From Iphinoe sp. HA4291-MV1 (GTDB taxonomy: Bacteria; Cyanobacteriota; Cyanobacteriia; Cyanobacteriales; Nostocaceae), in NCBI GenBank assembly GCA_019359415.1, contig JAHHHH010000017.1, forward strand, positions 1-64,000: a DNA stretch of 64,000 nt, given 5' to 3'. The number at the start of each line of letters is the position of its first letter. Position 1 is the first letter of the stretch. The position numbers were made by a program, and so were the translations under genes. Positions 1 to 64,000 of this stretch are shown in pieces. The notes under the pieces are model-generated. The model made no database searches, was not told the DNA's origin, and saw only the letters and a list, made by a program, of their open reading frames with translations.

Positions 1-104
1 CGAACCCTAAACACAAACAAGTAAATTATCTGTTTTTCACGCCTCTGGTAAATAGCGATCGCTAGTTTTTTTCTGAATTCTCCTTACGCACTTTTTGTCT
101 TGAT

Positions 105-125
105 TGTCAATGCGTAAGTTCTAGA
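105..125. repeat. 21-bp direct repeat, copy 1
   Basis: A 21-bp sequence containing TCAATGCGTAAGTTCTAGA occurs here and again, same orientation, at 380-400. A short inverted copy of its core (CTTACGCA at 83-90 against TGCGTAAG at 111-118) lies just upstream. Each copy sits at the point where an old gene stops: the transposase stub at 121-252 and the DUF4278 gene at 382-531. It is probably the end of an otherwise lost insertion sequence; the family is not identified. Confidence 0.5.
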
Positions 126-252
126 AAATTGCATTCAGGACTGACCACATATCAACTTCTCGCTTGCGACCACCGGGTTTTGGTTCTGGAATCATCTCAC
201 TGATAAATTCATATTGAACACGGGTCAGATTGCTAGGGTATGCTTTACTCAT
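121..252 (-). pseudogene. IS5-type transposase N-terminal fragment
   Basis: Reading from an ATG at 252 the frame gives MSKAYPSNLTRVQYEFISEM followed by IPEPKPGGRKREVDMWSVLNAIF and then a TAG inside the 21-bp repeat. This is the recognisable N terminus of the IS5-family DDE transposases common in cyanobacteria, normally well over 100 residues for this ORF alone. About 43 residues remain, so it cannot be active. The outer end of the element, reading AGAGGCTGTTTGAAAAGTC on the minus strand, lies near 322-340. Confidence 0.75.
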
Positions 253-321
253 GTTGCTCTCTCAGTGCTGTCTATTATCTATTAACAGCGTATACTGAGA
301 GAGCTTTTTTACTATTTCTCC

Positions 322-340
322 GACTTTTCAAACAGCCTCT
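322..340 (-). mobile_element. Terminal inverted repeat of the IS5-type remnant
   Basis: On the minus strand this reads AGAGGCTGTTTGAAAAGTC, a terminus typical of IS5-type elements with this transposase N terminus. It lies about 70 bp upstream of the transposase start, as expected for the left end. The opposite end is missing. Confidence 0.5.
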
Positions 341-381
341 AACACAGAAGTTGAACTTAACTGCATAGTATCAATGTTCTG

Positions 382-531
382 TCAATGCGTAAGTTCTAGA
401 GAAATGGATGGGTTAATTGGACGACGAATCTGGTAAACTAACCCACGAAAATTTGCATAAATATCAGATTCAGTAGTTTGAATGAGTTGGGAATTGGATT
501 GGTAGCTTACACCGCGATAGTTAAGTCTCAT
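382..531 (-). CDS. Truncated DUF4278 small protein
   Basis: A 49-residue frame begins MRLNYRGVSYQ and contains FRGLVYQIRR, the two tyrosine/arginine-rich turns that define DUF4278, a small domain almost confined to cyanobacteria and of unknown function. The last codons (ELTH, stop) lie inside the 21-bp repeat at 380-400, so the original C terminus was probably replaced by a mobile-element end. It lies in the same direction as the small ORF at 602-793. It may still be expressed as a short protein; the domain call is from motif recognition. Confidence 0.6.
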   Translation of the reverse strand: MRLNYRGVSYQSNSQLIQTTESDIYANFRGLVYQIRRPINPSISLELTH

Positions 532-601
532 AGTTTATGAATCCTTGTTTAGCTAATTGACGAGTTATGAACAATTTTCTGTTTTTGACAATATTTGGTG
601 T

Positions 602-793
602 TTAGTTAACTATCCAGTTGCAAACCATCTTCCCATTCTCTTTATGCCATTTAGCGCTTAAGCGAGGTTTTTTGAACTCACTATTAGTAGAGTTGGAGTT
701 TTGGCTATTTGTCACCTGCTGTACCAAAGCTTGATTTTGTTTGGTAATTTGGGAATTAGATTTGAAAAACAGATTTTGAGAGTTAAGTAACAT
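602..793 (-). CDS. Small hypothetical protein, 63 aa
   Basis: A Gln/Asn/Ser-rich N-terminal half is followed by a compact basic/aromatic end (PRLSAKWHKENGKMVCNWIVN region). Small cyanobacterial proteins often end with a similar K/R-L-x-A-K-W...W module, so this may be a real member of such a family. It is co-directional with the DUF4278 remnant downstream. No function can be assigned and it could be a chance frame. Confidence 0.4.
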   Translation of the reverse strand: MLLNSQNLFFKSNSQITKQNQALVQQVTNSQNSNSTNSEFKKPRLSAKWHKENGKMVCNWIVN

Positions 794-994
794 AGTTTGA
801 ATCCTCTGATAATTTTTGATGGACGAGTAATTATTAATTTCAGCTTTGTTAGAGTTAACTTCGTAGAAGTCGCTGGGAATTTCTTATCCCGATTTGTTTC
901 TACAATTTCATCAACACTAGCTAATTGAAGATTTACGCAAAAATTGAGCCATCATCCACCAAGTACAGACTTTTTCTGAACTTTTCATACTTTT

Positions 995-1064
995 TCTGAC
1001 TAATGTAAGTAAATGTTTTCGACAGCTGACAGGCATGACTCCTAAGGCTTATCGTGTCAACTAG
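995..1064 (+). pseudogene. AraC-family regulator C-terminal remnant
   Basis: The last codons before TAG at 1062 read CFRQLTGMTPKAYRVN, the hallmark of the second helix-turn-helix of AraC/XylS regulators. Just upstream the expected FSDQSHFSK stretch is broken: TTTTCTGAC survives, but a stop and a short deletion shift the frame. No intact upstream frame is visible, so this is a decayed 3' end only. Confidence 0.65.
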
Positions 1065-1084
1065 GGCAACCATGAAGAAAATCT

Positions 1085-1546
1085 ATGACACAGAATGATT
1101 TGTTCTTACCAGCTGGGTGTACTCTTCGCAGTGCAACATCTGAGGATATCTGGTCGATTCGGTTGTTGGTGCTAGGAGCAAAACTTGACCCTACCCAAAT
1201 ACGATGGCAGCAATTCTGCGTAATAAAATGTGACGAGCAATTAGTAGCTTGCGGACAGTTACGCAACTTCTCTGGTGCACAAGAACTTGGTAGTTTGGTT
1301 GTCTTACCAGCTTGGAGAGGTCAGGGTTTGGGGACTATTCTGACACAGCATTTGATTAACCAAGCGACTCAACCACTTTACCTGGAGTGTTTGGGTCAGC
1401 AACTGGCGCAGTATTACAGTCGCTTAGGCTTTATGCCAATTTCCTTTGAGGACTTACCACCATCTCTCAAACGCAAGTTTGGATTGTCTCAATTAGGAAA
1501 GAGGTTGATAGGGGTTCCTGTTGTGTTTATGGAGTATCGAGAATAA
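1085..1546 (+). CDS. GNAT-family N-acetyltransferase
   Basis: A 153-residue protein with the GCN5-related acetyltransferase fold: an N-terminal LRSATSEDIWSIRLLVLGA segment, then motif A around residues 75-100 (LGSLVVLPAWRGQGLG) carrying the acetyl-CoA pyrophosphate-binding R/Q-x-x-G-x-G/A signature, then motif B (YYSRLGF). The substrate cannot be inferred. It stands alone between the AraC remnant and a PNPOx-fold gene, both on the plus strand, with a 167-bp gap downstream. ATG at 1085 fits the usual N terminus. Confidence 0.85.
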   Translation: MTQNDLFLPAGCTLRSATSEDIWSIRLLVLGAKLDPTQIRWQQFCVIKCDEQLVACGQLRNFSGAQELGSLVVLPAWRGQGLGTILTQHLINQATQPLYLECLGQQLAQYYSRLGFMPISFEDLPPSLKRKFGLSQLGKRLIGVPVVFMEYRE

Positions 1547-1713
1547 CTTTTTTCTGTTTATTTACCTCTTCTGGTGGCTAAACTCCATCTCTGGACTCAA
1601 GTAACTGCTCTTATACAAGCGCTAACACTATAAGAGAGCATTACTGTGCGAAGAAAAGACTTGCAGTAAAGCGCTCATATTTAAGCTAGGCAGTAGAGAC
1701 AAGAGTAGCAAAA

Positions 1714-2220
1714 ATGGCAGATTCACAAAACCGTAACGAACAAATAAAGAAGCTGCGTGAACTGATCAAAGATATTGACATTGGAATGCTGACTACAGTT
1801 GATGAAGATGGAAGTTTGCACAGTCGTCCGATGTCAACTAACTCAGAGGTCGAATTTGACGGTGACCTTTGGTTCTTTACCTACGCCAGTTCCCATAAGG
1901 TGATAGAAATTGAGCAGCAAGAGCAGGTTAACGTTAGTTTCTCTGACCCACATAAACAAACGTACGTTTCTGTGTCGGGTCAAGCTCAATTGGTACGCGA
2001 TCGCAGTAAATTACAGCAGTTGTGGAAACCGGAATTAAAAGCTTGGTTTCCCAAAGAACTGGATGAACCCGATATTGCATTGCTCAAAGTTCATGTAGAA
2101 AAAGCTGAGTATTGGGATGCACCTTCAGGTTTCGTAGCACACACAATTGGACTGGTGAAGGCGATTACCACAGGCAAGAAAGCCAATGTCGGCGAAAATG
2201 AAAAAGTCACTTTGAAATAA
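1714..2220 (+). CDS. Pyridoxamine 5'-phosphate oxidase-family protein (general stress protein 26-like)
   Basis: A 168-residue split-barrel flavin-binding protein. IGMLTTVDEDGSLHSRPMS is the first strand pair of the PNPOx fold, followed by LWFFTYASSHKV and VNVSFSDPHKQTYVSVSGQA, the usual order in general stress protein 26-like proteins. They bind FMN, FAD or F420; the physiological reaction is mostly unknown. C-terminal AEYWDAPSGF also matches this subgroup. The perfect hairpin at 2241-2279 follows the stop and may end transcription. Confidence 0.85.
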   Translation: MADSQNRNEQIKKLRELIKDIDIGMLTTVDEDGSLHSRPMSTNSEVEFDGDLWFFTYASSHKVIEIEQQEQVNVSFSDPHKQTYVSVSGQAQLVRDRSKLQQLWKPELKAWFPKELDEPDIALLKVHVEKAEYWDAPSGFVAHTIGLVKAITTGKKANVGENEKVTLK

Positions 2221-2240
2221 TAAAAAAGTGAAATAATAGC

Positions 2241-2279
2241 AACAGAAACTCGGTTTCTCAAAGAAACCGAGTTTCTGTT
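2241..2279. repeat. Hairpin repeat (GAAACTCGGTTTC family)
   Basis: Two 18-bp arms (AACAGAAACTCGGTTTCT and its exact complement) flank a 3-nt loop. The internal CGGTTTC/GAAACCG core recurs at 10433-10465. Families of such GAAACCSGGTTTC hairpins are scattered through cyanobacterial intergenic DNA. It sits between two plus-strand genes and may act as a terminator or processing site. Confidence 0.7.
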
Positions 2280-2309
2280 ATTAAACTTAAGATATGACTT
2301 CAACATTTT

Positions 2310-2792
2310 ATGGTAGACAATATTCCTCAACCTGGGCAAAAAGCCCCTGATTTCTCTGCGATGGATCAAGACGGTCATCAAGTCAGTCTAAGTGATTTTT
2401 CTGGTCAGTGGGTAGTTCTCTATTTCTACCCCAAGGATGACACTCCTGGTTGTACGACTGAAGCTAAAGATTTTACCGAGTTATATCAGGACTTTAGCAA
2501 ATTAGGAGCGAAAATCTTGGGCATCAGTCGAGATTCACAAAAATCTCATTGTAAATTTATCAATAAATATAACTTGTCCATTACGTTATTAAGTGACCCA
2601 GAGCATCAAGTGGCTGAAGCTTACGGAGCATGGCGATTGAAAAAGTTTATGGGTAAGGAGTATATGGGTGTAGAGCGTTCAACTTTCCTCATAGCACCTG
2701 ATCAAACAATTGCTTATACCTGGGCAAAAGTGAAAGCCAAGAGCCATGCGACTGCTGTGCTTACCCAATTGCGAGAATTGATAGATGCTTAA
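2310..2792 (+). CDS. Peroxiredoxin Q / BCP-type thiol peroxidase
   Basis: A 160-residue AhpC/TSA-fold peroxidase. YFYPKDDTPGCTTEAKDF holds the peroxidatic Cys48 with its Thr. The resolving Cys found five residues later in E. coli BCP is absent (TTEA); the only other candidate is Cys81 in SRDSQKSHCKF, placed like the helix-3 resolving Cys of Xylella PrxQ-type enzymes. It should reduce hydroperoxides with thioredoxin, probably in the cytosol. ATG at 2310 gives the usual IPQPGQKAPDF start. It is convergent with the toxin-antitoxin pair, with a hairpin at 2824-2850 between. Confidence 0.9.
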   Translation: MVDNIPQPGQKAPDFSAMDQDGHQVSLSDFSGQWVVLYFYPKDDTPGCTTEAKDFTELYQDFSKLGAKILGISRDSQKSHCKFINKYNLSITLLSDPEHQVAEAYGAWRLKKFMGKEYMGVERSTFLIAPDQTIAYTWAKVKAKSHATAVLTQLRELIDA

Positions 2793-2823
2793 TAGTATAG
2801 TGTTTTCTGCCATAAAAAACTGT

Positions 2824-2850
2824 AGAAGGGTAAGCATTGCCCACCCTTCT
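2824..2850. terminator. Hairpin between convergent genes
   Basis: AGAAGGGT (2824-2831) and ACCCTTCT (2843-2850) form an 8-bp stem with a GC core, 32 bp past the peroxiredoxin stop, followed by a T-containing stretch. It lies between convergent genes and could terminate either. Confidence 0.45.
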
Positions 2851-2888
2851 TTACAGCTACTTTTTGTGATGAAAAAAGGTTTCTGGAC

Positions 2889-3194
2889 TCATCGCTCTAT
2901 GTCTAGATATTGAGCCAAGAGCCTTTTGCCATGAATGACTGCTGCAATAGTTACGGTGTCTTCTTGAATTTGATAAATGATTCGATAAGTGTAAGCAAAT
3001 AGTTCCCTGATGGTATCCTCGTTAAATTCTGGGACAATGGAACCTGAATAGGGAGAACTGCTCAACTTATCGGAGGAGTCAAGTATCTTTCGAACTACTG
3101 TGGCAGAATAGGAAGCGGAGTCACGAAATATGTATGCCGCGATCGCGTCTACATCTTCGAGCGCTTTGGGAGACCAAACTACTCGATAAGCCAT
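2889..3194 (-). CDS. ParE/RelE-superfamily toxin
   Basis: A 101-residue protein starting AYRVVWSPKALEDVDAIAAY, the typical ParE/RelE N-terminal strand and helix, and ending with paired strands (RELFAYTYRIIYQI, VTIAAVIHGKRLL). The family comprises ribosome-dependent mRNA endonucleases (RelE) or gyrase poisons (ParE); the sequence alone does not decide, though the long first helix and IHGKRLL end look ParE-like. It overlaps the upstream antitoxin gene by 16 bp, as in coupled toxin-antitoxin operons. Confidence 0.8.
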   Translation of the reverse strand: MAYRVVWSPKALEDVDAIAAYIFRDSASYSATVVRKILDSSDKLSSSPYSGSIVPEFNEDTIRELFAYTYRIIYQIQEDTVTIAAVIHGKRLLAQYLDIER

Positions 3195-3370
3195 TTATTT
3201 AATAGCGCCTCGGCTTCTTCTTGAGAGATGATAGTTTCTTGATGGTCTACAACTACCAATCCCTGACGAACTTTTTCAAGTACGTACAGATGATATTGAA
3301 CATCTTCCACAGAACAATCGTCTGGTAGTTTGCTCAACAGAGATTGGACTTTTTCTTTTGTAGTACTCAT
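3179..3370 (-). CDS. Antitoxin of the ParE/RelE module
   Basis: A 63-residue acidic protein (KVQSLLSKLPDDCSVEDVQYHLYVLEKV) ending with EEAEALLNKWLIE. Size, predicted helices and position directly upstream of and overlapping the toxin gene identify it as the cognate antitoxin. The Leu-rich N-terminal helix probably dimerises and the C-terminal part would wrap the toxin. The gene order antitoxin-toxin is standard; such complexes usually repress their own promoter. Confidence 0.75.
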   Translation of the reverse strand: MSTTKEKVQSLLSKLPDDCSVEDVQYHLYVLEKVRQGLVVVDHQETIISQEEAEALLNKWLIE

Positions 3371-3407
3371 AGCATTTTTTTGAGAATATTTATATGAAGT
3401 AATTTTG

Positions 3408-3432
3408 AAGGGCGAGCAAACAGCTCACCCTT
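3408..3432. terminator. Hairpin downstream of thrS
   Basis: AAGGGCGAGC (3408-3417) can pair with GCTCACCCTT (3423-3432) over ten positions, one of them a wobble, with a 5-nt loop. It lies 15 bp past the thrS stop and is a plausible terminator of that transcript. Confidence 0.5.
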
Positions 3433-3446
3433 ATTCCTACATTCTG

Positions 3447-5288
3447 TTAAAGATTGTCATAGTTAGCAATAGCCTGTTTCATTTTGTCCAAAATTTCCGA
3501 GACAGGTACAGTTCCTAACTCTCCAGAGGTACGGGTACGAATACTTAAGGAGTTGGTTTCTACCTCTTTGGCTCCCACCACTGCCATTACGGGGATTTTC
3601 TCTTTCTCGGCATTACGAATAAGTTTCGCTAGGCGATCGCCACTGGTGTCAACTTCAGCACGGATGCCGATGTCTCTCATTTTCGCCGCCACGTATGCAG
3701 CATAATCTAGTTGTGCTTCACCCACTGGCAGCAATCTTGCTTGTACTGGGGCTAACCATAAGGGGAAATCTCCTGCGTATTCTTCAATCAAAATACCAAT
3801 GAGTCGTTCCAAGGAACCGAAAGGCGCACGGTGAATCATCACTGGGCGTTTGCGAGAACCATCTTCCGCAACGTACTCCAAATCAAACCTTTCTGGCAGG
3901 TTATAATCTACTTGCACTGTTCCTAGTTGCCATTCACGATCAAGGGCATCACGGAAGATAAAATCAAGTTTGGGACCGTAAAATGCTGCTTCCCCAATTC
4001 CCTCAAAGTGCTCCATTCCCAGTTGTTCTACAGCACGGCGAATCGCAGCTTGGGAAAAATCCCAAGCTTCATCCGAGCCGATGTACTTATCACTGTTTGG
4101 ATCGCGGAAACTGAGTCTGGCTCTAAAGTTTTTCATTTGCAGTTTATTGAACACAGACAAAATCAGATCCACGACGTTGAGGAATTCGCTGTCTAGCTGT
4201 TCTGGCGTCACAAACAGGTGGGAATCGTCAACCGTAAAACCACGCACCCGTGTTAATCCGCCTAATTCCCCAGATTGTTCATAGCGGTAGACAGTACCAA
4301 ACTCCGCTAGGCGCATTGGTAAATCCCGGTAAGAGCGCAACTCACTCTTATATATTTGGATGTGGAAGGGACAGTTCATTGGTCTAAGGACGAAGCCTTG
4401 TTCATGTTCTGCAGCTTCTTCATCCTCTGCCATAAGGGGAAACATGTCTTCTTTGTATTTCTGCCAGTGTCCGGAAATTTTAAATAAATCTACTCTGGCA
4501 ATGTGGGGAGTAACGACTGGTAAATACCCGCGTTTGAGCTGTTCTTGCTTGAGAAAGTCTTCCAGAAGACTCCTCAACAAAGTTCCCTTGGGAGTCCACA
4601 ACGGCAACCCTGGTCCCACTAGGTCAGAAAATATAAATAATCCTAATTCCTTACCTAGTTTCCGGTGGTCTCGTCGTAGTGCTTCTTCCTTACGTCGCTT
4701 ATACTCAGCAAGTTGTTCTGGCGTTTCCCAAGCAGTACCGTAGATGCGTTGCAACTGCGCTTTGCTTTCATCTCCCCGCCAGTAAGCGCCAGCAACGCTT
4801 TCTAATTCAATCGCTTTCGGGTTGAGTTCGCCAGTATTTTCCACATGAGGTCCAGCGCACAAATCCCACCATTCATCTCCTAAGTGGTAAATTGTGATTG
4901 GTTCCTCTTTTATGTCTGATAAGATTTCTAGCTTATAAGGTTCATTAATTTTCTTAATACGGCGTTCAGCTTCTTCGCGACTGACTTCTTCTCTAATGAC
5001 TGGCAATTTCCGATTGATAATCTTTACCATTTCTTTATAAATTGCCTTTAAATCCTTGTCCGTAAATGGTTCTGGATTATCAAAGTCATAGTAGAAGCCA
5101 TTTTCAATCCAGGGACCGATTGTGACTTGCGCCTTAGGAAACAGCTTTTGTACTGCCATCGCCATCACATGAGAAGTGGTATGGCGAATCTTCTTTAGCA
5201 TATCTGACTCTGAAGTACGTGGTAAGTATACTTTTTCAGATTGTTCTTGCTGATTTGATAATTTTGGTGATATCTGCTGCTGTACCAT
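3447..5288 (-). CDS. thrS: Threonyl-tRNA synthetase
   Basis: Class II synthetase of 613 residues that charges tRNA-Thr. The usual N-terminal TGS domain is absent: the protein begins almost directly with the editing domain, as in many cyanobacterial ThrRS. The editing site shows HTTSH (HxxxH) near residue 37 and CAGPH near 142. The catalytic core has motif 2 (FGTVYRYEQSGELGGLTRVRGF), Zn-binding Cys in RPMNCPFH, and motif 3 (HRAPFGSLERLIGILIEE); the anticodon domain is at the C terminus. It is a single-gene unit with a long non-coding upstream region. No T-box was seen. Confidence 0.97.
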   Translation of the reverse strand: MVQQQISPKLSNQQEQSEKVYLPRTSESDMLKKIRHTTSHVMAMAVQKLFPKAQVTIGPWIENGFYYDFDNPEPFTDKDLKAIYKEMVKIINRKLPVIREEVSREEAERRIKKINEPYKLEILSDIKEEPITIYHLGDEWWDLCAGPHVENTGELNPKAIELESVAGAYWRGDESKAQLQRIYGTAWETPEQLAEYKRRKEEALRRDHRKLGKELGLFIFSDLVGPGLPLWTPKGTLLRSLLEDFLKQEQLKRGYLPVVTPHIARVDLFKISGHWQKYKEDMFPLMAEDEEAAEHEQGFVLRPMNCPFHIQIYKSELRSYRDLPMRLAEFGTVYRYEQSGELGGLTRVRGFTVDDSHLFVTPEQLDSEFLNVVDLILSVFNKLQMKNFRARLSFRDPNSDKYIGSDEAWDFSQAAIRRAVEQLGMEHFEGIGEAAFYGPKLDFIFRDALDREWQLGTVQVDYNLPERFDLEYVAEDGSRKRPVMIHRAPFGSLERLIGILIEEYAGDFPLWLAPVQARLLPVGEAQLDYAAYVAAKMRDIGIRAEVDTSGDRLAKLIRNAEKEKIPVMAVVGAKEVETNSLSIRTRTSGELGTVPVSEILDKMKQAIANYDNL

Positions 5289-6390
5289 AGGCTAAATAAT
5301 TGTAATTAATGATAATTTATCAGTTGACGTTACGAAAAGCCATACCCAAAATATAACTTAGGGCTATTTTACAGTTTTGCCAGACTTTTTCTTTTGGAGA
5401 AAATTTACTTCTTTAGCAAGATGAATCTGATTCATTAAGGATATACTCCTTTATAATGAGTTTTACAATAAAGTCTATATGTTAAATCATCATGTCATTT
5501 AATACCTACTTATCAATCAATAGTAACCTTCATATAAGAAATACTCATAACTAATTGCTATTGGTGATATAGCAATCCGATTTGATTGGTGTGAATCACA
5601 AAGTAGAGACTCTTAACAGGGAAGAAAGAATAAAGGTGTACTGAGTTTTTTTCAAAAATCAAATAGGATTCCTATAAGACAATGAGTACTCAGTAGCTAA
5701 CCTTACAGTAAAATACATTCTTTGTGAGTGAGTCTTCACTTCAACATTAACGTATCCACTCGCTCCAGTGCCATACATTTTGATGTATGTGCCTGCTTCT
5801 TAAATATAACCACTTTAAACTCCTGTTGGTTTAACTTAATTTTCCAACTGTCAAATTAGTGATTTCTACTAAAGAATGAAAACCAACTTCTGATTGATAG
5901 TTAAGAGCGATTGTTATGTACTTAGAATATTTTGTTTGTGACGAAAGCTTACCATACAAGCGTTCTCTTTTAAATCTGAGTTTGAGCCGATATCCGATAA
6001 TTTTAATCTTAACTAATTTTAATCTTAACTATGATATATAGCAGTCCGAATTGAATCGTGAGAAAATACGTAGGTTGAACATCAAATCTCAAAGTCAAAT
6101 TTTATTCAGTCCTGGCGATTATAAATCGCGGCTACACAAACCAAACCCGCAAGGCAAGTAGTAGCGAATTCTATTCGCCCACCAATTGTTTCCAAATTTC
6201 TCACGAATGATTTAGGATTGCTATACAATACCTTCGCCAAAATTAGAGGTTTAGGGCTAGACAAAAAAGCTAGATTCCTCAGACGGTAAGGGTTTGAGAC
6301 TTTTGAATTGGGCTTGAAATCCATAGCCTGAAATCTGCATTCTGCGGGCGTTCTAAAAAATTGGCGAAGGTATTACTATAATAATATATT
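5289..6390. other. Non-coding region upstream of thrS
   Basis: About 1.1 kb, AT-rich, with no convincing gene. It holds the inverted-repeat element at 5568-5676 and a stretch near 6110-6330 typical of decayed cyanobacterial intergenic repeats. The thrS promoter should lie within the first few hundred bases. Confidence 0.6.
5568..5676. mobile_element. Small inverted-repeat element (TATAGSAATCC type)
   Basis: Ends TATAGCAATCCGATTTGATT (5568-5587) and, on the opposite strand, TATAGGAATCCTATTTGATT (5657-5676) match at 18 of 20 positions and bound 109 bp. A similar ATATAGCAATCCTA sequence occurs at 59745-59758. It has the size and layout of a MITE; no clear target duplication is seen. Confidence 0.5.
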
Positions 6391-6602
6391 CAGTAGACCG
6401 AAAACTTTTGTCAGTCAACGCAAGAATGAGGGTTTGGGGCGATGTTTTGGGCACAGGGTCGAGCGATCGCTTACCTTAGCAGGAGAACTCATCTACAACC
6501 CTATTGCTCAAAACGCAGATGATACGGGCATTCTGGCGGATTGTATACAATCCGCCAGAATGCCCCAATGGTAAGCCTTCTAGAAATCTTTTCGGTCTAC
6601 TG
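6391..6602. mobile_element. 212-bp MITE with perfect TIRs and 5-bp TSD
   Basis: Perfect 14-bp terminal inverted repeats (CAGTAGACCGAAAA at 6391-6404 and its complement at 6589-6602) are flanked on both sides by ATATT (6386-6390, 6603-6607), a clean 5-bp target duplication. The interior has no ORF but holds a perfect 40-bp palindrome at 6526-6565. It appears to be a non-autonomous element inserted beside the TipAS remnant. Confidence 0.75.
6526..6565. repeat. Perfect 40-bp palindrome
   Basis: The arm GGGCATTCTGGCGGATTGTA is followed immediately by its exact reverse complement, with no spacer. It lies inside the MITE at 6391-6602 and would extrude as a long hairpin or cruciform. Confidence 0.9.
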
Positions 6603-6646
6603 ATATTACTTTAACACTCAGGGCAAGCGCATCTTGTCATATTACC

Positions 6647-6992
6647 ATGTTTGAGAAATACTACACCCCAGAACAATTAGAAGAGCTAAAACAACGCAGA
6701 CAAATACTCGGTGAAGAAAGAATTCGCGCTTGGTGAAGTTGATTGGCAAGAACTCATTGAGCAGGTTCGTGTTGAAATGGAAAAGGGGACTGATCCAACA
6801 AGTGAGTCAGTGCAGTTGCTTGCTAGACGCTGGAGAAACTTAATTGAGGAATTCACTGGCGGTAATCCTGAGATTGAGAAATCTCTAAATACTATGTACC
6901 AGCAGGAGGGTTCAGAAGTTGCTAGCCGCAATAGCTTCGACACGAGGATTTGTGACTACATCTGCAAAGCAATAACGGTGTTGAAGAACTGA
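6647..6992 (+). pseudogene. Frameshifted TipAS-domain fragment (MerR/TipA-type regulator)
   Basis: The first frame reads FEKYYTPEQLEELKQRRQ and LGEERIR, stopping at TGA 6734; the next frame picks up immediately with DWQELIEQVRVEMEKGTDP and runs to 6992 with ARRWRNLIEEFTGGN. Together they give the TipAS antibiotic-recognition domain of TipA-like MerR regulators. The winged-helix MerR half is absent; a lone copy of the CAGGGCAAGCGCATCTTGTCA-type end and the 212-bp MITE lie just upstream. The gene is therefore truncated and frameshifted. Confidence 0.7.
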
Positions 6993-7009
6993 AAAAACAC
7001 AGATGTTGG

Positions 7010-10000
7010 TTAAATCAACAATTGCACTTGCGAACCTTGCTGAGTTTTATTAACTTCAATCCGGGCTTGAAAGGCTTCTTTGAGATGAGGCATATGAGTT
7101 ACGGTAAGGATGCAGGCAAAATCAGACGCGATCGCATTGATGGCTGCAATGAGGCGATCGCATCCTTCTGCATCTTGTGTCCCGAATCCTTCATCCACAA
7201 TCAACAATTGCAACGCCGCCCCCGCCCGCTGTGCTAATAATTTCGCCAAGGCTAAACGGATGGCAAAGTTTATTCTAAACGCTTCTCCACCAGAGTAAGT
7301 CTCATAAGCCCGCGTACCCATCGCGTCTGCAATCAAAATGTCCAAGGTGTCTATCAACTTGGCATTTTTCTTAGTTGCCTTACCACTCTTTCCTGCTCTT
7401 TGTGTCACAAATTGAACATGTAACTGATTGGCGCTCAATCGCGAAAGCAGTTGATTTGTCTCAGCTTCCAATTGAGGCAAGACGTTCTCAATCATCAATG
7501 CTTGGATACCATTTTTACCAAAAGCTTGTGATAATTCCTGATAAATGCGATGTTGTTGCCTGACTTCTTGTAGTTGTTGCTGCTGTTGCTCGTACTGAAG
7601 TTGCAGTGTTTCCAGTTGGTGAGCTTGCTGCTGCAAGCGTCCTAACTGGGCAATTTGTTCGTCGAGTTGCTGTCTACGTAATGCCATCTGCTGCTCTAAT
7701 GCTTGAATTTGAGCAGATGGGTTGGCTGATTCTTCTAGCTGTTGGACGATGCTTTCGATTTGAATAGCAAGTCTTTGCCGTTCTGTCAATCTCGCTTGTA
7801 AAGAAACCTCTAACTCTTGTAATCTTGTTTTAAGTTGGGGATACTGTTGCTGTGTCCCGACAAGCTGTTGATAGCGTAATTGCCAAGCTTGAGCTTTGCG
7901 TACAGCCATGCGAAGATTGTTATGCTGTTCTGACACATAACCAATTTCAGTAATGTGGCGCTCAAGAGCGGCGATCTGTCTGGCACATTCAGATTCTGTT
8001 GCTTCTTGCTGGATTTTGGTATGTAATTGGGCAATTTGTGTCTGAATTTCTGGTTTTCGTGCTTCTAATTGCGCTTGACGCTTTGCCGCATCTTTCATCT
8101 GGCTTAATCTAATTTCTGCCCATCGCCATCGTTCAACTTCGTTACGAGCTAAGGCGTGGTCTTGTTCATTGTAGTTGAGTTGCTGCAGATATTGTTCGAG
8201 TTGCTGAAGTTCGGTGTGTGTGTCATGAGCGTAGTCACCCATTTGTAGCGATCGCTCCAATTGTTGCTTTTCTATGGTAATTTGTTGTAGCTGTTGCTCA
8301 ACATCACTTGTCGCCTGCAACTGTGCTGCTAATTGTCCTCTTTGTTCGCGTAAGGTATCGTAAGGAGATAATTTTTGGGATATTTCTCTATATTCTTGCC
8401 TGAGAACTTGAATTTCTCTGTCTGAAACAGCCATTCGTTCTCGGACTATCCACAACTCATCTTCTGCATCTTTATACTCTATTTTGGTTTTGTCCACCAC
8501 ACGGTTCCAGTGATGTTCGTCTAGAGGACGCTCGCACAAAGGACAGATAGCATTTGGGTTCTGAAGCATTTGCAGCTTTTGCTGGAGTTCTCCTAGCAGT
8601 TTTTCAAAGTCCCGTTGGTGAGCTTGTAAGCGTTCGATGAGGTGACGCCTTTCCTGTCCTTTTTCCTGAACTCGTTGCAGATAAACCCGCTTTTTCTCCA
8701 GTTCCTCAATCTGTATTGCGACTTCCATCACGGCTTGTTGCAGTTGTGGTTGGCGTTTATGCTGACGTTGCAGTTGGTTCTCTGTTGCTTCCAATTGTTC
8801 GAGTCGAGCTACTATACCAGCATTAGCGCGATCCAGTTGGCTTTGCAGTGACAAGCGTTGTTGCAAAAGGGGAGCAACTTGTAGTTGCAACTGATCCATT
8901 TGAGCAAGACGGTTCCGTGCAGCCGCAAGTTGTGCTAAAGCCGCTTCTACCTCATCTGATTTGCTGAGAGTTTGCTGAAGTTCTTGCTCTTGTTGCTGTA
9001 GAGTTGCAAGTTGTGCTTCGGCGTGTTGGAATTGCCGTTCAATTTCGTGAATTTGTTTAGTGATCTGCTGTTGCTTTTGTTGTCGTGCTTGTTGAGCGCG
9101 AGTGTATTCTTCAAATTTAGCGCCTATCGCTTCTTCTTGAGACTGCAGAATTTGGTATTGGTTGTACCCAGCTTTAATTTCAGCTTCTTGACTTAAGAGT
9201 TCTTCTAAAGAAGATAGCTGATTGTCAATTGCTGATTGCTCTTGTTGCAGGCGATCGCAGTCTTGGGTAAGATTCTGATATTGCTGCCTAACAAAATTTA
9301 ATTGTTGCTCCCAGTTTTGTCGTTGATGCTGGACAACTTGTAAACTTTGTAATTGAATATTCTCAAAAGCTTGTACTTGTTGCAGTTGGTTGATTTCGGC
9401 TTCTAAGTCGGCTTGTTTTTGGGCAGTTGCTTCACGCTGTTGCAGTTGAGATTTCAAGGAATCCAAACAACGTTCTAGCTCTTCTGCTCTAGCTTTAAAC
9501 TGACGTGAGAGTTCTTTTGCCCGCTCTTCTAATTCATCATACTGATTAAGTTTTAATAACTCTGCTAATATTTCCTTACGCTCACTAGGTCGCTTAAGCA
9601 TGAATTCATCAGCACGACCTTGACGCAGATATGCTGAATTGATGAAAGTTTCGTAATCTAGCTTAATATGTTCTAAAATCAAATCTTGTGTTGCCCTTAC
9701 CCCTTTGCCAGTCAATGCGCGAAACCCAGTAGGTATTTGTATTTGAAATTCCAGAGCACCACTTCCACCACGCACTCGGGTGCGAATCACTTTATATGTT
9801 TGCTGGTTTGCTTCAAAGATGAAATCAACTCTAACTTCTTTTGCACCTGTATGGATAACGTCATCTTCTGAAGGAGCTCTGCTTTCACCCCAAATTGCCC
9901 AGGTGATAGCTTCGAGGAGGGAAGATTTTCCAGCGCCATTGGAACCACAAATACAAGCCGTATGTAACCCACGAAAATCTAAAGTCGTGTCACGGTAACT

Positions 10001-10036
10001 AAGGAAGTTTTTGAGAGTGAGTTGGATTGGAATCAT
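7010..10036 (-). CDS. sbcC: SbcC-type exonuclease ATPase (Rad50 homologue)
   Basis: An SMC-like ATPase of 1008 residues. The N terminus carries LKNFLSY and the Walker A CGSNGAGKSS (about residues 30-40); two very long Gln-rich coiled coils surround the zinc hook CPLC (near residue 500); the C terminus has signature TYSGGEAFRINFAIRLALA and Walker B LLIVDEGFGTQD. SbcC works with the SbcD nuclease to open hairpin ends and process breaks. No sbcD is adjacent, which is not unusual in cyanobacteria. The downstream neighbour is the TipAS fragment, so it is probably monocistronic. Confidence 0.93.
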   Translation of the reverse strand: MIPIQLTLKNFLSYRDTTLDFRGLHTACICGSNGAGKSSLLEAITWAIWGESRAPSEDDVIHTGAKEVRVDFIFEANQQTYKVIRTRVRGGSGALEFQIQIPTGFRALTGKGVRATQDLILEHIKLDYETFINSAYLRQGRADEFMLKRPSERKEILAELLKLNQYDELEERAKELSRQFKARAEELERCLDSLKSQLQQREATAQKQADLEAEINQLQQVQAFENIQLQSLQVVQHQRQNWEQQLNFVRQQYQNLTQDCDRLQQEQSAIDNQLSSLEELLSQEAEIKAGYNQYQILQSQEEAIGAKFEEYTRAQQARQQKQQQITKQIHEIERQFQHAEAQLATLQQQEQELQQTLSKSDEVEAALAQLAAARNRLAQMDQLQLQVAPLLQQRLSLQSQLDRANAGIVARLEQLEATENQLQRQHKRQPQLQQAVMEVAIQIEELEKKRVYLQRVQEKGQERRHLIERLQAHQRDFEKLLGELQQKLQMLQNPNAICPLCERPLDEHHWNRVVDKTKIEYKDAEDELWIVRERMAVSDREIQVLRQEYREISQKLSPYDTLREQRGQLAAQLQATSDVEQQLQQITIEKQQLERSLQMGDYAHDTHTELQQLEQYLQQLNYNEQDHALARNEVERWRWAEIRLSQMKDAAKRQAQLEARKPEIQTQIAQLHTKIQQEATESECARQIAALERHITEIGYVSEQHNNLRMAVRKAQAWQLRYQQLVGTQQQYPQLKTRLQELEVSLQARLTERQRLAIQIESIVQQLEESANPSAQIQALEQQMALRRQQLDEQIAQLGRLQQQAHQLETLQLQYEQQQQQLQEVRQQHRIYQELSQAFGKNGIQALMIENVLPQLEAETNQLLSRLSANQLHVQFVTQRAGKSGKATKKNAKLIDTLDILIADAMGTRAYETYSGGEAFRINFAIRLALAKLLAQRAGAALQLLIVDEGFGTQDAEGCDRLIAAINAIASDFACILTVTHMPHLKEAFQARIEVNKTQQGSQVQLLI

Positions 10037-10833
10037 TGAAGATTAAGCGCCACACTTTTTTTTAAGAAGTAACAGTACAAATGCTCTTCTTGCTAGTTTA
10101 GCTGGATGAATATCATGTTTCTAGTCCTTAATACCTCAATTTTACGAATATTAACAATATAATGAGCAAATTTTTCTTGTTAGGTAAACTTCTTTTGCTG
10201 TCATCGTGAAAAATTTAATCTTTTGCAGGTTCTTTCCTCTTTCCTTCTCATAAACAGTAAATTTATTTGGTGCTTTAAACGCTTCATATATGAGGCAAAA
10301 AAAGAGAACATGAGGATAAGGGAAGTCAAAATTAAGAAATGACAGCAACTAAAGTTACCACGCATTTAGCCCACGGAGGTGGGCTTTGTTTGTGTAGCTG
10401 CGAATTCAATACTGCTCGGATAAGCAAAAATTAGAAACCCGGTTTCTTTAAGAAACCGGGTTTCTGGCACCTCAACTATTCTTAACCGAGCAGTATTGCC
10501 CTGTTTTGTCACTCTCGGAAAAGAAAAATCAAAGCCAAATTTTGAACTGTAGATAGAACGGGCATTTGAGCGTTTATTTTCTAACACAATGCCTTAAATC
10601 ATGGCTTTTGGTAAAAGTCTTATGCTGTAAGCATTCCAGATTATTCTCTACCGAAAGTGACAAAAGAGAGATTGGCTGCGAATTCCATTCGCCAGCGGCT
10701 CAAGTTGACACTGTAAAGAATTTTTACAAAAAGTTGACCTCTTAAGTAAAACGCAGAAGTCATCCTGAGTCCTAATTGAGTGGCGCAAAACTAGAGATTT
10801 TGCAGTTGGCAAATAGGACTTAGGAAGTAACTT
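10037..10833. other. Non-coding region between sbcC and the tyrosinase gene
   Basis: About 800 bp between divergent genes. It holds the nested hairpin at 10408-10497 and a short CCCACGGAGGTGGG stem-loop near 10371-10384. No convincing gene; both promoters must lie here. Confidence 0.6.
10408..10497. repeat. Nested inverted-repeat element
   Basis: Outer arms AATACTGCTCGG (10408-10419) and its complement (10486-10497) enclose an inner hairpin at 10433-10465 whose arms AGAAACCCGGTTTCTT pair perfectly. The inner core belongs to the same family as the hairpin at 2241-2279. The outer repeat suggests the hairpin was carried in by, or became, a roughly 90-bp MITE. Confidence 0.65.
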
Positions 10834-12258
10834 ATGCAGACTCGTCGCAATATTTACAAGATATTAGAGGATGGTGGCTCAGAAATTGCCGCTTATCGTA
10901 AAGGTGTGGAGGTGATGAAAGCCCGCTCCAATGCTAATTCAAACGATCCAACTGGGTGGATATTCCAGGCAAACATTCACGGGACTTCACAAAACAATCC
11001 TACCCTGAATCAATTTTGGAATCAATGTCAGCACCGAAGCTTTTTCTTCTTGTCCTGGCATCGAATGTATCTTTACTTTTTCGAGCGAATTGTGCGAGCT
11101 GCTTCAGGGGATGCGAACTTTTCACTTCCCTACTGGAATTATTCTGAGCTAAATCAGCGTGTCTTACCAGAGCCGTTTCGCGTTCCTGCAAATAGTTCAA
11201 ATGCGTTGTATGTGAGTCAGCGGAGAAACCAAATCAATCAAGGGCGACCAGTACCAGCAAACTCGGTTGACTATAGACCTGCTTTGAGGTACATGAATTT
11301 CTTTTCTGATATGGGTTCTTTGGCTCCTTCCTTTGGTGGAGGCGTAATACCTGAGCCAATGCAGTTTGCTGATCCTAGTGTTACAGGACAACTGGAAAAC
11401 CAGCCTCACAATGTGATTCATGGGGATATAGGAGGAGCAGGTTGGATGGGCGATCCTTTTTTAGCTGCTCGTGATCCTATTTTCTGGCTACATCACAGCA
11501 ATATTGATCGGTTATGGGAGCTGTGGTTGAGCCAAGGTCAAGGTCGTTCCAATCCAGTCAATAATGCAACTTGGATGGATACTAAGTTTATCTTCTTTGA
11601 TGAAAATGGTCAGAAACAGGAAATGTCAGGTAGAGACATCGTAGATACTGCTTCGCAGTTGGATTATGTTTATGATGATCAGTTAACGACTCTACCTCCA
11701 ACACCACCTGCTACCGTGCCATTAATTACACCACCCTCAGGTCCGCCTCAGTTGTTTGGATCTACCCCTGAAGGAGAAGTTATTCGGCTGACAGCAAACG
11801 CAGCTGAGTTTTCAATTTCTCCCGTCACCGAAGGAGCATTTAGCACTGCCCTACCAGCGGTAAACCAGAGAGTTATCCTTGCATTTGAAGGCATTGAATA
11901 TGACAATCCCCCCGGCGTGAATTATGAGGTATACCTCAATCTGCCGGAGGATGATCGCTTAACGCCTAAACAGGAAAATTATGTTGGAACCATAGGGTTG
12001 TTTGCAATGAAAGCTCATGCTCACTCACATACTGGAGAGAACTCTGGGCACGAACATATGGTTCACGAGCATGGTAATCATAACACTGAACACAAGCATC
12101 CAAAACCGACAGTTGTCTTAGAAGTAACAGATGTCGTGGAAGCGCTACAGCAACAGGGTCAATGGTCAGGTCAATTTCGAATCACCCTACTGACCACGTA
12201 CCAAGACCAGCCACTTTCCGAAGTGCGCTTCCAGCAAATTTCTGTTTATACTTTCTAA
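10834..12258 (+). CDS. Tyrosinase-family type 3 copper protein with His-rich tail
   Basis: A 474-residue protein with a dicopper centre. The CuA ligands are His49 (ANIHG), His67 (CQHRSFFF) and His76 (SWHRMYLYFFER); CuB ligands are His192 and His196 (PHNVIH) and one of His220/221 (DPIFWLHHSNIDRLW). Cys65 precedes His67 by two, the C-x-H spacing of the thioether bridge in fungal tyrosinase. Residues about 280-474 form a plant-polyphenol-oxidase-like extension containing a strongly His-rich stretch (about 391-425) that could bind copper. No signal peptide is evident. It would oxidise phenols; the substrate is unknown. Confidence 0.9.
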   Translation: MQTRRNIYKILEDGGSEIAAYRKGVEVMKARSNANSNDPTGWIFQANIHGTSQNNPTLNQFWNQCQHRSFFFLSWHRMYLYFFERIVRAASGDANFSLPYWNYSELNQRVLPEPFRVPANSSNALYVSQRRNQINQGRPVPANSVDYRPALRYMNFFSDMGSLAPSFGGGVIPEPMQFADPSVTGQLENQPHNVIHGDIGGAGWMGDPFLAARDPIFWLHHSNIDRLWELWLSQGQGRSNPVNNATWMDTKFIFFDENGQKQEMSGRDIVDTASQLDYVYDDQLTTLPPTPPATVPLITPPSGPPQLFGSTPEGEVIRLTANAAEFSISPVTEGAFSTALPAVNQRVILAFEGIEYDNPPGVNYEVYLNLPEDDRLTPKQENYVGTIGLFAMKAHAHSHTGENSGHEHMVHEHGNHNTEHKHPKPTVVLEVTDVVEALQQQGQWSGQFRITLLTTYQDQPLSEVRFQQISVYTF

Positions 12259-12670
12259 CTTGAGGGATAAAGGTGGAGACTAGAACTGTCTTCACCTTTA
12301 TTAATTACAATTCCTAATTAGAAGGTGTATGAATCTTAAACTTTACTATTCCAAGAAATAAAGACTACAATATAAATAAGCTATTGTATTCAGCCTGTCG
12401 TTGCCTGTAGCTGAGTACATATCTTCCGACAGAGGTAATGTGAAGACATTCAGGAACCATTTCAAAAAATCTGCGTCGTATATGTCCTTCATTACTGTTT
12501 GTTAGAGCGAATAAACAGTATAAGAATTAAGAGGAACAATCGTATATTTTTACCGTCTTTCAAGCAACTTGCTCCTCGGAATATGCCTACCAATAGGTTT
12601 AAAAAAGCCAGAAACAATCTCAGTAACAGCACGTCATCTGTACATAAGAAAAAAACAAAAGGACTTTGCT
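12259..12670. other. Intergenic region before secreted protein gene
   Basis: About 410 bp with no convincing ORF, repeat or RNA. AAAAGGA at 12657-12663 is the ribosome-binding site for the ATG at 12671. Confidence 0.5.
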
Positions 12671-13363
12671 ATGACTCAATTGCATCGTTGGAAATCTAGA
12701 ACAGCTGCACTTATGGCAATGGCAATAACAACAGGCACCATTGCACCCATGTTTATGTTTGCTCCTGCTTCTGCACAAGAAATCTTTAATCGTCAACGAA
12801 CACAAACAGAAACAGAAACAGGAAGAGTTTCAATTCCTGCTGGAGTGAAACTGCCAGTGAGATATGAGAAAGATAAAATTGTTGTCACTCCTGATGAAAC
12901 GACACCTATAAAGTTAAAAGTAGCAAGTAACCTTATAGACAGAGCAGGAAATGTATTAATTCCTAGAGGAAGTGAAATTGAAGGACAATTACAACCAATA
13001 ACCAGAAATGGTGAAAAAGGAACTTATTTTGTCGCTCAAGAGATAGTGTTTCCTAATGGTGAGCGTCAGTCTATTAATGCAACTTCTCGGGTTATTACTA
13101 GAAAGGAAACAATTAGTAAAGGAGGTAAAACTGATAAAATATTGCAGGATGCCGCTATTGGTGCAGGTGCTGCTAGTGTGATTTCACTGATAACAGGTGA
13201 CCGCAAAATTCAAGCAATTGAACCTATACTTGGTGCAGGTGCAGGTGCAGCAGCAAGTGTTTTACTGCGACGCAAAAAAACTGAAGTTATCGTTATTGAA
13301 CCTGAAAGAGATTTGGATCTCACACTGCGCTCTAGTTTGTTGTTATCCCGTGGTTATTACTAG
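12671..13363 (+). CDS. Secreted protein with TrbI/VirB10-like beta domain
   Basis: The ATG at 12671 is preferred over upstream starts because of its AAAAGGA and because it begins a clear signal peptide (basic HRWKSR, hydrophobic stretch, APASAQ cleavage). The 230-residue product has IPAGVKLPVRYEKDKIVVT, then LIPRGSEIEGQL and a Gly/Ala-rich C-terminal part (AAIGAGAASVISLITGDRKI). Cyanobacterial proteins of this type are often labelled TrbI-like on weak similarity; no conjugation genes are nearby. It is paralogous to residues 235-418 of the SLH protein at 14122, including a related signal peptide. Confidence 0.7.
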   Translation: MTQLHRWKSRTAALMAMAITTGTIAPMFMFAPASAQEIFNRQRTQTETETGRVSIPAGVKLPVRYEKDKIVVTPDETTPIKLKVASNLIDRAGNVLIPRGSEIEGQLQPITRNGEKGTYFVAQEIVFPNGERQSINATSRVITRKETISKGGKTDKILQDAAIGAGAASVISLITGDRKIQAIEPILGAGAGAAASVLLRRKKTEVIVIEPERDLDLTLRSSLLLSRGYY

Positions 13364-13565
13364 GCTTATTTGAATTTAGTCGTGAGTTTCATTTATTCGC
13401 AGTACAACTGCTCCAAAAGGGCGCAGCACTTTATACTATTTCCCGCATACTACCAAGGGGTTGCCAGAAGAGCAACCCCTCCTCTTTCTGGAGAAGGAGA
13501 CAGGTAAGCAATTCAAAATTCGCTCATTCAAAGTTCAAAGTTCAAAAAATATAGCCGTTTTCTAT

Positions 13566-13865
13566 GGGAGCATCCCAATGCGTGCAAAAAGGACGGTAGT
13601 GGGAGCCGAAAAGCTCCCTACTTTCATTACAGAAGCGGGCTAGAAGCCCCGAAGTCGCTACAACGCGCTTAACCCGACGCCAGATGCTTCTCCCAAGGGG
13701 AGACGCAATCATGCGAACAAGCGGGGGAACCCCGCCAACGCACTGGCTCCCTTCGGGAACGCCCGTCGCCTACGGCGGGAAACCCGCCTGCAGCGCTGGA
13801 TTCACCGCAACGCGCAACTCTTGGCACTACAAAATAAAATAAATTTACACATTTGGGATGCTCCC
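13566..13865. mobile_element. 300-bp MITE with 9-bp TSD
   Basis: Ends GGGAGCATCCCA (13566-13577) and its complement (13854-13865) are flanked by the identical nonamer GTTTTCTAT at 13557-13565 and 13866-13874. TIR similarity continues imperfectly inward. The interior is GC-rich and full of short inverted repeats (for example GCCTACGGCGGG); it codes for no plausible transposase. Frames crossing it are repeat artefacts. Confidence 0.75.
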
Positions 13866-13897
13866 GTTTTCTATTGGATAGAATGTAGGGCAATGCT

Positions 13898-13926
13898 GTA
13901 GGGGCACGAGCCTCCTGTGCCCCTAC
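13898..13926. repeat. Palindromic repeat GTAGGGGCAC type, copy 1
   Basis: GTAGGGGCACGAG pairs with CTCCTGTGCCCCTAC to give a GC-rich hairpin, followed by AACCGCTATA at 13949-13958. An opposite-orientation copy with the same flanking TATAGCGGTT lies at 59685-59713. It is a dispersed intergenic palindrome. Confidence 0.65.
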
Positions 13927-14121
13927 CTTGGATGGGGTGCAATTAAGAACCGCTATAAAGGTGAAAAGAAAGTTCTTCACACTTCACAATTCATCCTTCA
14001 ATTGACTGTTGTAGTCAAACGAAACTATTAACAAAAACCAGACTATTGTGGAACTTATTAGCTCAAATGTAGTCTAATTGACTAACAGAAAAGAGCAGAT
14101 TTTTGGGGGAGCAAGAATATA

Positions 14122-15378
14122 ATGTTTGGTCACTTTCGTTGGCAATCTGGATGTGCTGCATTCATGGCTTTGGGCATAACATGTGGTGCGATCGCACCTC
14201 TGGTGACACCTACAGCTTCTTTCGCCCAAACAAATTTTACTGACGTTCAATCTAATTATTGGGCAGTAGAGTTTATTCGAGAACTCGCACAGCGGGGTGT
14301 GATTGCTGGTTTTCCAGATGGTAGCTTCCGCCCAGAGGAACCAGTCACACGTGCTCAATTTGCTGCTATGATTGGTAAGGCTTTCCGAAAAGCAGCAGAA
14401 CGACAGGCAGTCACATTTTACGATGTACCAAACAACTACTGGGCATCGAGTGCGATTCAGGATGCATATACCACTGGCTTCTTATCTGGATATCCTGGTA
14501 ATCGTTTCGAGCCTAACCAAAATATTCCCCGCGAACAAGTTTTAGTTTCTCTTTCTAGCGGTTTAGACTACAACGTTAATGGTAGTGCCGAGCGCACTCT
14601 ACAATATTACAATGACACCAATAACATTTCTGGCTACGCCCGTAGCGCGATCGCAGCAGCGACTGAGAAACAAATTGTTGTGAACTACCCTAATATTAAG
14701 TTCCTAAATCCTCAGACAATAGCAACTCGATCACAAGTCGCAGCTTTTATCTACCAAGCACTAGTGAGTTCCAATCAAGCCGCAGCAATTAACTCACCCT
14801 ACATTGTAGCTCTTGGCGAACCTACTCCATCAAAACCAGTAGCAGTGACAATTCCTGAAGGAACTGTGATTCCCATAAGGTATGAAAAAGCAGAAAAAAT
14901 TCTTGTGACTAAAGATGAAACAACGCCTTTAACCCTCACCGTAGCGCAAAATGTCGTCACAGATAAAGGAACCGTGGTCATTCCAGCGGGTAGTCAAGTG
15001 GTTGGTGAGCTTCGTCCCGTCAAAGACAAGAGCGGTTCTCAATTCGTTGCCCAAAAACTTATTTTAACCAACAATGGTCAGGAGTATCCAATTAATGCAA
15101 CTTCTGAAGTGATTACCAAAACCGAAACCGTCAAAAAGGGCACCAATACAAAAACAATTCTCAAGAATACCGCACTTGGTGCAGGTGCAGCAGCAGCAAT
15201 TTCGATTGTGACTGGCGATAAGGCTATTAGTGCTGGAGAAGTTCTAGGTGGGGCTGCGATTGGTGGATTAATTGGTCTGTTCTTTGGTAAGAAGAGTGTG
15301 GACTTAATCGCTATTGACCCAAACACCGACCTACAGATGACCATTGGTCAGAACTTTCAGGTTTCGTTGAGATTTTGA
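14122..15378 (+). CDS. SLH-domain envelope protein with TrbI-like C-terminal domain
   Basis: A 418-residue exported protein. The signal peptide ends near ASFAQ (residue 36). Three S-layer homology domains follow: FTDVQSNYWAVEFI with GVIAGFPDGSFRPEEPVTRAQF, then FYDVPNNYWASSAI with GFLSGYPGNRFEPNQNIPREQ, then a weaker third to about residue 215. SLH domains bind pyruvylated or charged wall polymers, anchoring the protein at the peptidoglycan/outer-membrane interface. Residues about 235-418 repeat the IPEGTVIPIRYEK... beta domain and Gly/Ala-rich tail of the protein at 12671. It is monocistronic. Confidence 0.85.
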   Translation: MFGHFRWQSGCAAFMALGITCGAIAPLVTPTASFAQTNFTDVQSNYWAVEFIRELAQRGVIAGFPDGSFRPEEPVTRAQFAAMIGKAFRKAAERQAVTFYDVPNNYWASSAIQDAYTTGFLSGYPGNRFEPNQNIPREQVLVSLSSGLDYNVNGSAERTLQYYNDTNNISGYARSAIAAATEKQIVVNYPNIKFLNPQTIATRSQVAAFIYQALVSSNQAAAINSPYIVALGEPTPSKPVAVTIPEGTVIPIRYEKAEKILVTKDETTPLTLTVAQNVVTDKGTVVIPAGSQVVGELRPVKDKSGSQFVAQKLILTNNGQEYPINATSEVITKTETVKKGTNTKTILKNTALGAGAAAAISIVTGDKAISAGEVLGGAAIGGLIGLFFGKKSVDLIAIDPNTDLQMTIGQNFQVSLRF

Positions 15379-15427
15379 CTCAATTCAAACTACCATGACT
15401 GGTTTAGCGCAACCTCAAGCTACTAAG

Positions 15428-15542
15428 GGCGTTGCTGATCGACAGTATGAATTAAATTTCGCGCAGAGACGCAGAGGGCTCACCAGAGTTAGTGTTTGAA
15501 ATATTTGATTTTGTCATTTCACGACGAGAATTCAGCAACGCC
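15428..15542. mobile_element. GGCGTTGCTGA MITE, copy 1 (115 bp)
   Basis: It starts GGCGTTGCTGA and ends TCAGCAACGCC, the same terminal repeats as the copies at 32170, 39620 and 57866; the interior shares AGTATGAATT and GCAGAGACGCAGAG-like text. No flanking duplication is visible, so it may be old or rearranged. It supplies the final codons and stop of the pseudogene at 15519-15833. Confidence 0.6.
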
Positions 15543-15833
15543 TTTCTCTCCTGCACTCAGTTCATCTATGCGTTTGCTCTGCCAATATTCTGCATCAGAC
15601 AGAGGCTTTCCACGCAATAAAGCACCTTCGTCTCTACCACTACTTTCCCATTGACGAATGAGCGATCGCAGTTGTCTGTCTATGTTAAAAAATTCATAAG
15701 ATTTCAGCCAATGATTTATATTTTCTTGTAATTTTTGGCACACCTCATGAAAACTGATAATAGAGACATTAGTTACGCCTTCTTCGTCAATTTCCAGTTG
15801 ATCATCTTCTTCAATCAAGCAGGGTAAGCGCAT
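15519..15833 (-). pseudogene. Remnant of a CHAT-type/STAND chimeric protein
   Basis: Residues 10-60 (LEIDEEGVTNVSII...LQENINHWLKS...IDRQLRSLI) closely resemble residues 77-125 of the CHAT-CHASE2 protein encoded just downstream on the other strand. Then the frame jumps to RQWESSGRDEGALLRGKPLS and AEYWQSKRIDELSAGEK, a motif from STAND ATPase/WD40 proteins. An internal deletion has thus joined two distant parts. The first codons lie in the inverted-repeat end at 15820-15835 and the last in the MITE at 15428-15542, so both ends were cut by mobile elements. Confidence 0.65.
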
Positions 15834-16043
15834 CTTGTCAATAAGAACGCAAAAATCTCAAGAAAGAGTCAAAGAATCGCATTAAGCCCCGTTTCTTGAT
15901 AAGCACTTAGGCGTAGACGCTTTGCGGCTTGCCGGAGGCATCGCTATTAGCCCGTAGAAATCAATCGAACCCTAAATCCTTATTTGATCGTTAATTCATT
16001 AAGTGTATGTTTTGTCAATCCCATTTGAGATGCGCTTACCCTG
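15820..16043. mobile_element. 224-bp inverted-repeat element (CAGGGTAAGCGCATCT ends)
   Basis: Perfect 16-bp terminal repeats CAGGGTAAGCGCATCT at 15820-15835 and its complement at 16028-16043 enclose about 190 bp without an ORF. A related single end (CAGGGCAAGCGCATCTTGTCA) lies near 6619-6639 beside the TipAS remnant. The CAGGG start is reminiscent of ISAs1-type ends, but that is a guess. No target duplication was found. Confidence 0.6.
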
Positions 16044-16262
16044 TTCTTGCAGTCTTGTTTAATATATTATAGAATTCTTTGAGCCATAACTAAAAGAGGT
16101 CATATTTAATGAAAACAAATTATATTTTTTACAAATAAATAAAATGAGATAATAGTGATACGTTTTTTGATTGACACACTAAGGATTTCAAATTAAGTTT
16201 TATGAATTAAATTGAAGAAATTTATCATCTGACAGTTTTTTGATCAGATACCTAAGACATCC

Positions 16263-18785
16263 ATGAATAGGTTGGTAGTTTTAAGCTTAGGTCAAGGGAA
16301 TCTATACGAAGGTTTTCCCGTTGTAACAGCATATATTGGGGAAGCGGACAACCCCTATCGGATGAAATTTAGTGCTAGCTTACCATCTGCACCAAAAATT
16401 CCTGAAATCTACCACAGATGGCAATCACTTTATTCTGCTTTTTATCATCGTCCATTTTTACGTGTTGGTGTAGAAGAAATTGACGAAATTGACGATACTT
16501 TTGAAATAGAAGAGGCTTGCATCACTAACATTTCTCAAGTAGAGATTAAGGATTTATGCGAGCAACTCTACAACTATTTAAATCTATGGTTGAATTCAGT
16601 AGAACTTCGCAAGATTGAACAGCAATTACGCACACATTTAAAACCATCCGAAGAAATTTGCTTTATTATTGAGACCAACGACAACTTACTACGACGATTA
16701 CCTTGGCATTTGTGGAATTTCTTTGATGATTATCCTCTAGCAGAAGTCGCCTTGAGTACGTCGGAGTATCAACAACCGCACAGGTTTCCTAAAACTAAAA
16801 AAGATAAAATCAGAATACTAGCAATATTTGGTAATAGTTACGAAATTGATATTAGTCAGGATAGAATTTTTTTAGAGAAGTTATCTACTGGTGCAGAAAT
16901 TAAATTTTTAGTAGAGCCAAATCTAGACGAACTCAATGACCAGCTTTGGCAACACAGTTGGGATATTCTCTTTTTTGCTGGTCATAGTAGTTATAGTCAA
17001 GAAAAAGGTTGCTTGCAACTTAATCAAAAAGACGTAGTTACTCTTGATCAATTCAAGTATGGTCTTAAGCAAGCTATAAGTCGTGGATTATGTTTGGCAA
17101 TTTTTAACTCTTGTGATGGCTTGGGATTGGCACAGCAGCTACAGGAATTGTACATTCCGCAAGTTATTGTAATGCGCGAGTCAGTGCCAAACGTAGTAGC
17201 TCAAGAATTTTTAAAGCATTTTCTCGCTGAATTTTCACAAGGACAGTCTTTATATACTGCGGTACGTTCTGCACGAGAAAGACTGCAAGGATTGGAGGGA
17301 GAATATCCCTGCGCGACTTGGTTACCCGTTATTTGCCAAAATCCTGCTGAACCGCCGATGGTTTGGGATAAGTCGTGTCAAACTGAACATGTATATAATG
17401 TAGACTCTTTAGTGGCGGTTTCTGAAACACAACAGCCTTCTCACTTTTACCGAAGCCATACTTTCTCCACAATAGCAAAGCAGAACCTGTTAGATAGACA
17501 TCGCTTTGGAGTTACAGCCACCCGTCATCTGTTAACCGTACTGCTAACAAGTTTGTTGATAGCCACTAGTATTATAGGAGTGCGCCATTTAGGGATACTG
17601 CAACCTTGGGAACTGCATTCTTATGACTATTTAATGCATCTGCGACCAGCAAATGAAAAGCCAGATCCGCGCCTATTAATAGTTACTATTGATGAGGCGG
17701 ATATTCAGTATCAAATCCACAAGCAGATGAATATGCGTTGGTCATTATCAGACCAAGCACTCAGTCAACTTTTACAAAAACTAGAGCAATATCAACCAGC
17801 AACTATTGGTATAGATATTTATCGTGATTTCCCCGTTGATCCTAATTATCCAGAGTTAGGCGAAGTCTTGCAGCAAGACAAGCGCATATTTACAGTTTGC
17901 AAAGTTTCTGCTCCTAATGATGGTGTACCTGATGGTGTTCCTCCTCCTTCTAAAGTCCCAAGAGAACGCATTAGTTTTAGTGATTTTGTGGAGGACTCAG
18001 ATAATGTTCTTCGTCGCCAACTTGTGCAATTAACTCCTCCTTTGGAATCTCCTTGTACAGTAGAATATGCTTTCAGCTTTCAGCTCGCACAGTACTACCT
18101 AAATGCGCAAAACATAAAATGGGATATTAATCAAGAGAAGAATTTGCAAATAGGTAACACTATTTTTCAGCGCTTACAATCCCACACAAGTGGCTACCAA
18201 GGAGTGGATGCATCGGGATATCAAATCCTACTCAATTATCGTTCTTTGCCCTCTCTTCTTAATATTGCCCAAAAAATCTCTCTCAAAGAGGTTCTTAATA
18301 ACGAGATTGTTCCTGAATTATTGCAGAAGTTGGTGAAGAATCGCATCGTCCTCATTGGTGTGACCGCCTCTAGTTCTCCTGATGATTGGAAAACTCCATA
18401 TACTGCAAAAGCTCCAGATACAGAAAAGCAAATCTCAGGCGTGTTTTTACAGGCGCAGATGGTGAGCCATATTCTCAGTGCTGTTTTGAATGGTAGACCT
18501 CTGTTGTGGTGGTGGTCTGAATGGTTGGAAGTGCTGTGGGTATGGGGTTGGGCGTTGCTAGGAGGTATTTTATCTTGGCGAATTCTACAGCCACTTCATA
18601 TAGGATTAGCGATCGCCATAGCGCTGTTCATACTTTTTAGTATCTGCTTTAGTATATTTACTCAAGCAGGGTGGATTCCATTTGTCCCCTCAACATTGGC
18701 ATTAGTGTCTTGTGCGGCTGTGTTGAAGATACTACCGCATCTCCATGCGAGCAACACCCAAAAACGTTGGAACTCTCGAATATGA
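16263..18785 (+). CDS. CHAT-CHASE2 transmembrane protein
   Basis: An 840-residue protein. Residues about 1-370 form an N-terminal region with a CHAT caspase-like domain carrying the putative dyad His241 (FFAGHSSY) and Cys284 (IFNSCDGLGLA). A transmembrane helix at about 421-441 leads into an extracytoplasmic CHASE2 sensor domain (LRPANEKPDPRLLIVTIDEADI; TIGIDIYRDFPVDP; VLIGVTASSSPDDWKTPY), followed by two or three C-terminal membrane helices (about 750-835). CHASE2 normally senses an external ligand; here the output is a possible protease rather than a kinase. The stop overlaps the next start as ATGA, so the genes are translationally coupled. Confidence 0.88.
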   Translation: MNRLVVLSLGQGNLYEGFPVVTAYIGEADNPYRMKFSASLPSAPKIPEIYHRWQSLYSAFYHRPFLRVGVEEIDEIDDTFEIEEACITNISQVEIKDLCEQLYNYLNLWLNSVELRKIEQQLRTHLKPSEEICFIIETNDNLLRRLPWHLWNFFDDYPLAEVALSTSEYQQPHRFPKTKKDKIRILAIFGNSYEIDISQDRIFLEKLSTGAEIKFLVEPNLDELNDQLWQHSWDILFFAGHSSYSQEKGCLQLNQKDVVTLDQFKYGLKQAISRGLCLAIFNSCDGLGLAQQLQELYIPQVIVMRESVPNVVAQEFLKHFLAEFSQGQSLYTAVRSARERLQGLEGEYPCATWLPVICQNPAEPPMVWDKSCQTEHVYNVDSLVAVSETQQPSHFYRSHTFSTIAKQNLLDRHRFGVTATRHLLTVLLTSLLIATSIIGVRHLGILQPWELHSYDYLMHLRPANEKPDPRLLIVTIDEADIQYQIHKQMNMRWSLSDQALSQLLQKLEQYQPATIGIDIYRDFPVDPNYPELGEVLQQDKRIFTVCKVSAPNDGVPDGVPPPSKVPRERISFSDFVEDSDNVLRRQLVQLTPPLESPCTVEYAFSFQLAQYYLNAQNIKWDINQEKNLQIGNTIFQRLQSHTSGYQGVDASGYQILLNYRSLPSLLNIAQKISLKEVLNNEIVPELLQKLVKNRIVLIGVTASSSPDDWKTPYTAKAPDTEKQISGVFLQAQMVSHILSAVLNGRPLLWWWSEWLEVLWVWGWALLGGILSWRILQPLHIGLAIAIALFILFSICFSIFTQAGWIPFVPSTLALVSCAAVLKILPHLHASNTQKRWNSRI

Positions 18786-19585
18786 GCAAAAATAAGTTAC
18801 CTCAAAGACACTATCAACTAGCTTGTGTTATCCCTTTGCTAGTTATTGGACTTGTGAATGACCCACTAAAAGTGCAAGCAAACCCAGAACAATCATTCCA
18901 GAACAGAATAACTCACACACCAAACCTTTTTGCCCAAAAATTTCCTGATAATGGCGATCCCAAAGGTCGTCGCCGAACAGGGACAAGCCGCCGTGATGGA
19001 TGTCCACAACTAAAAACACCCATCACTGCTTTAGTACCTGGTGAAGAAAAGAACAACAAATCGTTCTTGGGATTAACAGTTGCTGAGTATCCAACTTTTT
19101 GGGTTTATGTTCCAGAATTACCTACCAATTTGCGTTCTGGAGAATTTGTATTGCAGGATGAACAAGGTAATGATATCTACCGAACTTCTTTGAAATTGCC
19201 CTCAAAAACAGGTACTATAGGCATTAGTTTACCGTCACGTTCACAATATGCTCTCAAACAAAACTCAAAATATCACTGGTTCTTCCGAGTTTATTGTAGC
19301 GACTCAAAAAACAAATCAGAGTATTTTTTTGTGGACGCATGGCTTTTACGGGTGGCGCTGACTCCCAACCTTCAGCAGCAGTTAAAGACTAAAAAATCAG
19401 GGGAGTACAAGGTCTATGCTGCCAATAATCTTTGGTACGATGCCATAACAAATTTAGCACAACTCCGTCGCACTCATTCAGACATGAGCACGTTGGCTGA
19501 AGATTGGACGAACTTGTTTAAAGCTGTTGACTTGGAAGAACTTGCGTCAGCACCCATCTTGCAACTTGACAATCTACAGCAGTAA
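18782..19585 (+). CDS. DUF928 secreted protein
   Basis: The ATG at 18782 overlaps the CHAT-CHASE2 stop (ATGA) and begins a signal peptide (PQRHYQLACVIPLLVIGLV, cleavage near VQANP), so it is preferred over the longer frame inside the upstream gene. The 267-residue product has the DUF928 core: DGCPQLKTPITALVP, TFWVYVPELP, a beta sandwich with YHWFFRVYC and a C-terminal helical WYDAITNLAQLRR part. DUF928 proteins are cyanobacterial, periplasmic and uncharacterised. Coupling to a CHASE2 protein suggests a shared envelope function. Confidence 0.85.
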   Translation: MSKNKLPQRHYQLACVIPLLVIGLVNDPLKVQANPEQSFQNRITHTPNLFAQKFPDNGDPKGRRRTGTSRRDGCPQLKTPITALVPGEEKNNKSFLGLTVAEYPTFWVYVPELPTNLRSGEFVLQDEQGNDIYRTSLKLPSKTGTIGISLPSRSQYALKQNSKYHWFFRVYCSDSKNKSEYFFVDAWLLRVALTPNLQQQLKTKKSGEYKVYAANNLWYDAITNLAQLRRTHSDMSTLAEDWTNLFKAVDLEELASAPILQLDNLQQ

Positions 19586-19611
19586 CATTCTTAGAGGTGA
19601 TTTATAAAGTA

Positions 19612-20088
19612 ATGCGATTACTACTAAATGGAGTCATTCTCAGCTTTGGATTGTCTTCACTGATTTTTCCGGAATTTTCTCTAGCTCAAGCACCACAGTC
19701 ATCGGCGTCTGGTACCCAAGTAAACGCGATGGTAGAAGCACTCCGACTAGCAGCACCGAAAACTGGTACTGCAAATGATGGATATTACAGTGAATGGCAA
19801 GTCAAACCAGAAACCCTCAAAGGTTGGTCAAAAAATTGTCTTAAGAAGGAAGTCACACCTACACAGTTTGAAAAAAATCCTGGGTTAGCACGCCAAGTTG
19901 TCTCATGTATTGCACGCCGGGAGTTAAGTAATCAGTTAACTGCTACTGGTAACAATGAAACGGCTGCTGTGCGTGGTGTTGCTTGTTGGTGGATGACTGG
20001 TAATTACACAGGCTGTAGCAGTGGTTTTACCGCTGATTATGTGAAAAAAGTTGTAGGTTATTACCAACAACAGCGTTCAAAATCTTAA
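19612..20088 (+). CDS. Small secreted Cys-containing protein
   Basis: ATG at 19612 is chosen because AGAGGTGA lies 11 bp upstream and it begins a standard signal peptide (RLLLNGVILSFGLSSLIF, cleavage near SLAQA); a GTG at 19597 is the alternative. The mature part, about 130 residues, has four Cys (KNCLKK, VVSCIARR, VACWWMTG, TGCSSGF) that could form two disulfides. No family was recognised. It follows the DUF928 gene by 26 bp and likely belongs to the same operon as CHAT-CHASE2. Confidence 0.7.
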   Translation: MRLLLNGVILSFGLSSLIFPEFSLAQAPQSSASGTQVNAMVEALRLAAPKTGTANDGYYSEWQVKPETLKGWSKNCLKKEVTPTQFEKNPGLARQVVSCIARRELSNQLTATGNNETAAVRGVACWWMTGNYTGCSSGFTADYVKKVVGYYQQQRSKS

Positions 20089-20171
20089 CTTAGCTGACAA
20101 GTAAAATTCTTTGTTCTGGTTAGCAACAATGCAATGTGAGCATTTGATGCAACAGTTTAAATTTTTACACC

Positions 20172-20324
20172 TTATTTTGATTTTACTCGCTTTTGTCGCT
20201 TGGCAATGAATTTCTCTTTCTTCTTGTTTTCCATTGCTTTACTCAAACCAACGGCTAGGATGTATGTCATTTCTGCCGCTGCTTGATATGCTACTTTGAT
20301 ATCTGCTGTCTGTTGCTTGCTCAT
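20172..20324 (-). CDS. Possible small basic protein, 50 aa
   Basis: An uninterrupted frame begins MSKQQTADIKVAYQAAAEMT, continues with a short hydrophobic helix (YILAVGLSKAM) and ends in a Lys/Arg-rich tail (ENKKKEKFIAKRQKRVKSK). The composition and clean start look coding. No ribosome-binding site is obvious and no family was recognised. It is convergent with the secreted protein gene upstream. Confidence 0.4.
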   Translation of the reverse strand: MSKQQTADIKVAYQAAAEMTYILAVGLSKAMENKKKEKFIAKRQKRVKSK

Positions 20325-20405
20325 AGCCAAATTCGCCTATGCTCATCATTCTGCTTGATAAAAAGAATACAATAATTCTCATGAGCTAGACTTCATCCAT
20401 TTGGA

Positions 20406-20423
20406 TCACCCAATCGGGTGATA
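20406..20423. promoter_or_regulatory. Inverted repeat upstream of tmk
   Basis: ATCACCC-AATC-GGGTGAT is a perfect 7-bp inverted repeat with a 4-nt centre, about 70 bp before the tmk start. It could be an operator for a dimeric regulator or a small RNA hairpin; nothing further supports either. Confidence 0.35.
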
Positions 20424-20493
20424 TCGGACGAGTACTAATGGTAAGCGCTAGTAATGATGAAATAATAACAATCTGGAAAAAATTCAAAAAAAC

Positions 20494-23400
20494 ATGAAGG
20501 GTAAATTAATTATATTTGAAGGAGTAGAAGGTTGCGGTAAAGTGCGATTCGTTGGCTAGAAACCACAATCCGTAAGGATTTGGAGGATTAGCCGCAAGGT
20601 TTAGAACCTTCTCCCAAAGGGAGAGGCTTCGCCAAGACAACTGAATGACCATGTAGGTGAGAGTCCTACCCCGCAGGTGCAGTGGTGAAAGCACTTCCCC
20701 CAGGTTCGAGACTAGCCATCAACGCCGGAAGCGGGGATGAAAAGCGAAAGTACTGAAAGCCTAATCCTTCAGTACCCGTTGAGCAAAGTACTCATGAGTA
20801 AAGCAATAGCTTGAAGACGTGTCTGAATCGTCGTTAAACCTAATCAGCGAAATAAGGCTGATACGCTGAAGCCAAAAGGCAAAGGATAAGGAGTTGGCAG
20901 TTTTTGCCTTGACCAACCTGCACTTCCAATAAACCCGGCGAATAGCGTCACTCTAAAGGTACATAGTATGGTCATTCGGAACGAAGTAACCTCTCGTATG
21001 TTCTCAGGAAAGGTCGATTTTCTGAGTAGGTGCTAACCGGATACTACGAGCAGGAAAGATTGAGTCAGAAGCGAAAGCCTGGGGTAATGCCCAGGATATG
21101 CAGACAGATTCACGGTGATTTGGAAGATAAAGTCTCAAGTAAAGGGTTAAAATGTCTAAGACGAGTTTAAAGACTACGGTGGAATGGCACAAGATTAACT
21201 GGCGAAAGCTAGAGCGTCGGGTGTATAAGCTCCAAAAGAGAATTTATCAAGCCTCTAAGCGTGGTGATGTAAAAACATTTCGCAGACTCCAAAAGCTGTT
21301 AATGAAGTCCTGGTACGCCAAGGCTTTAGCGGTACGTAGAGTTACTCAGGATAATCAAGGCAAAAATACGGCAGGCGTGGATGGTGATAAATCACTGACC
21401 CCAAATCAACGTTTTGAATTAACTTGTAAAATGCACCTGGGTACAAAGGTCAACCCTACTAGGCGAGTATGGATTCCAAAACCTGGTAAGGAAGAAAAAC
21501 GACCTTTGGAAATACCTACAATGAACGACCGCGCCTTGCAAGCACTTGTCAAGATGGCTCTTGAGCCAGAATGGGAAGCACGATTTGAACCTAACTCATA
21601 CGGGTTTAGACCAGGACGCTCATGTCATGATGCTGTTGAAGCAATCTATAAAGCAATTAGATTAAAACCCAAGTTCGTCTTGGATGCCGACATTGCCAAA
21701 TGCTTTGACCGCATCGACCATAAAGCACTGCTAAGAAAATTAAACACCTTCCCTAGCCTACGTCGACAAATTCGTGCATGGCTAAAAGCAGGTGTAATAG
21801 ATGGAGAGCAGTTGTTTCCAACATCTGTAGACGCAGCAGCGGCTTCGGGCAGGGTGGGAACGCCGCAAGGCGGAGTCATCTCCCCATTATTGGCAAATAT
21901 AGCCCTCTACGGGATGGAAGAACGAATTAAACAATTTGCCGAAACGCTAGATATGAAAAATACCTACGGACGGCAACAAAGCAAAAAGGACAAACGAAGC
22001 TCTTTAAGCCTAATTCGTTACGCCGATGACTTCGTGATTCTTCATGAAGACATAACCGTAGTCCAAAGATGCCGAGAAGTTATCTCAGAATGGTTACAAG
22101 ACATGGGTTTGGAATTAAAGCCGAGCAAAACGAGACTAACTCATACCTTAAACAAGTATCAGGAGGAAAAGCCAGGATTTGACTTTCTTGGCTTCAACAT
22201 ACGGCAATTCACGGTAGGGAAAACACACTCTAACCTTGGCTTTAAAACAATCATTACCCCTAGCAAGGAAAAGCAAAAGGTACATTATGACCACATCGCT
22301 AGTATTATCGAAACCCATAAATCAGCACCTCAAGAGGCACTGATTAATAAACTAAATCCGATTATTAGGAGATGGGCAAATTACTATGCGACCGTAGTCA
22401 GCAAAGATACTTATTCGGAAATTGACAACCTCATGTACCTTAAGCTCAGAGCTTGGGCAAACCGCCGACATCTAAAGAAAAGTGCGGAATGGGTACTCAA
22501 AAAATACTGGTTACCCATAGGCAGCTTTAGTTGGGTTTTCGCAACCAAGAAAGGGGAGGAATTCTATCGCCTACTCAGACATGACAGCACCCCAATTGTC
22601 CGTCATACTAAAGTTCAAGGCGAAGCATCCCCATACGATGGAAACCTAGTTTACTGGAGTACAAGAATGGGAAATAACCCAGAAATGCCAACCAGGATAA
22701 CAAAACTCCTGAAAAAGCAAAAAGGGAAATGTGCCCATTGCGAATTATACTTCCGCGAAAGCGATGTGCTGGAAGTTGACCATATTATCCCAAAATCGCA
22801 AGGTGGAAAGGATGATTACAACAATCGTCAACTCCTACACAGGCATTGCCACGATAGCAAGACTGCCAACGATGGTAGTCCCAGGTGTGTATGACAAGCG
22901 CCAAGTCACTGAGGAGCCGGATGAAGCGAAAGTTTCACGTCCGGTTTTGAAGACCAGTGGAATTGGTGACAATTTCGCTGAGTTTAATACTAGCCAAATA
23001 CAGCTAACGCAAGATTGGTTACAAAGTTTTCAGACTTCTGTAGTTGTGACTCAAGAACCCGGGGGAACAGAGTTAGGGTTGCGTTTGCGAAAACTGTTGT
23101 TGGAAGCAGGCTCTAACTCGATCACGGATAAAACAGAATTACTTTTGTTCGCCGCTGACCGATCGCAACACGTTGAGCAAGTTATCAAGCCGAGCCTCAA
23201 AGACGGGGCGATTGTTTTGTGCGATCGCTACATTCACTCTACCATTGCCTACCAAGGCTGGGGACGTGGTTTAGACATAAATTTAATTCATCAGCTAAAT
23301 ATCATTGCTACCTCCGGGTTAGAGAGTGACCTAACTCTGTGGTTTGATGTTGATGTTGAGGTAGGACTTGCTCGAAAACGAGGAGGCGGCGATATACTCG

Positions 23401-23573
23401 ACCGCCTTGAAAAAGAGACAATCACCTTTCATCGTCGCGTCCAGCAAGGATATGCACACTTAGCTAAGTCCAACCCAGAGCGAATTGTTCGTGTAGATGC
23501 GGAGCTTAGTCAGGAAGCTGTACAACAAAAGGTTCAGGAAATTTTAACTGCTAAGCTGAAAGCTTGGAGTTGA
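20494..23573 (+). CDS. tmk: Thymidylate kinase, interrupted by a group II intron
   Basis: Exon 1 (20494-20541) encodes 16 residues, MKGKLIIFEGVEGCGK, ending with the P-loop lysine. Exon 2 (22989-23573) resumes with ACT AGC CAA (TSQ) and encodes 194 residues including TQEPGGTELG, the DRYIHSTIAYQGWGRGLD nucleotide-binding segment and a normal C terminus. Spliced product: 210 residues, the usual Tmk length, phosphorylating dTMP to dTDP for DNA synthesis. The join restores the frame exactly. Without splicing translation would add only VRFVG before TAG. A second tmk elsewhere in the genome cannot be excluded. Confidence 0.93.
21152..22894 (+). CDS. ltrA: Group II intron-encoded reverse transcriptase/maturase with HNH endonuclease
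   Basis: A 580-residue LtrA-like multifunctional protein. RT blocks are clear: SYGFRPGRSCHDAV, LDADIAKCFDRIDH, GTPQGGVISPLLANI and catalytic RYADDFVIL. Domain X (maturase) follows around residues 390-480 (LNPIIRRWANYYA; LRAWANRRH). The C terminus is an HNH endonuclease: CAHCELYFRESDVLEVDHIIP and LLHRHCHDSKT with zinc-binding Cys pairs. It binds its intron RNA to promote splicing and supports retrohoming. The frame is complete, ending just before domain V. Confidence 0.95.
   Translation: MSKTSLKTTVEWHKINWRKLERRVYKLQKRIYQASKRGDVKTFRRLQKLLMKSWYAKALAVRRVTQDNQGKNTAGVDGDKSLTPNQRFELTCKMHLGTKVNPTRRVWIPKPGKEEKRPLEIPTMNDRALQALVKMALEPEWEARFEPNSYGFRPGRSCHDAVEAIYKAIRLKPKFVLDADIAKCFDRIDHKALLRKLNTFPSLRRQIRAWLKAGVIDGEQLFPTSVDAAAASGRVGTPQGGVISPLLANIALYGMEERIKQFAETLDMKNTYGRQQSKKDKRSSLSLIRYADDFVILHEDITVVQRCREVISEWLQDMGLELKPSKTRLTHTLNKYQEEKPGFDFLGFNIRQFTVGKTHSNLGFKTIITPSKEKQKVHYDHIASIIETHKSAPQEALINKLNPIIRRWANYYATVVSKDTYSEIDNLMYLKLRAWANRRHLKKSAEWVLKKYWLPIGSFSWVFATKKGEEFYRLLRHDSTPIVRHTKVQGEASPYDGNLVYWSTRMGNNPEMPTRITKLLKKQKGKCAHCELYFRESDVLEVDHIIPKSQGGKDDYNNRQLLHRHCHDSKTANDGSPRCV
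22914..22947 (+). ncRNA. Group II intron domain V
   Basis: A 34-nt hairpin: GAGCCGGATGAAGC, GAAA tetraloop, then GTTTCACGTCCGGTTT. It carries the AGC catalytic triad at 22915-22917 and the two-base bulge region. This is the catalytic core of the ribozyme and looks undamaged. Confidence 0.9.
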
Positions 23574-23699
23574 TAAGCTGATGTGCAGCTAGATTGTATA
23601 AGACGAAAACGTAAAATCATTGTAGTGCGGGCCGGACAGCCCGCGTCCCATATACAAATTAAATACGCAACAGCTTACGAAATCTTTAATAAACAGCCT

Positions 23700-24752
23700 C
23701 TAAGCTACCTGGACAAATTTAGGTTCTAGCAATTTGGCAAGGTCTTTGGGAACTTCTTTGATTATTTTCTGATTGACCAAAAATTTAGCGACATCTTCCA
23801 AGTGTTTTCCTAAATAGATATTACTGTTGGGATTACCTAGCATTTCTCGGTTCTTTTCGAGAGTTGGTAACTCCACTCCTTGGAGTTGCTCCTCTACTGC
23901 TTCTTTTGTTAATTGGAGTTGTTTACCTGCGATCGCCAATCCTTCTTTCCGGTTCGTTTGTAAAAATTTTTTCCCTTCTTCAATCCCATCGACAAAAGCT
24001 TGAATGGCGGTAGGATTTGACTCAATAAATTTTGTATTGAACAGATAAACATCCTCAATAACTATAGAAGTCTTAGATGAATCGTAAATCACTCGCCCAT
24101 CTTTGGTTGCCTGATTTACCTTTTGCAAAAAGGGGGCATAAGTCACGGCAATATCAACTTTTCCCGCTTGATAAGATGCGGCAGCTGCATCTGTGGTAGT
24201 ATTGATTATCCTGACATCTTTTTCAGTTAATCCGGCTTGTTCCAAAACTCTCAGGAGGAAGAAATGGCTGGCTGATGCAATTTCTACGGCAATTTCCTTC
24301 CCTTTGAAATCAGCAATACTTGCAATTTTGTTCCGGGCTAAAATTCCATCGGCTCCGCGAGAAGCATCAAAAACCATAACGATGCGAAAGTTTGGCTCCC
24401 GACTTGCCAACGCCACTGCATCTATAGCCGCAGCTCCGGTTACCTGCAATTGACCAGCACTAAAAGCTGCATACTGGTCTAAACTGGAACTAAAAATGTT
24501 GTTTTTGAGGTCTAAACCACGCTTGGTAAAAAAGCCTTTTTCGAGGGCAATATATAGAGGAGTATTGCCAATCCAAGGGGAAGCTCCCAGAGCGGCTGAC
24601 ACTCTTGCTGCTGAGGTAGAAGTAGTGGATTGGCTGCTCTGGGAGCTTTGCTTTTGAGTGCAAGCGTCCAGAGCAAGGCTACCTGTTAATCCAGTCACTA
24701 GCCAAATGGCTTGACGACGAGTCCATAATTGACCTTTTTTCTGTTTGCTCAT
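23700..24752 (-). CDS. ABC transporter substrate-binding lipoprotein (SsuA/TauA/NMT1-like)
   Basis: A 350-residue periplasmic binding protein. The N terminus has a basic start, a hydrophobic helix and a lipobox ending LDAC (about residue 31), so it is probably lipid-anchored. The fold signature is that of the NMT1/SsuA family: LGASPWIGNTPLYIALEKGFFTKRGLDL, then VTGAAAIDAVALA and KIASIADFKGKEIAV. Substrates in this family include sulfonates, taurine, nitrate and thiamine precursors; the sequence does not decide. It is followed downstream in the same direction by nothing, and preceded by the permease gene at 24881. Confidence 0.85.
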   Translation of the reverse strand: MSKQKKGQLWTRRQAIWLVTGLTGSLALDACTQKQSSQSSQSTTSTSAARVSAALGASPWIGNTPLYIALEKGFFTKRGLDLKNNIFSSSLDQYAAFSAGQLQVTGAAAIDAVALASREPNFRIVMVFDASRGADGILARNKIASIADFKGKEIAVEIASASHFFLLRVLEQAGLTEKDVRIINTTTDAAAASYQAGKVDIAVTYAPFLQKVNQATKDGRVIYDSSKTSIVIEDVYLFNTKFIESNPTAIQAFVDGIEEGKKFLQTNRKEGLAIAGKQLQLTKEAVEEQLQGVELPTLEKNREMLGNPNSNIYLGKHLEDVAKFLVNQKIIKEVPKDLAKLLEPKFVQVA

Positions 24753-24880
24753 TAGATAAACTGACTCAGAATTATTGAATTTTAAGAAAAGGAAAAGCCA
24801 CAGTAACCCGTCGCTTTTTCGTCAAATTATAGACAATGTTGAGAAGATATTTGACAAAGTATGCAATTCTACAGCATAAC

Positions 24881-25717
24881 CTAGTGACGAGTTTGCTCTG
24901 CCCAAGGTGTCAAAATTTTGGAGACTAGCTTGAACACGTAATCGATGATCAATCCAATTAAGCCAATCAGGGCAATACAAAACAAGACTTTTTCTGTTTG
25001 TAAAAAACGTTGTGCTTGAATAATTCGATATCCCAAGCCATTTTGCGCAGCAACTAACTCAGCAATTACTAAATAATTCCAAGCTCCAGAAATGTTAACA
25101 CGCAGAGTATCTAATACGCTGGGAAACGTTGCTGGAATGATAACCTTAATCACCATATCCCAACGATTTGCTCCTAAAGTATAGGCAACATTAATCATTT
25201 CATCGGGGATAAATTTGACTGCATCGGCAACCATAAGGGCATTGTAGAGAACTACGCCTAAAAAGATGATGACTATTTTGGAAACTTCACCTAATCCTGC
25301 CCAAATTACTATCAGTGGGACAAAAGCTGTCACTGGCATATAGCGTACAGTCCCCACAATAGGACTGAACAAACTTTCCATACTTGGAAATGTCCCCATA
25401 GCAATCCCTATAGTCACCCCAATAAGACCAGCGATGAGAAAGCCCGCTAAAACACGACCGCAGCTTGCCAAAACATCAATAAATAGCTGTTCTTGGGCAA
25501 ACATAGTGAACCCAGATTGCAACACAGCAGTTGGCGTGGGTAAGAATATAGGAGTGACTAACCCGGTATAGCTGACGAAAGCCCACAGGATGAGCGGAAC
25601 AAACAGTGCTGCTACTGAAAGTAAAGCTCCTAACCTAGGGTGCAACTCTTGACGAATATTCCAAAATATTGAAGGTTTCAAATAGCGTTGGCGAGGGGAA
25701 GGAGGGGCTTTTGTCAT
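24881..25717 (-). CDS. ABC transporter permease (SsuC/TauC-like)
   Basis: A 278-residue inner-membrane protein with about six helices (LLSVAALFVPLILWAFVSY; VLAGFLIAGLIGVTIGIAMG; IGLIGLIIDYVFKL). The EAA-type loop contacting the ATPase is in YTLGANRWDMVIKVIIPATFPSVLDTLR. It belongs to the BPD_transp_1 family of the sulfonate/taurine/nitrate group. It is upstream of the binding-protein gene in the same operon and divergent from the ATPase gene, so the three parts of the transporter share one intergenic region. Confidence 0.88.
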   Translation of the reverse strand: MTKAPPSPRQRYLKPSIFWNIRQELHPRLGALLSVAALFVPLILWAFVSYTGLVTPIFLPTPTAVLQSGFTMFAQEQLFIDVLASCGRVLAGFLIAGLIGVTIGIAMGTFPSMESLFSPIVGTVRYMPVTAFVPLIVIWAGLGEVSKIVIIFLGVVLYNALMVADAVKFIPDEMINVAYTLGANRWDMVIKVIIPATFPSVLDTLRVNISGAWNYLVIAELVAAQNGLGYRIIQAQRFLQTEKVLFCIALIGLIGLIIDYVFKLVSKILTPWAEQTRH

Positions 25718-25790
25718 TGAAATTATCTATAAACTCAATCTATATTATTGATACTTTAGGCAAGTTGGGGCAATGGGCAATGGGACAAAA

Positions 25791-25832
25791 CTAATGACTA
25801 ATGACTAATGACTAATGACTAATGACTAATGA
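25791..25832. repeat. Heptanucleotide tandem repeat (CTAATGA)x6
   Basis: Six perfect copies of CTAATGA lie between the divergent permease and ATPase genes and run into the longer possible reading frame of the ATPase. Such short tandemly repeated heptamers are typical of heterocystous cyanobacteria. Copy number is likely variable between strains. Confidence 0.9.
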
Positions 25833-25855
25833 CTGAAAAGTTGGAGAATTCAAAT

Positions 25856-26695
25856 ATGACTCCGGATAATCGGATAACAGCGCAATCAAACCAAGACCAA
25901 GGTATAGTTCCTAGCGGGAGCGCTTTCCCTTGTTCTACTGAACCTCGATTAGAAGTGAGTCATTTATCTAAAAGCTTTAAAAACCAAGGGAAATCTTTAT
26001 TAGTTTTGCAAGATATTAATCTGCAACTTTTACAGAGTGAGTTTGTCTCGATTGTGGGAACGTCGGGTTGCGGTAAGTCAACGTTACTGAATATTATTGC
26101 TGGACTAGAAAAACCGACTTCTGGCGAAATTAAGGTTGATTCGGAAGTGGTAATCGGTCCAGGACCTGACCGAGGTATGGTCTTTCAGAATTACACGTTG
26201 TATCCTTGGCTGACTGTGGCGGAAAATATCGGCTTTGGATTGAGTTTGCACAAGATACCTTCATCCGAACAAAAGCAACGTATTAACTACTTTCTTGAAG
26301 TAGTGGGTTTAACGCGCTTTGCCAAAGCTTATCCGAAACAGTTGTCGGGAGGAATGAAGCAAAGAGTAGCGATCGCGCGTGCGTTAGCTAATAAACCATC
26401 AGTGCTGCTGATGGATGAACCCTTTGGGGCATTGGATGCACAAACAAAAGAGCAAATGCAGCTATTTTTATTGGACTTGTGGGAAAAAACCAAAACCACA
26501 ATTTTAATGATTACCCATGATATAGAGGAAGCAGTATTTCTATCCCAGCAGATTTATGTCATGAGTTCTCAGCCCGGTCAAATCCAGTGCCAGATTCCGG
26601 TAACGCTACCCCAAAAACGCAACCTGGACCTGAAATTAACGCCCTTATTTATCGAAATTAAACGACAAGTGCTGCACGCTTTACGATCTCAGTAA
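25856..26695 (+). CDS. ABC transporter ATP-binding protein (SsuB/TauB-like)
   Basis: ATG at 25856 is preferred: GGAG lies 9 nt upstream, whereas the earlier in-frame ATG at 25829 is inside the CTAATGA repeat. The 279-residue ATPase has Walker A GTSGCGKST, Q-loop MVFQNYTLYPW, signature LSGGMKQRVAIARAL, Walker B VLLMDEPFGALD and H-loop MITHD. It matches the nitrate/sulfonate/taurine subfamily and should energise the divergent permease and binding protein. The N-terminal 35 or so residues are variable and poorly conserved. Confidence 0.9.
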   Translation: MTPDNRITAQSNQDQGIVPSGSAFPCSTEPRLEVSHLSKSFKNQGKSLLVLQDINLQLLQSEFVSIVGTSGCGKSTLLNIIAGLEKPTSGEIKVDSEVVIGPGPDRGMVFQNYTLYPWLTVAENIGFGLSLHKIPSSEQKQRINYFLEVVGLTRFAKAYPKQLSGGMKQRVAIARALANKPSVLLMDEPFGALDAQTKEQMQLFLLDLWEKTKTTILMITHDIEEAVFLSQQIYVMSSQPGQIQCQIPVTLPQKRNLDLKLTPLFIEIKRQVLHALRSQ

Positions 26696-26789
26696 TGCCG
26701 TTTCACTTACATTTAACGCCTCGCGGAAGTCCCCACCTTCAATGTACTCTAATGGTAGGTATTGTGATAATTTTTCGGGTATTGTAGTT

Positions 26790-26975
26790 AGTGTCTTGAC
26801 CATCAATGCCATAAGCGAAAACCAAGCTAATAGGTATATGTTGCAAGAAAAAGTTTGGGTCTTGGGAACCAGGACTCCTGCCCTTGGAGGGAATGTGAGA
26901 CCAATAGAACTACGGAGTCCTGGAGGCTATTCCCGATGAATTGGGAAGCCCCGTCCGTCTTACGGCGGGGTAGTT
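26790..26975 (+). mobile_element. IS200/IS605-type right-end remnant
   Basis: A frame ending GTRTPALGGNVRPIELRSPG is followed by GAATTGGGAAGCCCCG and a GC hairpin (CCCCGTC...GGCGGGG) then GTAGTTCAC. This arrangement is the usual 3' end of cyanobacterial TnpB genes: TnpB C-terminal codons overlapping the omega-RNA/right-end hairpin. The catalytic part of TnpB is absent, so only the end survives. The hairpin may now serve as a bidirectional terminator between convergent genes. Confidence 0.5.
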
Positions 26976-29926
26976 CACTCAGCATCTTCTTGCAGATCTT
27001 GTGCAAGTGTTAACAGCTTGTTTAAGGACTTAGCCACTGTCATGACTTGTTCTGAGGTCTTACTGACAATATTGGCAACTTCCAGAACAGATTGGCTTGC
27101 GGAGTTTGAAGTTTTTGCTTGGACAGGAGCGCTCTGGACAAGCTCCTCGACTAGTTCTTTCATTTGGTCATTGATAGTGACAATCTGATTGAGCTTCTGC
27201 TGAGTTTCCTGCGCTAATTTAATTCCAGTCATCGCCTGTTCTGCCCCAGACTCCATAACAACAATAGCTTCATTGGCTTCTGTGTGAATTTCCGCAACGA
27301 GTGATTCTATTTCTGCAATACTTGCGTTCAATTGCTGCACTTGAGAAAGTGCTTTGTCAGCAAGCAAAGCAAATGTTTGACCAGCTTCTGGTGTGCGAGT
27401 CGCTTCAAGTGCCGTATTCATAGCTTGGAGCTTTATTTGAGATGTAATATGACTTATGAGGCTTACTACCTGGCAGAGCTTTTGGGAAGGTTGGTCTAGA
27501 CGCTTGACCTTCTCGGCAGCTTCCATAACTGTTACTTGGATATCACAGAAGTTGTCTAAAATCGGGTTCATGGACTCATGTCCATCCTGTACTATCTGAC
27601 TCAACCGCCGCTGTTGGAGTTCTGCTTGTTGGATACAAATCAGCATTCTCAAAGCCGAATCAGCTAACGTTTGAGTTTGATTGTAGGCATCTGTAACGGA
27701 CTCCATCTGGCTAAAAGCTTCTGTTGAAAGGGTTTGGGCAGCTGTTTCACTACTTCTGAGCAGTTCTGACACCTGACGCTGGAGTGTTTCTTTTTGTTGA
27801 CGCTGCTCGTAAGAGGTCGCTTCCGCAGATTGGTACGCCTGCTCTACCTGGTATAGGAGTTTGGCATGGTTGAGAGCAAATCCCACTTGCGTAGCTATCT
27901 GGGTGAATAAATCAACTTCATATTGCTGCCAATCACGAGGTCCAGAGCACTGATGTGCAATCAGTAAGCCAAATAGCTGGTTATCTTTAAGAATGGGCGC
28001 AACCAAATTTGCCTTGACAGCAAAGGGTTCGAGTTGTTTAATGTAACAAGCGTTCAAACCCGCTTCATAAATGTTATTAGTGGCTTGAACTCGAAGCGCT
28101 TGGTACTTTTCGACATAGCCCTTTGGGAAGCAGGTGTCTTTGATGTTAGCTCGTAACGCTTTCGGAAAACCTGGAATCACGGATTCGGCAATCACGGTTC
28201 CATACCAGTTGGTGTCAAAGCCATAAACGAGCACTCGGTCAGCACTCAGTGCTTTGCGAACTTCTTCAACAGTGGTTTTGAGCACATCCTCTTCGTTGAA
28301 CGACTCCTGAATGCGGCGGGTCATATCCGCAAGCAATTGAGTTCGCGCTCCTTCAGCATCGATTCTTTGAACGAGCCTAGCATGGTCAAGAGCAAATCCC
28401 ACTTGCGTCGCTATCTGAGTGAACAAATCAATTTCATACTGTTGCCAATTACGAGGTCCAGAGCACTCATGTGCAATCAATAAGCCAAATAGCTGGTTAT
28501 CTTTCAGAATGGGCGCAACTAAATTTGCCTTGACAGCAAAGTGTTCCAGTTGTTTAATGTAACAAGCGTTCAAACCCGCTTCATAAATGTTGTTGGTGGC
28601 TTGAACTCGACCATCTTGGTACTTTTCAACATAGCCCTTTGCAAAGCAAGAATCTTTGATTTCGGCTCGCAATGCTTTCGGAAAACCTGGAATCACGGAT
28701 TCTGCAATCACGGTTCCATGCCAGTTAGTGTCAAAGCCATAAACAAGCACTCGGTCAGCACTCAGGGTTTTGCGAACTTCTTCAACGGTGGTTTTAAGGA
28801 CATCCTCTTCGTTGAGCGATTCCCGAATGCGGCGGGTTATATCTATAAATACCTGAGCTTGATGGGCTTTTATATCTATCCGTTCTAGCAGCCTAGCATA
28901 GTCGAGAGCAAATCCCACTTGCGTAGCTATCTGGGCGAACAAATCAATTTCAGCCTGCTGCCAAAAGCGAGGTCCAGAACACTGATGTGCAATCAATAAG
29001 CCAAAGAGCTGGTCGTTCTTGAGAATGGGCGCGATGAGATTGGACTTGACAGCAAATCGCTCCAGTAACCCAATATGACAATCACCGAGATTAGCTTGAT
29101 AAATATTATCAATAGCACGAACACGACCATTTCGGTATTGTTCGACATACCCTCCTTGGAAACAGGGGTCTAAGATTGTAGTCCACAACATTTTCGGCAA
29201 ACCAGGTGCTGCTGATTCTTCTACAAAAGTTCCATCCCAGTTGGAATTGAAACGAAAGATAAGCACGCGGTCAATTCTTAAGGCTTGGCGAATTTCTTCA
29301 ACCGTTGTTCTAAAAACATCTTCTTCACTAAGCGATTTCCGAATACGGCGGGTGATGTTCATCAACATCTGGGAGCGTTCAGCTTCGGCTTCTTGTTTCC
29401 ATAGCAAATCCGGAAGCTGTTCTTTGATGAAGTCGATGTTTGTCTCTAAAGCAACCAGTTCATCTTTGCTGGCGATGGGAGTGTAAGTACCCACACTCTC
29501 TCGACGTAACCTATTCACCATAGTGGTAGAGACTGCAGCAGCACTCAGGACTGGGCGAATGGCGCGATTAACAACAATTGCAGCGATCGCACCTGCCAAC
29601 ACTGCTGTCGTCCCCGTTCCAATTAACAAGAGTGATAGTTGTCTGTATAGTGCAGCTTCTGTTTCTGCGAGACTTGTAGCACCCGCAAGTCTCGCTTGGG
29701 AAATCTGTTTAGCAGTCAATTGGCTGTTAATGTAGTAGGTGGCTGTCCCAACTGCCAACACGGGGAGCATACTGACAACTATAGCCCAAGCTATTGCCTT
29801 GGTCTTCAAGCTCCATTCCTGTCGCCCCTCCTGTTGAGGACGAGGAGACTCTTGAAGTTTTTTTGGCTGATTAATTGGCTGATTAAATTTTTGCTCGGCT
29901 TGCTTTTGAGAAGAAGACTGAGTCAT
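26975..29926 (-). CDS. PixJ-like chemotaxis receptor with three DXCF cyanobacteriochrome GAF domains
   Basis: A 983-residue membrane receptor. Two helices (about 46-64 and 98-120) flank a short outside loop, then a HAMP-like stretch. Three tandem GAF domains follow. Each has DXCF (DPCF 253-256, DSCF 425-428, DTCF 597-600) and a canonical bilin Cys 28 residues later (Cys283, Cys455, Cys627), the same separation as in TePixJ (494/522). GAF1 keeps Cys-His; GAF2 and GAF3 have Cys-Tyr. Units repeat every 172 residues. The C-terminal methyl-accepting-like coiled coil has a degenerate signalling tip (LEATRTPEAGQTFALLADKA). It probably controls phototaxis or light-dependent motility; no che genes are adjacent. 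Confidence 0.88.
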   Translation of the reverse strand: MTQSSSQKQAEQKFNQPINQPKKLQESPRPQQEGRQEWSLKTKAIAWAIVVSMLPVLAVGTATYYINSQLTAKQISQARLAGATSLAETEAALYRQLSLLLIGTGTTAVLAGAIAAIVVNRAIRPVLSAAAVSTTMVNRLRRESVGTYTPIASKDELVALETNIDFIKEQLPDLLWKQEAEAERSQMLMNITRRIRKSLSEEDVFRTTVEEIRQALRIDRVLIFRFNSNWDGTFVEESAAPGLPKMLWTTILDPCFQGGYVEQYRNGRVRAIDNIYQANLGDCHIGLLERFAVKSNLIAPILKNDQLFGLLIAHQCSGPRFWQQAEIDLFAQIATQVGFALDYARLLERIDIKAHQAQVFIDITRRIRESLNEEDVLKTTVEEVRKTLSADRVLVYGFDTNWHGTVIAESVIPGFPKALRAEIKDSCFAKGYVEKYQDGRVQATNNIYEAGLNACYIKQLEHFAVKANLVAPILKDNQLFGLLIAHECSGPRNWQQYEIDLFTQIATQVGFALDHARLVQRIDAEGARTQLLADMTRRIQESFNEEDVLKTTVEEVRKALSADRVLVYGFDTNWYGTVIAESVIPGFPKALRANIKDTCFPKGYVEKYQALRVQATNNIYEAGLNACYIKQLEPFAVKANLVAPILKDNQLFGLLIAHQCSGPRDWQQYEVDLFTQIATQVGFALNHAKLLYQVEQAYQSAEATSYEQRQQKETLQRQVSELLRSSETAAQTLSTEAFSQMESVTDAYNQTQTLADSALRMLICIQQAELQQRRLSQIVQDGHESMNPILDNFCDIQVTVMEAAEKVKRLDQPSQKLCQVVSLISHITSQIKLQAMNTALEATRTPEAGQTFALLADKALSQVQQLNASIAEIESLVAEIHTEANEAIVVMESGAEQAMTGIKLAQETQQKLNQIVTINDQMKELVEELVQSAPVQAKTSNSASQSVLEVANIVSKTSEQVMTVAKSLNKLLTLAQDLQEDAE

Positions 29927-31191
29927 AAACGAAATCTACTTTTGCTGCAAAAACTGATTGAGGACAAAGATGTCGGTTGCTACATTCAGTTCCTCAACTG
30001 GGGAGGTAGGGTAATGCACCTTTAGGATTGCTGCTGAGTCAAAAGTAGATTTAAACAGTTGCAACCTTGTCCTAACTTTATCTGGGGCTTTTGTGTAGGA
30101 GTGCGCTGACCATAAGCATGGGTAAAATTAGAGTTCGGTGCAACAATGGCAAAGTAGCTCTAAAATCCAGATGATATGGTTAGCTTTTTACTCCTTAGCC
30201 TTTCTGCCTCTCCTCAAGGGTCTGATGCTCCGAATTAGTAATTATTAGTAATACTATTTAGTAATACTATTAGTATCTTTAGTGTTTAACGTTATCAAAT
30301 GTATATTACATGATTGATTTCTTCAAGTAAAGTGTAAAAATGTGTCATTTTTTTAGGTGCAGCAAGTAGCTGGACAAAACACTTAAGTACTACTATTTTT
30401 CAAAAATATTGCAGTAGTGCAATAGATCCAGTATGCTCAAAAAGGCTAATCTCATAAATATGTCTAATATCAAGGGGTTAAGGTGAGGCGCTAAAAGCGA
30501 GGGTGAGGTTTTGAGTGAGATGTGTGTACACCCTAGCCCGCTTGCGGGGAGGGGTGCAGTCAACGTGGGAATCATAACTAATTAACCTGACATGATATCA
30601 GACAATTTTGGATTTGAGATTTTGGATAATGGAATTGATCCCACGGTGAAATCCGCTTTCTTGGGAATTTTGGATTTGAGATTTTCGATTGATTCCATGG
30701 ATAAATCCGCTTTCTTGTAGCATCAAGGAATCATTGGTTATCTGGCTGAAATGAAAATTTTTTTTGAGAATAATCTGAATTAACGGCAAGATAAAGCTCT
30801 GGATTTTAGTTTGCTACCCTATGACTATGGTCTACGAATCTAAAGATTGCTGTAAAGAAACCCCCAATCCTCTATTTTCAAAGAACTGGGGGAACTGGAG
30901 CATGAATACTTAGCAATTAATATTCGTAATCTTACCAACAACTCCATGACGGATATCAATTGCGCTTAAATTGATGAATCTTTTCTAATTACTCTGGTAT
31001 GAGAACAGTCTGCATTTGTTCCTAAATTTCATAGTCACTCCACTCATTTCTTAACTCTCGTTACTGCTGATTGCAATATCCCTATCGTAGGTGGTTCTCC
31101 TGATAGACCGTAGAAGCAAAAGTCCCAAACATATTGGGACAAAAGTAACTATAAATTCGTGACTTTTGTCATAGTCTCGCTGAGAACAGTT
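29927..31191. other. Long non-coding region
   Basis: About 1.26 kb without a convincing gene. It holds short AT repeats (TTAGTAATACTA around 30240-30275), a direct repeat of about 45 bp containing GGATTTGAGATTTT and AAATCCGCTTTCTTG (30609-30665 and 30670-30718), and an inverted ACAAAAGT/ACTTTTGT pair near 31140-31170. The receptor promoter lies at its left end. Confidence 0.55.
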
Positions 31192-31328
31192 AACTTGCCA
31201 TTAAAGAGAAAAAGGTTCTGCACCTCATTGCCATGAGGTTGAGTAATCGCGAGATTGCTCATACACTCTACATTCCAAAACGGACACTCATAAATCATGT
31301 AACGACTATTCTGAGTGAGTTACATTAG
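31192..31328 (+). pseudogene. LuxR/NarL-type helix-turn-helix remnant
   Basis: The frame ending at TAG 31326 reads LHLIAMRLSNREIAHTLYIP then KRTLINHVTTILSEL, a full GerE/LuxR DNA-binding helix-turn-helix. The line is preceded by an in-frame stop at 31191 and lacks the usual end of the domain and any receiver domain. It is the leftover of a response regulator or LuxR-type gene. Confidence 0.65.
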
Positions 31329-31370
31329 CACGATCTCAAATGAGCGGAGTTCAGTATTTTTATAACTGTT

Positions 31371-31802
31371 CTAGTAAACGTAAACTGCTCCACTTTCATC
31401 AAAGTTCAAAGTGATATCAGAAGCTCCTGCTTCAACTTGGTAAATTTGAACAGTGACAACATTACCATCCACGGCAATATCATCTCTGAGTTTGACTCTT
31501 TGCTGTAAAGCATTAACCAAAAGGTAATCAGGAACAGAAGTGTTACTGATTACAGCACTACCTCCTATTGGTAACTCTCCAATTCCCCCTTTCCCACTTG
31601 TCAAACCATATTGCAGGGGTAATCCTGTTTGGTTCACGAGCTTGATTTGTATAGGTTCATTTGGATTTTTCACCCGTGCTACAGGTTGCCAATATCCTGG
31701 TTGATATGTCCGTGCGGGTGGGTTTGCGGCGTTGGTGATTGTTGGAGTCACAAAGCTCAGAGCGGTAGTAAGTACAGCAGTTGCTAGAATTGGTAATTTC
31801 AT
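31371..31802 (-). CDS. Secreted hypothetical protein, 143 aa
   Basis: A clear signal peptide (KLPILATAVLTTALSFVTPTI, cleavage near TNAAN) precedes a mature part of about 118 residues rich in beta-strand pattern: PIQIKLVNQTGLPLQYGLTS, VPDYLLVNAL, VVTVQIYQVE, SDITLNFDESGAVYVY. No Cys and no membrane anchor, so a soluble periplasmic or extracellular protein. Similar small secreted proteins occur in cyanobacteria but no function is known to me. It stands alone. Confidence 0.65.
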   Translation of the reverse strand: MKLPILATAVLTTALSFVTPTITNAANPPARTYQPGYWQPVARVKNPNEPIQIKLVNQTGLPLQYGLTSGKGGIGELPIGGSAVISNTSVPDYLLVNALQQRVKLRDDIAVDGNVVTVQIYQVEAGASDITLNFDESGAVYVY

Positions 31803-31976
31803 TGTAACGACTCTAGAAGTTTAAAATATTTCTCATTACAAGAATTACCTACGAAACTCACCCCTGAAATCCTCCATTTGTATCACCCAGTTGGTCTAAA
31901 AATAGCGCAGTTTACAGCACATTGCAAGTAAATGAAGTACAGTACTGAGGTCTAAAAGGCAGACTCTAAGCCCTTT

Positions 31977-32345
31977 TTACTTTTGACTCCTGACGACTGA
32001 CGCCTCTATTCTGCTGTAAGATACAATTCCTCCTAAGAACTGGCTTAAGGCAGTGGTAAAGAGTTCAGGACACTCGATTTGGGGACTATGACCACAGTTA
32101 GGGATCAAGGCGAGTTGTCCTTGCTTTAGGTGGCTTGTGGCGTCTTTAGCTTGTTCTACTGGAAAAATCGGCGTTGCTGAATTGAAGTATGAAATTTTCA
32201 TTCTTTATTTTCACAACCCTTACCTTTGTGCCTTTGCGTCTACTCTGCGAGAACGGCTCCGCCGAATGCGTGAGGCTAAATCCATACTTTGAATCAGCAA
32301 CGCCGAAAAATCTTGTCATTGTGCAACGCCTCCTGACTTAGCGTC
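31977..32345 (-). pseudogene. Alpha/beta-hydrolase C-terminal fragment split by a MITE
   Basis: Removing the element at 32170-32304 and one copy of its 8-bp duplication restores a frame reading LHNDKIFPVEQAKDATSHL followed by QGQLALIPNCGHSPQIECPE, the acid-residue and catalytic-His (NCGHSP) region of alpha/beta-hydrolase-fold esterases or epoxide hydrolases. The nucleophile half is absent, cut off by the gene at 32349. The fragment was therefore truncated and also interrupted by a MITE. Confidence 0.7.
32170..32304. mobile_element. GGCGTTGCTGA MITE, copy 2 (135 bp) with 8-bp TSD
   Basis: Termini GGCGTTGCTGA and TCAGCAACGCC, inner AAGTATGAAATT against AAATCCATACTTT, and a perfect flanking duplication GAAAAATC at 32162-32169 and 32305-32312. 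It is inserted in the hydrolase remnant. Interior text (CCTTTGCGTCTACTCTGCGAGAACGG) is nearly identical to the copy at 39620. Confidence 0.85.
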
Positions 32346-32348
32346 CAC

Positions 32349-32888
32349 TTAAAGGTTGTCTGCGCTATGATTTGGTATGCAGACTTCACCATGGACATCA
32401 CCAGAATACCCTATTGGGTTGCCTTCTTGATTAAATTTAGCAAAGCCAGTACTGAAGATGACTCCTGTGGCTCCCTGAAATGTACCAGTGCTTTGTACCG
32501 GATCGATATCATTGAAATCAACAACTGCTCCATCTACTTTTGTACCAAAGTCTGCGCCCCCGGCAAGATTAGCTATATTAAAGTTTTTCAAAACAATTTT
32601 CCCTTTACTGGTTGTGATAGTTACGATTCCCAATGATGAGACTGTTGTGTTGTCTAAAGGTGGGGCTGGTTGCGTGCTAATAAGCTGATAAATATAATCA
32701 CCGCTGAAGAAACCTGCTCCCTTGATTACACCCACAATAGTGAATACACCACCAGTAGTACCATAATCTGTTATCTGAGAGTCATATTTACCTTTGACAG
32801 GTACGCAATTTGCTTTAACTTCAGAAGTTGCAGAAAGAACTCCTGCTGTTGCAATCAAAAGACTTGCTACAATAGTATATATTCTCAC
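32349..32888 (-). CDS. Secreted hypothetical protein, 179 aa
   Basis: A signal peptide (RIYTIVASLLIATAGVLS, cleavage near VKANC) leads to a Gly/Thr-rich, beta-strand-like mature protein with two Cys (NCVPVKGKY and GEVCIPNHS) that could form a disulfide closing the domain. Motifs such as GTTGGVFTIVGVIKG and VIFSTGFAKFNQEGN recall small beta-barrel or beta-sandwich exoproteins. No PEP-CTERM anchor. No function can be assigned. Confidence 0.65.
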   Translation of the reverse strand: MRIYTIVASLLIATAGVLSATSEVKANCVPVKGKYDSQITDYGTTGGVFTIVGVIKGAGFFSGDYIYQLISTQPAPPLDNTTVSSLGIVTITTSKGKIVLKNFNIANLAGGADFGTKVDGAVVDFNDIDPVQSTGTFQGATGVIFSTGFAKFNQEGNPIGYSGDVHGEVCIPNHSADNL

Positions 32889-33196
32889 TAGAAAATCTCC
32901 TGATCAAGGTGAATACCAAAAGCTCTTTACCTTATTTGGTATAAGAGCTTTACTTATATACTTGATATTAGGTAGCGGACAAATCAACTTATGCACTAAA
33001 TGCTTAATTGCTATCATTTTGCTTGATAATCAGCTTTGAAAAAGAAATCACTGCTACCACAGCAAACAGCCTCTTTGGGAAATCGCTCCTACAAAAATTA
33101 TGTTCTCAACCAGGGTTTTTGTCACATTTTTAAGTAACATTACAAAAACTAGAGGGTAGGGGAGGAGAAAGTACCTACACCCTAAACCCTAGATTC
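32889..33196. other. Intergenic region upstream of the secreted protein gene
   Basis: About 310 bp with no gene. It contains the promoter for the 179-aa secreted protein (minus strand) and the 3' flank of treS; an imperfect inverted TACCAAAAGCTCTT / AAGAGCTTTACTT-like pair lies around 32915-32955. Confidence 0.4.
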
Positions 33197-36100
33197 TCAA
33201 TCCACTGACAACAACTGCAAAATCTGTTGAAGTGGAATCTCCACCCAATCTGGGCGATTATTAAGTTCGTAGCCTAATGCAAAAATGGCTTTCTCCAAAA
33301 TAAAGGCATCTAAAAGCACTTGCAGTTCTGTAGTTGTCTTTGGCAAGAAATGATCTTTAGTAGCCGTTTCTAGATAACTATTCTCTAGATAACTATTCAA
33401 GAAAGCCGCGCTCACCCAGGTAAACCAGAACTTACTCCAAGGTTTTATTAGGGGAAGTTCCTCGGAGCGAACCATCCCACTTTCTATTTCATTACGAAGT
33501 CCTTGACTGGCGGCGTAGTGGAACGATTGCAGCATTCCTGCAACGTCTCGAAGAGGAGAACGCTTCATGCGCTGTTCACTCAAACTCCGACCTTCTCTGC
33601 CCTCAAAGTCAAGGATAATAAAATCCTTGCCTGTATACAGTACTCGCGCCAGATGGTAGTCCCCGTGATAGCGGGTACGCATGGCAGTCATTTTTTGGTT
33701 CAGAACTAATTGGTAACGTCTGAGAATTTCCTGTTGATAGTTAAGGAGAACTTTTGCCAGTTCTTGAGTGTTGGAGGGCAGCTTATTGAGTTTATCTCCT
33801 AGTGTAAGGAAAACTTGCCCAGTAAGATTGCGGGCATATTGATAAATAGAGCGTTGGTAAAACGATGAAAACGGTTCAGGGGCAAAGTCGGGATTCTCTT
33901 GATCGCAAGCTAGGGCAATATGAAGTTCTGCCGTACTCTGACCTAAGAGTTGAGCGCTGACTAAGTAGGAACCGATGGTTTGGTAAGCTAATTCAGGAAT
34001 TTCAACTTCCAGCAATTCTATCAAAGAACTTGAAGGAACAGGCACTTCAGAAACATCTGCTTGCTGTGTCGTCACAAGCTCAAAATAGTCTTGCAAGCTA
34101 TCGAGAGTATAGTCCCAACCAGTACGGGTATCTTGGATGTATTCTTGCAGTATTCCTAAGGTTACGGGTAAGGTAGACTGAACTCCTACCTTATTTAATC
34201 TACTACGATACTCCAGCGCTCCAGCAACAGGGGCATAGTGTTTCAAGAGTTTCTTCTCACTGAGAAAGCGCCGGAGTTCTAAATCAGGGTGTATCCCCTC
34301 CTCAACTTTACGGAGTATTTTCAGAAACAGGCGATTACCATAAATCACAGAAGTATTTCTGTGTTCTCCTGTGAGGAGAGTGGGTTCAAGGTAGGAACCA
34401 TCTCCACTTAATTGTGGGAGTAAATCAGTTGTAGTAGCAATCAATTCCCCTGCTGTACCTTTATAGGAGCGATTATGGACAATTGCATCCACCAGCAAGT
34501 CAAGAAAGTTCTTGTCTGCAACAGCATCAAATAAAATCCCCACTTCTTCTCTGCCTTGAATTTCAAGACGAGCCACCACAGCTTGAGGGCTTTCTGCTAA
34601 AATTTGCCTTGCTTGCTCACCTTCTGCGTAAGCTAAGAGTAGAAGGTAAGTTTCAGAGTCTCCTCGAATGTACTCTAAGCGCAACCAAACCATGTTAGCC
34701 TCTGTATCCTTGTAGGACATTAAGACTGTCTCTGTGATTTGTGCAGATTGAATACTCAGAGTTTTGCCACCGAACCAGCTACAGGTGTACAGGTAATCCT
34801 GCAAAATAGACTCCAGAGCCGTTTTCACTTCTCGCTGGTAAAAGACATTGTGCCATTGACCACTCACAACCAGCGTTGTGAGTTCTGACTGGGGTATAGG
34901 CGGCTGGGTTAAGCTGAGTTTAGGCGATAAAGCAAACCAATAAAATCCGTAGGGGCTGAGGCTGAGGAAGTAGCACGAATCCCCAACAGCTGGGAACTCT
35001 GTCTGACCAAAAATTTCCACTGGTACCAGTCCCTTGAATGCTGATAAGTCTAATTCGACTGTTTGCACAAATCGGGACAAATTCGCCACCACTAAAATTG
35101 TTTCCTCTTGATAAGTGCGGGTGAAGGCAAGAACTTTGCGGTTATTGGGGTGCAGTAATTCAAAATTACCCAAACCAATCGCTTGGAAACGCTTTCTAGT
35201 AGCAATGAGGCGTTTCATCCAATACCACAAGGAATTGGGATTAGCTCGTTGTGCTTCAACATTGATTGCCTCATAATGGTATTCTGATTCTACAATGATG
35301 GGTAAATATAATCGTTGGGGGTTGACACGACTAAAACCAGCGTTGCGATCAGAACTCCACTGCATAGGCGTGCGGACACCATTGCGATCGCCTACATAAA
35401 CGTTATCCCCCATGCCAATCTCATCCCCGTAGTAAAGCACGGGTGTTCCTGGTAAAGACAACAGCAGACTATTGAGCAATTCTATCTGACGACGGTCATT
35501 GCCTAAGAGCGGTGCTAACCGGCGACGAATACCTAAATTTAGTCTCATCACTGGGTCTTGTGCATAAACCCGGTACATATAGTCTCGGTCTTCATCTGTG
35601 ACCATTTCCAATGTGAGTTCGTCGTGGTTACGCAAAAACAATCCCCATTGACAATTATCGGGAATGGGAGGAGTTTGGTTAAGAATATCAATGATAGGGA
35701 AGTTATCTTCCATCCGCAATGCCATAAACAAGCGCGGCATCAAGGGAAAATGATAGTTCATGTGACACTCATCCCCATTGCCGTAGTATTGTGCTGCATC
35801 CTCAGGCCATTGATTCGCCTCAGCTAGCAGCATCCGGTTCGGGTATTTTGCATCAACGTGCGATCGCAGTTGCTTGAGGAAAGTATGAGTTTCCGGCAAG
35901 TTTTCGCAGTTTGTTCCTTCCCGTTCGTACAAATAAGGCACTGCATCCAAGCGCAAGCCATCTACCCCCATCCCTAACCAAAAATCCAGGACATCGAACA
36001 CTGCTTGCCTTACTGCAGGATGATCATAATTTAAATCTGGCTGATGGGAGTAGAAGCGATGCCAGTAATATGCTTTGGCAACTGGATCCCAAGCCCAGTT

Positions 36101-36568
36101 TGAGGTTTCAAAATCTTTGAAAATAATCCGCGCTTCTTGATATTTTTCTGGACTATCACTCCAGACATAGAAATCTCGTTCTTTACTACCCTTGGGTGCA
36201 CGACGTGCTCGTTGAAACCAAGGATGCTGGTCAGATGTATGGTTGACAATTAACTCAATAATGACGCGAATACCCCGTTGATGAGCAGCTTCCAAGAACT
36301 CTTTGAAATCTTCTAAGGTACCGTAGATAGGGTTAATATTGGTATAATCAGCGATATCGTAACCATCGTCTTTCAGTGGTGAGGGAAAAAACGGTAGCAC
36401 CCAGACGGTAGTTACACCTAGGTCTTGCAGATAATCCAGTTTTTCTGTTAGTCCTCGAAAGTCGCCAACACCATCACCATTGCTGTCCGCAAAGGCGCGA
36501 ACAGGAACTTCGTAAATAATGGCGTTTTTAAACCATAAGGGGTCGTTTTTCAACATTGAGTTTGGCAT
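33197..36568 (-). CDS. treS: Trehalose synthase fused to maltokinase
   Basis: A 1123-residue two-enzyme protein. Residues about 1-550 are a GH13 trehalose synthase (maltose alpha-D-glucosyltransferase) with nucleophile Asp208 (GLRLDAV), acid/base Glu250 (LLAEANQWP) and Asp316 (LRNHDELT). Residues about 575-1115 are a maltokinase of the aminoglycoside-phosphotransferase fold: RYHGDYHLARVLY holds the catalytic loop and IILDFEGREGRSL the metal-binding Asp. Together they turn trehalose into maltose and then maltose 1-phosphate, the GlgE donor for alpha-glucan. No glgE is in this window. It is monocistronic. Confidence 0.93.
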   Translation of the reverse strand: MPNSMLKNDPLWFKNAIIYEVPVRAFADSNGDGVGDFRGLTEKLDYLQDLGVTTVWVLPFFPSPLKDDGYDIADYTNINPIYGTLEDFKEFLEAAHQRGIRVIIELIVNHTSDQHPWFQRARRAPKGSKERDFYVWSDSPEKYQEARIIFKDFETSNWAWDPVAKAYYWHRFYSHQPDLNYDHPAVRQAVFDVLDFWLGMGVDGLRLDAVPYLYEREGTNCENLPETHTFLKQLRSHVDAKYPNRMLLAEANQWPEDAAQYYGNGDECHMNYHFPLMPRLFMALRMEDNFPIIDILNQTPPIPDNCQWGLFLRNHDELTLEMVTDEDRDYMYRVYAQDPVMRLNLGIRRRLAPLLGNDRRQIELLNSLLLSLPGTPVLYYGDEIGMGDNVYVGDRNGVRTPMQWSSDRNAGFSRVNPQRLYLPIIVESEYHYEAINVEAQRANPNSLWYWMKRLIATRKRFQAIGLGNFELLHPNNRKVLAFTRTYQEETILVVANLSRFVQTVELDLSAFKGLVPVEIFGQTEFPAVGDSCYFLSLSPYGFYWFALSPKLSLTQPPIPQSELTTLVVSGQWHNVFYQREVKTALESILQDYLYTCSWFGGKTLSIQSAQITETVLMSYKDTEANMVWLRLEYIRGDSETYLLLLAYAEGEQARQILAESPQAVVARLEIQGREEVGILFDAVADKNFLDLLVDAIVHNRSYKGTAGELIATTTDLLPQLSGDGSYLEPTLLTGEHRNTSVIYGNRLFLKILRKVEEGIHPDLELRRFLSEKKLLKHYAPVAGALEYRSRLNKVGVQSTLPVTLGILQEYIQDTRTGWDYTLDSLQDYFELVTTQQADVSEVPVPSSSLIELLEVEIPELAYQTIGSYLVSAQLLGQSTAELHIALACDQENPDFAPEPFSSFYQRSIYQYARNLTGQVFLTLGDKLNKLPSNTQELAKVLLNYQQEILRRYQLVLNQKMTAMRTRYHGDYHLARVLYTGKDFIILDFEGREGRSLSEQRMKRSPLRDVAGMLQSFHYAASQGLRNEIESGMVRSEELPLIKPWSKFWFTWVSAAFLNSYLENSYLETATKDHFLPKTTTELQVLLDAFILEKAIFALGYELNNRPDWVEIPLQQILQLLSVD

Positions 36569-37080
36569 CTTACTTTCAAATGTTCCTGGTATGCACCTGT
36601 CAAAGTGAATTGGCAGTCGTTAGGTTAGTTTATGAAATAAAGCTATTAGGTCAACCTACATGACTGTTGTAAGCGGTCAAGACGTGTCAAAAAATTAACT
36701 TGAATTTTCATGAACTAAGCTAATGCAAGGGTATTTCCGGTTACCAAAATACCTAAAATATTCAGAGTTGCCCATCTAACGTAAGTAAGAGCAATACCTA
36801 TTAAATAATCTTTACATAAGCATGACATTGAAATCATATACCTGCTACTCTATTGGCAAATCTTTTTTTTCTTGAGTGGCAAAGTCGCTTTCATGAATCA
36901 ATGAAGTTTGTCTTAATATTTGTCTGAATAATTGAACAACAAAGAACTCAGCAACACAGCAGTCAGAATTGCTGGAGGAATTCTGTAGCGTAACATTGAA
37001 TATTGGGTGGGGAATTTATAATTCTCCAACGGTTAAAATCAGGACTGACTCAAAAAACTAGGGGAAGATGAGGAGTGGCA

Positions 37081-37108
37081 TTGGGAATTGGGAATTGGGA
37101 ATTGGGAA
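37081..37108. repeat. Heptanucleotide repeat (TTGGGAA)x4
   Basis: Four perfect copies of TTGGGAA. Typical short tandem repeat of heterocystous cyanobacteria, upstream of the epimerase gene. Confidence 0.9.
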
Positions 37109-37135
37109 CAAAAGAGCTGGGAACTCTTAATCGAG

Positions 37136-37175
37136 CATTGCCCATTGCCCATTGCCCATTGCCCATTGCCCATTG
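37136..37175. repeat. Heptanucleotide repeat (CATTGCC)x5.7
   Basis: Five full copies of CATTGCC plus CATTG. A second heptamer array within 30 bp of the first but with a different unit. Confidence 0.9.
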
Positions 37176-37244
37176 TCCCCCTTGTCTGTCTTCTTTGACA
37201 CCCATCATCATACGATGTCTATTATGGACTTTTGAGGAGTATTA

Positions 37245-38240
37245 ATGATGAGGGTACTGGTTACTGGTGTTGCTGGATTCATTGGCTATCACTTCGCACA
37301 GCATCTTCTGAAAGAAGGAGTTGAGGTCATAGGCATTGACAACTTAAATGACTATTATGATGTCAAACTAAAAAAAGCTCGTTTGGCGCAGCTTCTCCCG
37401 CAGTCAGGATTTACATTTCAGTTTTTGGATTTGAGCGATCGCCTTGAGGTTGCTCAACTCTTTCAAGAATACACTTTTGATTATGTCGTCAACCTTGCTG
37501 CTCAAGCAGGAGTACGCTACTCTTTACAAAACCCTTGGGTATACTTGGATAGCAATGTTACAGGCTTTGTTAATCTTTTAGAAGGATGCCGTCAAAGTCA
37601 AATTAAGCATTTGGTATTTGCCTCATCAAGTTCTGTTTACGGTCTAAATACCAAGGTTCCCTTCTCTGTGAGCGATAATGTTGACCATCCCATTTCGCTA
37701 TATGCTGCGACCAAAAAAGCAAATGAATTGATTGCCCATACTTATAGTCATCTTTACCACATCCCAACAACCGGACTACGCTTTTTTACAGTTTATGGTC
37801 CTTGGGGAAGACCCGACATGGCATATTTTAAATTTGTGAAGGCGATAGAAGAAGGTAAGCCCATTGATGTTTACAACTTCGGTAAAATGCAGCGGGATTT
37901 TACATACATTGATGATGTCGTTGAGGGGATCTTTCGGGTAATGCTCAAACCACCTCAACCCAACATAGCGAACAGTAATGCTCTTTACAAGCTTTATAAC
38001 ATTGGTAATAATAATCCTGTAGAATTGATGACGTTCATTGAAGTCATAGAAAAAGCACTTAGCAAAAAAGCTGTAAAAAATTTACTACCGATGCAACCGG
38101 GAGATATTCCCGCGACTTACGCTGATGTAGATGACCTGATGCGTGATGTTGGATTTAAGCCCAGTACACCTCTGGAGCAAGGTATAAATTGTTTTGTGCA
38201 ATGGTATCAAGAGTACAAACAGGCGAAGTATAAAGTATAA
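37245..38240 (+). CDS. NAD-dependent sugar-nucleotide epimerase (UDP-glucuronate 4-epimerase-like)
   Basis: A 331-residue extended short-chain dehydrogenase. The N terminus has the NAD-binding GVAGFIGYHFA; the active site shows SSSSVYG with YAATKKANE (Tyr-x-x-x-Lys); the C-terminal part has RFFTVYGPWGRPDMAYFKF, characteristic of UDP-glucuronate 4-epimerases (CapI/WcaG group). It would make UDP-galacturonate for exopolysaccharide or lipopolysaccharide. Two ATGs in tandem (37245, 37248) follow a good TGAGGAG. It is convergent with the next gene. Confidence 0.88.
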   Translation: MMRVLVTGVAGFIGYHFAQHLLKEGVEVIGIDNLNDYYDVKLKKARLAQLLPQSGFTFQFLDLSDRLEVAQLFQEYTFDYVVNLAAQAGVRYSLQNPWVYLDSNVTGFVNLLEGCRQSQIKHLVFASSSSVYGLNTKVPFSVSDNVDHPISLYAATKKANELIAHTYSHLYHIPTTGLRFFTVYGPWGRPDMAYFKFVKAIEEGKPIDVYNFGKMQRDFTYIDDVVEGIFRVMLKPPQPNIANSNALYKLYNIGNNNPVELMTFIEVIEKALSKKAVKNLLPMQPGDIPATYADVDDLMRDVGFKPSTPLEQGINCFVQWYQEYKQAKYKV

Positions 38241-38249
38241 ATTTTTCTT

Positions 38250-38810
38250 TTATTCTTCATCCTTCATCTTCCAACCATGTAGAGGGACTATACTCCTGAT
38301 AACCCATTCTATGATGAGTGGAGGAGCTTGTGATATCAAAATGCTAGGATAAACTGCCATTCCCCAATTGGGATGGACTAACATACGGCATTTGTTTTGA
38401 ATGACTGGGTAGTGCAGTAAAGCTTTCACAACTGCGGTATCATCGTGCAGAATTTTCCCTGGACGGGAAAGCAAAGGATAGCCAGTACGGGGATCAATCA
38501 GATCTGTTAAATAATTGCGATCGCGCAGATTAAACGCCACATCACAACCAAACCTCATGAACGTTTCCCGTAAACATTGTTTTTCTGTCTCAATTTCCAG
38601 TGTTCTTTCTACAAGTTCATATCTTGATTGCTGTAAAACAATCACTACCCACAAAGAAAGCTGTTTTTTCCAATCTGGTAATATCTGCTCGCGGTTGGCA
38701 CAGATATACTGACTAGGAAAATGAATTGAAATTTGAACAGCTTGTCCCGTTTTGCCAACCAAATGAATGGGACAGCCTGCACCAGAAGTGTAAACTGTCG
38801 GATATTGCAC
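38250..38810 (-). CDS. MMADHC-like (cobalamin trafficking protein D) domain protein
   Basis: A 186-residue protein. The central and C-terminal text (LTDLIDPRTGYPLLSRPGKI, HDDTAVVKALLHYPVIQNKC, RMLVHPNWGMAVYP) recalls the cyanobacterial proteins annotated as methylmalonic aciduria and homocystinuria type D protein. In animals MMADHC directs cobalamin to its two enzymes; the bacterial role is unknown. No cobalamin gene is adjacent. The assignment is from memory of the family and is moderately sure. Confidence 0.55.
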   Translation of the reverse strand: MQYPTVYTSGAGCPIHLVGKTGQAVQISIHFPSQYICANREQILPDWKKQLSLWVVIVLQQSRYELVERTLEIETEKQCLRETFMRFGCDVAFNLRDRNYLTDLIDPRTGYPLLSRPGKILHDDTAVVKALLHYPVIQNKCRMLVHPNWGMAVYPSILISQAPPLIIEWVIRSIVPLHGWKMKDEE

Positions 38811-39097
38811 TCAACTTTATTTGGTTTTTACAAGTTTTTTTCAATTCATCTTTTGTTTTGATGATAACTCTTAAAGAGTCAAGAAAAATATCAAATTTCC
38901 CTAATAGAGGAGATAGTTTAAAGCGGTTTTTGATATTATCTTAATTCTTAATATTTTTTTAATCTTGATTTTACCTTTTATGGTATGATTTTGCTTTTAT
39001 TTTCACTGTGCTAGAACTGCGGCAAGTGAAGAGTGAGAGAAAGAAAGTTAAAAGTAAAAAGGTTATTTGAACTTTTGACTTTTAACTTCTGCCTTTT

Positions 39098-39304
39098 TTA
39101 ATCCAGCTTTAAAGCATTGACCGGAACTTCATCCCAAGAATTGACTGTCCGCAATCGTGCCACCCAACCCCATGTTTTTTGCTCCTCAGTTAAATTTTGT
39201 TTAAAGGATTCATGGCAATCTTTAGCTTGGGACTCATCACAGCAAACAATACAAGCATAAATCATCCCAGATGGATCAAGTTGCTCATTTACCCAGATAT
39301 TCAT
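39098..39304 (-). CDS. Small conserved cyanobacterial protein, 68 aa
   Basis: Starting at the ATG at 39304 the product begins NIWVNEQLDPSGMIYACIVC and continues CDESQAKDCHESFKQNLTEE, ending with SWDEVPVNALKLD. Close relatives in many cyanobacteria carry the label glycogen debranching protein, which such a short protein cannot be. Three Cys (CIVCC) near residue 20 and one at about 30 could bind metal. A start further upstream (39331) is possible but the conserved part begins here. Confidence 0.7.
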   Translation of the reverse strand: MNIWVNEQLDPSGMIYACIVCCDESQAKDCHESFKQNLTEEQKTWGWVARLRTVNSWDEVPVNALKLD

Positions 39305-39502
39305 CGTGGCTTCTTCTCCCCAAAAACTCAAGCAACAAAAAGCTATGTGCCATCCTAAAATAGTATTAGAAGTTTAAAATTGCTGTCAAAACTTATGATA
39401 AATAATAGCTAATAGTGAAGAGTTAATGCTTAGAGGATATCTCTTCAAGTTTAAAATGTCATCCTCTTAGCGTAGCTCCTCACGTTCAAAGCAACGTGTG
39501 CA

Positions 39503-39529
39503 TTGGCTCACCTGTTCCGATAGGAGAAG
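39503..39529. repeat. 27-bp repeat, outer copy
   Basis: TTGGCTCACCTGTTCCGATA plus GGAGAAG occurs here and as an exact reverse complement at 39721-39747 inside the MITE copy. The two could fold into a long stem or reflect insertion of the same small unit twice. Confidence 0.75.
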
Positions 39530-39619
39530 CGCTCAGTGAGGCACATAGCGGTAGCGCAGTGATTTTATTACGCTTAAGTGCCTTATCACCTCGTTCGTAG
39601 CGACGGCGGTAGAGTAGTA

Positions 39620-39834
39620 GGCGTTGCTGAATTGCTGAATTGAGGTATGAAATTTTCATTCTTTATTTTCACAACCCTTACCTTTGCGCCTTTGCGTCTA
39701 CTCTGCGAGAACGGCTTCTCCTTCTCCTATCGGAACAGGTGAGCCAACACCAGACGCTACGCGTTGGCGTAGCCTGTCCGCAGGACTTACGCCGAATGCG
39801 TGAGGCTAAATTCATACTTTGAATCAGCAACGCC
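39620..39834. mobile_element. GGCGTTGCTGA MITE, copy 3 (215 bp) with 8-bp TSD
   Basis: Same termini and interior as the 135-bp copy at 32170 but with about 75 extra bases starting near 39717, including the inverted 27-bp repeat. Flanked by a perfect duplication GAGTAGTA at 39612-39619 and 39835-39842. It appears to be a MITE that itself received an insertion. Confidence 0.85.
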
Positions 39835-40048
39835 GAGTAGTATTCCAGCTGTCCCCTATATTCCTGAATCAATGCGATTTGCCATTGATAGAGTCCACGG
39901 AAAGTGTTGGCAAATAGAAGTGTAAAAATAGCAACAACTAATCCTGTATAGGCAAAACTTCTAGACTATACTGCAAGAGGTAATCTATAAGTCTACAGCT
40001 TATACTATACTTGCCTGTCATTGTAACAAGAAAAAAGAACTAAATAAT

Positions 40049-41005
40049 ATGGCACAACATCCCAACGGAGTTTGGATTTGGAAGCTATCTGAGATTCGCA
40101 CTGATTATCTGGATAAGCTCGTTGAACGCAAAGTGCAGCGTGTTTATCTCAAGGTTTTTGACAGTAAATATCAAGGTCAACCTACTTTTTGGGATTGGCA
40201 GTGTTCTTCAGAAATTATCCAAGAATTTAAGTCTCGTAATATCGAAGTGTATGGATGGGGATATCACTACGGCATTGCTGATATTGCAAGGCAGGTTGTA
40301 AAGCTTAGGCAAGCTCTTAACTGTGGACTTGATGGCTATATTGTTGATATAGAAAAAGAAGTAGAAGACCCCAGCACACATACAAATGTAGACAAACTTC
40401 TTTCTACTGTGCGTACTATCGTCAAGGAAGGAACTTTGGGATATACAAGTTTTGGAAATCCTCGACTCCATCCTAATGTTCCTTGGCAAATTTTGGATAA
40501 GTATTGCGATCTAGCTTTGCCACAAATTTATTTTGAGAAATTCAATTTTAAACCGACTACTCCAGAAAAAGTGAAAGATTGTCTAGATGCTCATAAAAAA
40601 TTGGGTTTGAAAAAACCAACTTTACCCATTTGGGGTTCGGAAAGTGATACAGCAAAACCTGCTTCACTCGCGGAACTGCAAGATTATCTGAATTATTATC
40701 CTGGTTCGTCAATTTGGCGTCTTCCTCACGAAGGTGAACGTGGTGAGGCTTGGAATTTGATATATTCTGGCTTTGAATTACCAATACTTAGACGTAATCT
40801 TCGTCAAGGAAGAATAGGAGATGATGTCAAGGCTGTGCAAAAAGTGATGAATGCAAGAGGATACAATGCAGCAACAGTAGATGGAAATTTTGGTCCTCAA
40901 ACAGAAGCTGCTGTGAGAGCATTCCAAAAAGAAGCTGGTCTTTCCGTAGATGGGGAGGTTGGTAAACTGACTTGGACAGCCCTTGGTGGTAAGTTTGGTG
41001 GATGA
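40049..41005 (+). CDS. Glycosidase-like TIM-barrel protein with peptidoglycan-binding domain
   Basis: A 318-residue protein. Residues 1-245 look like a TIM-barrel domain (GVWIWKLSEI; RVYLKVFDSKY; EVYGWGYHYG; DGYIVDIEKEVEDP; GYTSFGNPRLHP; LALPQIYFEKF) with acidic residues at strand ends, reminiscent of GH25-type or phage-lysin folds. Residues about 252-315 are a PG_binding_1 domain (VKAVQKVMNARGYN, VDGNFGPQTEAAVRAFQKEAGL, LTWTALGG). No signal peptide is seen. A wall hydrolase or a lysin-type toxin is likely; the enzyme activity is inferred only. Confidence 0.75.
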   Translation: MAQHPNGVWIWKLSEIRTDYLDKLVERKVQRVYLKVFDSKYQGQPTFWDWQCSSEIIQEFKSRNIEVYGWGYHYGIADIARQVVKLRQALNCGLDGYIVDIEKEVEDPSTHTNVDKLLSTVRTIVKEGTLGYTSFGNPRLHPNVPWQILDKYCDLALPQIYFEKFNFKPTTPEKVKDCLDAHKKLGLKKPTLPIWGSESDTAKPASLAELQDYLNYYPGSSIWRLPHEGERGEAWNLIYSGFELPILRRNLRQGRIGDDVKAVQKVMNARGYNAATVDGNFGPQTEAAVRAFQKEAGLSVDGEVGKLTWTALGGKFGG

Positions 41006-41438
41006 TAGTAATGGCATGGCGTGGAAGTGTCAAGAAGCTAGTTATTACTCGCTCTCTCCTTATCTCCACTAATCCTCCATCTTCCGAGCAAAGATTAACG
41101 TAGTTTAAAGTCAATCTCCGCAAATCCAAGCTTTTGTGAGACCAGTGTACTGTACCTCCTGAGCCGTAGCGCAAGCTCAGGACATATCGGAAGGTGAGCA
41201 GCGCTGTGGCTGGAACAAAAGCTGTAACTACACAGTTAGAGATTGATTGTTCAGAGCTTGACACAACTCAAGCTCTGTTTGCATTTAGAAACATATTGTG
41301 GAGAAATTATGTATATTTTTTAATAAAGACTTAAGATTTTTGAACTATCGTCTGAGGAAGAGCGATCGCGCTTATTGTAGAAAGTGGCAACCAGGCAGAC
41401 AACTGTTGTCTGCTTATAAACTTGTGGGTCTTATCCAA
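41006..41438. other. Intergenic region
   Basis: About 430 bp between plus-strand genes. An imperfect GAGCCGTAGCGCAAGCTC stem lies near 41160-41178, and GTTCAGAGCTTGACACAACTC-type text follows. A longer frame reaching back to 41298 lacks a plausible start. Nothing else was recognised. Confidence 0.4.
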
Positions 41439-41726
41439 ATGATTGCTATGATGAACTTTCTCCGCTCACTGCTACTATCGATTATTTTTAGTTTCGCCGC
41501 TCCCATGTTTTTATTTGGTGGGGTATTGCTCGTGTTATTCCTCGTTAGTTACATTCCAGGCTTACAAGGGGTTACAGAGACCGTCACAACTCCCATAACA
41601 GAGTTCCTCTCCACTTTTGGCAGTGGCACTCCTGTTGGAGGACTATTTGTTATTTGCTCAACTTGCAGCTTTGTTGGGGCGCTATTTGACACTTACGCTT
41701 ATTACAGGTATCAAATACTACGATAA
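41439..41726 (+). CDS. Small integral membrane protein
   Basis: Starts at 41439, 41448 or 41451 are all in frame; the last begins NFLRSLLLSIIFSFAAPMFL. The product of about 92-95 residues has two hydrophobic segments (SLLLSIIFSFAAPMFLFGGVL and GGLFVICSTCSFVGALFDTY) around a polar loop. The longer frame from 41298 has a basic, low-quality N terminus and is less likely. No family or function is recognised. Confidence 0.6.
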   Translation: MIAMMNFLRSLLLSIIFSFAAPMFLFGGVLLVLFLVSYIPGLQGVTETVTTPITEFLSTFGSGTPVGGLFVICSTCSFVGALFDTYAYYRYQILR

Positions 41727-42166
41727 CTACTTGTATACGACTCTGACCAAACGATTAGATGTTGTTCTGTTATAGCTCTGTTAAAAATTAGTATTTTTCA
41801 TGCCTGAAAGACTGCTAGTACTACCTTTCTTGAGGTTGGCATCGGTAATCACTATTCGCATCGAATGCTAGTAAAGTGATTGAATAGTTACGTAACGAGC
41901 AATCCTTGGCTTGCAGCTTAGCGCTTATGTTTAAGGATAAAAAACTTTTGCGTTTTTTCAGCGCTTTTTTGCTAGATTTTGGATAACTCCTTATGTTTGT
42001 CTTTCTACATGAGTATCATAGCAGGTCAATATATACATAAATTATAAAAATTTTATTAAAATTCCAATTTCCACAGTACCTGCTCGTTTTTCTTAACATA
42101 GGGAAAGCAAGTGGTTTGAGTGCTTAACGTTTTATGATTAAGTTTATTAGGAAGTTTTGACTGCTC
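41727..42166. other. Intergenic region upstream of sppA
   Basis: About 440 bp, AT-rich, with no gene, repeat or RNA recognised. It presumably contains the sppA promoter. Confidence 0.4.
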
Positions 42167-42985
42167 ATGGTTTGGCCTTTTAAGCCCAGGTTTCGTAAAC
42201 AAATTGCTCGTATTGAAATTACAGGTGCGATCGCCAGTGCGACTCGTAAGCGTGTATTAGAAGCCCTGAAAACAGTAGAAGAAAGAAAATTTCCCGCGTT
42301 ACTGCTACGGATTGATAGTCCTGGCGGAACCGTGGGAGATTCCCAAGAAATCTACAGTGCTCTGAAGCGGTTGCGCGAGAAAGTAAAAATTGTTGCTAGT
42401 TTTGGTAACATTTCTGCTTCTGGTGGAGTCTACATAGGCATGGGAGCGCAACACATCATGGCTAACCCTGGTACAATTACAGGTAGCATTGGTGTGATTT
42501 TGCGTGGTAACAACTTGGAACGCTTGTTGCAAAAAATTGGTGTTTCTTTTAAGGTTATCAAGTCTGGTCCCTACAAAGATATTTTGGCGTTTGACCGAGA
42601 GCTGACAGAACCGGAACAAAACATTTTGCAAGAATTGATAGACACGAGTTATCAGCAGTTTGTCCAAACAGTAGCTGAAGCACGTTCCCTAGCAGAGGAA
42701 ACTGTCAGGAGTTTCGCGGATGGTCGGATTTTTACTGGACAGCAAGCCTTAGAGTTAGGTATTGTAGATCGTCTGGGAACAGAGGAAGATGCTCGTCGTT
42801 GGGCAGCTCAATTAGCTGGTCTTGACCCTGAAAAAACTCCTGTCTATACCTTAGAAGAACGCAAACCTCTATTGAACCGCATCTTGCAAGGAGATCGTCA
42901 AGTTTCAGGACTTGGAGCTGGTCTGGATTGGGTTGAATTTGAACTGTCTACCAGTGGTTTACCCTTATGGTTGTATAGACCATAA
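42167..42985 (+). CDS. sppA: Signal peptide peptidase SppA, short form
   Basis: A 272-residue S49-family serine protease. The Ser/Lys dyad is Ser85 (NISASGGVYI) and Lys132 (VIKSGPYKDI). LRIDSPGGTV is the substrate-binding strand. It lacks an obvious membrane anchor and is the short type, about half the length of E. coli SppA. It degrades cleaved signal peptides; in cyanobacteria one SppA also affects phycobilisome and thylakoid turnover. ATG at 42167 fits. It is followed 61 bp later by aroH in the same direction, possibly cotranscribed. Confidence 0.9.
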   Translation: MVWPFKPRFRKQIARIEITGAIASATRKRVLEALKTVEERKFPALLLRIDSPGGTVGDSQEIYSALKRLREKVKIVASFGNISASGGVYIGMGAQHIMANPGTITGSIGVILRGNNLERLLQKIGVSFKVIKSGPYKDILAFDRELTEPEQNILQELIDTSYQQFVQTVAEARSLAEETVRSFADGRIFTGQQALELGIVDRLGTEEDARRWAAQLAGLDPEKTPVYTLEERKPLLNRILQGDRQVSGLGAGLDWVEFELSTSGLPLWLYRP

Positions 42986-43046
42986 ATCGTAATTTTTTTG
43001 TCATTAGTCGTTTGACTAATGACCATTAATAAAGGAGGTTTTTTTG

Positions 43047-43427
43047 GTGGAGTGGCAAATGCGAGCTATTCGCGGAGCAACAACCGTCCCAGAAAACACG
43101 GTTGAAGCAATGCGAGAAGCTGTAATAGAACTGCTAGATGAACTAGAAAAACGGAATCAATTGCATCCAACAGATATCATTAGTGTAACTTTCTCCGTAA
43201 CACGCGATTTAGATACAACTTTCCCTGCTGCAATTGCACGTTCACGCCCGTACTGGGACAATGTACCTATGTTAGATGTACAGCAAATGCACGTTGATGG
43301 CAGCTTGGAACGCTGCATCCGGTTTTTAGTTCACGTCTATCTCCCCACCTCCGCCCCAATTTACCATACCTATTTGCGTCACGCTGCAAGCTTGCGTCCT
43401 GATTGGAGTGTGCCCCAGCCTTTGTAG
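43047..43427 (+). CDS. aroH: Chorismate mutase, AroH type
   Basis: A monofunctional AroH-class chorismate mutase, about 126 residues, converting chorismate to prephenate for Phe and Tyr. Core motifs: AIRGATTVPENTVEAMREAV (start of the trimer fold with the active-site Arg), DIISVTFSVTRDLDTTFPAA and RCIRFLVHVYLP. GTG at 43047 is chosen: AAAGGAGG at 43031-43038 lies 8 nt upstream, a near-perfect ribosome-binding site. TTG at 43044 would be too close. Confidence 0.92.
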   Translation: MEWQMRAIRGATTVPENTVEAMREAVIELLDELEKRNQLHPTDIISVTFSVTRDLDTTFPAAIARSRPYWDNVPMLDVQQMHVDGSLERCIRFLVHVYLPTSAPIYHTYLRHAASLRPDWSVPQPL

Positions 43428-43639
43428 TATGATTGACATTTTCTGGCATATTCGCCAAAGTCAAGCAAGTCTAGAGCATCGGTCAAGAAATAATGGTTGA
43501 TAATACAGACACAATGTACGTTCAGAGCTTTTGTAGTTTTAGTCAGCTAACTGACTTGCTTGTCATCCACCCAATTATATAAAAATTTGGATATACACAA
43601 ACATCGCATTCCGTCAATTACGAATACTTGACCAACTCC

Positions 43640-44716
43640 CTAGCGAAGTGGGACGAACCCAGCTTGCTCAATTCCTTTTTGCCCCTGGTTGGTTAGCAAA
43701 AGTTTGGTATAAGCTTCCCCTGCTCGCTGTTCCCGATTTTTGTTCCGCTTAATAATCACAAACAATTTGGTGGTCATTGGATAACTACCGTTTTTGATAA
43801 CTTTCGTGTTGATTTGATTGCGCTTTTGTGGGCACTGGTTTGGCGGCACTAAGGGTTCACGATAGGGAGGAATGAGCTGCGTGGGAACCATACCCAAAGG
43901 CAGAGGCTTTACCATACATTGAGGTACGACACCTGCAGCAGAAGCGTAATACAGACCGCCAGGAGTTTGGCTGATCCGACGCAGTGCCTCTGTGGTGGAG
44001 TAGACATACTGAACATTAGAGCCAAGCGCTTGCTTTTCTAAGACCCGCTTACCAGAGAGGAATACTGTATCTGCATTCTTTGGGTTCTCAGAGAAAGGAG
44101 TGATAGGGAGATCCGGTCCGCCTAAGTGTTTCCAGTTAGTAATCTGCCCCAAATAAATTTGCTGCAACTGATCAACGGTTAAGCCTGGCACCTTAAGTGC
44201 GTGGTTAACGACTACCGCTATCCCATCAATGCCAACCTGACGTTGCTCAAGTGTAAAGCCTTGCCGTTGAGCTGTAGCGTATTCTTCAGCTGTGAGGGGA
44301 CGGGAAGATTGAGTGAAGTCTAATTCTCCGTTTAGCAACATACGAATACCCGCAACAGAACCGGGGCTGCCGTTAGTAGGATCTATATAGCGCAACCGTA
44401 GTTCCGGACGAAAACTCTGGATTTGAGAATCTACCAGTTGCCGGATTGGTGCAAAGCTTGTGCTCCCACCATATTTAAATGTTCCGATGGGAATATCAGT
44501 AACCGTCTTAAAAGTTGAGGTAGCAGGAACAGAAACAGTCTCTGTAGCTTCCTTAGAGGAAGATACAGGATCTTTATCGACCACTAAGCGTGGTCTTAGC
44601 CATAACCACAGTCCACCAATGATTACAATTGTAATTAACTCGCCAATGATCAGACCTCTGATTATCTGTACGGCATCTTTGCTGAGTGGGATGCTTCTTT
44701 TGCTACCCTGCTTCAT
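43640..44716 (-). CDS. Membrane-anchored PstS-like substrate-binding protein
   Basis: A 358-residue protein with an N-terminal transmembrane helix (LIIGELITIVIIGGLWLWL, residues about 22-40) instead of a cleavable signal, then a PBP-like domain: GTFKYGGSTSFAPIRQLVD, LNGELDFTQSSRPLTAEEY, GIDGIAVVVNH and LYYASAAGVVPQ, typical of phosphate-binding PstS-like proteins. It has no pst permease nearby, so it may scavenge or signal phosphate (or another anion) rather than feed a local transporter. It is divergent from the kinase gene. Confidence 0.82.
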   Translation of the reverse strand: MKQGSKRSIPLSKDAVQIIRGLIIGELITIVIIGGLWLWLRPRLVVDKDPVSSSKEATETVSVPATSTFKTVTDIPIGTFKYGGSTSFAPIRQLVDSQIQSFRPELRLRYIDPTNGSPGSVAGIRMLLNGELDFTQSSRPLTAEEYATAQRQGFTLEQRQVGIDGIAVVVNHALKVPGLTVDQLQQIYLGQITNWKHLGGPDLPITPFSENPKNADTVFLSGKRVLEKQALGSNVQYVYSTTEALRRISQTPGGLYYASAAGVVPQCMVKPLPLGMVPTQLIPPYREPLVPPNQCPQKRNQINTKVIKNGSYPMTTKLFVIIKRNKNREQRAGEAYTKLLLTNQGQKGIEQAGFVPLR

Positions 44717-45070
44717 CTTTTCTTCCTGTCATTTAATTGGTTATAAATTAGGATGATATAAGCATTTAACGTAACTTTCTAGTTCACCCTCACGGGTATC
44801 TCCTCCAAAGAGGCTGCTTCAGTTGCCAGTTGCCTGCCTTCGGGTTACTCTCCTGATGCCTGCAGCAACGCTCTTGCAACAGCACTGGTCTCTGGTCTTG
44901 CTCATTTCACTTCCTTTGTAAACCTCTCGCAATCACTAGATTTTTATGAACTTTAAATACGGCTTATGGTAATTTACGTAGGCTTACTTGATAAAAACTA
45001 TATATTAATTCTGATAGAAGAATTTCATTTAAGTAAAATGACTTAATACAACCGTCAGGTATATCGTAAC
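44717..45070. other. Divergent intergenic region
   Basis: About 350 bp between the PstS-like gene and the Ser/Thr kinase gene; both promoters should be here. No repeat or RNA was recognised. Confidence 0.4.
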
Positions 45071-46315
45071 ATGTTAACCAAGTTACAAGGGGAGCGTTAC
45101 CAGGTTGTTCAAGTTTTAAGTCAAGGTATATTCTGTCAAACCTACTTAGTTCAAGACACCCATCTCCCAGATCATCCCACCTGCGTCGTTAAACATTTCT
45201 TACCCAGCAGTAAATATCCTATACCGATAGAAATACGTAGGCGGCTATTTACCCGAGAAGTAGAAGCCTTGAAAAAACTTGACAACTATGACCTGGTTCC
45301 CCATCTTTTAGCTCATTTTGAAGACAACCTTGAGTTCTACTTGGTGCAAGAGTTCATTGAAGGGCATCCCCTCAGTGTGGAACTGTCGGCAAATCATTGC
45401 TGGTCTCAGGGCAAAGTTTTTCAACTACTGTACGAGATATTGAGCATCCTGAATTTTGTCCACAGCTATGGGCTAATCCACAGAGACGTCAAGCCCAGTA
45501 ATATTATTAGACGAAAGCAGGACAATCGGTTAGTCCTGATTGATTTTGGTGCCGTCAAGCCAATTTGGAATCAATTGATCACAGATCAAGGAAAAACTTC
45601 AAACTTCATTCCCATTGAATACACTACCATTGCGATCGGTACACCGGGCTATATGCCTCATGAGCAAGAGCGAGGCAAACCACGTCCCAATAGTGATATC
45701 TATGCCTTAGGTATGATTGCCATCCAAGCACTAACAGGCATACATCCGACACAATTACCAGAAGACTGTGATACAGGTGAGATTATCTGGGAACACTTAG
45801 CTCAAGTTGATGATGAACTAGCCTCAGTACTCAGCAAGATGGTACACTACCACTTTAAAGATCGATACAACTCGGCAAAAGAAGCACTAGAAGCGCTTCT
45901 ATCACTAACTCATCTCTACACACCAACACAGGAGTCAACTCTTACTCCACTATCAGGAAACGTTACATTTGAGCATCAAACCCCCTTACCTGAGCAGAAC
46001 ATTAACCAAGTTTTTGGAGACAAGTTGTTAGCACCGCTCTTAAACAACGAAACAGACGATATTTCAGAACTACAGACGCTGCTGTCACTTACCAAACTCT
46101 ACACACCAACGCAGGAGTCAGCCCCTACTCCACCACCAGAAAACGATCAGACTATTTTCATTTCTCCTAAAAAACTAGCTTTACTTGTTGGCATGATATT
46201 AGGCGTAGTATCTGGTCTGATTCTTATGGTCATAAGCTACTGGTCTGTGCAAATCATTGCTCCTGCTCCTAAAATCCAAAATTCTTCACCTCAACCGCCA
46301 GGAATTTCCCATTAA
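45071..46315 (+). CDS. Eukaryotic-type Ser/Thr protein kinase
   Basis: A 414-residue Hanks-type kinase. The catalytic loop is HRDVKPSNIIR with DFGAVK, and GTPGYMPHEQ marks the activation end. Subdomain I is weak (VLSQGIFCQTYLV) but the VAIK Lys equivalent lies in TCVVKHF. After the kinase (to about residue 280) come two near-identical linker repeats (LSLTHLYTPTQES and LSLTKLYTPTQES) and a single C-terminal transmembrane helix (LLVGMILGVVSGLILMVISY, about 375-396), leaving a short outside tail. It is stand-alone; targets unknown. Confidence 0.9.
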   Translation: MLTKLQGERYQVVQVLSQGIFCQTYLVQDTHLPDHPTCVVKHFLPSSKYPIPIEIRRRLFTREVEALKKLDNYDLVPHLLAHFEDNLEFYLVQEFIEGHPLSVELSANHCWSQGKVFQLLYEILSILNFVHSYGLIHRDVKPSNIIRRKQDNRLVLIDFGAVKPIWNQLITDQGKTSNFIPIEYTTIAIGTPGYMPHEQERGKPRPNSDIYALGMIAIQALTGIHPTQLPEDCDTGEIIWEHLAQVDDELASVLSKMVHYHFKDRYNSAKEALEALLSLTHLYTPTQESTLTPLSGNVTFEHQTPLPEQNINQVFGDKLLAPLLNNETDDISELQTLLSLTKLYTPTQESAPTPPPENDQTIFISPKKLALLVGMILGVVSGLILMVISYWSVQIIAPAPKIQNSSPQPPGISH

Positions 46316-46384
46316 GCCCAGCGGCTGTAACGGGAGTCCTCTTGCTTCATTTAGATAGAGCCAAAATCCCTCCAAAAAACCTCA

Positions 46385-46552
46385 TTAGCAAAGTCTAGAG
46401 ACAAACTCTTCATTTATAGTTGCCTTTGGTTTGCTTAGTGATTGCCCATTGTTGTATTGGACACTATCTCTGTGAATCAAAAATGCCACAATTGCGACAA
46501 CAACTAAGTTAACCACCAGAAGCCCAATAGTACTCCACATCCAAATTTTCAT
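46385..46552 (-). CDS. Possible small single-pass membrane protein, 55 aa
   Basis: A frame begins MKIWMWSTIGLLVVNLVVVA, continues IVAFLIH and then a polar tail. A single helix near the N terminus and positive-outside-poor flank are what real small membrane proteins show. It lies between the kinase and crtR and was too short for routine ORF calling. No ribosome-binding site is evident and no family is known. Confidence 0.45.
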   Translation of the reverse strand: MKIWMWSTIGLLVVNLVVVAIVAFLIHRDSVQYNNGQSLSKPKATINEEFVSRLC

Positions 46553-46628
46553 CTTTAGTTACCAGTATTTTCTTTGGTAGTGTAAGTCGTAGCTGTGAAT
46601 AGACATGAGCCTGTCTTCCCTCCACTTG

Positions 46629-47528
46629 CTAATTTTCAGCTGATTTGTGGTAAGGAAACCGAATTCCTAAAAAAATGTCATAAACAAATGCAAAAAAATC
46701 TTTCTTTTGTAGAAGACCTATAGATTGATAGCAGCCTTTTTCATCTAAAAGAGGCTTCATGAGATAATATGTGGGTTGATAATTATACCACGGAATGGAA
46801 GGCCACAAATGATGAATTAAATGGTAATTCTGACCCATAATGAGGAAATTCAGAATTGGATGGGGATAGACGCGAGCATTTTTCCAGCGATCGCGTTCAG
46901 CAAAGGGACGATGGGGAAAATAATCAAAAAATAAACCTAGTGCTATCCCGACGACAAATGCTGGAATGAACCAAAAATTGAGAAGATAACCTAAAAAGTG
47001 ATACTGAACTGAGATATAAACGATTGAAACCACAATCAAGCGGCTGATAAACCATTCTAGTAGCTCATATTTGCGCCAAAGTTGCCGCTTAAAGAAAAAT
47101 ACCTCATGGTATAAAAAGCGAACCGCAATCAGCCACAGCGGACCACCTGTGGAAACATAATGATCTGGGTCGTCTTTTGGATGGTTCACATGGGCATGAT
47201 GCTGCAAATGTACCCGTGTAAATACGGGAAAAGCAAAAGCTAGCATCAAGGCGCTACCATGTCCTAACATGGCGTTAATCACTCGGTTACGATGGGCAGA
47301 CTGGTGGCAGGCGTCGTGAATCACGGTTCCTGCAATGTGCAAAGCAATGGTATTTGCACCAAAGCATAACCAGTGTGACCATTGCCAAACCCAGTAACCA
47401 AAATTGGATAAGACAAGAATTGCCACAGCTGCTAAAAACATAAGCAGCGTCGGATTAAAATCACCCGGAGGGGCTAAAAATTCCTTTGGCGGGACTGTCA
47501 GTGGCTTCTTTGCCTCCGACATCAGCAT
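46629..47528 (-). CDS. crtR: Beta-carotene hydroxylase CrtR
   Basis: A 299-residue di-iron membrane hydroxylase of the fatty-acid-desaturase type. The His boxes are HDACHQSAH, HLQHHAH and YHLIHHLW, placed among four membrane helices. The text closely follows CrtR of Nostoc and Synechocystis, which hydroxylates beta-carotene rings to zeaxanthin (and contributes to myxol formation). It acts in the plasma or thylakoid membrane. It is a stand-alone gene. Confidence 0.93.
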   Translation of the reverse strand: MLMSEAKKPLTVPPKEFLAPPGDFNPTLLMFLAAVAILVLSNFGYWVWQWSHWLCFGANTIALHIAGTVIHDACHQSAHRNRVINAMLGHGSALMLAFAFPVFTRVHLQHHAHVNHPKDDPDHYVSTGGPLWLIAVRFLYHEVFFFKRQLWRKYELLEWFISRLIVVSIVYISVQYHFLGYLLNFWFIPAFVVGIALGLFFDYFPHRPFAERDRWKNARVYPHPILNFLIMGQNYHLIHHLWPSIPWYNYQPTYYLMKPLLDEKGCYQSIGLLQKKDFFAFVYDIFLGIRFPYHKSAEN

Positions 47529-47916
47529 TATGAACTCCTTCTTGCTTTATAACGAGATATGGTATTTAGATAATGGCACTTTTCTATAAGGAAAGTGAAG
47601 TTTTGCAATACATAATGACGAATAATAAATTTGTGTATCACAAGATTTATCTATTTCTTTACAGAACAGTAGCTGAATAAAGGTATGATTTCAACAGGCT
47701 TTAAGCTCTTGCTGAGTAGTGGAATATCAAAAAAACAAGGGAGACAAGAAGGACAAGACCGGACTTGGGCATAAGAGTAATACATTACTTTGATCACCCA
47801 TCTCCCCCTACTCCTCAACTCATTTACCAGCTTTAGTGATTGATTCAGCAGCAACAGACAAAAACTGCTCCCTAATTTAGGATGGTTTCCTGAGTAGCTC
47901 CCTCAATTTAGCTTTT
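47529..47916. other. Divergent intergenic region crtR-pyk
   Basis: About 390 bp between divergent crtR and the pyruvate kinase gene. It must hold both promoters. No repeat or small gene was recognised. Confidence 0.45.
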
Positions 47917-49686
47917 ATGCAATTAAAAGATTCTGTACGCCGAACAAAAATTGTCGCCACAATTGGTCCTGCCACCAGCAGCCCAGAAACGCTCAAAGCT
48001 ATAATTGAAGCTGGTGCAACAACACTGCGACTAAACTTCTCCCACGGTACTCATGCTGACCATCAGCGTAATATTCGCCTCATTCGGCAAACCGCCTTTG
48101 AACTGAATCAACCAGTAGGCATTCTTCAAGACTTGCAAGGACCCAAAATTCGCTTGGGAAAATTCGACAACGGGTCTATAGTCGTGGCAAAAGGCGATCG
48201 CTTCACCTTGACCAATCGTCAGGTTATTGGTACACAGGACATAAGCTGCGTCACGTACGATTATTTGGCAGAAGAAGTTCCTGTAGGAGCAAGAATTCTT
48301 CTGGATGATGGGCGCGTAGAAATGGTAGTAGAGGAGATTAACCGCGAAAAAGGAGATTTGCACTGTCGTGTTACCGTAGGAGGAACGCTTTCAAACAATA
48401 AAGGTGTGAATTTTCCAGGAGTTTACCTCTCTGTGAAAGCAATGACCGAAAAAGACCGAGAGGATCTCATGTTTGGACTAGATCAGGGTGTGGACTGGGT
48501 CGCACTTTCTTTTGTCCGCAACCCCCAAGACATGATCGAAATTAAAGAACTCATTTCCAGTACGGGTAAACAAGTACCAGTCATTGCCAAAATTGAAAAG
48601 CATGAAGCCATAGAACAAATGGAAGCTGTTCTGGCTTTGTGCGATGGTGTTATGGTGGCAAGAGGTGATTTGGGCGTGGAATTACCAGCAGAGGATGTGC
48701 CGATACTACAAAAGCGGCTCATTGCAACTGCCAATCGCTTGGGAATTCCTATTATCACCGCCACCCAGATGTTAGACAGTATGGTTAACAACCCCCGTCC
48801 GACTCGCGCTGAAGTGTCTGATGTGGCAAATGCGATTTTAGACGGTACGGATGCGGTCATGCTGTCAAATGAAACTGCTGTCGGTAAGTACCCAGTGGAA
48901 GCTGTAGCGACGATGGCACGAATTGCCGAACGTATGGAACAAGAAGTGGCGCTTCATACAAACGCTAATCAAGGGCGAGACGCCAAACATTCTATTCCTA
49001 ATGCTATCAGTCAAGCTGTCGGTCAAATTGCAGAACAACTAGGAGCATCAGCGATTATGACCCTGACGCAAACAGGAGCAACAGCGCGGAATGTCTCTAA
49101 GTTTCGTCCCAAAACACCCATTCTGGCGGTGACACCTCATGTAAATGTAGCACGGCAGTTGCAACTTGTGTGGGGAGTCAAACCGTTGTTGATGTTAGAA
49201 TTGCCTTCCACGGGTCAGACATTCCAAGCAGCTATTAACGTCGCTCAAGAAAGAGAACTCTTGTTTGAAGGAGATTTGGTCGTGATGACTGCTGGGACTC
49301 TCCAAGGGATTGCTGGCTCAACAGATCTGATTAAGGTTGAAGTTGTGACGGCTGTACTCGGTCAAGGAATTGGACTGGGACAAGGTTCTGTCAGTGGTCG
49401 CGCACGGGTGGTATACACTGGCATGGATGCCAGTAACTTTAATTACGGAGATATTTTAGTGGCTCCGTGTACAAGTGCTGATTTTGTTGAGGCAATTCGT
49501 AAAGCTGGTGGTATTATTACTGAAGAAGAAAGTCTCACGAGCCATGCAGCCGTGATTGGCTTACGTCTTGGTGTGCCAGTTATTGTCGGTGTAAAAATGG
49601 CAACTGAAGTGATTCGGGATGGGACAATTTTAACAATGGATATACAACGCGGTTTGGTTTACTCTGGGGCAGTGGGAACATCGTAG
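47917..49686 (+). CDS. pyk: Pyruvate kinase with C-terminal PEP-utilizer domain
   Basis: A 589-residue enzyme converting PEP and ADP to pyruvate and ATP. KIVATIGPATSS, LRLNFSHG, AKIEKHEAIEQME, MVARGDLGVELP and ITATQMLDSM are the standard barrel motifs. After the normal C-terminal domain a further PEP-utilizer mobile domain follows (about residues 505-589; GGIITEEESLTSHAAVIGLRLG with the swivelling His), as in PK of Bacillus and many cyanobacteria. The extra domain has no known catalytic role in PK. Single-gene unit. Confidence 0.95.
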   Translation: MQLKDSVRRTKIVATIGPATSSPETLKAIIEAGATTLRLNFSHGTHADHQRNIRLIRQTAFELNQPVGILQDLQGPKIRLGKFDNGSIVVAKGDRFTLTNRQVIGTQDISCVTYDYLAEEVPVGARILLDDGRVEMVVEEINREKGDLHCRVTVGGTLSNNKGVNFPGVYLSVKAMTEKDREDLMFGLDQGVDWVALSFVRNPQDMIEIKELISSTGKQVPVIAKIEKHEAIEQMEAVLALCDGVMVARGDLGVELPAEDVPILQKRLIATANRLGIPIITATQMLDSMVNNPRPTRAEVSDVANAILDGTDAVMLSNETAVGKYPVEAVATMARIAERMEQEVALHTNANQGRDAKHSIPNAISQAVGQIAEQLGASAIMTLTQTGATARNVSKFRPKTPILAVTPHVNVARQLQLVWGVKPLLMLELPSTGQTFQAAINVAQERELLFEGDLVVMTAGTLQGIAGSTDLIKVEVVTAVLGQGIGLGQGSVSGRARVVYTGMDASNFNYGDILVAPCTSADFVEAIRKAGGIITEEESLTSHAAVIGLRLGVPVIVGVKMATEVIRDGTILTMDIQRGLVYSGAVGTS

Positions 49687-49704
49687 CAAGTACCAAGTAT
49701 TAAG

Positions 49705-50172
49705 CTATGAAGTGCAGATAAAGCGAGCCTTCACTGCTGTGTTGGTTTTTAAATAATCTTGCACCAGAGCGCAACCATAAATCAGTGCATCTAGGTTGAG
49801 AATTCGCTGCAAATTCCACAGAATGAGTGTGTTGTCATCACCGCCTGAGACAAGCATTGTCCCGTCGGGGCTGATGGCAATTTCCCTAATCGCTGCGGTA
49901 TGTCCTCTCAGGGTCGTTATTTCCGTACCATCCAGCTTCCAAAGTTTGACGCTAGCATCTACGCTCCCAGAAGCAACTATTTTTCCGTCGGGAGTAAACG
50001 CAACTCCCCAAACCGCAGCTGTGTGACCTTTGAGAGTTTTCAGCAATTTGCCATCAAGTGTCCACAGCTTAACGGTATTGTCGCCACTTCCAGTCGCTAC
50101 CATTTTACTGTCAATAAAATTAGAAATGGCTAATTTAAATTCAGGAAACTTTGGATAATACTTTGAATACAA
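49705..50172 (-). pseudogene. WD40-repeat protein 3' fragment
   Basis: Three WD40 repeats (GDNTVKLWTLDGKLLKTLKG; DASVKLWKLDGTEITTLRG; DDNTLILWNLQ) followed by ILNLDALIYGCALVQDYLK, the usual C-terminal end of large cyanobacterial NACHT/STAND-WD40 proteins. Only 155 residues remain and the first 20 or so do not fit a repeat, so the large N-terminal part has been lost. It is a fragment of a modular signalling or defence-type protein. Confidence 0.75.
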
Positions 50173-50240
50173 ACTAGGTACTAGGTAAAGGTATCCTCAG
50201 CAGCTTAACACTTGTTCAAGTTATAAAAGACCGAAAAAAT

Positions 50241-51233
50241 ATGTCTCACATTCTCGTCGAAGACCTCAGAAAGACTTTCTTTGTGTCTGAACGCTCCTCT
50301 GGGCTTTTCGGTTCAATACGAGGGCTTGTGCAGCGAAAAACTAGAAAAATCCATGCGTTGAAAGGAGTTTCATTCTCGCTTGAGCAGGGAGAACTTGTAG
50401 GATACATTGGCCCAAATGGAGCGGGTAAATCGACCACCATTAAGATTTTAAGCGGAATCTTAGTACCTTCTGGTGGGAAATGCATAATTAACGGACGAAC
50501 TCCTTGGAAAGATAGAATTCGCCATGTTGGTCGAATTGGAGTAGTATTTGGTCAGCGATCGCAACTATGGTGGGATCTACCAGTGATAGAGTCTTTTGAC
50601 CTACTTCGGGACATTTATTGCGTTCCCCAATTAGAGTATCGCAAGACGTGCCAAGAAATGATTGATTTGCTTAGTCTTGAGAGCTTTCTTTATACCCCTG
50701 TCAGACAGTTAAGCCTTGGTCAAAGGATGCGATGTGACTTTGCAGCCGCAATGCTTCACAGACCTGAGATTCTTTTTCTTGATGAACCCACTATAGGGCT
50801 TGATGCTGTCTCAAAGCTTGCAGTCAGAAAATTTATCAAAACTCTTAATAAAACTTATAAAGTAACTACCATCCTTACTACTCACGATATGGATGATATT
50901 GAGGTATTGTGCGATCGCGTAATTATTATTGGTGCAGGTGAGATTCTTTGTGATGGAACTCTTGCAATGCTGCGTTCTCAAGTTTCCTCGCGTCGGTATT
51001 TAAGAATAGACCTGACAAACGATGATTTCTTTTTTGAAGAACAAGGGGTCAATATCATCTCTAAGGAAGGTCGCACCGTAACTCTTAGCTTCGATCCCAC
51101 AAAGCTTTCTGCTGCGTCTGTGATTAGCCAAGTGACCTCGCGACACGAAGTAGAGGATCTTTTTGTGGAAAATCCACCGATTGAGGAGATAATTGCTGAA
51201 CTTTATGCGAACGCAGGGGGAATTTCAACATGA
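50241..51233 (+). CDS. ABC-2-type exporter, ATP-binding subunit
   Basis: A 330-residue ATPase with Walker A GPNGAGKST, signature LSLGQRMRCDFAAAML, Walker B LFLDEPTIGLD and H-loop THDMDDIE. It is of the group (COG4586-like) with two ABC-2 permeases of the COG4587 and COG3694 types encoded directly downstream. The stop overlaps the next start by 4 bp (ATGA), so subunits are made together. Substrate unknown. Neighbouring glycosyltransferase genes on the other strand may hint at a polysaccharide role but that is weak. Confidence 0.9.
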   Translation: MSHILVEDLRKTFFVSERSSGLFGSIRGLVQRKTRKIHALKGVSFSLEQGELVGYIGPNGAGKSTTIKILSGILVPSGGKCIINGRTPWKDRIRHVGRIGVVFGQRSQLWWDLPVIESFDLLRDIYCVPQLEYRKTCQEMIDLLSLESFLYTPVRQLSLGQRMRCDFAAAMLHRPEILFLDEPTIGLDAVSKLAVRKFIKTLNKTYKVTTILTTHDMDDIEVLCDRVIIIGAGEILCDGTLAMLRSQVSSRRYLRIDLTNDDFFFEEQGVNIISKEGRTVTLSFDPTKLSAASVISQVTSRHEVEDLFVENPPIEEIIAELYANAGGIST

Positions 51234-52048
51234 AAGCATATTGGTCTATGTTTGTTGCCAGATTTGCACTTTTGTTGCAATATCGTACTGCGGCTTTGGC
51301 AGGGGTTGTAACTCAGCTTTTTTGGGGGTTCGTGAAAGTTATGGTTCTTGAGGCATTCTTTACTCATGCAAGCTCTGCTCAACCTATGACTTTTCAAGAA
51401 GCTGTAGGATATGTATGGCTTGGGCAAGCGTTTCTGATGGCGAGCGTCCCTTGGTCAGGTGATAGAGAAATTCAAGAACTCATACGATCTGGTGCAGTAG
51501 GATACGATCTTCTTCGACCCATTGACCTTTATAACTTTTGGTTTACTCGCGCTTTGGCGCTTCGTACAACGCCTCTTATCCTACGTGCTATTCCTCTTGT
51601 TTGTGTCACAATTTTCCTTTTTCCTCTTATAGGACTCTCTAGGTGGACGCTTTCTTTTCCACCCTCGTTCGCTTCTTTTGTTGCCTTTTTTCTCTCTTTT
51701 ATTGGTGCAATTCTGCTTTCGTCTGCATTAACTATGTTTCTTACTGTATCAATGATGTGGACAATTTCTGGTGAGGGAATGAATAGTGTTCTCCCCACTC
51801 TTATTACTATCTTCTCTGGAATGATCGTTCCGCTGCCACTTTTTCCTGATTGGATCAAGCCTTTGCTGAATACACTTCCTTTCTCAGGGCTTGTTGATCG
51901 ACCTTTTCGTCTTTTTACTGGTAATCTTTTACCAAATGCTTTATTTAATGTGTTACTCCATCAGGTTTTCTGGATAGTTGTCATTGTTATCCTTGGGCGT
52001 GTCCTTGTGAAGCATGGTGTAAGAAAGCTTGTCATTCAAGGAGGATAA
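51230..52048 (+). CDS. ABC-2-type exporter, permease subunit 1
   Basis: A 272-residue membrane protein with about six helices (FARFALLLQYRT, LSFIGAILLSSALTMFLTV, FWIVVIVILGRVLVK). FRALALRT-like and PLPLFPDWIKPLLNTLPFSG segments are typical of the COG4587 permease group. It overlaps the ATPase gene by 4 bp and is followed after 2 bp by the second permease. Together they form a heterodimeric pore. Confidence 0.88.
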   Translation: MKAYWSMFVARFALLLQYRTAALAGVVTQLFWGFVKVMVLEAFFTHASSAQPMTFQEAVGYVWLGQAFLMASVPWSGDREIQELIRSGAVGYDLLRPIDLYNFWFTRALALRTTPLILRAIPLVCVTIFLFPLIGLSRWTLSFPPSFASFVAFFLSFIGAILLSSALTMFLTVSMMWTISGEGMNSVLPTLITIFSGMIVPLPLFPDWIKPLLNTLPFSGLVDRPFRLFTGNLLPNALFNVLLHQVFWIVVIVILGRVLVKHGVRKLVIQGG

Positions 52049-52050
52049 CT

Positions 52051-52851
52051 GTGAACGCTTTTTCGCTCTACCTCCGATATATCTCTGTATCTTTCAAGTC
52101 ACAAATGCAGTATAAAGTATCCTTCTGGCTTCAACTGTTAGGGCAACTTCTAGTAACTGTTATTGAATTTTTCGGAATATGGGCTCTTTTTACTCGTTTT
52201 AATAGTATTGGTACGTGGAGTCTCTCTGAAGTGACTCTCTTCTATGGAATGGTCAATATTTCTTTTGCTTGTGCTGATGCCCTTGGAAGAGGATTTGATT
52301 CATTTGCAACAATAATTAAAAGCGGTGATTTTGACCGTTTACTTGTTCGTCCACGCACGACAGTCCTTCAACTTTTAGGCACAGAATTTACTTTGAAACG
52401 AATAGGACGATTTGCTCAAGGACTCGTCATTATGGGGTGGTCGCTTTCAAATCTCCACATTCCTTTTACTCTTAAAACATTGTGGCTTTTAAGCACCTCA
52501 TTTATTGGTGGGGTAGCACTATTTGTTGGTATCGTCATTATGCAAGCAACTCTGACATTCTGGACTATTGACTCTTTGGAAATTATGAATATTCTCACTT
52601 ATGGAGGAGTTGAAACAGCTCAATACCCTCTTTCAATTTATAACAAATGGTTTCAACGGTTCTTTACTTTCTTGATACCACTTGCCTGTGTAAGCTATTT
52701 TCCTCTGCTTGCAGTGCTGGAAAAAGAAGACACTTTTTCAGTATCTTTGTGGTTTTGTTACGTCTCTCCAATGGCAGCCATTCTCTTTCTTATAGTTGCC
52801 CTTAAACTTTGGAAAGTAGGGGAGCGATACTACTGTTCCACTGGTAGTTAA
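52051..52851 (+). CDS. ABC-2-type exporter, permease subunit 2
   Basis: A 266-residue partner permease starting with GTG 2 bp after the first. Motifs: YKVSFWLQLLGQLLVTVIEF, IIKSGDFDRLLVRPRTTVLQ, FTFLIPLACVSYFPLL and VSPMAAILFLIVALKLWKVG, as in the COG3694 group. GGAGGA at the end of the preceding gene is a good ribosome-binding site for this GTG start. Confidence 0.88.
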   Translation: MNAFSLYLRYISVSFKSQMQYKVSFWLQLLGQLLVTVIEFFGIWALFTRFNSIGTWSLSEVTLFYGMVNISFACADALGRGFDSFATIIKSGDFDRLLVRPRTTVLQLLGTEFTLKRIGRFAQGLVIMGWSLSNLHIPFTLKTLWLLSTSFIGGVALFVGIVIMQATLTFWTIDSLEIMNILTYGGVETAQYPLSIYNKWFQRFFTFLIPLACVSYFPLLAVLEKEDTFSVSLWFCYVSPMAAILFLIVALKLWKVGERYYCSTGS

Positions 52852-53076
52852 ACTGTGAGACATTTAATTTGACCAAGAAAGGGGTATAGGGGTGTAAGAG
52901 TGTAAGGGTGTATGGGGGAAGAGAGGATTTTCTTTGTGGTACACCCAACGCATTTGTCCCAAACTGTAAACTATGGGGGGCAATGCCTCAAAATCGCTCT
53001 AACGAAAAACCAGTCTTCCCGGCAACAGAAATCGGGTTTTTAGCATTAATGAATCGGTGTTCTAGTACTATGGGTT

Positions 53077-54174
53077 TTAAAGGTAGCGTGATAATATCTC
53101 AACAGTTGCAAGTCCTGTTTTTTCCCAACTAAACTGACTAGCCCTACTGATACTTTGAGTCGAAAGATGCTGACGCAATGCTGAATCAGTTGCAATTGTT
53201 TGCATTGCTTGAGTCATTTCCTCAACGTTATAAGGGTTGATGAGAATAGCAGCGTCACCAGCCACTTCTGGTAAAGATGAGAGGTTAGAAGTAATCACAG
53301 GAGTACCACAAGCCATTACTTCTAAAACTGGAAAACCAAAACCCTCCCAAAGACTGGGAAAGACAAGAGCGATCGCACCACTTATAATTTTGGGCAATTC
53401 GCTGTAAGGAACATAGTTGAGGAATTTAACTTTATCGACTATGCCCAATTCCTGAACTTGCATTTGCAACATAGGAGTAAAGCGTTTATCTTGTGGTCCT
53501 GCTAACCAAAGTTCATAGTCCTCATTGTGAGATAGTACTGCAAAAGCGGTGATAAGTCTGTGCAGGTTCTTATAGGGGTCATGTCTCCCAATGTAGAGGA
53601 AGTATGGAGTTCTTGTGGGACGGGCAAGATACCCGTCATAATCTAAATAAAGCGGGCGAAAATGATTAGCATCGTGTGCTAGGGGAATAGGAGTGATTTT
53701 GCTTGCGCTTATGTGATAAAAGTCGATGATGTCACCGGCTGTAGCGTGAGAGTTGCAAATAATATGTTGTGCTTGGGCGAGAACTTGGGGAACGTAGTGG
53801 CGCGAGTAATGCGTTAGTGGTGACAAAACTTTGGGAAAGCGCAATGGTATTAAGTCGTGAACCATTACTATAAAGTGACAGTTACTATAAAGTGGAGCTT
53901 CTGGAAGTGGAGAAAATATAAGTTGGGATTTTAGTTTTTTATAAATTTTTGGTAATTGAAATTGTGTCCACACAAGGCGGTTAAAATGTCCTTTTGTTCC
54001 TTGAGCAGGAGTCAGATTATTTGGTATTGAATAACAGTTAAATTCAGGGTATTTTTGAGCAGTTAATAGGGTTGGATAGAGAGTTTTTAAATAAGGAAAA
54101 ATATTTTTGGCATAGTTGCTTATGCCTGTAGGTTGGGAAAAAACAATGGATAAGTTAAATAATATTTTGCTCAT
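53077..54174 (-). CDS. Glycosyltransferase family 4
   Basis: A 365-residue GT-B glycosyltransferase. The N-terminal half carries [13 protein letters not shown] and the C-terminal domain has the donor-binding [20 protein letters not shown] and [20 protein letters not shown], the retaining EX7E motif of GT4. Acceptor and sugar are unknown. Its start lies within the last 20 bp of the Uma2 nuclease gene upstream; the overlap implies one transcript but no functional tie. It probably acts in exopolysaccharide or lipopolysaccharide assembly. Confidence 0.9.
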
Positions 54175-54751
54175 TTATATCAAACTTAACCTGATCATAA
54201 ATCTGACTATGTGAGATTTGGCAGTTAGCTGAAACTAGCGTCAAAACTCCATCCTCAGCATCAGATTCGCTAAATAGCCATTTCCCCTCTGGGGTTTTAC
54301 TAAACTGCTCAATGTGGATTTGATATTGGTCAATGAGAACGTATTCTTGAAATTGAGGAATGGAGCGATAGTATGTGAATTTGTCACCTCTATCTCGGCT
54401 ACTGGTAGATTTAGAGAGAACTTCAAAGATAATACAGGGATTGAGTATAGTATCAGTACGTTTTTCCTCGAAAATGGGTTCACCTTTGATAATTAAGACA
54501 TCGGGGTAGGTATATTGGCGATAACGAGGAATCCACAGGCGTAGATCATTAGCGTAAACGTGGTGATCTTGCTCCCTGAGTACCAGGGTAAGGGCAATTA
54601 TTAAATTCACAACGATTTGATTATGGTTAATCGAACCACCTGTCATGGGAACAATTTCTCCATCACGGTATTCGCTGTGGTAATCGGCTGTTTCCTCAAG
54701 TGCAAAATACTCCTCAATTGAGTAAAGACGGGGTGGAATTTGTACAACCAT
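54155..54751 (-). CDS. Uma2-family nuclease-like protein
   Basis: A 198-residue Uma2 (DUF820) protein, a PD-(D/E)XK-fold family greatly expanded in cyanobacteria. YSIEEYFALEETADYHSEYR and DGEIVPMTGGSINHNQIV open the domain; the catalytic part has YTYPDVLIIKG, PCIIFEVLSKSTSSRDRG and KFTYYRSIPQFQEYVLID (the D...E-x-L and K positions). Function unknown; the fold suggests a DNA endonuclease, and some members are mobile. It is upstream of and overlaps the GT4 gene. Confidence 0.88.
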   Translation of the reverse strand: MVVQIPPRLYSIEEYFALEETADYHSEYRDGEIVPMTGGSINHNQIVVNLIIALTLVLREQDHHVYANDLRLWIPRYRQYTYPDVLIIKGEPIFEEKRTDTILNPCIIFEVLSKSTSSRDRGDKFTYYRSIPQFQEYVLIDQYQIHIEQFSKTPEGKWLFSESDAEDGVLTLVSANCQISHSQIYDQVKFDINEQNII

Positions 54752-54814
54752 AACATGAGACTGTGATTTTTTTGTTCTATGGACTAACCTTAGCCTAGCA
54801 TTGTCGAGAAAGAT

Positions 54815-55663
54815 TTAAGGAAGCTCTCTCCTCGAATACATTAACACGCCAGCAAATTTGCCAAATGCTACTTGAGGTTTTACAAAAATCAAAATCAAAG
54901 CATGACAAATCAAACGAATTAACCTTAAGTTGAGAATCCATTTGTTTGTATATCTATCTAAAGATAGTAGATAACCATAAGTACTATTTTTGATTTTCCT
55001 AAAAACATATCTATTCGTAATTGAAGAGGGCTGATGTATGACACCAAATTGTTTCGTCACTGCAATAAAGTGTCCTTGATTAGCATAACGTCGGCAAAAG
55101 TCAAAATCTTCATAGTAGAGAAAATAAGCAGAGTCAAACTGAGGACATTCATTAAAGTTACGAAGATTAATGATAAAGCTACAACCTGTAATCCAATCAC
55201 AAGTAACGTAATCTGCATCTGTCTTGGTCAATAAATCTTGAGTGAGAATTGCTCCTGTTGAGGGAAGAAAGCGACCACCTGCGAACCAAACTTCACCTGT
55301 AGGAGTATGAATAATTGTGCCAAGAATCGAAATTTCTGAATGAGCCTCAAAGAATAACCGAACTTTATTCAAAATACTTTCTTCTGAAAAGTAAGCATCT
55401 GGATTAATTATCCAGACAATTCCTTGAGGGTCTTGGGTATGAATCCATTTTATTCCTAAATTGCAACCACAACCAAAGCCGAGATTATTTTCAGTATTCA
55501 AAATGATTACATATTCATTTTTCAGATGATAAATGGATTGGTCATCGGGAGAGTTGTTAATGATGACTACTTTGTAATCATTATTTTTATAAGTTGGCAA
55601 AGAACTAATTAACTTAGTAACGAATTTTGTAGAATAATAATTAACTACTAAAAAGTAAATCAC
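54815..55663 (-). CDS. Glycosyltransferase family 2
   Basis: A 282-residue GT-A enzyme: YFLVVNYYSTKFVTKLISSL, NNLGFGCGCNLGIKW, WIINPDAYFSEESILN (the N-P-D equivalent of D-x-D) and ITGCSFIINLRNFN. It resembles rhamnosyl- or other O-antigen-type transferases with a membrane-associated C-terminal end (LNLRLIRLICHALILIFV). It lies upstream of the Uma2 and GT4 genes on the same strand, suggesting a polysaccharide gene group. Confidence 0.88.
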   Translation of the reverse strand: MIYFLVVNYYSTKFVTKLISSLPTYKNNDYKVVIINNSPDDQSIYHLKNEYVIILNTENNLGFGCGCNLGIKWIHTQDPQGIVWIINPDAYFSEESILNKVRLFFEAHSEISILGTIIHTPTGEVWFAGGRFLPSTGAILTQDLLTKTDADYVTCDWITGCSFIINLRNFNECPQFDSAYFLYYEDFDFCRRYANQGHFIAVTKQFGVIHQPSSITNRYVFRKIKNSTYGYLLSLDRYTNKWILNLRLIRLICHALILIFVKPQVAFGKFAGVLMYSRRELP

Positions 55664-55801
55664 ATCAGTTCAATTAGAAAATCCTTATTATATAACTTAA
55701 GAACTTGTATAAACTAAATGAATATTATCCCGACTACCGTAACGAAATTTTTGATGGACACGATATGCTGTAATGCAGCACAACGGTAACACCTCCTAAT
55801 G

Positions 55802-57049
55802 CTATGCTGAATCCAGTCCGTATCGTTCTTGCATCTCCTGCCACTTGTGCCAAGCCCAGCCTGGTTTGTACTCCAATCTTCGAGCGACTTCCTGCCAGTC
55901 GCTCAAGCTAAGGTTTAATTCTGGTAAATCTTTTAATTGATGATAAACCCAGCCCTTTTGATAACCTTTCTCTTGTTGAATGTTAATAATTTGTTGTACC
56001 ATCGCCAATTTTAGGGGGTTGTATTCAATAATAATTTCTGCAAATTCCGCAGGTAAAACTTCTAAAATTGAGAGCGCTTCTATGCCTTTTTTATTCCTTG
56101 GCTTGTTTACAAATATAAATTTTATCTGACAAGCCGGACAGGTCGCCAAATTGTGTTCTCTTTCCGATGGAGTGGGACGAAATACGTGACGACACTTGGG
56201 ACATTGCAATACCCCCGGACCTGGTTTGAGACTAATCGGGTCGAGACTCCAAGGTATTTCATTATCAGGCCATGGCAGGTTGAGGTGGGTGTCTGTGTGG
56301 TCAATAATGACAGCGTGAGTTTTTCCGGGTGCTGGTCTTAAACTTCTGCCGATCGCCTGAAACCAAATCGTCAGACTTTTGGTGGGGCGGGAAAATTGAA
56401 TTGCTTCTATAAGTGGGATATCTACGCCTTCGGTAACGATAGAATGCTGGCACAGTACTAACACCCGTCCTGCTGTAAATTCCGCCAGAATATCTTGTCG
56501 TTGTGACATGGGTGTATCGCCATCTAGGTGTGCAGCTGGTATTCCTGTTTCCCGGAAAGCTTTGGCGAGTTCTTTAGAGTGGTCTACAGATACTGCAAAC
56601 AAGACCGTTCGGCGTCCACAGGCGTGTTTTTTCCAGGTATCAATCACATCGCCAACAACTAAAGTCTTTTTCACCAAATTTTCCAGTTGGGCTTTGTTGT
56701 AATCCCCAGCTGTGGTTTTTAAACCTGCGTCACTAGCATGAATGATATGTGCTGGTGCATAAAGCTTAAAAGGTACTAAATAATCAGCAGCAATAAGTTG
56801 GTTAACAGATGGACCACAAATTAACGATTCAAACCCTGGCGTGCTGCTATACAACCAACGCAGCCCCCTACCATCCGTCCGCATGGGGGTGGCGGTACAA
56901 CCGATGATATAACTACCTTGATCTGCATAGTGTTTAAAGACAGTAGCATAGGTGCGGCTGTGACAGTGATGTGCTTCGTCAAAAATGACAAGCGATGCGG
57001 GTGGTGGCTGGCGACGAATTAGGGTTTGGATGGATGGGCAATTCCTATT
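55802..57049 (-). pseudogene. Truncated DEAD/DEAH helicase
   Basis: The first clear frame near 57049 gives SIQTLIRRQPPPASLVIFDE and AHHCHSRTYATVFKHYADQG, with motif II DEAH and motif III TATP; the rest is one open frame (360 residues from an internal Met at 56884) with helicase motif VI (IGRSLRPAPG), a Cys4 zinc-like module (CPKCRHVF...CPACQIKF) and a C-terminal SNF2-like tail. The Walker A half is missing, so the protein cannot hydrolyse ATP normally. The 5' end is cut where the DUF433 promoter begins. Confidence 0.75.
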
Positions 57050-57102
57050 TGTTTCAACATTAAAGTGAAACGGTATTATATAGTAAAGAAGCGAGTTTAA
57101 CT

Positions 57103-57444
57103 ATGACAGTCAAAGAATTTAAAATCCAACTTTTAGCATTAAATCCAACTGATAAAGCTGAAGCGATACAAATTTTAACTAAAACATTAAGTAATGGTTC
57201 GCTAGGAATTACAAAAACACCAGGCGTAATGGGCGGGGATGCCTGTATCGATAAAACTCGTCTTCCAGTTTGGCTGTTTATCAGTTTGCGGCGACAAGGA
57301 GCAACTGATGCTGAACTTCTAAATATGTACCCGCATATCAGTGCTGCTGATTTGGTTAATGTTTGGGCTTATGCTGATGCTCATCCTGATGAAATTGAAA
57401 TAGCACTTCGAGAGCAAGAAGAAGCAATGCAGCAAGAAATCTAA
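57103..57444 (+). CDS. DUF433-domain antitoxin
   Basis: A 113-residue protein. Residues about 40-105 are DUF433: PGVMGGDACIDKTRLPVWLF, then LLNMYPHISAADLVNVWAYA and HPDEIEIALREQEEA. DUF433 is a winged-helix-like domain that pairs with DUF5615 PIN-type proteins, which the next gene encodes 3 bp downstream. It is the putative antitoxin; the N-terminal 35 residues may neutralise the toxin. Confidence 0.82.
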   Translation: MTVKEFKIQLLALNPTDKAEAIQILTKTLSNGSLGITKTPGVMGGDACIDKTRLPVWLFISLRRQGATDAELLNMYPHISAADLVNVWAYADAHPDEIEIALREQEEAMQQEI

Positions 57445-57447
57445 TCT

Positions 57448-57783
57448 ATGGCAAGTCTCTACGCGGATGAACAATTTCCCTTGCCAGTTGTAGAATTGCT
57501 ACGTACTTTTGGTCACGATGTTCTGACAGTTCAGGAATCAGGGAATATAGGGTTTTCTGATCCAGAAGTGTTAGCTTTTGCCGTGAAAAATAACTGTGCA
57601 GTTTTAACGCAAAATCGTCGAGATTACATAAGACTACACCGTTTACAACAAAACCATGCTGGTATTATTGTCTGCACAGATGATCGGAATTTTGAGCGAT
57701 TGGCAACACGGATTAACGGGGCTATTTCTACAGTTGAAAGCTTGAAAGGAAAATTGATTCGAGTGAACCGTCCACCAGAATAA
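57448..57783 (+). CDS. DUF5615 PIN-like toxin
   Basis: A 111-residue PIN-like protein: LYADEQFPLPVVELLRTFGH, then GFSDPEVLAFAVKNNCAVLT, TQNRRDYIRLHR and HAGIIVCTDDRN. The acidic positions (Asp in YADEQF, Asp in LTQNRRD) match the active site of the Mut7-C/DUF5615 branch of PIN nucleases. It follows the DUF433 gene by 3 bp. RNase activity is inferred from the family. Confidence 0.82.
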   Translation: MASLYADEQFPLPVVELLRTFGHDVLTVQESGNIGFSDPEVLAFAVKNNCAVLTQNRRDYIRLHRLQQNHAGIIVCTDDRNFERLATRINGAISTVESLKGKLIRVNRPPE

Positions 57784-57865
57784 AAATCAAACAACTTATA
57801 ACTTAGACGGCTTTATGTAGTGCGTTAACCAACTGTAACGCACCTTATAAAATTTGATAAAATTT

Positions 57866-57920
57866 GGCGTTGCTGAACAGCATGACAAGACCTTATTTCA
57901 TACTTAAATTCAACAACGCC
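57866..57920. mobile_element. GGCGTTGCTGA MITE, copy 4 (55 bp)
   Basis: A short copy of the same family: GGCGTTGCTGA...CAACAACGCC, with TTTCATACTTAAATT inside. It is flanked by TAAAATTT (57858-57865) and CAAAATTT (57921-57928), which agree at 7 of 8 positions. Confidence 0.7.
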
Positions 57921-57933
57921 CAAAATTTAATCT

Positions 57934-58341
57934 CTACGGCACAATTAGCACTGGACAAGGAGAAAGATTTATCACGCGGGTGGTAACGCTATCAGTTACA
58001 CCCTCGTCAGTCAATCCTAGTCCGCGACAACCCATAATGATTAAATCTGCCTCTATTTCATCTGCCATATCACAGATAGTAAAAGCAGGTTTGCCTTGCC
58101 GTTCTAGTGTTTCGGCTGGAATGCCTTGTTGAGCAAACAGAGATTTGGCTGTTTCTAGCAGTTGGGCGACTGTCTCTGGCGAGGACATCGCATCCGCGTT
58201 AGGCGAGTCTGCGGCGGGTTCCTCAACCACACTCAGTAGCACCAAGCGACTACCATACTTTTGCACGATATTGACAACCATATCGACTGCTTCCCGTGCT
58301 TCGCGACTTTGATCAATTGGAAATAGAACTGTTTTGAACAT
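57934..58341 (-). CDS. UspA-family universal stress protein
   Basis: A 135-residue protein beginning FKTVLFPIDQSREAREAVDM and ending GCRGLGLTDEGVTDSVTTRV and INLSPCPVLIVP. GxxG-9xG(S/T) of the ATP-binding UspA type is only partly present (GCRGLG...SVTTRVI). It is a cytosolic stress protein. It is divergent from pgk with a 90-bp gap. Confidence 0.88.
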   Translation of the reverse strand: MFKTVLFPIDQSREAREAVDMVVNIVQKYGSRLVLLSVVEEPAADSPNADAMSSPETVAQLLETAKSLFAQQGIPAETLERQGKPAFTICDMADEIEADLIIMGCRGLGLTDEGVTDSVTTRVINLSPCPVLIVP

Positions 58342-58431
58342 TCTGATTCACCTGTGCCCCCATGACTCGGTAAGATCTGGATGGTTGTACTTATCAAAAC
58401 ATAATAAACAGGCAATCAGGAGGTTTGTGCC

Positions 58432-59634
58432 GTGTCAAAGAAAACTTTAGCAAATTTGTCTGCAGCAGACTTGTCTGGTAAACGCGCTCTAGTGCGAGTT
58501 GACTTTAACGTGCCTGTGGATGATGCCGGCAACATTACAGATGATACTCGCATTCGTGCTGCTCTGCCTACCATACAGGATTTGACGCAGAAGGGAGCTA
58601 AGGTGATTCTAGTTAGCCATTTTGGGCGTCCTAAGGGTGTAGATGACAAACTACGGTTGACTCCGGTTGCCAAACGTCTGTCTGAGTTATTAGGACAAGA
58701 AGTCGTTAAAACTGACGACTCTATCGGCGATGAAGTTGCAGCTAAAGTGGGTGCTCTGCAAAAGGGACAAGTCCTGTTGCTGGAAAACGTCCGTTTCTAC
58801 AAAGAAGAGGAGAAAAACGACCCAGAATTTGCCAAAAAACTGGCAGCAAATGCTGATTTGTATGTCAATGATGCTTTTGGTACCGCACACCGCGCTCACG
58901 CTTCTACCGAAGGCGTGACGAAGTACCTCAGTCCTTCCGTTGCTGGATATTTAATTGAAAAAGAATTGCAGTATCTGCAAAGCGCAATTGAAAATCCCCA
59001 GCGTCCTTTGGCGGCTATTATCGGCGGTTCCAAAGTTTCCAGCAAAATTGGCGTAATTGAAACCCTTCTAGAGAAGTGTGACAAACTTATCATTGGCGGT
59101 GGAATGATTTTCACCTTCTTTAAGGCTCGTGGTTTAAATGTCGGTAAGTCGTTGGTGGAAGACGATAAACTAGAACTGGCGAAGTCTTTAGAAGCAAAGG
59201 CTAAAGAAAAGGGCGTGACTTTCCTGCTTCCCACAGATGTGGTTATTGCTGATAAATTTGCCGCTGATGCCAATTCTCAAACCGTTAGTGTGGAAAACAT
59301 CCCCGACGGTTGGATGGGGTTGGATATCGGACCTGATTCGGTAAAATTGTTTCAGGAAGCTCTTGCTGACTGCAAGAGCGTAGTTTGGAACGGTCCAATG
59401 GGTGTGTTTGAGTTTGATAAATTTGCCGTAGGAACGGAAGCGATCGCTCGCACTCTCGCCGACATCAGCAAAAAAGGTGCAACCACTATCATCGGCGGTG
59501 GTGACTCCGTTGCTGCTGTAGAAAAAGTTGGTTTAGCCGAGCAAATGAGCCACATTTCCACTGGTGGCGGTGCGAGTTTGGAGTTACTCGAAGGTAAAGA
59601 GTTACCTGGTATTGTCGCATTAGATGAAGCGTAA
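58432..59634 (+). CDS. pgk: Phosphoglycerate kinase
   Basis: A 400-residue glycolytic/Calvin-cycle kinase making 1,3-bisphosphoglycerate from 3-phosphoglycerate. [30 protein letters not shown] and [11 protein letters not shown] are invariant. GTG start follows AGGAGG 10 bases upstream (58419-58424). Monocistronic here; gap and other glycolytic genes are elsewhere. Confidence 0.96.
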
Positions 59635-59684
59635 GGGCTAATACGTGAAACTATAGCGGTTGGTGGTGTATGCTACACCACAAG

Positions 59685-59713
59685 GTAGGGGCACAGGAGG
59701 CTCGTGCCCCTAC
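59685..59713. repeat. Palindromic repeat GTAGGGGCAC type, copy 2
   Basis: Reverse-orientation copy of the hairpin at 13898-13926, flanked by TATAGCGGTT at 59652-59661. It lies 50 bp after pgk and could double as its terminator. Confidence 0.65.
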
Positions 59714-59770
59714 GAATAACACGGTGGCTCCACATCACTGTGCGTATATAGCAATCCTAAATCTAAACAA

Positions 59771-59818
59771 TCCCTGTTCCCTGTTCCCTGTTCCCTGTTC
59801 CCTGTTCCCTGTTCCCTG
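59771..59818. repeat. Heptanucleotide repeat (TCCCTGT)x6.9
   Basis: Six perfect copies of TCCCTGT plus TCCCTG, between pgk and the J-TPR gene. Another cyanobacterial heptamer array with its own unit. Confidence 0.9.
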
Positions 59819-59827
59819 CTATCGACT

Positions 59828-61051
59828 TCAAGATACACAAGCCACTTGCTCAATTCGATGGAATAATTCTATGTTTAGCGCGTACACTGCAGGATAGTAA
59901 AATTTCATTCTCTCAAGTGACGCAAAAATTGTGCTGGAGGGAGAAGCTAAAATTTCAGTGAGTATGTCGTTCAGAAAATTTTTTCTTTCTTCTGGGCAAT
60001 CATAAAAATTAAAATAATCAGTTAAACAGTAGGCGGCTAGTCTTTGGAACCCTTGGTTTATGAGATAATCATAACTCAGATTTTCATACTGATTAATAGC
60101 TGCAACGACTTTCTCAACTTTTGTACAAATTTCTTGAATACCGAAATTGTTTGGTTCTATATCCTTGGCTGCCTTCAGGAATTGAAAAGCTGATCTCCAC
60201 ATATTAAAGTTAGCAGATGTTGTCGCAATTTTTGCTATTTCAAGCCCCATATTACAAAATCTGCTGGCAGCATATTGTTGGATTTCGGAATTTTTAGGTA
60301 GTAAGGATATAATTCTCTTTGCTATGACTTCTATTTTTTGTAATGCACCACTACAAAAATGAACGCGGCAGATAAAGAAAAGTGCTTCAAAGTCATTATA
60401 ATCAGCTTTACCATCAGCACCAATAGCACGTTCTGCCCAAGCAAGTGCTTCAGAGTAATTCTGTTCATCAAGGTAAGTTTCTGCTATATCTAGATAGGGG
60501 ACAGAATTAAATGATTCTAATTTGATTGCCTCTTGATAGGATTCACGAACATTGTGATAAAGTTGAATTCTACTAAAATCTCCATCATTCAAACACTCGG
60601 CTTGCAGTTTGTAAGCACAACCCAAGTTACTCCAATAAACTGCCACATCTGGGTTAGTTTTCGTTAATGCTCTATAGACTTTAACAGCAAAATCCCAATT
60701 TTTAGTATGAATGTAACAAAGACCTAGTAGATTGCGAGCGACATCAATTCTTGGTGCTAGAACAAGAACTTGCTTGAGTAAGGGAATGGCGTTTTCCCAT
60801 TCTTCGACTTGCATTTTCTTTTCAGCTTGATCAATAAAGTTTTTCACTTGAGCGCCGTGCTTCTGCATGGCGTCATAATTTTCTCGTGCTTTTGGATCAC
60901 AAAGCGTGTTATAAGCAAACCGAATTTGCTGGAACCTTTCTGGTTCCTTTTCAGGAGGATACTTGCGAACTAACTGAAAGTAAGCTTGTTTGATTTCATC
61001 TGCAGATGCCTGAAAGGAAATTTCCAGGATATGATAAAGTTCATATGCCAT
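59828..61051 (-). CDS. J-domain-like protein with TPR repeats, HPD lost
   Basis: A 407-residue protein. Residues 1-65 are a recognisable J domain (AYELYHILEISFQASADEIK, FQQIRFAYNTLCDPKARENY), but the invariant His-Pro-Asp that triggers Hsp70 ATPase is YPP (31-33, in LVRKYPPEKEP). Residues about 80-220 form TPR-like helices (WENAIPLLKQVLVLAPRIDV; NWDFAVKVYRALTKTNPDVA; EALAWAERAIGADG), and the rest is helical. Three bases separate it from the Hsp70 stop, so it belongs to that operon. It may be a clamp or client adaptor rather than a true cochaperone. Confidence 0.8.
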   Translation of the reverse strand: MAYELYHILEISFQASADEIKQAYFQLVRKYPPEKEPERFQQIRFAYNTLCDPKARENYDAMQKHGAQVKNFIDQAEKKMQVEEWENAIPLLKQVLVLAPRIDVARNLLGLCYIHTKNWDFAVKVYRALTKTNPDVAVYWSNLGCAYKLQAECLNDGDFSRIQLYHNVRESYQEAIKLESFNSVPYLDIAETYLDEQNYSEALAWAERAIGADGKADYNDFEALFFICRVHFCSGALQKIEVIAKRIISLLPKNSEIQQYAASRFCNMGLEIAKIATTSANFNMWRSAFQFLKAAKDIEPNNFGIQEICTKVEKVVAAINQYENLSYDYLINQGFQRLAAYCLTDYFNFYDCPEERKNFLNDILTEILASPSSTIFASLERMKFYYPAVYALNIELFHRIEQVACVS

Positions 61052-61054
61052 CTG

Positions 61055-62806
61055 TTACTCTTCCATGTTGTTTTCTAAGTCAAACAAGAAGTCAACAAGG
61101 CGATCGCCCACTTTTTGAATTTCTTGAATGTTGTCATTCATCAGAGCTTTTTTAAGTTCCATAACAATATCAGACAGCGGCGATCTTTCTTGAGGAGGTA
61201 TTCCAGCCATATACCGTTCTGCCTTATTAATAAGTCCTTCGTATTGCTTCGCCTTAGCATTCTGCTTCCATAGTTCTTTGAGGCGAGAAGCAGCATCAGC
61301 GATGTCTTTACTACCCATACGTTTGGCTGAATAACCGTAGGATAGCTCTACACTTTTGTTAATGTTAGGAATGCTTGCTTTAAGTTTAGCTATTCCATTG
61401 ATATCATAAGAAAACTCAACTTTTACAGGATAAGGATGACCATCGGGAGCTGGAGGAATATCGATAATTTCTGTAGCTATTCCTGTATCAATCGCGTCAT
61501 TTGGAAGCTTTGCTCTACCTGTATTATCTTGGTATAGACGAACTTCAAGCCGCTTTTGATCTGCTCTCAAAAGGGTGTAAGTTTTCTGAATAGAGTAAGG
61601 AACCGTTGTATTTGGTTGGATCAAAGGTTCATAGGTCAGCATATATTGTCCACCAATGTAACTCACCACTTCAATACCCAATCCAAATGGAGCAACATCG
61701 GTGAGAATAATACTTGAATCTTCAGCAATGAAACCTTGAGCAAGAGCAGCATGAATAGATGCGCCAACACCCACAGCTAAGTCAGCACCAACGTCAAGTG
61801 CTTTCCCTTCTTTGCCAAACATCTCTACGACTAATTGACGAACAGCAGGAATATAAGTTGTTCCACCCACCAATAAGATTCGGTTGATTGTACTGGGGTG
61901 CAGATTTTTGGCATTTAGTGCTTGACATATGCAGTCTCGCGCCTTTTCTAATAGAGGTGCGATCGCCTGCTCAAACTCTCGCTGCGTCACTTCTACCTCT
62001 AAGTCAATAAATTCACCATTGCTCGCTGCAAAATACGGAATTCGTACATCATACGATTGTTGTATGGAAAGCACTTTTTTAGCTTTTTCTGCAGCTTCTT
62101 TCAGTGCACCATGAGCCTTTTGAGAAATTTCTGCCTCAGGATTTTCTGCCTGAAATTTTCTCTTTAACAATGTCATTATTGCCTCATCAAAATCTTTACC
62201 TCCCAATTGAGGATTACCAAAACTACACTTAACATCAAGAACACCCGCGACCATTTCCAGTACAGTGATATCTAATGTACCACCGCCAAAATCAAAGACA
62301 ACAAGCTGTTCTTCAACACCAATATTTTTGATGCCAAAAGCTAAAGCTGCTGCTGTTGGTTCATTTATCAGACGAATAATTTTTAATCCTGCTAATTCAC
62401 CTGCATTCAGTGTTGCTTGTCGAGCTGCGTCTGGAAAGTTCGCTGGAACAGAAAGGACAACTTCTCGAATGATAATTCCGAGTGCTTCTTCAGCATTTTC
62501 CTTAAGTTTACGGAGAATCAAAGCGGAAATTTCTTCAGGTCGATACTCTTTATCTAGCAGTTTGACTGTTTCTCCAGTTCCCATCTTCCGCTTGATTTCA
62601 CGAACTCCGCAACCTGATACATCAACCCAACTCCGGGCATTTTCTCCTACTAAAAGTTCACCTTTTTTATTAATAGCAACAATTGATGGAATAATAGCCA
62701 GCTTGGTAACAGGGTCAGGAATCATAAATGATTCATTATTTCGATATACACAAATTTCAGATGTTGATGTTCCTAAATCAATCCCGATAGCATAATTTTT
62801 TGTCAT
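61055..62806 (-). CDS. Hsp70-family chaperone (divergent DnaK)
   Basis: A 583-residue Hsp70. The nucleotide domain has IGIDLGTSTSEICVY, VFDFGGGTLDITVLE and the adenosine motif ILLVGGTTYIPAVRQL; a shortened substrate domain (PYSIQKTYTLLRADQKRLEV) and a truncated C-terminal lid end in ENNMEE. DnaK of cyanobacteria is normally about 635 residues with a longer lid. Its own GrpE-like and J-like genes flank it, so this is not the housekeeping DnaK but a dedicated machine. Position of the start is by homology (MTKNYAIGIDLG). Confidence 0.9.
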   Translation of the reverse strand: MTKNYAIGIDLGTSTSEICVYRNNESFMIPDPVTKLAIIPSIVAINKKGELLVGENARSWVDVSGCGVREIKRKMGTGETVKLLDKEYRPEEISALILRKLKENAEEALGIIIREVVLSVPANFPDAARQATLNAGELAGLKIIRLINEPTAAALAFGIKNIGVEEQLVVFDFGGGTLDITVLEMVAGVLDVKCSFGNPQLGGKDFDEAIMTLLKRKFQAENPEAEISQKAHGALKEAAEKAKKVLSIQQSYDVRIPYFAASNGEFIDLEVEVTQREFEQAIAPLLEKARDCICQALNAKNLHPSTINRILLVGGTTYIPAVRQLVVEMFGKEGKALDVGADLAVGVGASIHAALAQGFIAEDSSIILTDVAPFGLGIEVVSYIGGQYMLTYEPLIQPNTTVPYSIQKTYTLLRADQKRLEVRLYQDNTGRAKLPNDAIDTGIATEIIDIPPAPDGHPYPVKVEFSYDINGIAKLKASIPNINKSVELSYGYSAKRMGSKDIADAASRLKELWKQNAKAKQYEGLINKAERYMAGIPPQERSPLSDIVMELKKALMNDNIQEIQKVGDRLVDFLFDLENNMEE

Positions 62807-62912
62807 TGCCTAACTGACTCCTTTCACAGTGTAAAATTCCCAATGAAGTGAACATTGCTCACTATGCTATCATTCAGTTTGTTATGTTCCCACCTTACAA
62901 GTGAGGATTAGT

Positions 62913-63611
62913 TTATAACTCATCAAATGATGATACAAAGTCTACATCAACTTCAGGTTTGTGCGCTGGTAATTTTGCCACAACAACCTTTGCTTTCTCA
63001 ATGAGTTTGTCACCAATTCTGTAACCCCAACTGATACATCTAACGACATTCCCAGGTATGATCTCTGATTCTTCTTCATCAATTGCTTCATGAAAACTTT
63101 CATTAAAAGATTCATTTGATTGTGGAATAATACGCTCCATCCCTAAATTTATAACAATATGATAAAATCCATCTAATATTCTATTTATTAATAGTTTATG
63201 CTCATCTGTTTCGTAATCAACTGCCCTTTCTAATAAATGAAAAAACTCTGTTGCTGCCTGTTCCCAATGATTAATTTTTCGCTGCAGTTCCCCATTTTTC
63301 TGACGCTGCTCCATAAGCATTTTCTCCACAGAGTTTTTAAAATCGTTAAGTTCTCCTAACGTTTGTTCAAGTTTATTGGATAATTCTTTAACAGAAGCAC
63401 TATTATCTATTATGGCGTTAGTGTTTGTGTAGTATGCACGTTGTATTTTTTTTTGCTCGTCTATATATTTATTTAAAGATTCTTTGACAGAATCTTCTAT
63501 ATGATTTTTCAAGTTTTCATCTATAAATTTCTGTAAAGTTTCATGAATAGATTGCTGTACAACTTCATCTAAATTTTGAAAACTTTTATTGTTATTCTTT
63601 TTTAAACTCAT
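62913..63611 (-). CDS. GrpE-like nucleotide exchange factor
   Basis: A 232-residue protein with a long N-terminal coiled coil (LDEVVQQSIHETLQKFIDEN; SLNKYIDEQKKI; LSNKLEQTLGELNDFKNSVE), an aromatic four-helix middle (FHLLERAVDYETDEHKLLIN, FYHIVINLGMERIIPQ) and a C-terminal beta wing (IIPGNVVRCISWGYRIGDKL) like that of GrpE. Genuine GrpE releases ADP from DnaK. Identity beyond layout is low, so GrpE-like is used. It starts the chaperone operon, 106 bp before the Hsp70 gene. Confidence 0.75.
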   Translation of the reverse strand: MSLKKNNNKSFQNLDEVVQQSIHETLQKFIDENLKNHIEDSVKESLNKYIDEQKKIQRAYYTNTNAIIDNSASVKELSNKLEQTLGELNDFKNSVEKMLMEQRQKNGELQRKINHWEQAATEFFHLLERAVDYETDEHKLLINRILDGFYHIVINLGMERIIPQSNESFNESFHEAIDEEESEIIPGNVVRCISWGYRIGDKLIEKAKVVVAKLPAHKPEVDVDFVSSFDEL

Positions 63612-64000
63612 TTAAGTTTCCCTACAAAGTCTCAGAATTGTGTGTCGAATAGAAAACATAGGAATGAGGTAGGCATCACTGCTAATGATAGCTAGTTGCT
63701 AGCAATGATAACAAGATAGTTTGATATTAGCTGATATTCATGTGTAACCTTCAGTGATGGCATTTCTTTCTGTATAGCTACTCTATTTTGTCGAATAGTT
63801 CACCAAAAAGAAAGTTTTTCAACAATAAGCTTTTCTACTTATTTAGCAGATTTTGAATATAGCAATTTTCGTTTGAATAAAATACACAACGGTGTGTAGA
63901 GACCGTACAGTACAGTCTCTACTGTATTGCATGCAATTGAAAACCGCTATAATTCATTTGGTTAAGGTATATGCAAGTGGTAATATGTTGTAGTTGCTGC
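63612..64000. other. Region upstream of the chaperone operon
   Basis: About 390 bp to the window edge, with the operon promoter on the minus strand. An imperfect inverted GAGACCGTACAGTACAGTCTC lies at 63899-63919 and an AACCGCTATA tail (63942-63951) recalls the GTAGGGGCAC repeat family. No gene was seen. Confidence 0.45.

Follow-up and report, generated by a model that had tools for sequence, protein, structure and literature searches.

The gene for thymidylate kinase (tmk) of Iphinoe sp. HA4291-MV1 is split exactly after the P-loop lysine by a group II intron of 2447 nucleotides. It lies on the forward strand of the window, by which we mean the whole 64,000-nucleotide stretch analyzed (positions 1 to 64,000 of contig JAHHHH010000017.1), as do the parts of tmk and of the intron described below. 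Exon 1 (20494..20541, reading MKGKLIIFEGVEGCGK) has 16 codons and ends in EGVEGCGK, the last residue being the P-loop lysine; exon 2 (22989..23573) has 194 codons plus a stop, opens with ACT AGC CAA (T S Q) and begins TSQIQ. Joined in frame, the exons give 633 bases encoding a dTMP kinase of 210 amino acids plus stop, with no internal stop codon, and they rebuild GCGK-TS at the split point that the initial annotation had proposed. Exon 2 by itself scores above the dTMP kinase equivalog cut-off (TIGR00041, 165.7 bits versus 83.25). Translation of the unjoined gene bears out the early stop also claimed there, because exon 1 runs on through five intron codons (VRFVG) into a TAG at 20557..20559. 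From the other side, exon 2 is preceded by 92 open intron codons in its frame (the range is 28-44 among the four other tmk introns described below, hence 28-92 across the five), so a protein lacking the P-loop could conceivably arise without splicing; the corresponding open frame, 22731-23573, encodes 280 amino acids and passes from the 3' part of the intron straight through exon 2. Upstream of tmk, at 16263-19585, lie two overlapping genes, one for a CHASE2-CHAT protein and one of the DUF928 family.

Comparison with intron-less relatives, which the initial annotation had recommended, reveals the empty site in all seven other genomes of the genus: six carry the uninterrupted sequence GGTAAA|ACTAGTCAA (in full, GGTAAAACTAGTCAAATACAG) and the seventh a one-base variant of it, and each of the eight genus genomes, HA4291-MV1 included, has one match to the Tmk family PF02223. 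Because the empty site is visible in every congener, both ends of the intron are fixed (20542..22988): it starts with GTGCGATTC at 20542 and finishes with TTTAAT at 22988, in agreement with the 5' GUGYG and 3' AY of group II introns and with the GTGCG start and AY end first read from this sequence. Domains V and VI (22912..22988) match Rfam RF00029 at 54.5 bits (gathering score 40, E 6e-08) over model positions 1-77 of 77, and the stretch 22908-22988 folds at -35.2 kcal/mol (z -6.7), a stability that none of 200 shuffles equaled, in keeping with the intact domain V first described. The likely branch point is the A at 22981, bulged in domain VI by eye; the minimum free energy fold draws that stem slightly differently. 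The intron-encoded protein (IEP; 21152..22894, 580 amino acids) contains, by profile search, the RVT_N, reverse transcriptase (RT; RVT_1, with YADD), maturase (X; GIIM) and HNH domains expected of it, and lies above the NCBIfam group_II_RT_mat cut-off (311.6 versus 300). On these features the element belongs to group IIB and encodes an RT-maturase-HNH protein, from which we infer splicing and mobility; its cyanobacterial host and its 5' end, the two features by which it was compared, fit subclass CL2B.

Calling the intron complete was right, with two qualifications. Directly before the RT motif GTPQGG, the HA4291-MV1 copy has ten in-frame codons, VDAAAASGRV (21827..21856), as against a single codon in each of the four other tmk introns; this may weaken its reverse transcription. 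These codons were considered as a dispersed repeat, a candidate that we rejected when a genome search allowing up to three mismatches matched the intron copy only. Domain I does contain a dispersed repeat of 34 bases (20607..20640), which has near-copies at five other places in the HA4291-MV1 genome (91-94% identical over about 31-34 bases) and is shared by none of the four other tmk introns. In the copy of one of these, Nostoc sp. ATCC 43529 (L054), the IEP has YADE instead of the catalytic YADD as well as an extra RT stretch, HGSRYNEGNPRNALPP; its maturase may still be able to splice, although reverse transcription is perhaps hardly possible. The IEP dN/dS among the four closely related copies is still 0.13-0.23. 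In the homing-cycle model of mobile introns, invasion is followed by fixation and decay, and splicing can outlive mobility; if the ten-codon stretch, the domain I repeat and the YADE motif are taken as signs of decay, they fit such a cycle.

To locate the guide sequences, we took 14 introns from nine sites (five introns in tmk, two in ribonucleotide reductase and seven elsewhere), aligned the 640 bases at their 5' ends and compared, for each well-filled column, the pairing with cognate exons to the pairing with the exons of the other introns. Introns whose two ends were not both confident stayed outside the scan (L057-L059, L066, L067, L070, L071-L075, L079, L080, L082 and L084), as did the copies L061, L076, L078 and L083; L062 was retained despite the unusual length that follows from its 3' end (3421 nt). 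For the last six bases of exon 1, the best window, taken as EBS1, is at intron positions 362-367 (mean 4.5 of 6 pairs with cognate versus 2.5 with non-cognate exons), a gain of 1.99 against 0.74 for the next window. For exon 1 bases -13 to -9, the best window, taken as EBS2, is at 296-300 (4.1 versus 1.6 of 5; gain 2.47, next 0.87), and the best column for EBS3 is 402 (Watson-Crick in 13 of 14 introns and G-U in one, versus 10 and 1 for the next column). All three pairings form in the HA4291-MV1 tmk intron: EBS2 (AACCT, 20837..20841) pairs with IBS2 (AGGTT, 20529..20533) in five of five Watson-Crick pairs, EBS1 (TTTGCC, 20903..20908) with IBS1 (GGTAAA, 20536..20541) in six pairs (five Watson-Crick and one G-U), and EBS3 (T, 20943) with the A at 22989, the first base of exon 2. 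The pairing is less perfect elsewhere. EBS1 of the ATCC 43529 intron and EBS2 of the tmk introns of Calothrix brevissima NIES-22, Nostoc sp. T09 and Richelia sp. UBA3308 each contain a single mismatch, which counts against the reading favored below; the EBS1 window scores 1-2 of 6 in L056, L081 and L069 (a stretch two bases further on, picked by eye, pairs at 5 of 6 in L056 and L081), and EBS2 is weak in L062 (2.5 of 5) and in L056 and L081 (3 of 5). In NIES-22 both sides of the EBS1-IBS1 pairing have changed, to exon GGAAAG and EBS1 TTTTCC from GGTAAA and TTTGCC. A conserved GTAACC of domain I was also considered as an exon-binding sequence and dropped because it hardly varies between introns that occupy different sites (it stands in 13 of 14 rows, and L069 reads GTAATCC).

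The arrangement recurs. A pattern consisting of the P-loop of tmk followed by GTGYG, which is blind to tmk introns with other ends or at other sites, was found in 5 of 218 genomes of the family (5 of the 207 good genomes) and in 4 of 56 genera; a wider pattern was found in 1 of 291 genomes drawn evenly from the order, this one being HA4291-MV1 itself. The other bearers are Calothrix brevissima NIES-22 (G309), Nostoc sp. T09 (G314), Nostoc sp. ATCC 43529 (G401) and Richelia sp. UBA3308 (G455). Domains V and VI are present in all four, and in each of the five bearers the exons join in frame to a full Tmk, the single PF02223 match of that genome. With the wider pattern, the genome_contigs set yielded 19 matches, four of which are tmk with the same intron; the other 15 show, by eye, neither the Tmk start nor the intron start seen here. 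Rfam was run on 13 of the 19 loci, including 9 of those 15, and gave no group II match in these 9. Among viral contigs there were four pattern matches, three with frames open throughout the 30 codons shown past the junction and a fourth (L111) without Tmk context, and a megablast search of plasmids and phages returned no match to the tmk intron. In the IEP tree a branch supported at 100/99 separates the five tmk-site copies from 16 proteins of other sites, which came from a search of 60 genomes (E up to 1e-200); this tree left out L060 and L061 (the same as HA4291-MV1 and T09), L067, L070, L072, L076, L079, L080 and L083. Beyond the single case described initially, the tmk-site intron thus is, by these sequence comparisons, a recurrent, site-specific lineage found across genera.

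Whether the cell could do without the interrupted gene depends in part on how many such genes there are. The initial annotation had made dTTP synthesis dependent on splicing unless another tmk exists, and our search for a second intact copy found one PF02223 match in the HA4291-MV1 assembly, which is 95.35% complete, and no DNMK-type kinase (PF21448) in the same assembly, the same model matching in 1 of 14 genomes as a control. Across the family, at least one PF02223 match was present in 209 of 210 genomes, and more than one was listed in 14 of 210, as counted from the table. The odd tmk cases were inspected in 12 family genomes; G356 has no PF02223 match. The tmk of G472 (L099), tried as a further intron case, reads instead as a stop or frameshift: in the sole PF02223 match of that assembly, TAG comes early, past profile position 143, and the cause is apparently a shift of frame. 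In G325 (L100, L105) the match comes in two pieces of one frame and is about 25 residues longer than usual, and in G323 (L097), a genome of the same genus, it is about 21 residues longer; G306 (L079) has a possible second P-loop insertion. The dN/dS of tmk between HA4291-MV1 and its seven intronless congeners is 0.155-0.255, as compared with 0.129-0.248 when those seven are paired among themselves (21 pairs), indicating that the gene is under purifying selection. By this measure the HA4291-MV1 tmk very probably works, in which case the intron must leave the RNA. Since one PF02223 match and no DNMK match were detected in the 95.35%-complete assembly, the functional dTMP kinase of this strain very probably depends on splicing of the intron, and the claim about dTTP synthesis stands in that inferred form.

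It is also conceivable that the insertion inactivated tmk and that the strain is kept alive by a different dTMP kinase or, its chromosome being polyploid, by alleles free of the intron. The completeness of 95.35% leaves some room for the former, and polyploidy has been suggested (PMC8919778) to let group II introns enter essential cyanobacterial genes. We regard this as improbable, given the single kinase match, the conserved exons whose joined frame has no internal stop, and the same arrangement in 5 of 218 family genomes, each with a full in-frame Tmk as its one PF02223 match.

The history of the intron differs from that of its host gene. Among HA4291-MV1, NIES-22, T09 and ATCC 43529, the introns are 92.4-96.4% identical (about 92% for the latter three versus HA4291-MV1), whereas the codon-aligned tmk genes are 64.9-77.9% identical (65-70% for HA4291-MV1 versus the other three). 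In comparisons of HA4291-MV1 with these three strains, the dS of the IEP is 0.29-0.33, that of tmk ranges from 1.0 to saturated, and that of pyruvate kinase, a control gene taken from the window, is 1.14-1.67; the element is therefore younger than the host divergence for HA4291-MV1 with each of the three, and not so for UBA3308. Because introns that are 92% identical sit in tmk genes that are 65-70% identical, the intron evidently spread horizontally among these four of the five bearers. The tmk dS of HA4291-MV1 versus its congeners (0.34-0.49) is slightly above the intron divergence among the four close bearers, which fits an arrival after HA4291-MV1 split from the other members of the genus. 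On a Tmk tree of 21 rows, the bearer label needs four changes, at least two of them forced by well-supported forks; counting against this result, half of the inner branches (9 of 18) are open, and a number of changes as low as this is reached by 162 of 500 label shuffles.

Vertical inheritance from a common ancestor of the genera, with many losses, would account for the single clade formed by the five tmk introns, and it suits the copy in UBA3308, which is about 73% identical to the other tmk introns and as diverged as the host genes. That copy could be old, because its IEP pS of 0.75-0.79 compares with a pyruvate kinase pS of 0.66-0.69 and does not point to a recent transfer; it may go back either to old inheritance or to a transfer long ago. 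As an account of the whole distribution we find vertical inheritance quite improbable: it is contradicted for HA4291-MV1 versus NIES-22, T09 and ATCC 43529, with four introns 92-96% identical against tmk genes at 65-78% and a pyruvate kinase dS of 0.66-1.67, and the intron is absent from all seven other congeners.

The intron also evidently moved alone, as in retrohoming, and without its host gene, because both the Tmk tree and the exon identities tie the HA4291-MV1 gene to its congeners. Its Tmk groups with the seven congeners at 100/100; exon 1 shares 45-47 of its 48 bases with theirs, as compared with 38-42 shared with the three close bearers and 43 with UBA3308; and over the first 120 bases of exon 2, ungapped, 99-106 are identical to congeners and 70-83 to bearers. 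Transfer of the whole intron-bearing tmk by homologous recombination is consequently highly improbable, for although codon 18 is AGC in HA4291-MV1 and in three of the four other bearers but AGT in all seven congeners, a one-base difference that a very short conversion tract could explain, AGC also occurs in the intronless genomes G042 and G465, and the tree and both exons (exon 1 at 38-43 of 48 to the four bearers) side with the congeners.

We therefore favor, with a probability of roughly 0.9, the reading that a mobile group IIB intron lineage dedicated to the P-loop codons of tmk in Nostoc-like cyanobacteria retrohomed into the only detected tmk of HA4291-MV1 and left the kinase dependent on splicing. 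It builds on the junction, the empty site, the guide pairing, the one detected tmk, the selection on it, the single clade and the spread among four of five bearers, all of which can be read directly from the DNA. Group II introns insert and splice by an established mechanism, and in the present case EBS1, EBS2 and EBS3 would recognize exon 1 bases -13 to -9 and -6 to -1 together with the first base of exon 2. Insertion would proceed by reverse splicing into this site, cleavage of the other strand by the HNH domain and reverse transcription. After transcription, the intron RNA, aided by its maturase, would remove itself and rejoin GCGK-TS, and it is on this step that a functional dTMP kinase would depend.

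A related group II intron of 2685 nt with one 674-codon open frame lies elsewhere in the same genome (G000:C30:46372-49056; L056 872-3557). It interrupts, after MMDLAMMGC, a gene that we take from this motif to be a ribonucleotide reductase, so that two enzymes of dNTP supply would be intron-split in HA4291-MV1; G300 (L081) has an intron with the same flanks. That the two introns together form a splicing-controlled brake on dNTP supply is a speculation that we hold to be very doubtful; if it were true, the synthesis of dTTP and of dNTPs would be adjusted jointly by splicing efficiency, itself set by temperature, magnesium or the level of maturase. One intron of G363 is present three times (L063, L076 and L083), with the same protein score each time; the copies follow similar LDLGL-like coding sequences, possibly of transposase genes, and may reflect recent retrohoming into a repeated gene family.

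Mobile elements in a highly conserved nucleotide-binding motif are familiar from the inteins in P-loops, which are placed similarly to the tmk intron but are spliced as protein, whereas the intron would be spliced as RNA. Trichodesmium erythraeum reportedly carries introns in protein genes that include ribonucleotide reductase and ThyX (work ascribed to Liu et al. 2003 and Liu & Yang 2004), and its ribonucleotide reductase gene is said, by the title of the former, to hold four inteins and three introns. The tmk case resembles these in that a nucleotide-synthesis gene is split and its function would need splicing; it differs, besides gene and genus, in having one ORF-bearing intron, at the P-loop, that recurs in four genera with horizontal spread. 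According to PMC4649490, in vivo splicing is documented for 17 group II introns of Trichodesmium; this source also cites, by title, the introns of ribonucleotide reductase and ThyX genes. It places Tr.e.I7, the host intron of the Trichodesmium twintron, in subgroup B2, in part because its 5' end reads GUGCGAUUC; these nine bases also begin the tmk intron, but the gene of Tr.e.I7 is described as intron-free outside Trichodesmium, whereas the tmk intron has crossed genera. The CL/CL2 introns of cyanobacteria (PMC4424553 and PMC8919778) share with it the host group, an RT-X-En protein and, sometimes, a location in housekeeping genes.

The initial annotation considered mobile introns in the P-loop of an essential gene to be rarely reported. 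For tmk this holds, in that we found no report of a group II intron in thymidylate kinase, which is weak evidence because the search covered open-access papers only, and the word thymidylate occurs 0 times in the accessible part of a review of splicing in cyanobacteria and microalgae (PMC12702839), but group II introns are known in other cyanobacterial housekeeping genes. The tmk-site intron is a new and well-resolved case, with introns in cyanobacterial ribonucleotide reductase and ThyX already on record, and its spread is more interesting than its position alone. It offers a clear natural example of a retroelement in bacteria that targets one of the most conserved stretches of a needed gene. 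Mutation of the target is held in check, good splicing is required of the element, and relatives both with and without the intron exist; the homing cycle (invasion, fixation, decay, loss and re-invasion) and the price paid for splicing in an essential gene thereby become directly testable, and the intron-bearing genome of Calothrix brevissima NIES-22 is an example of a system in which they could be addressed.
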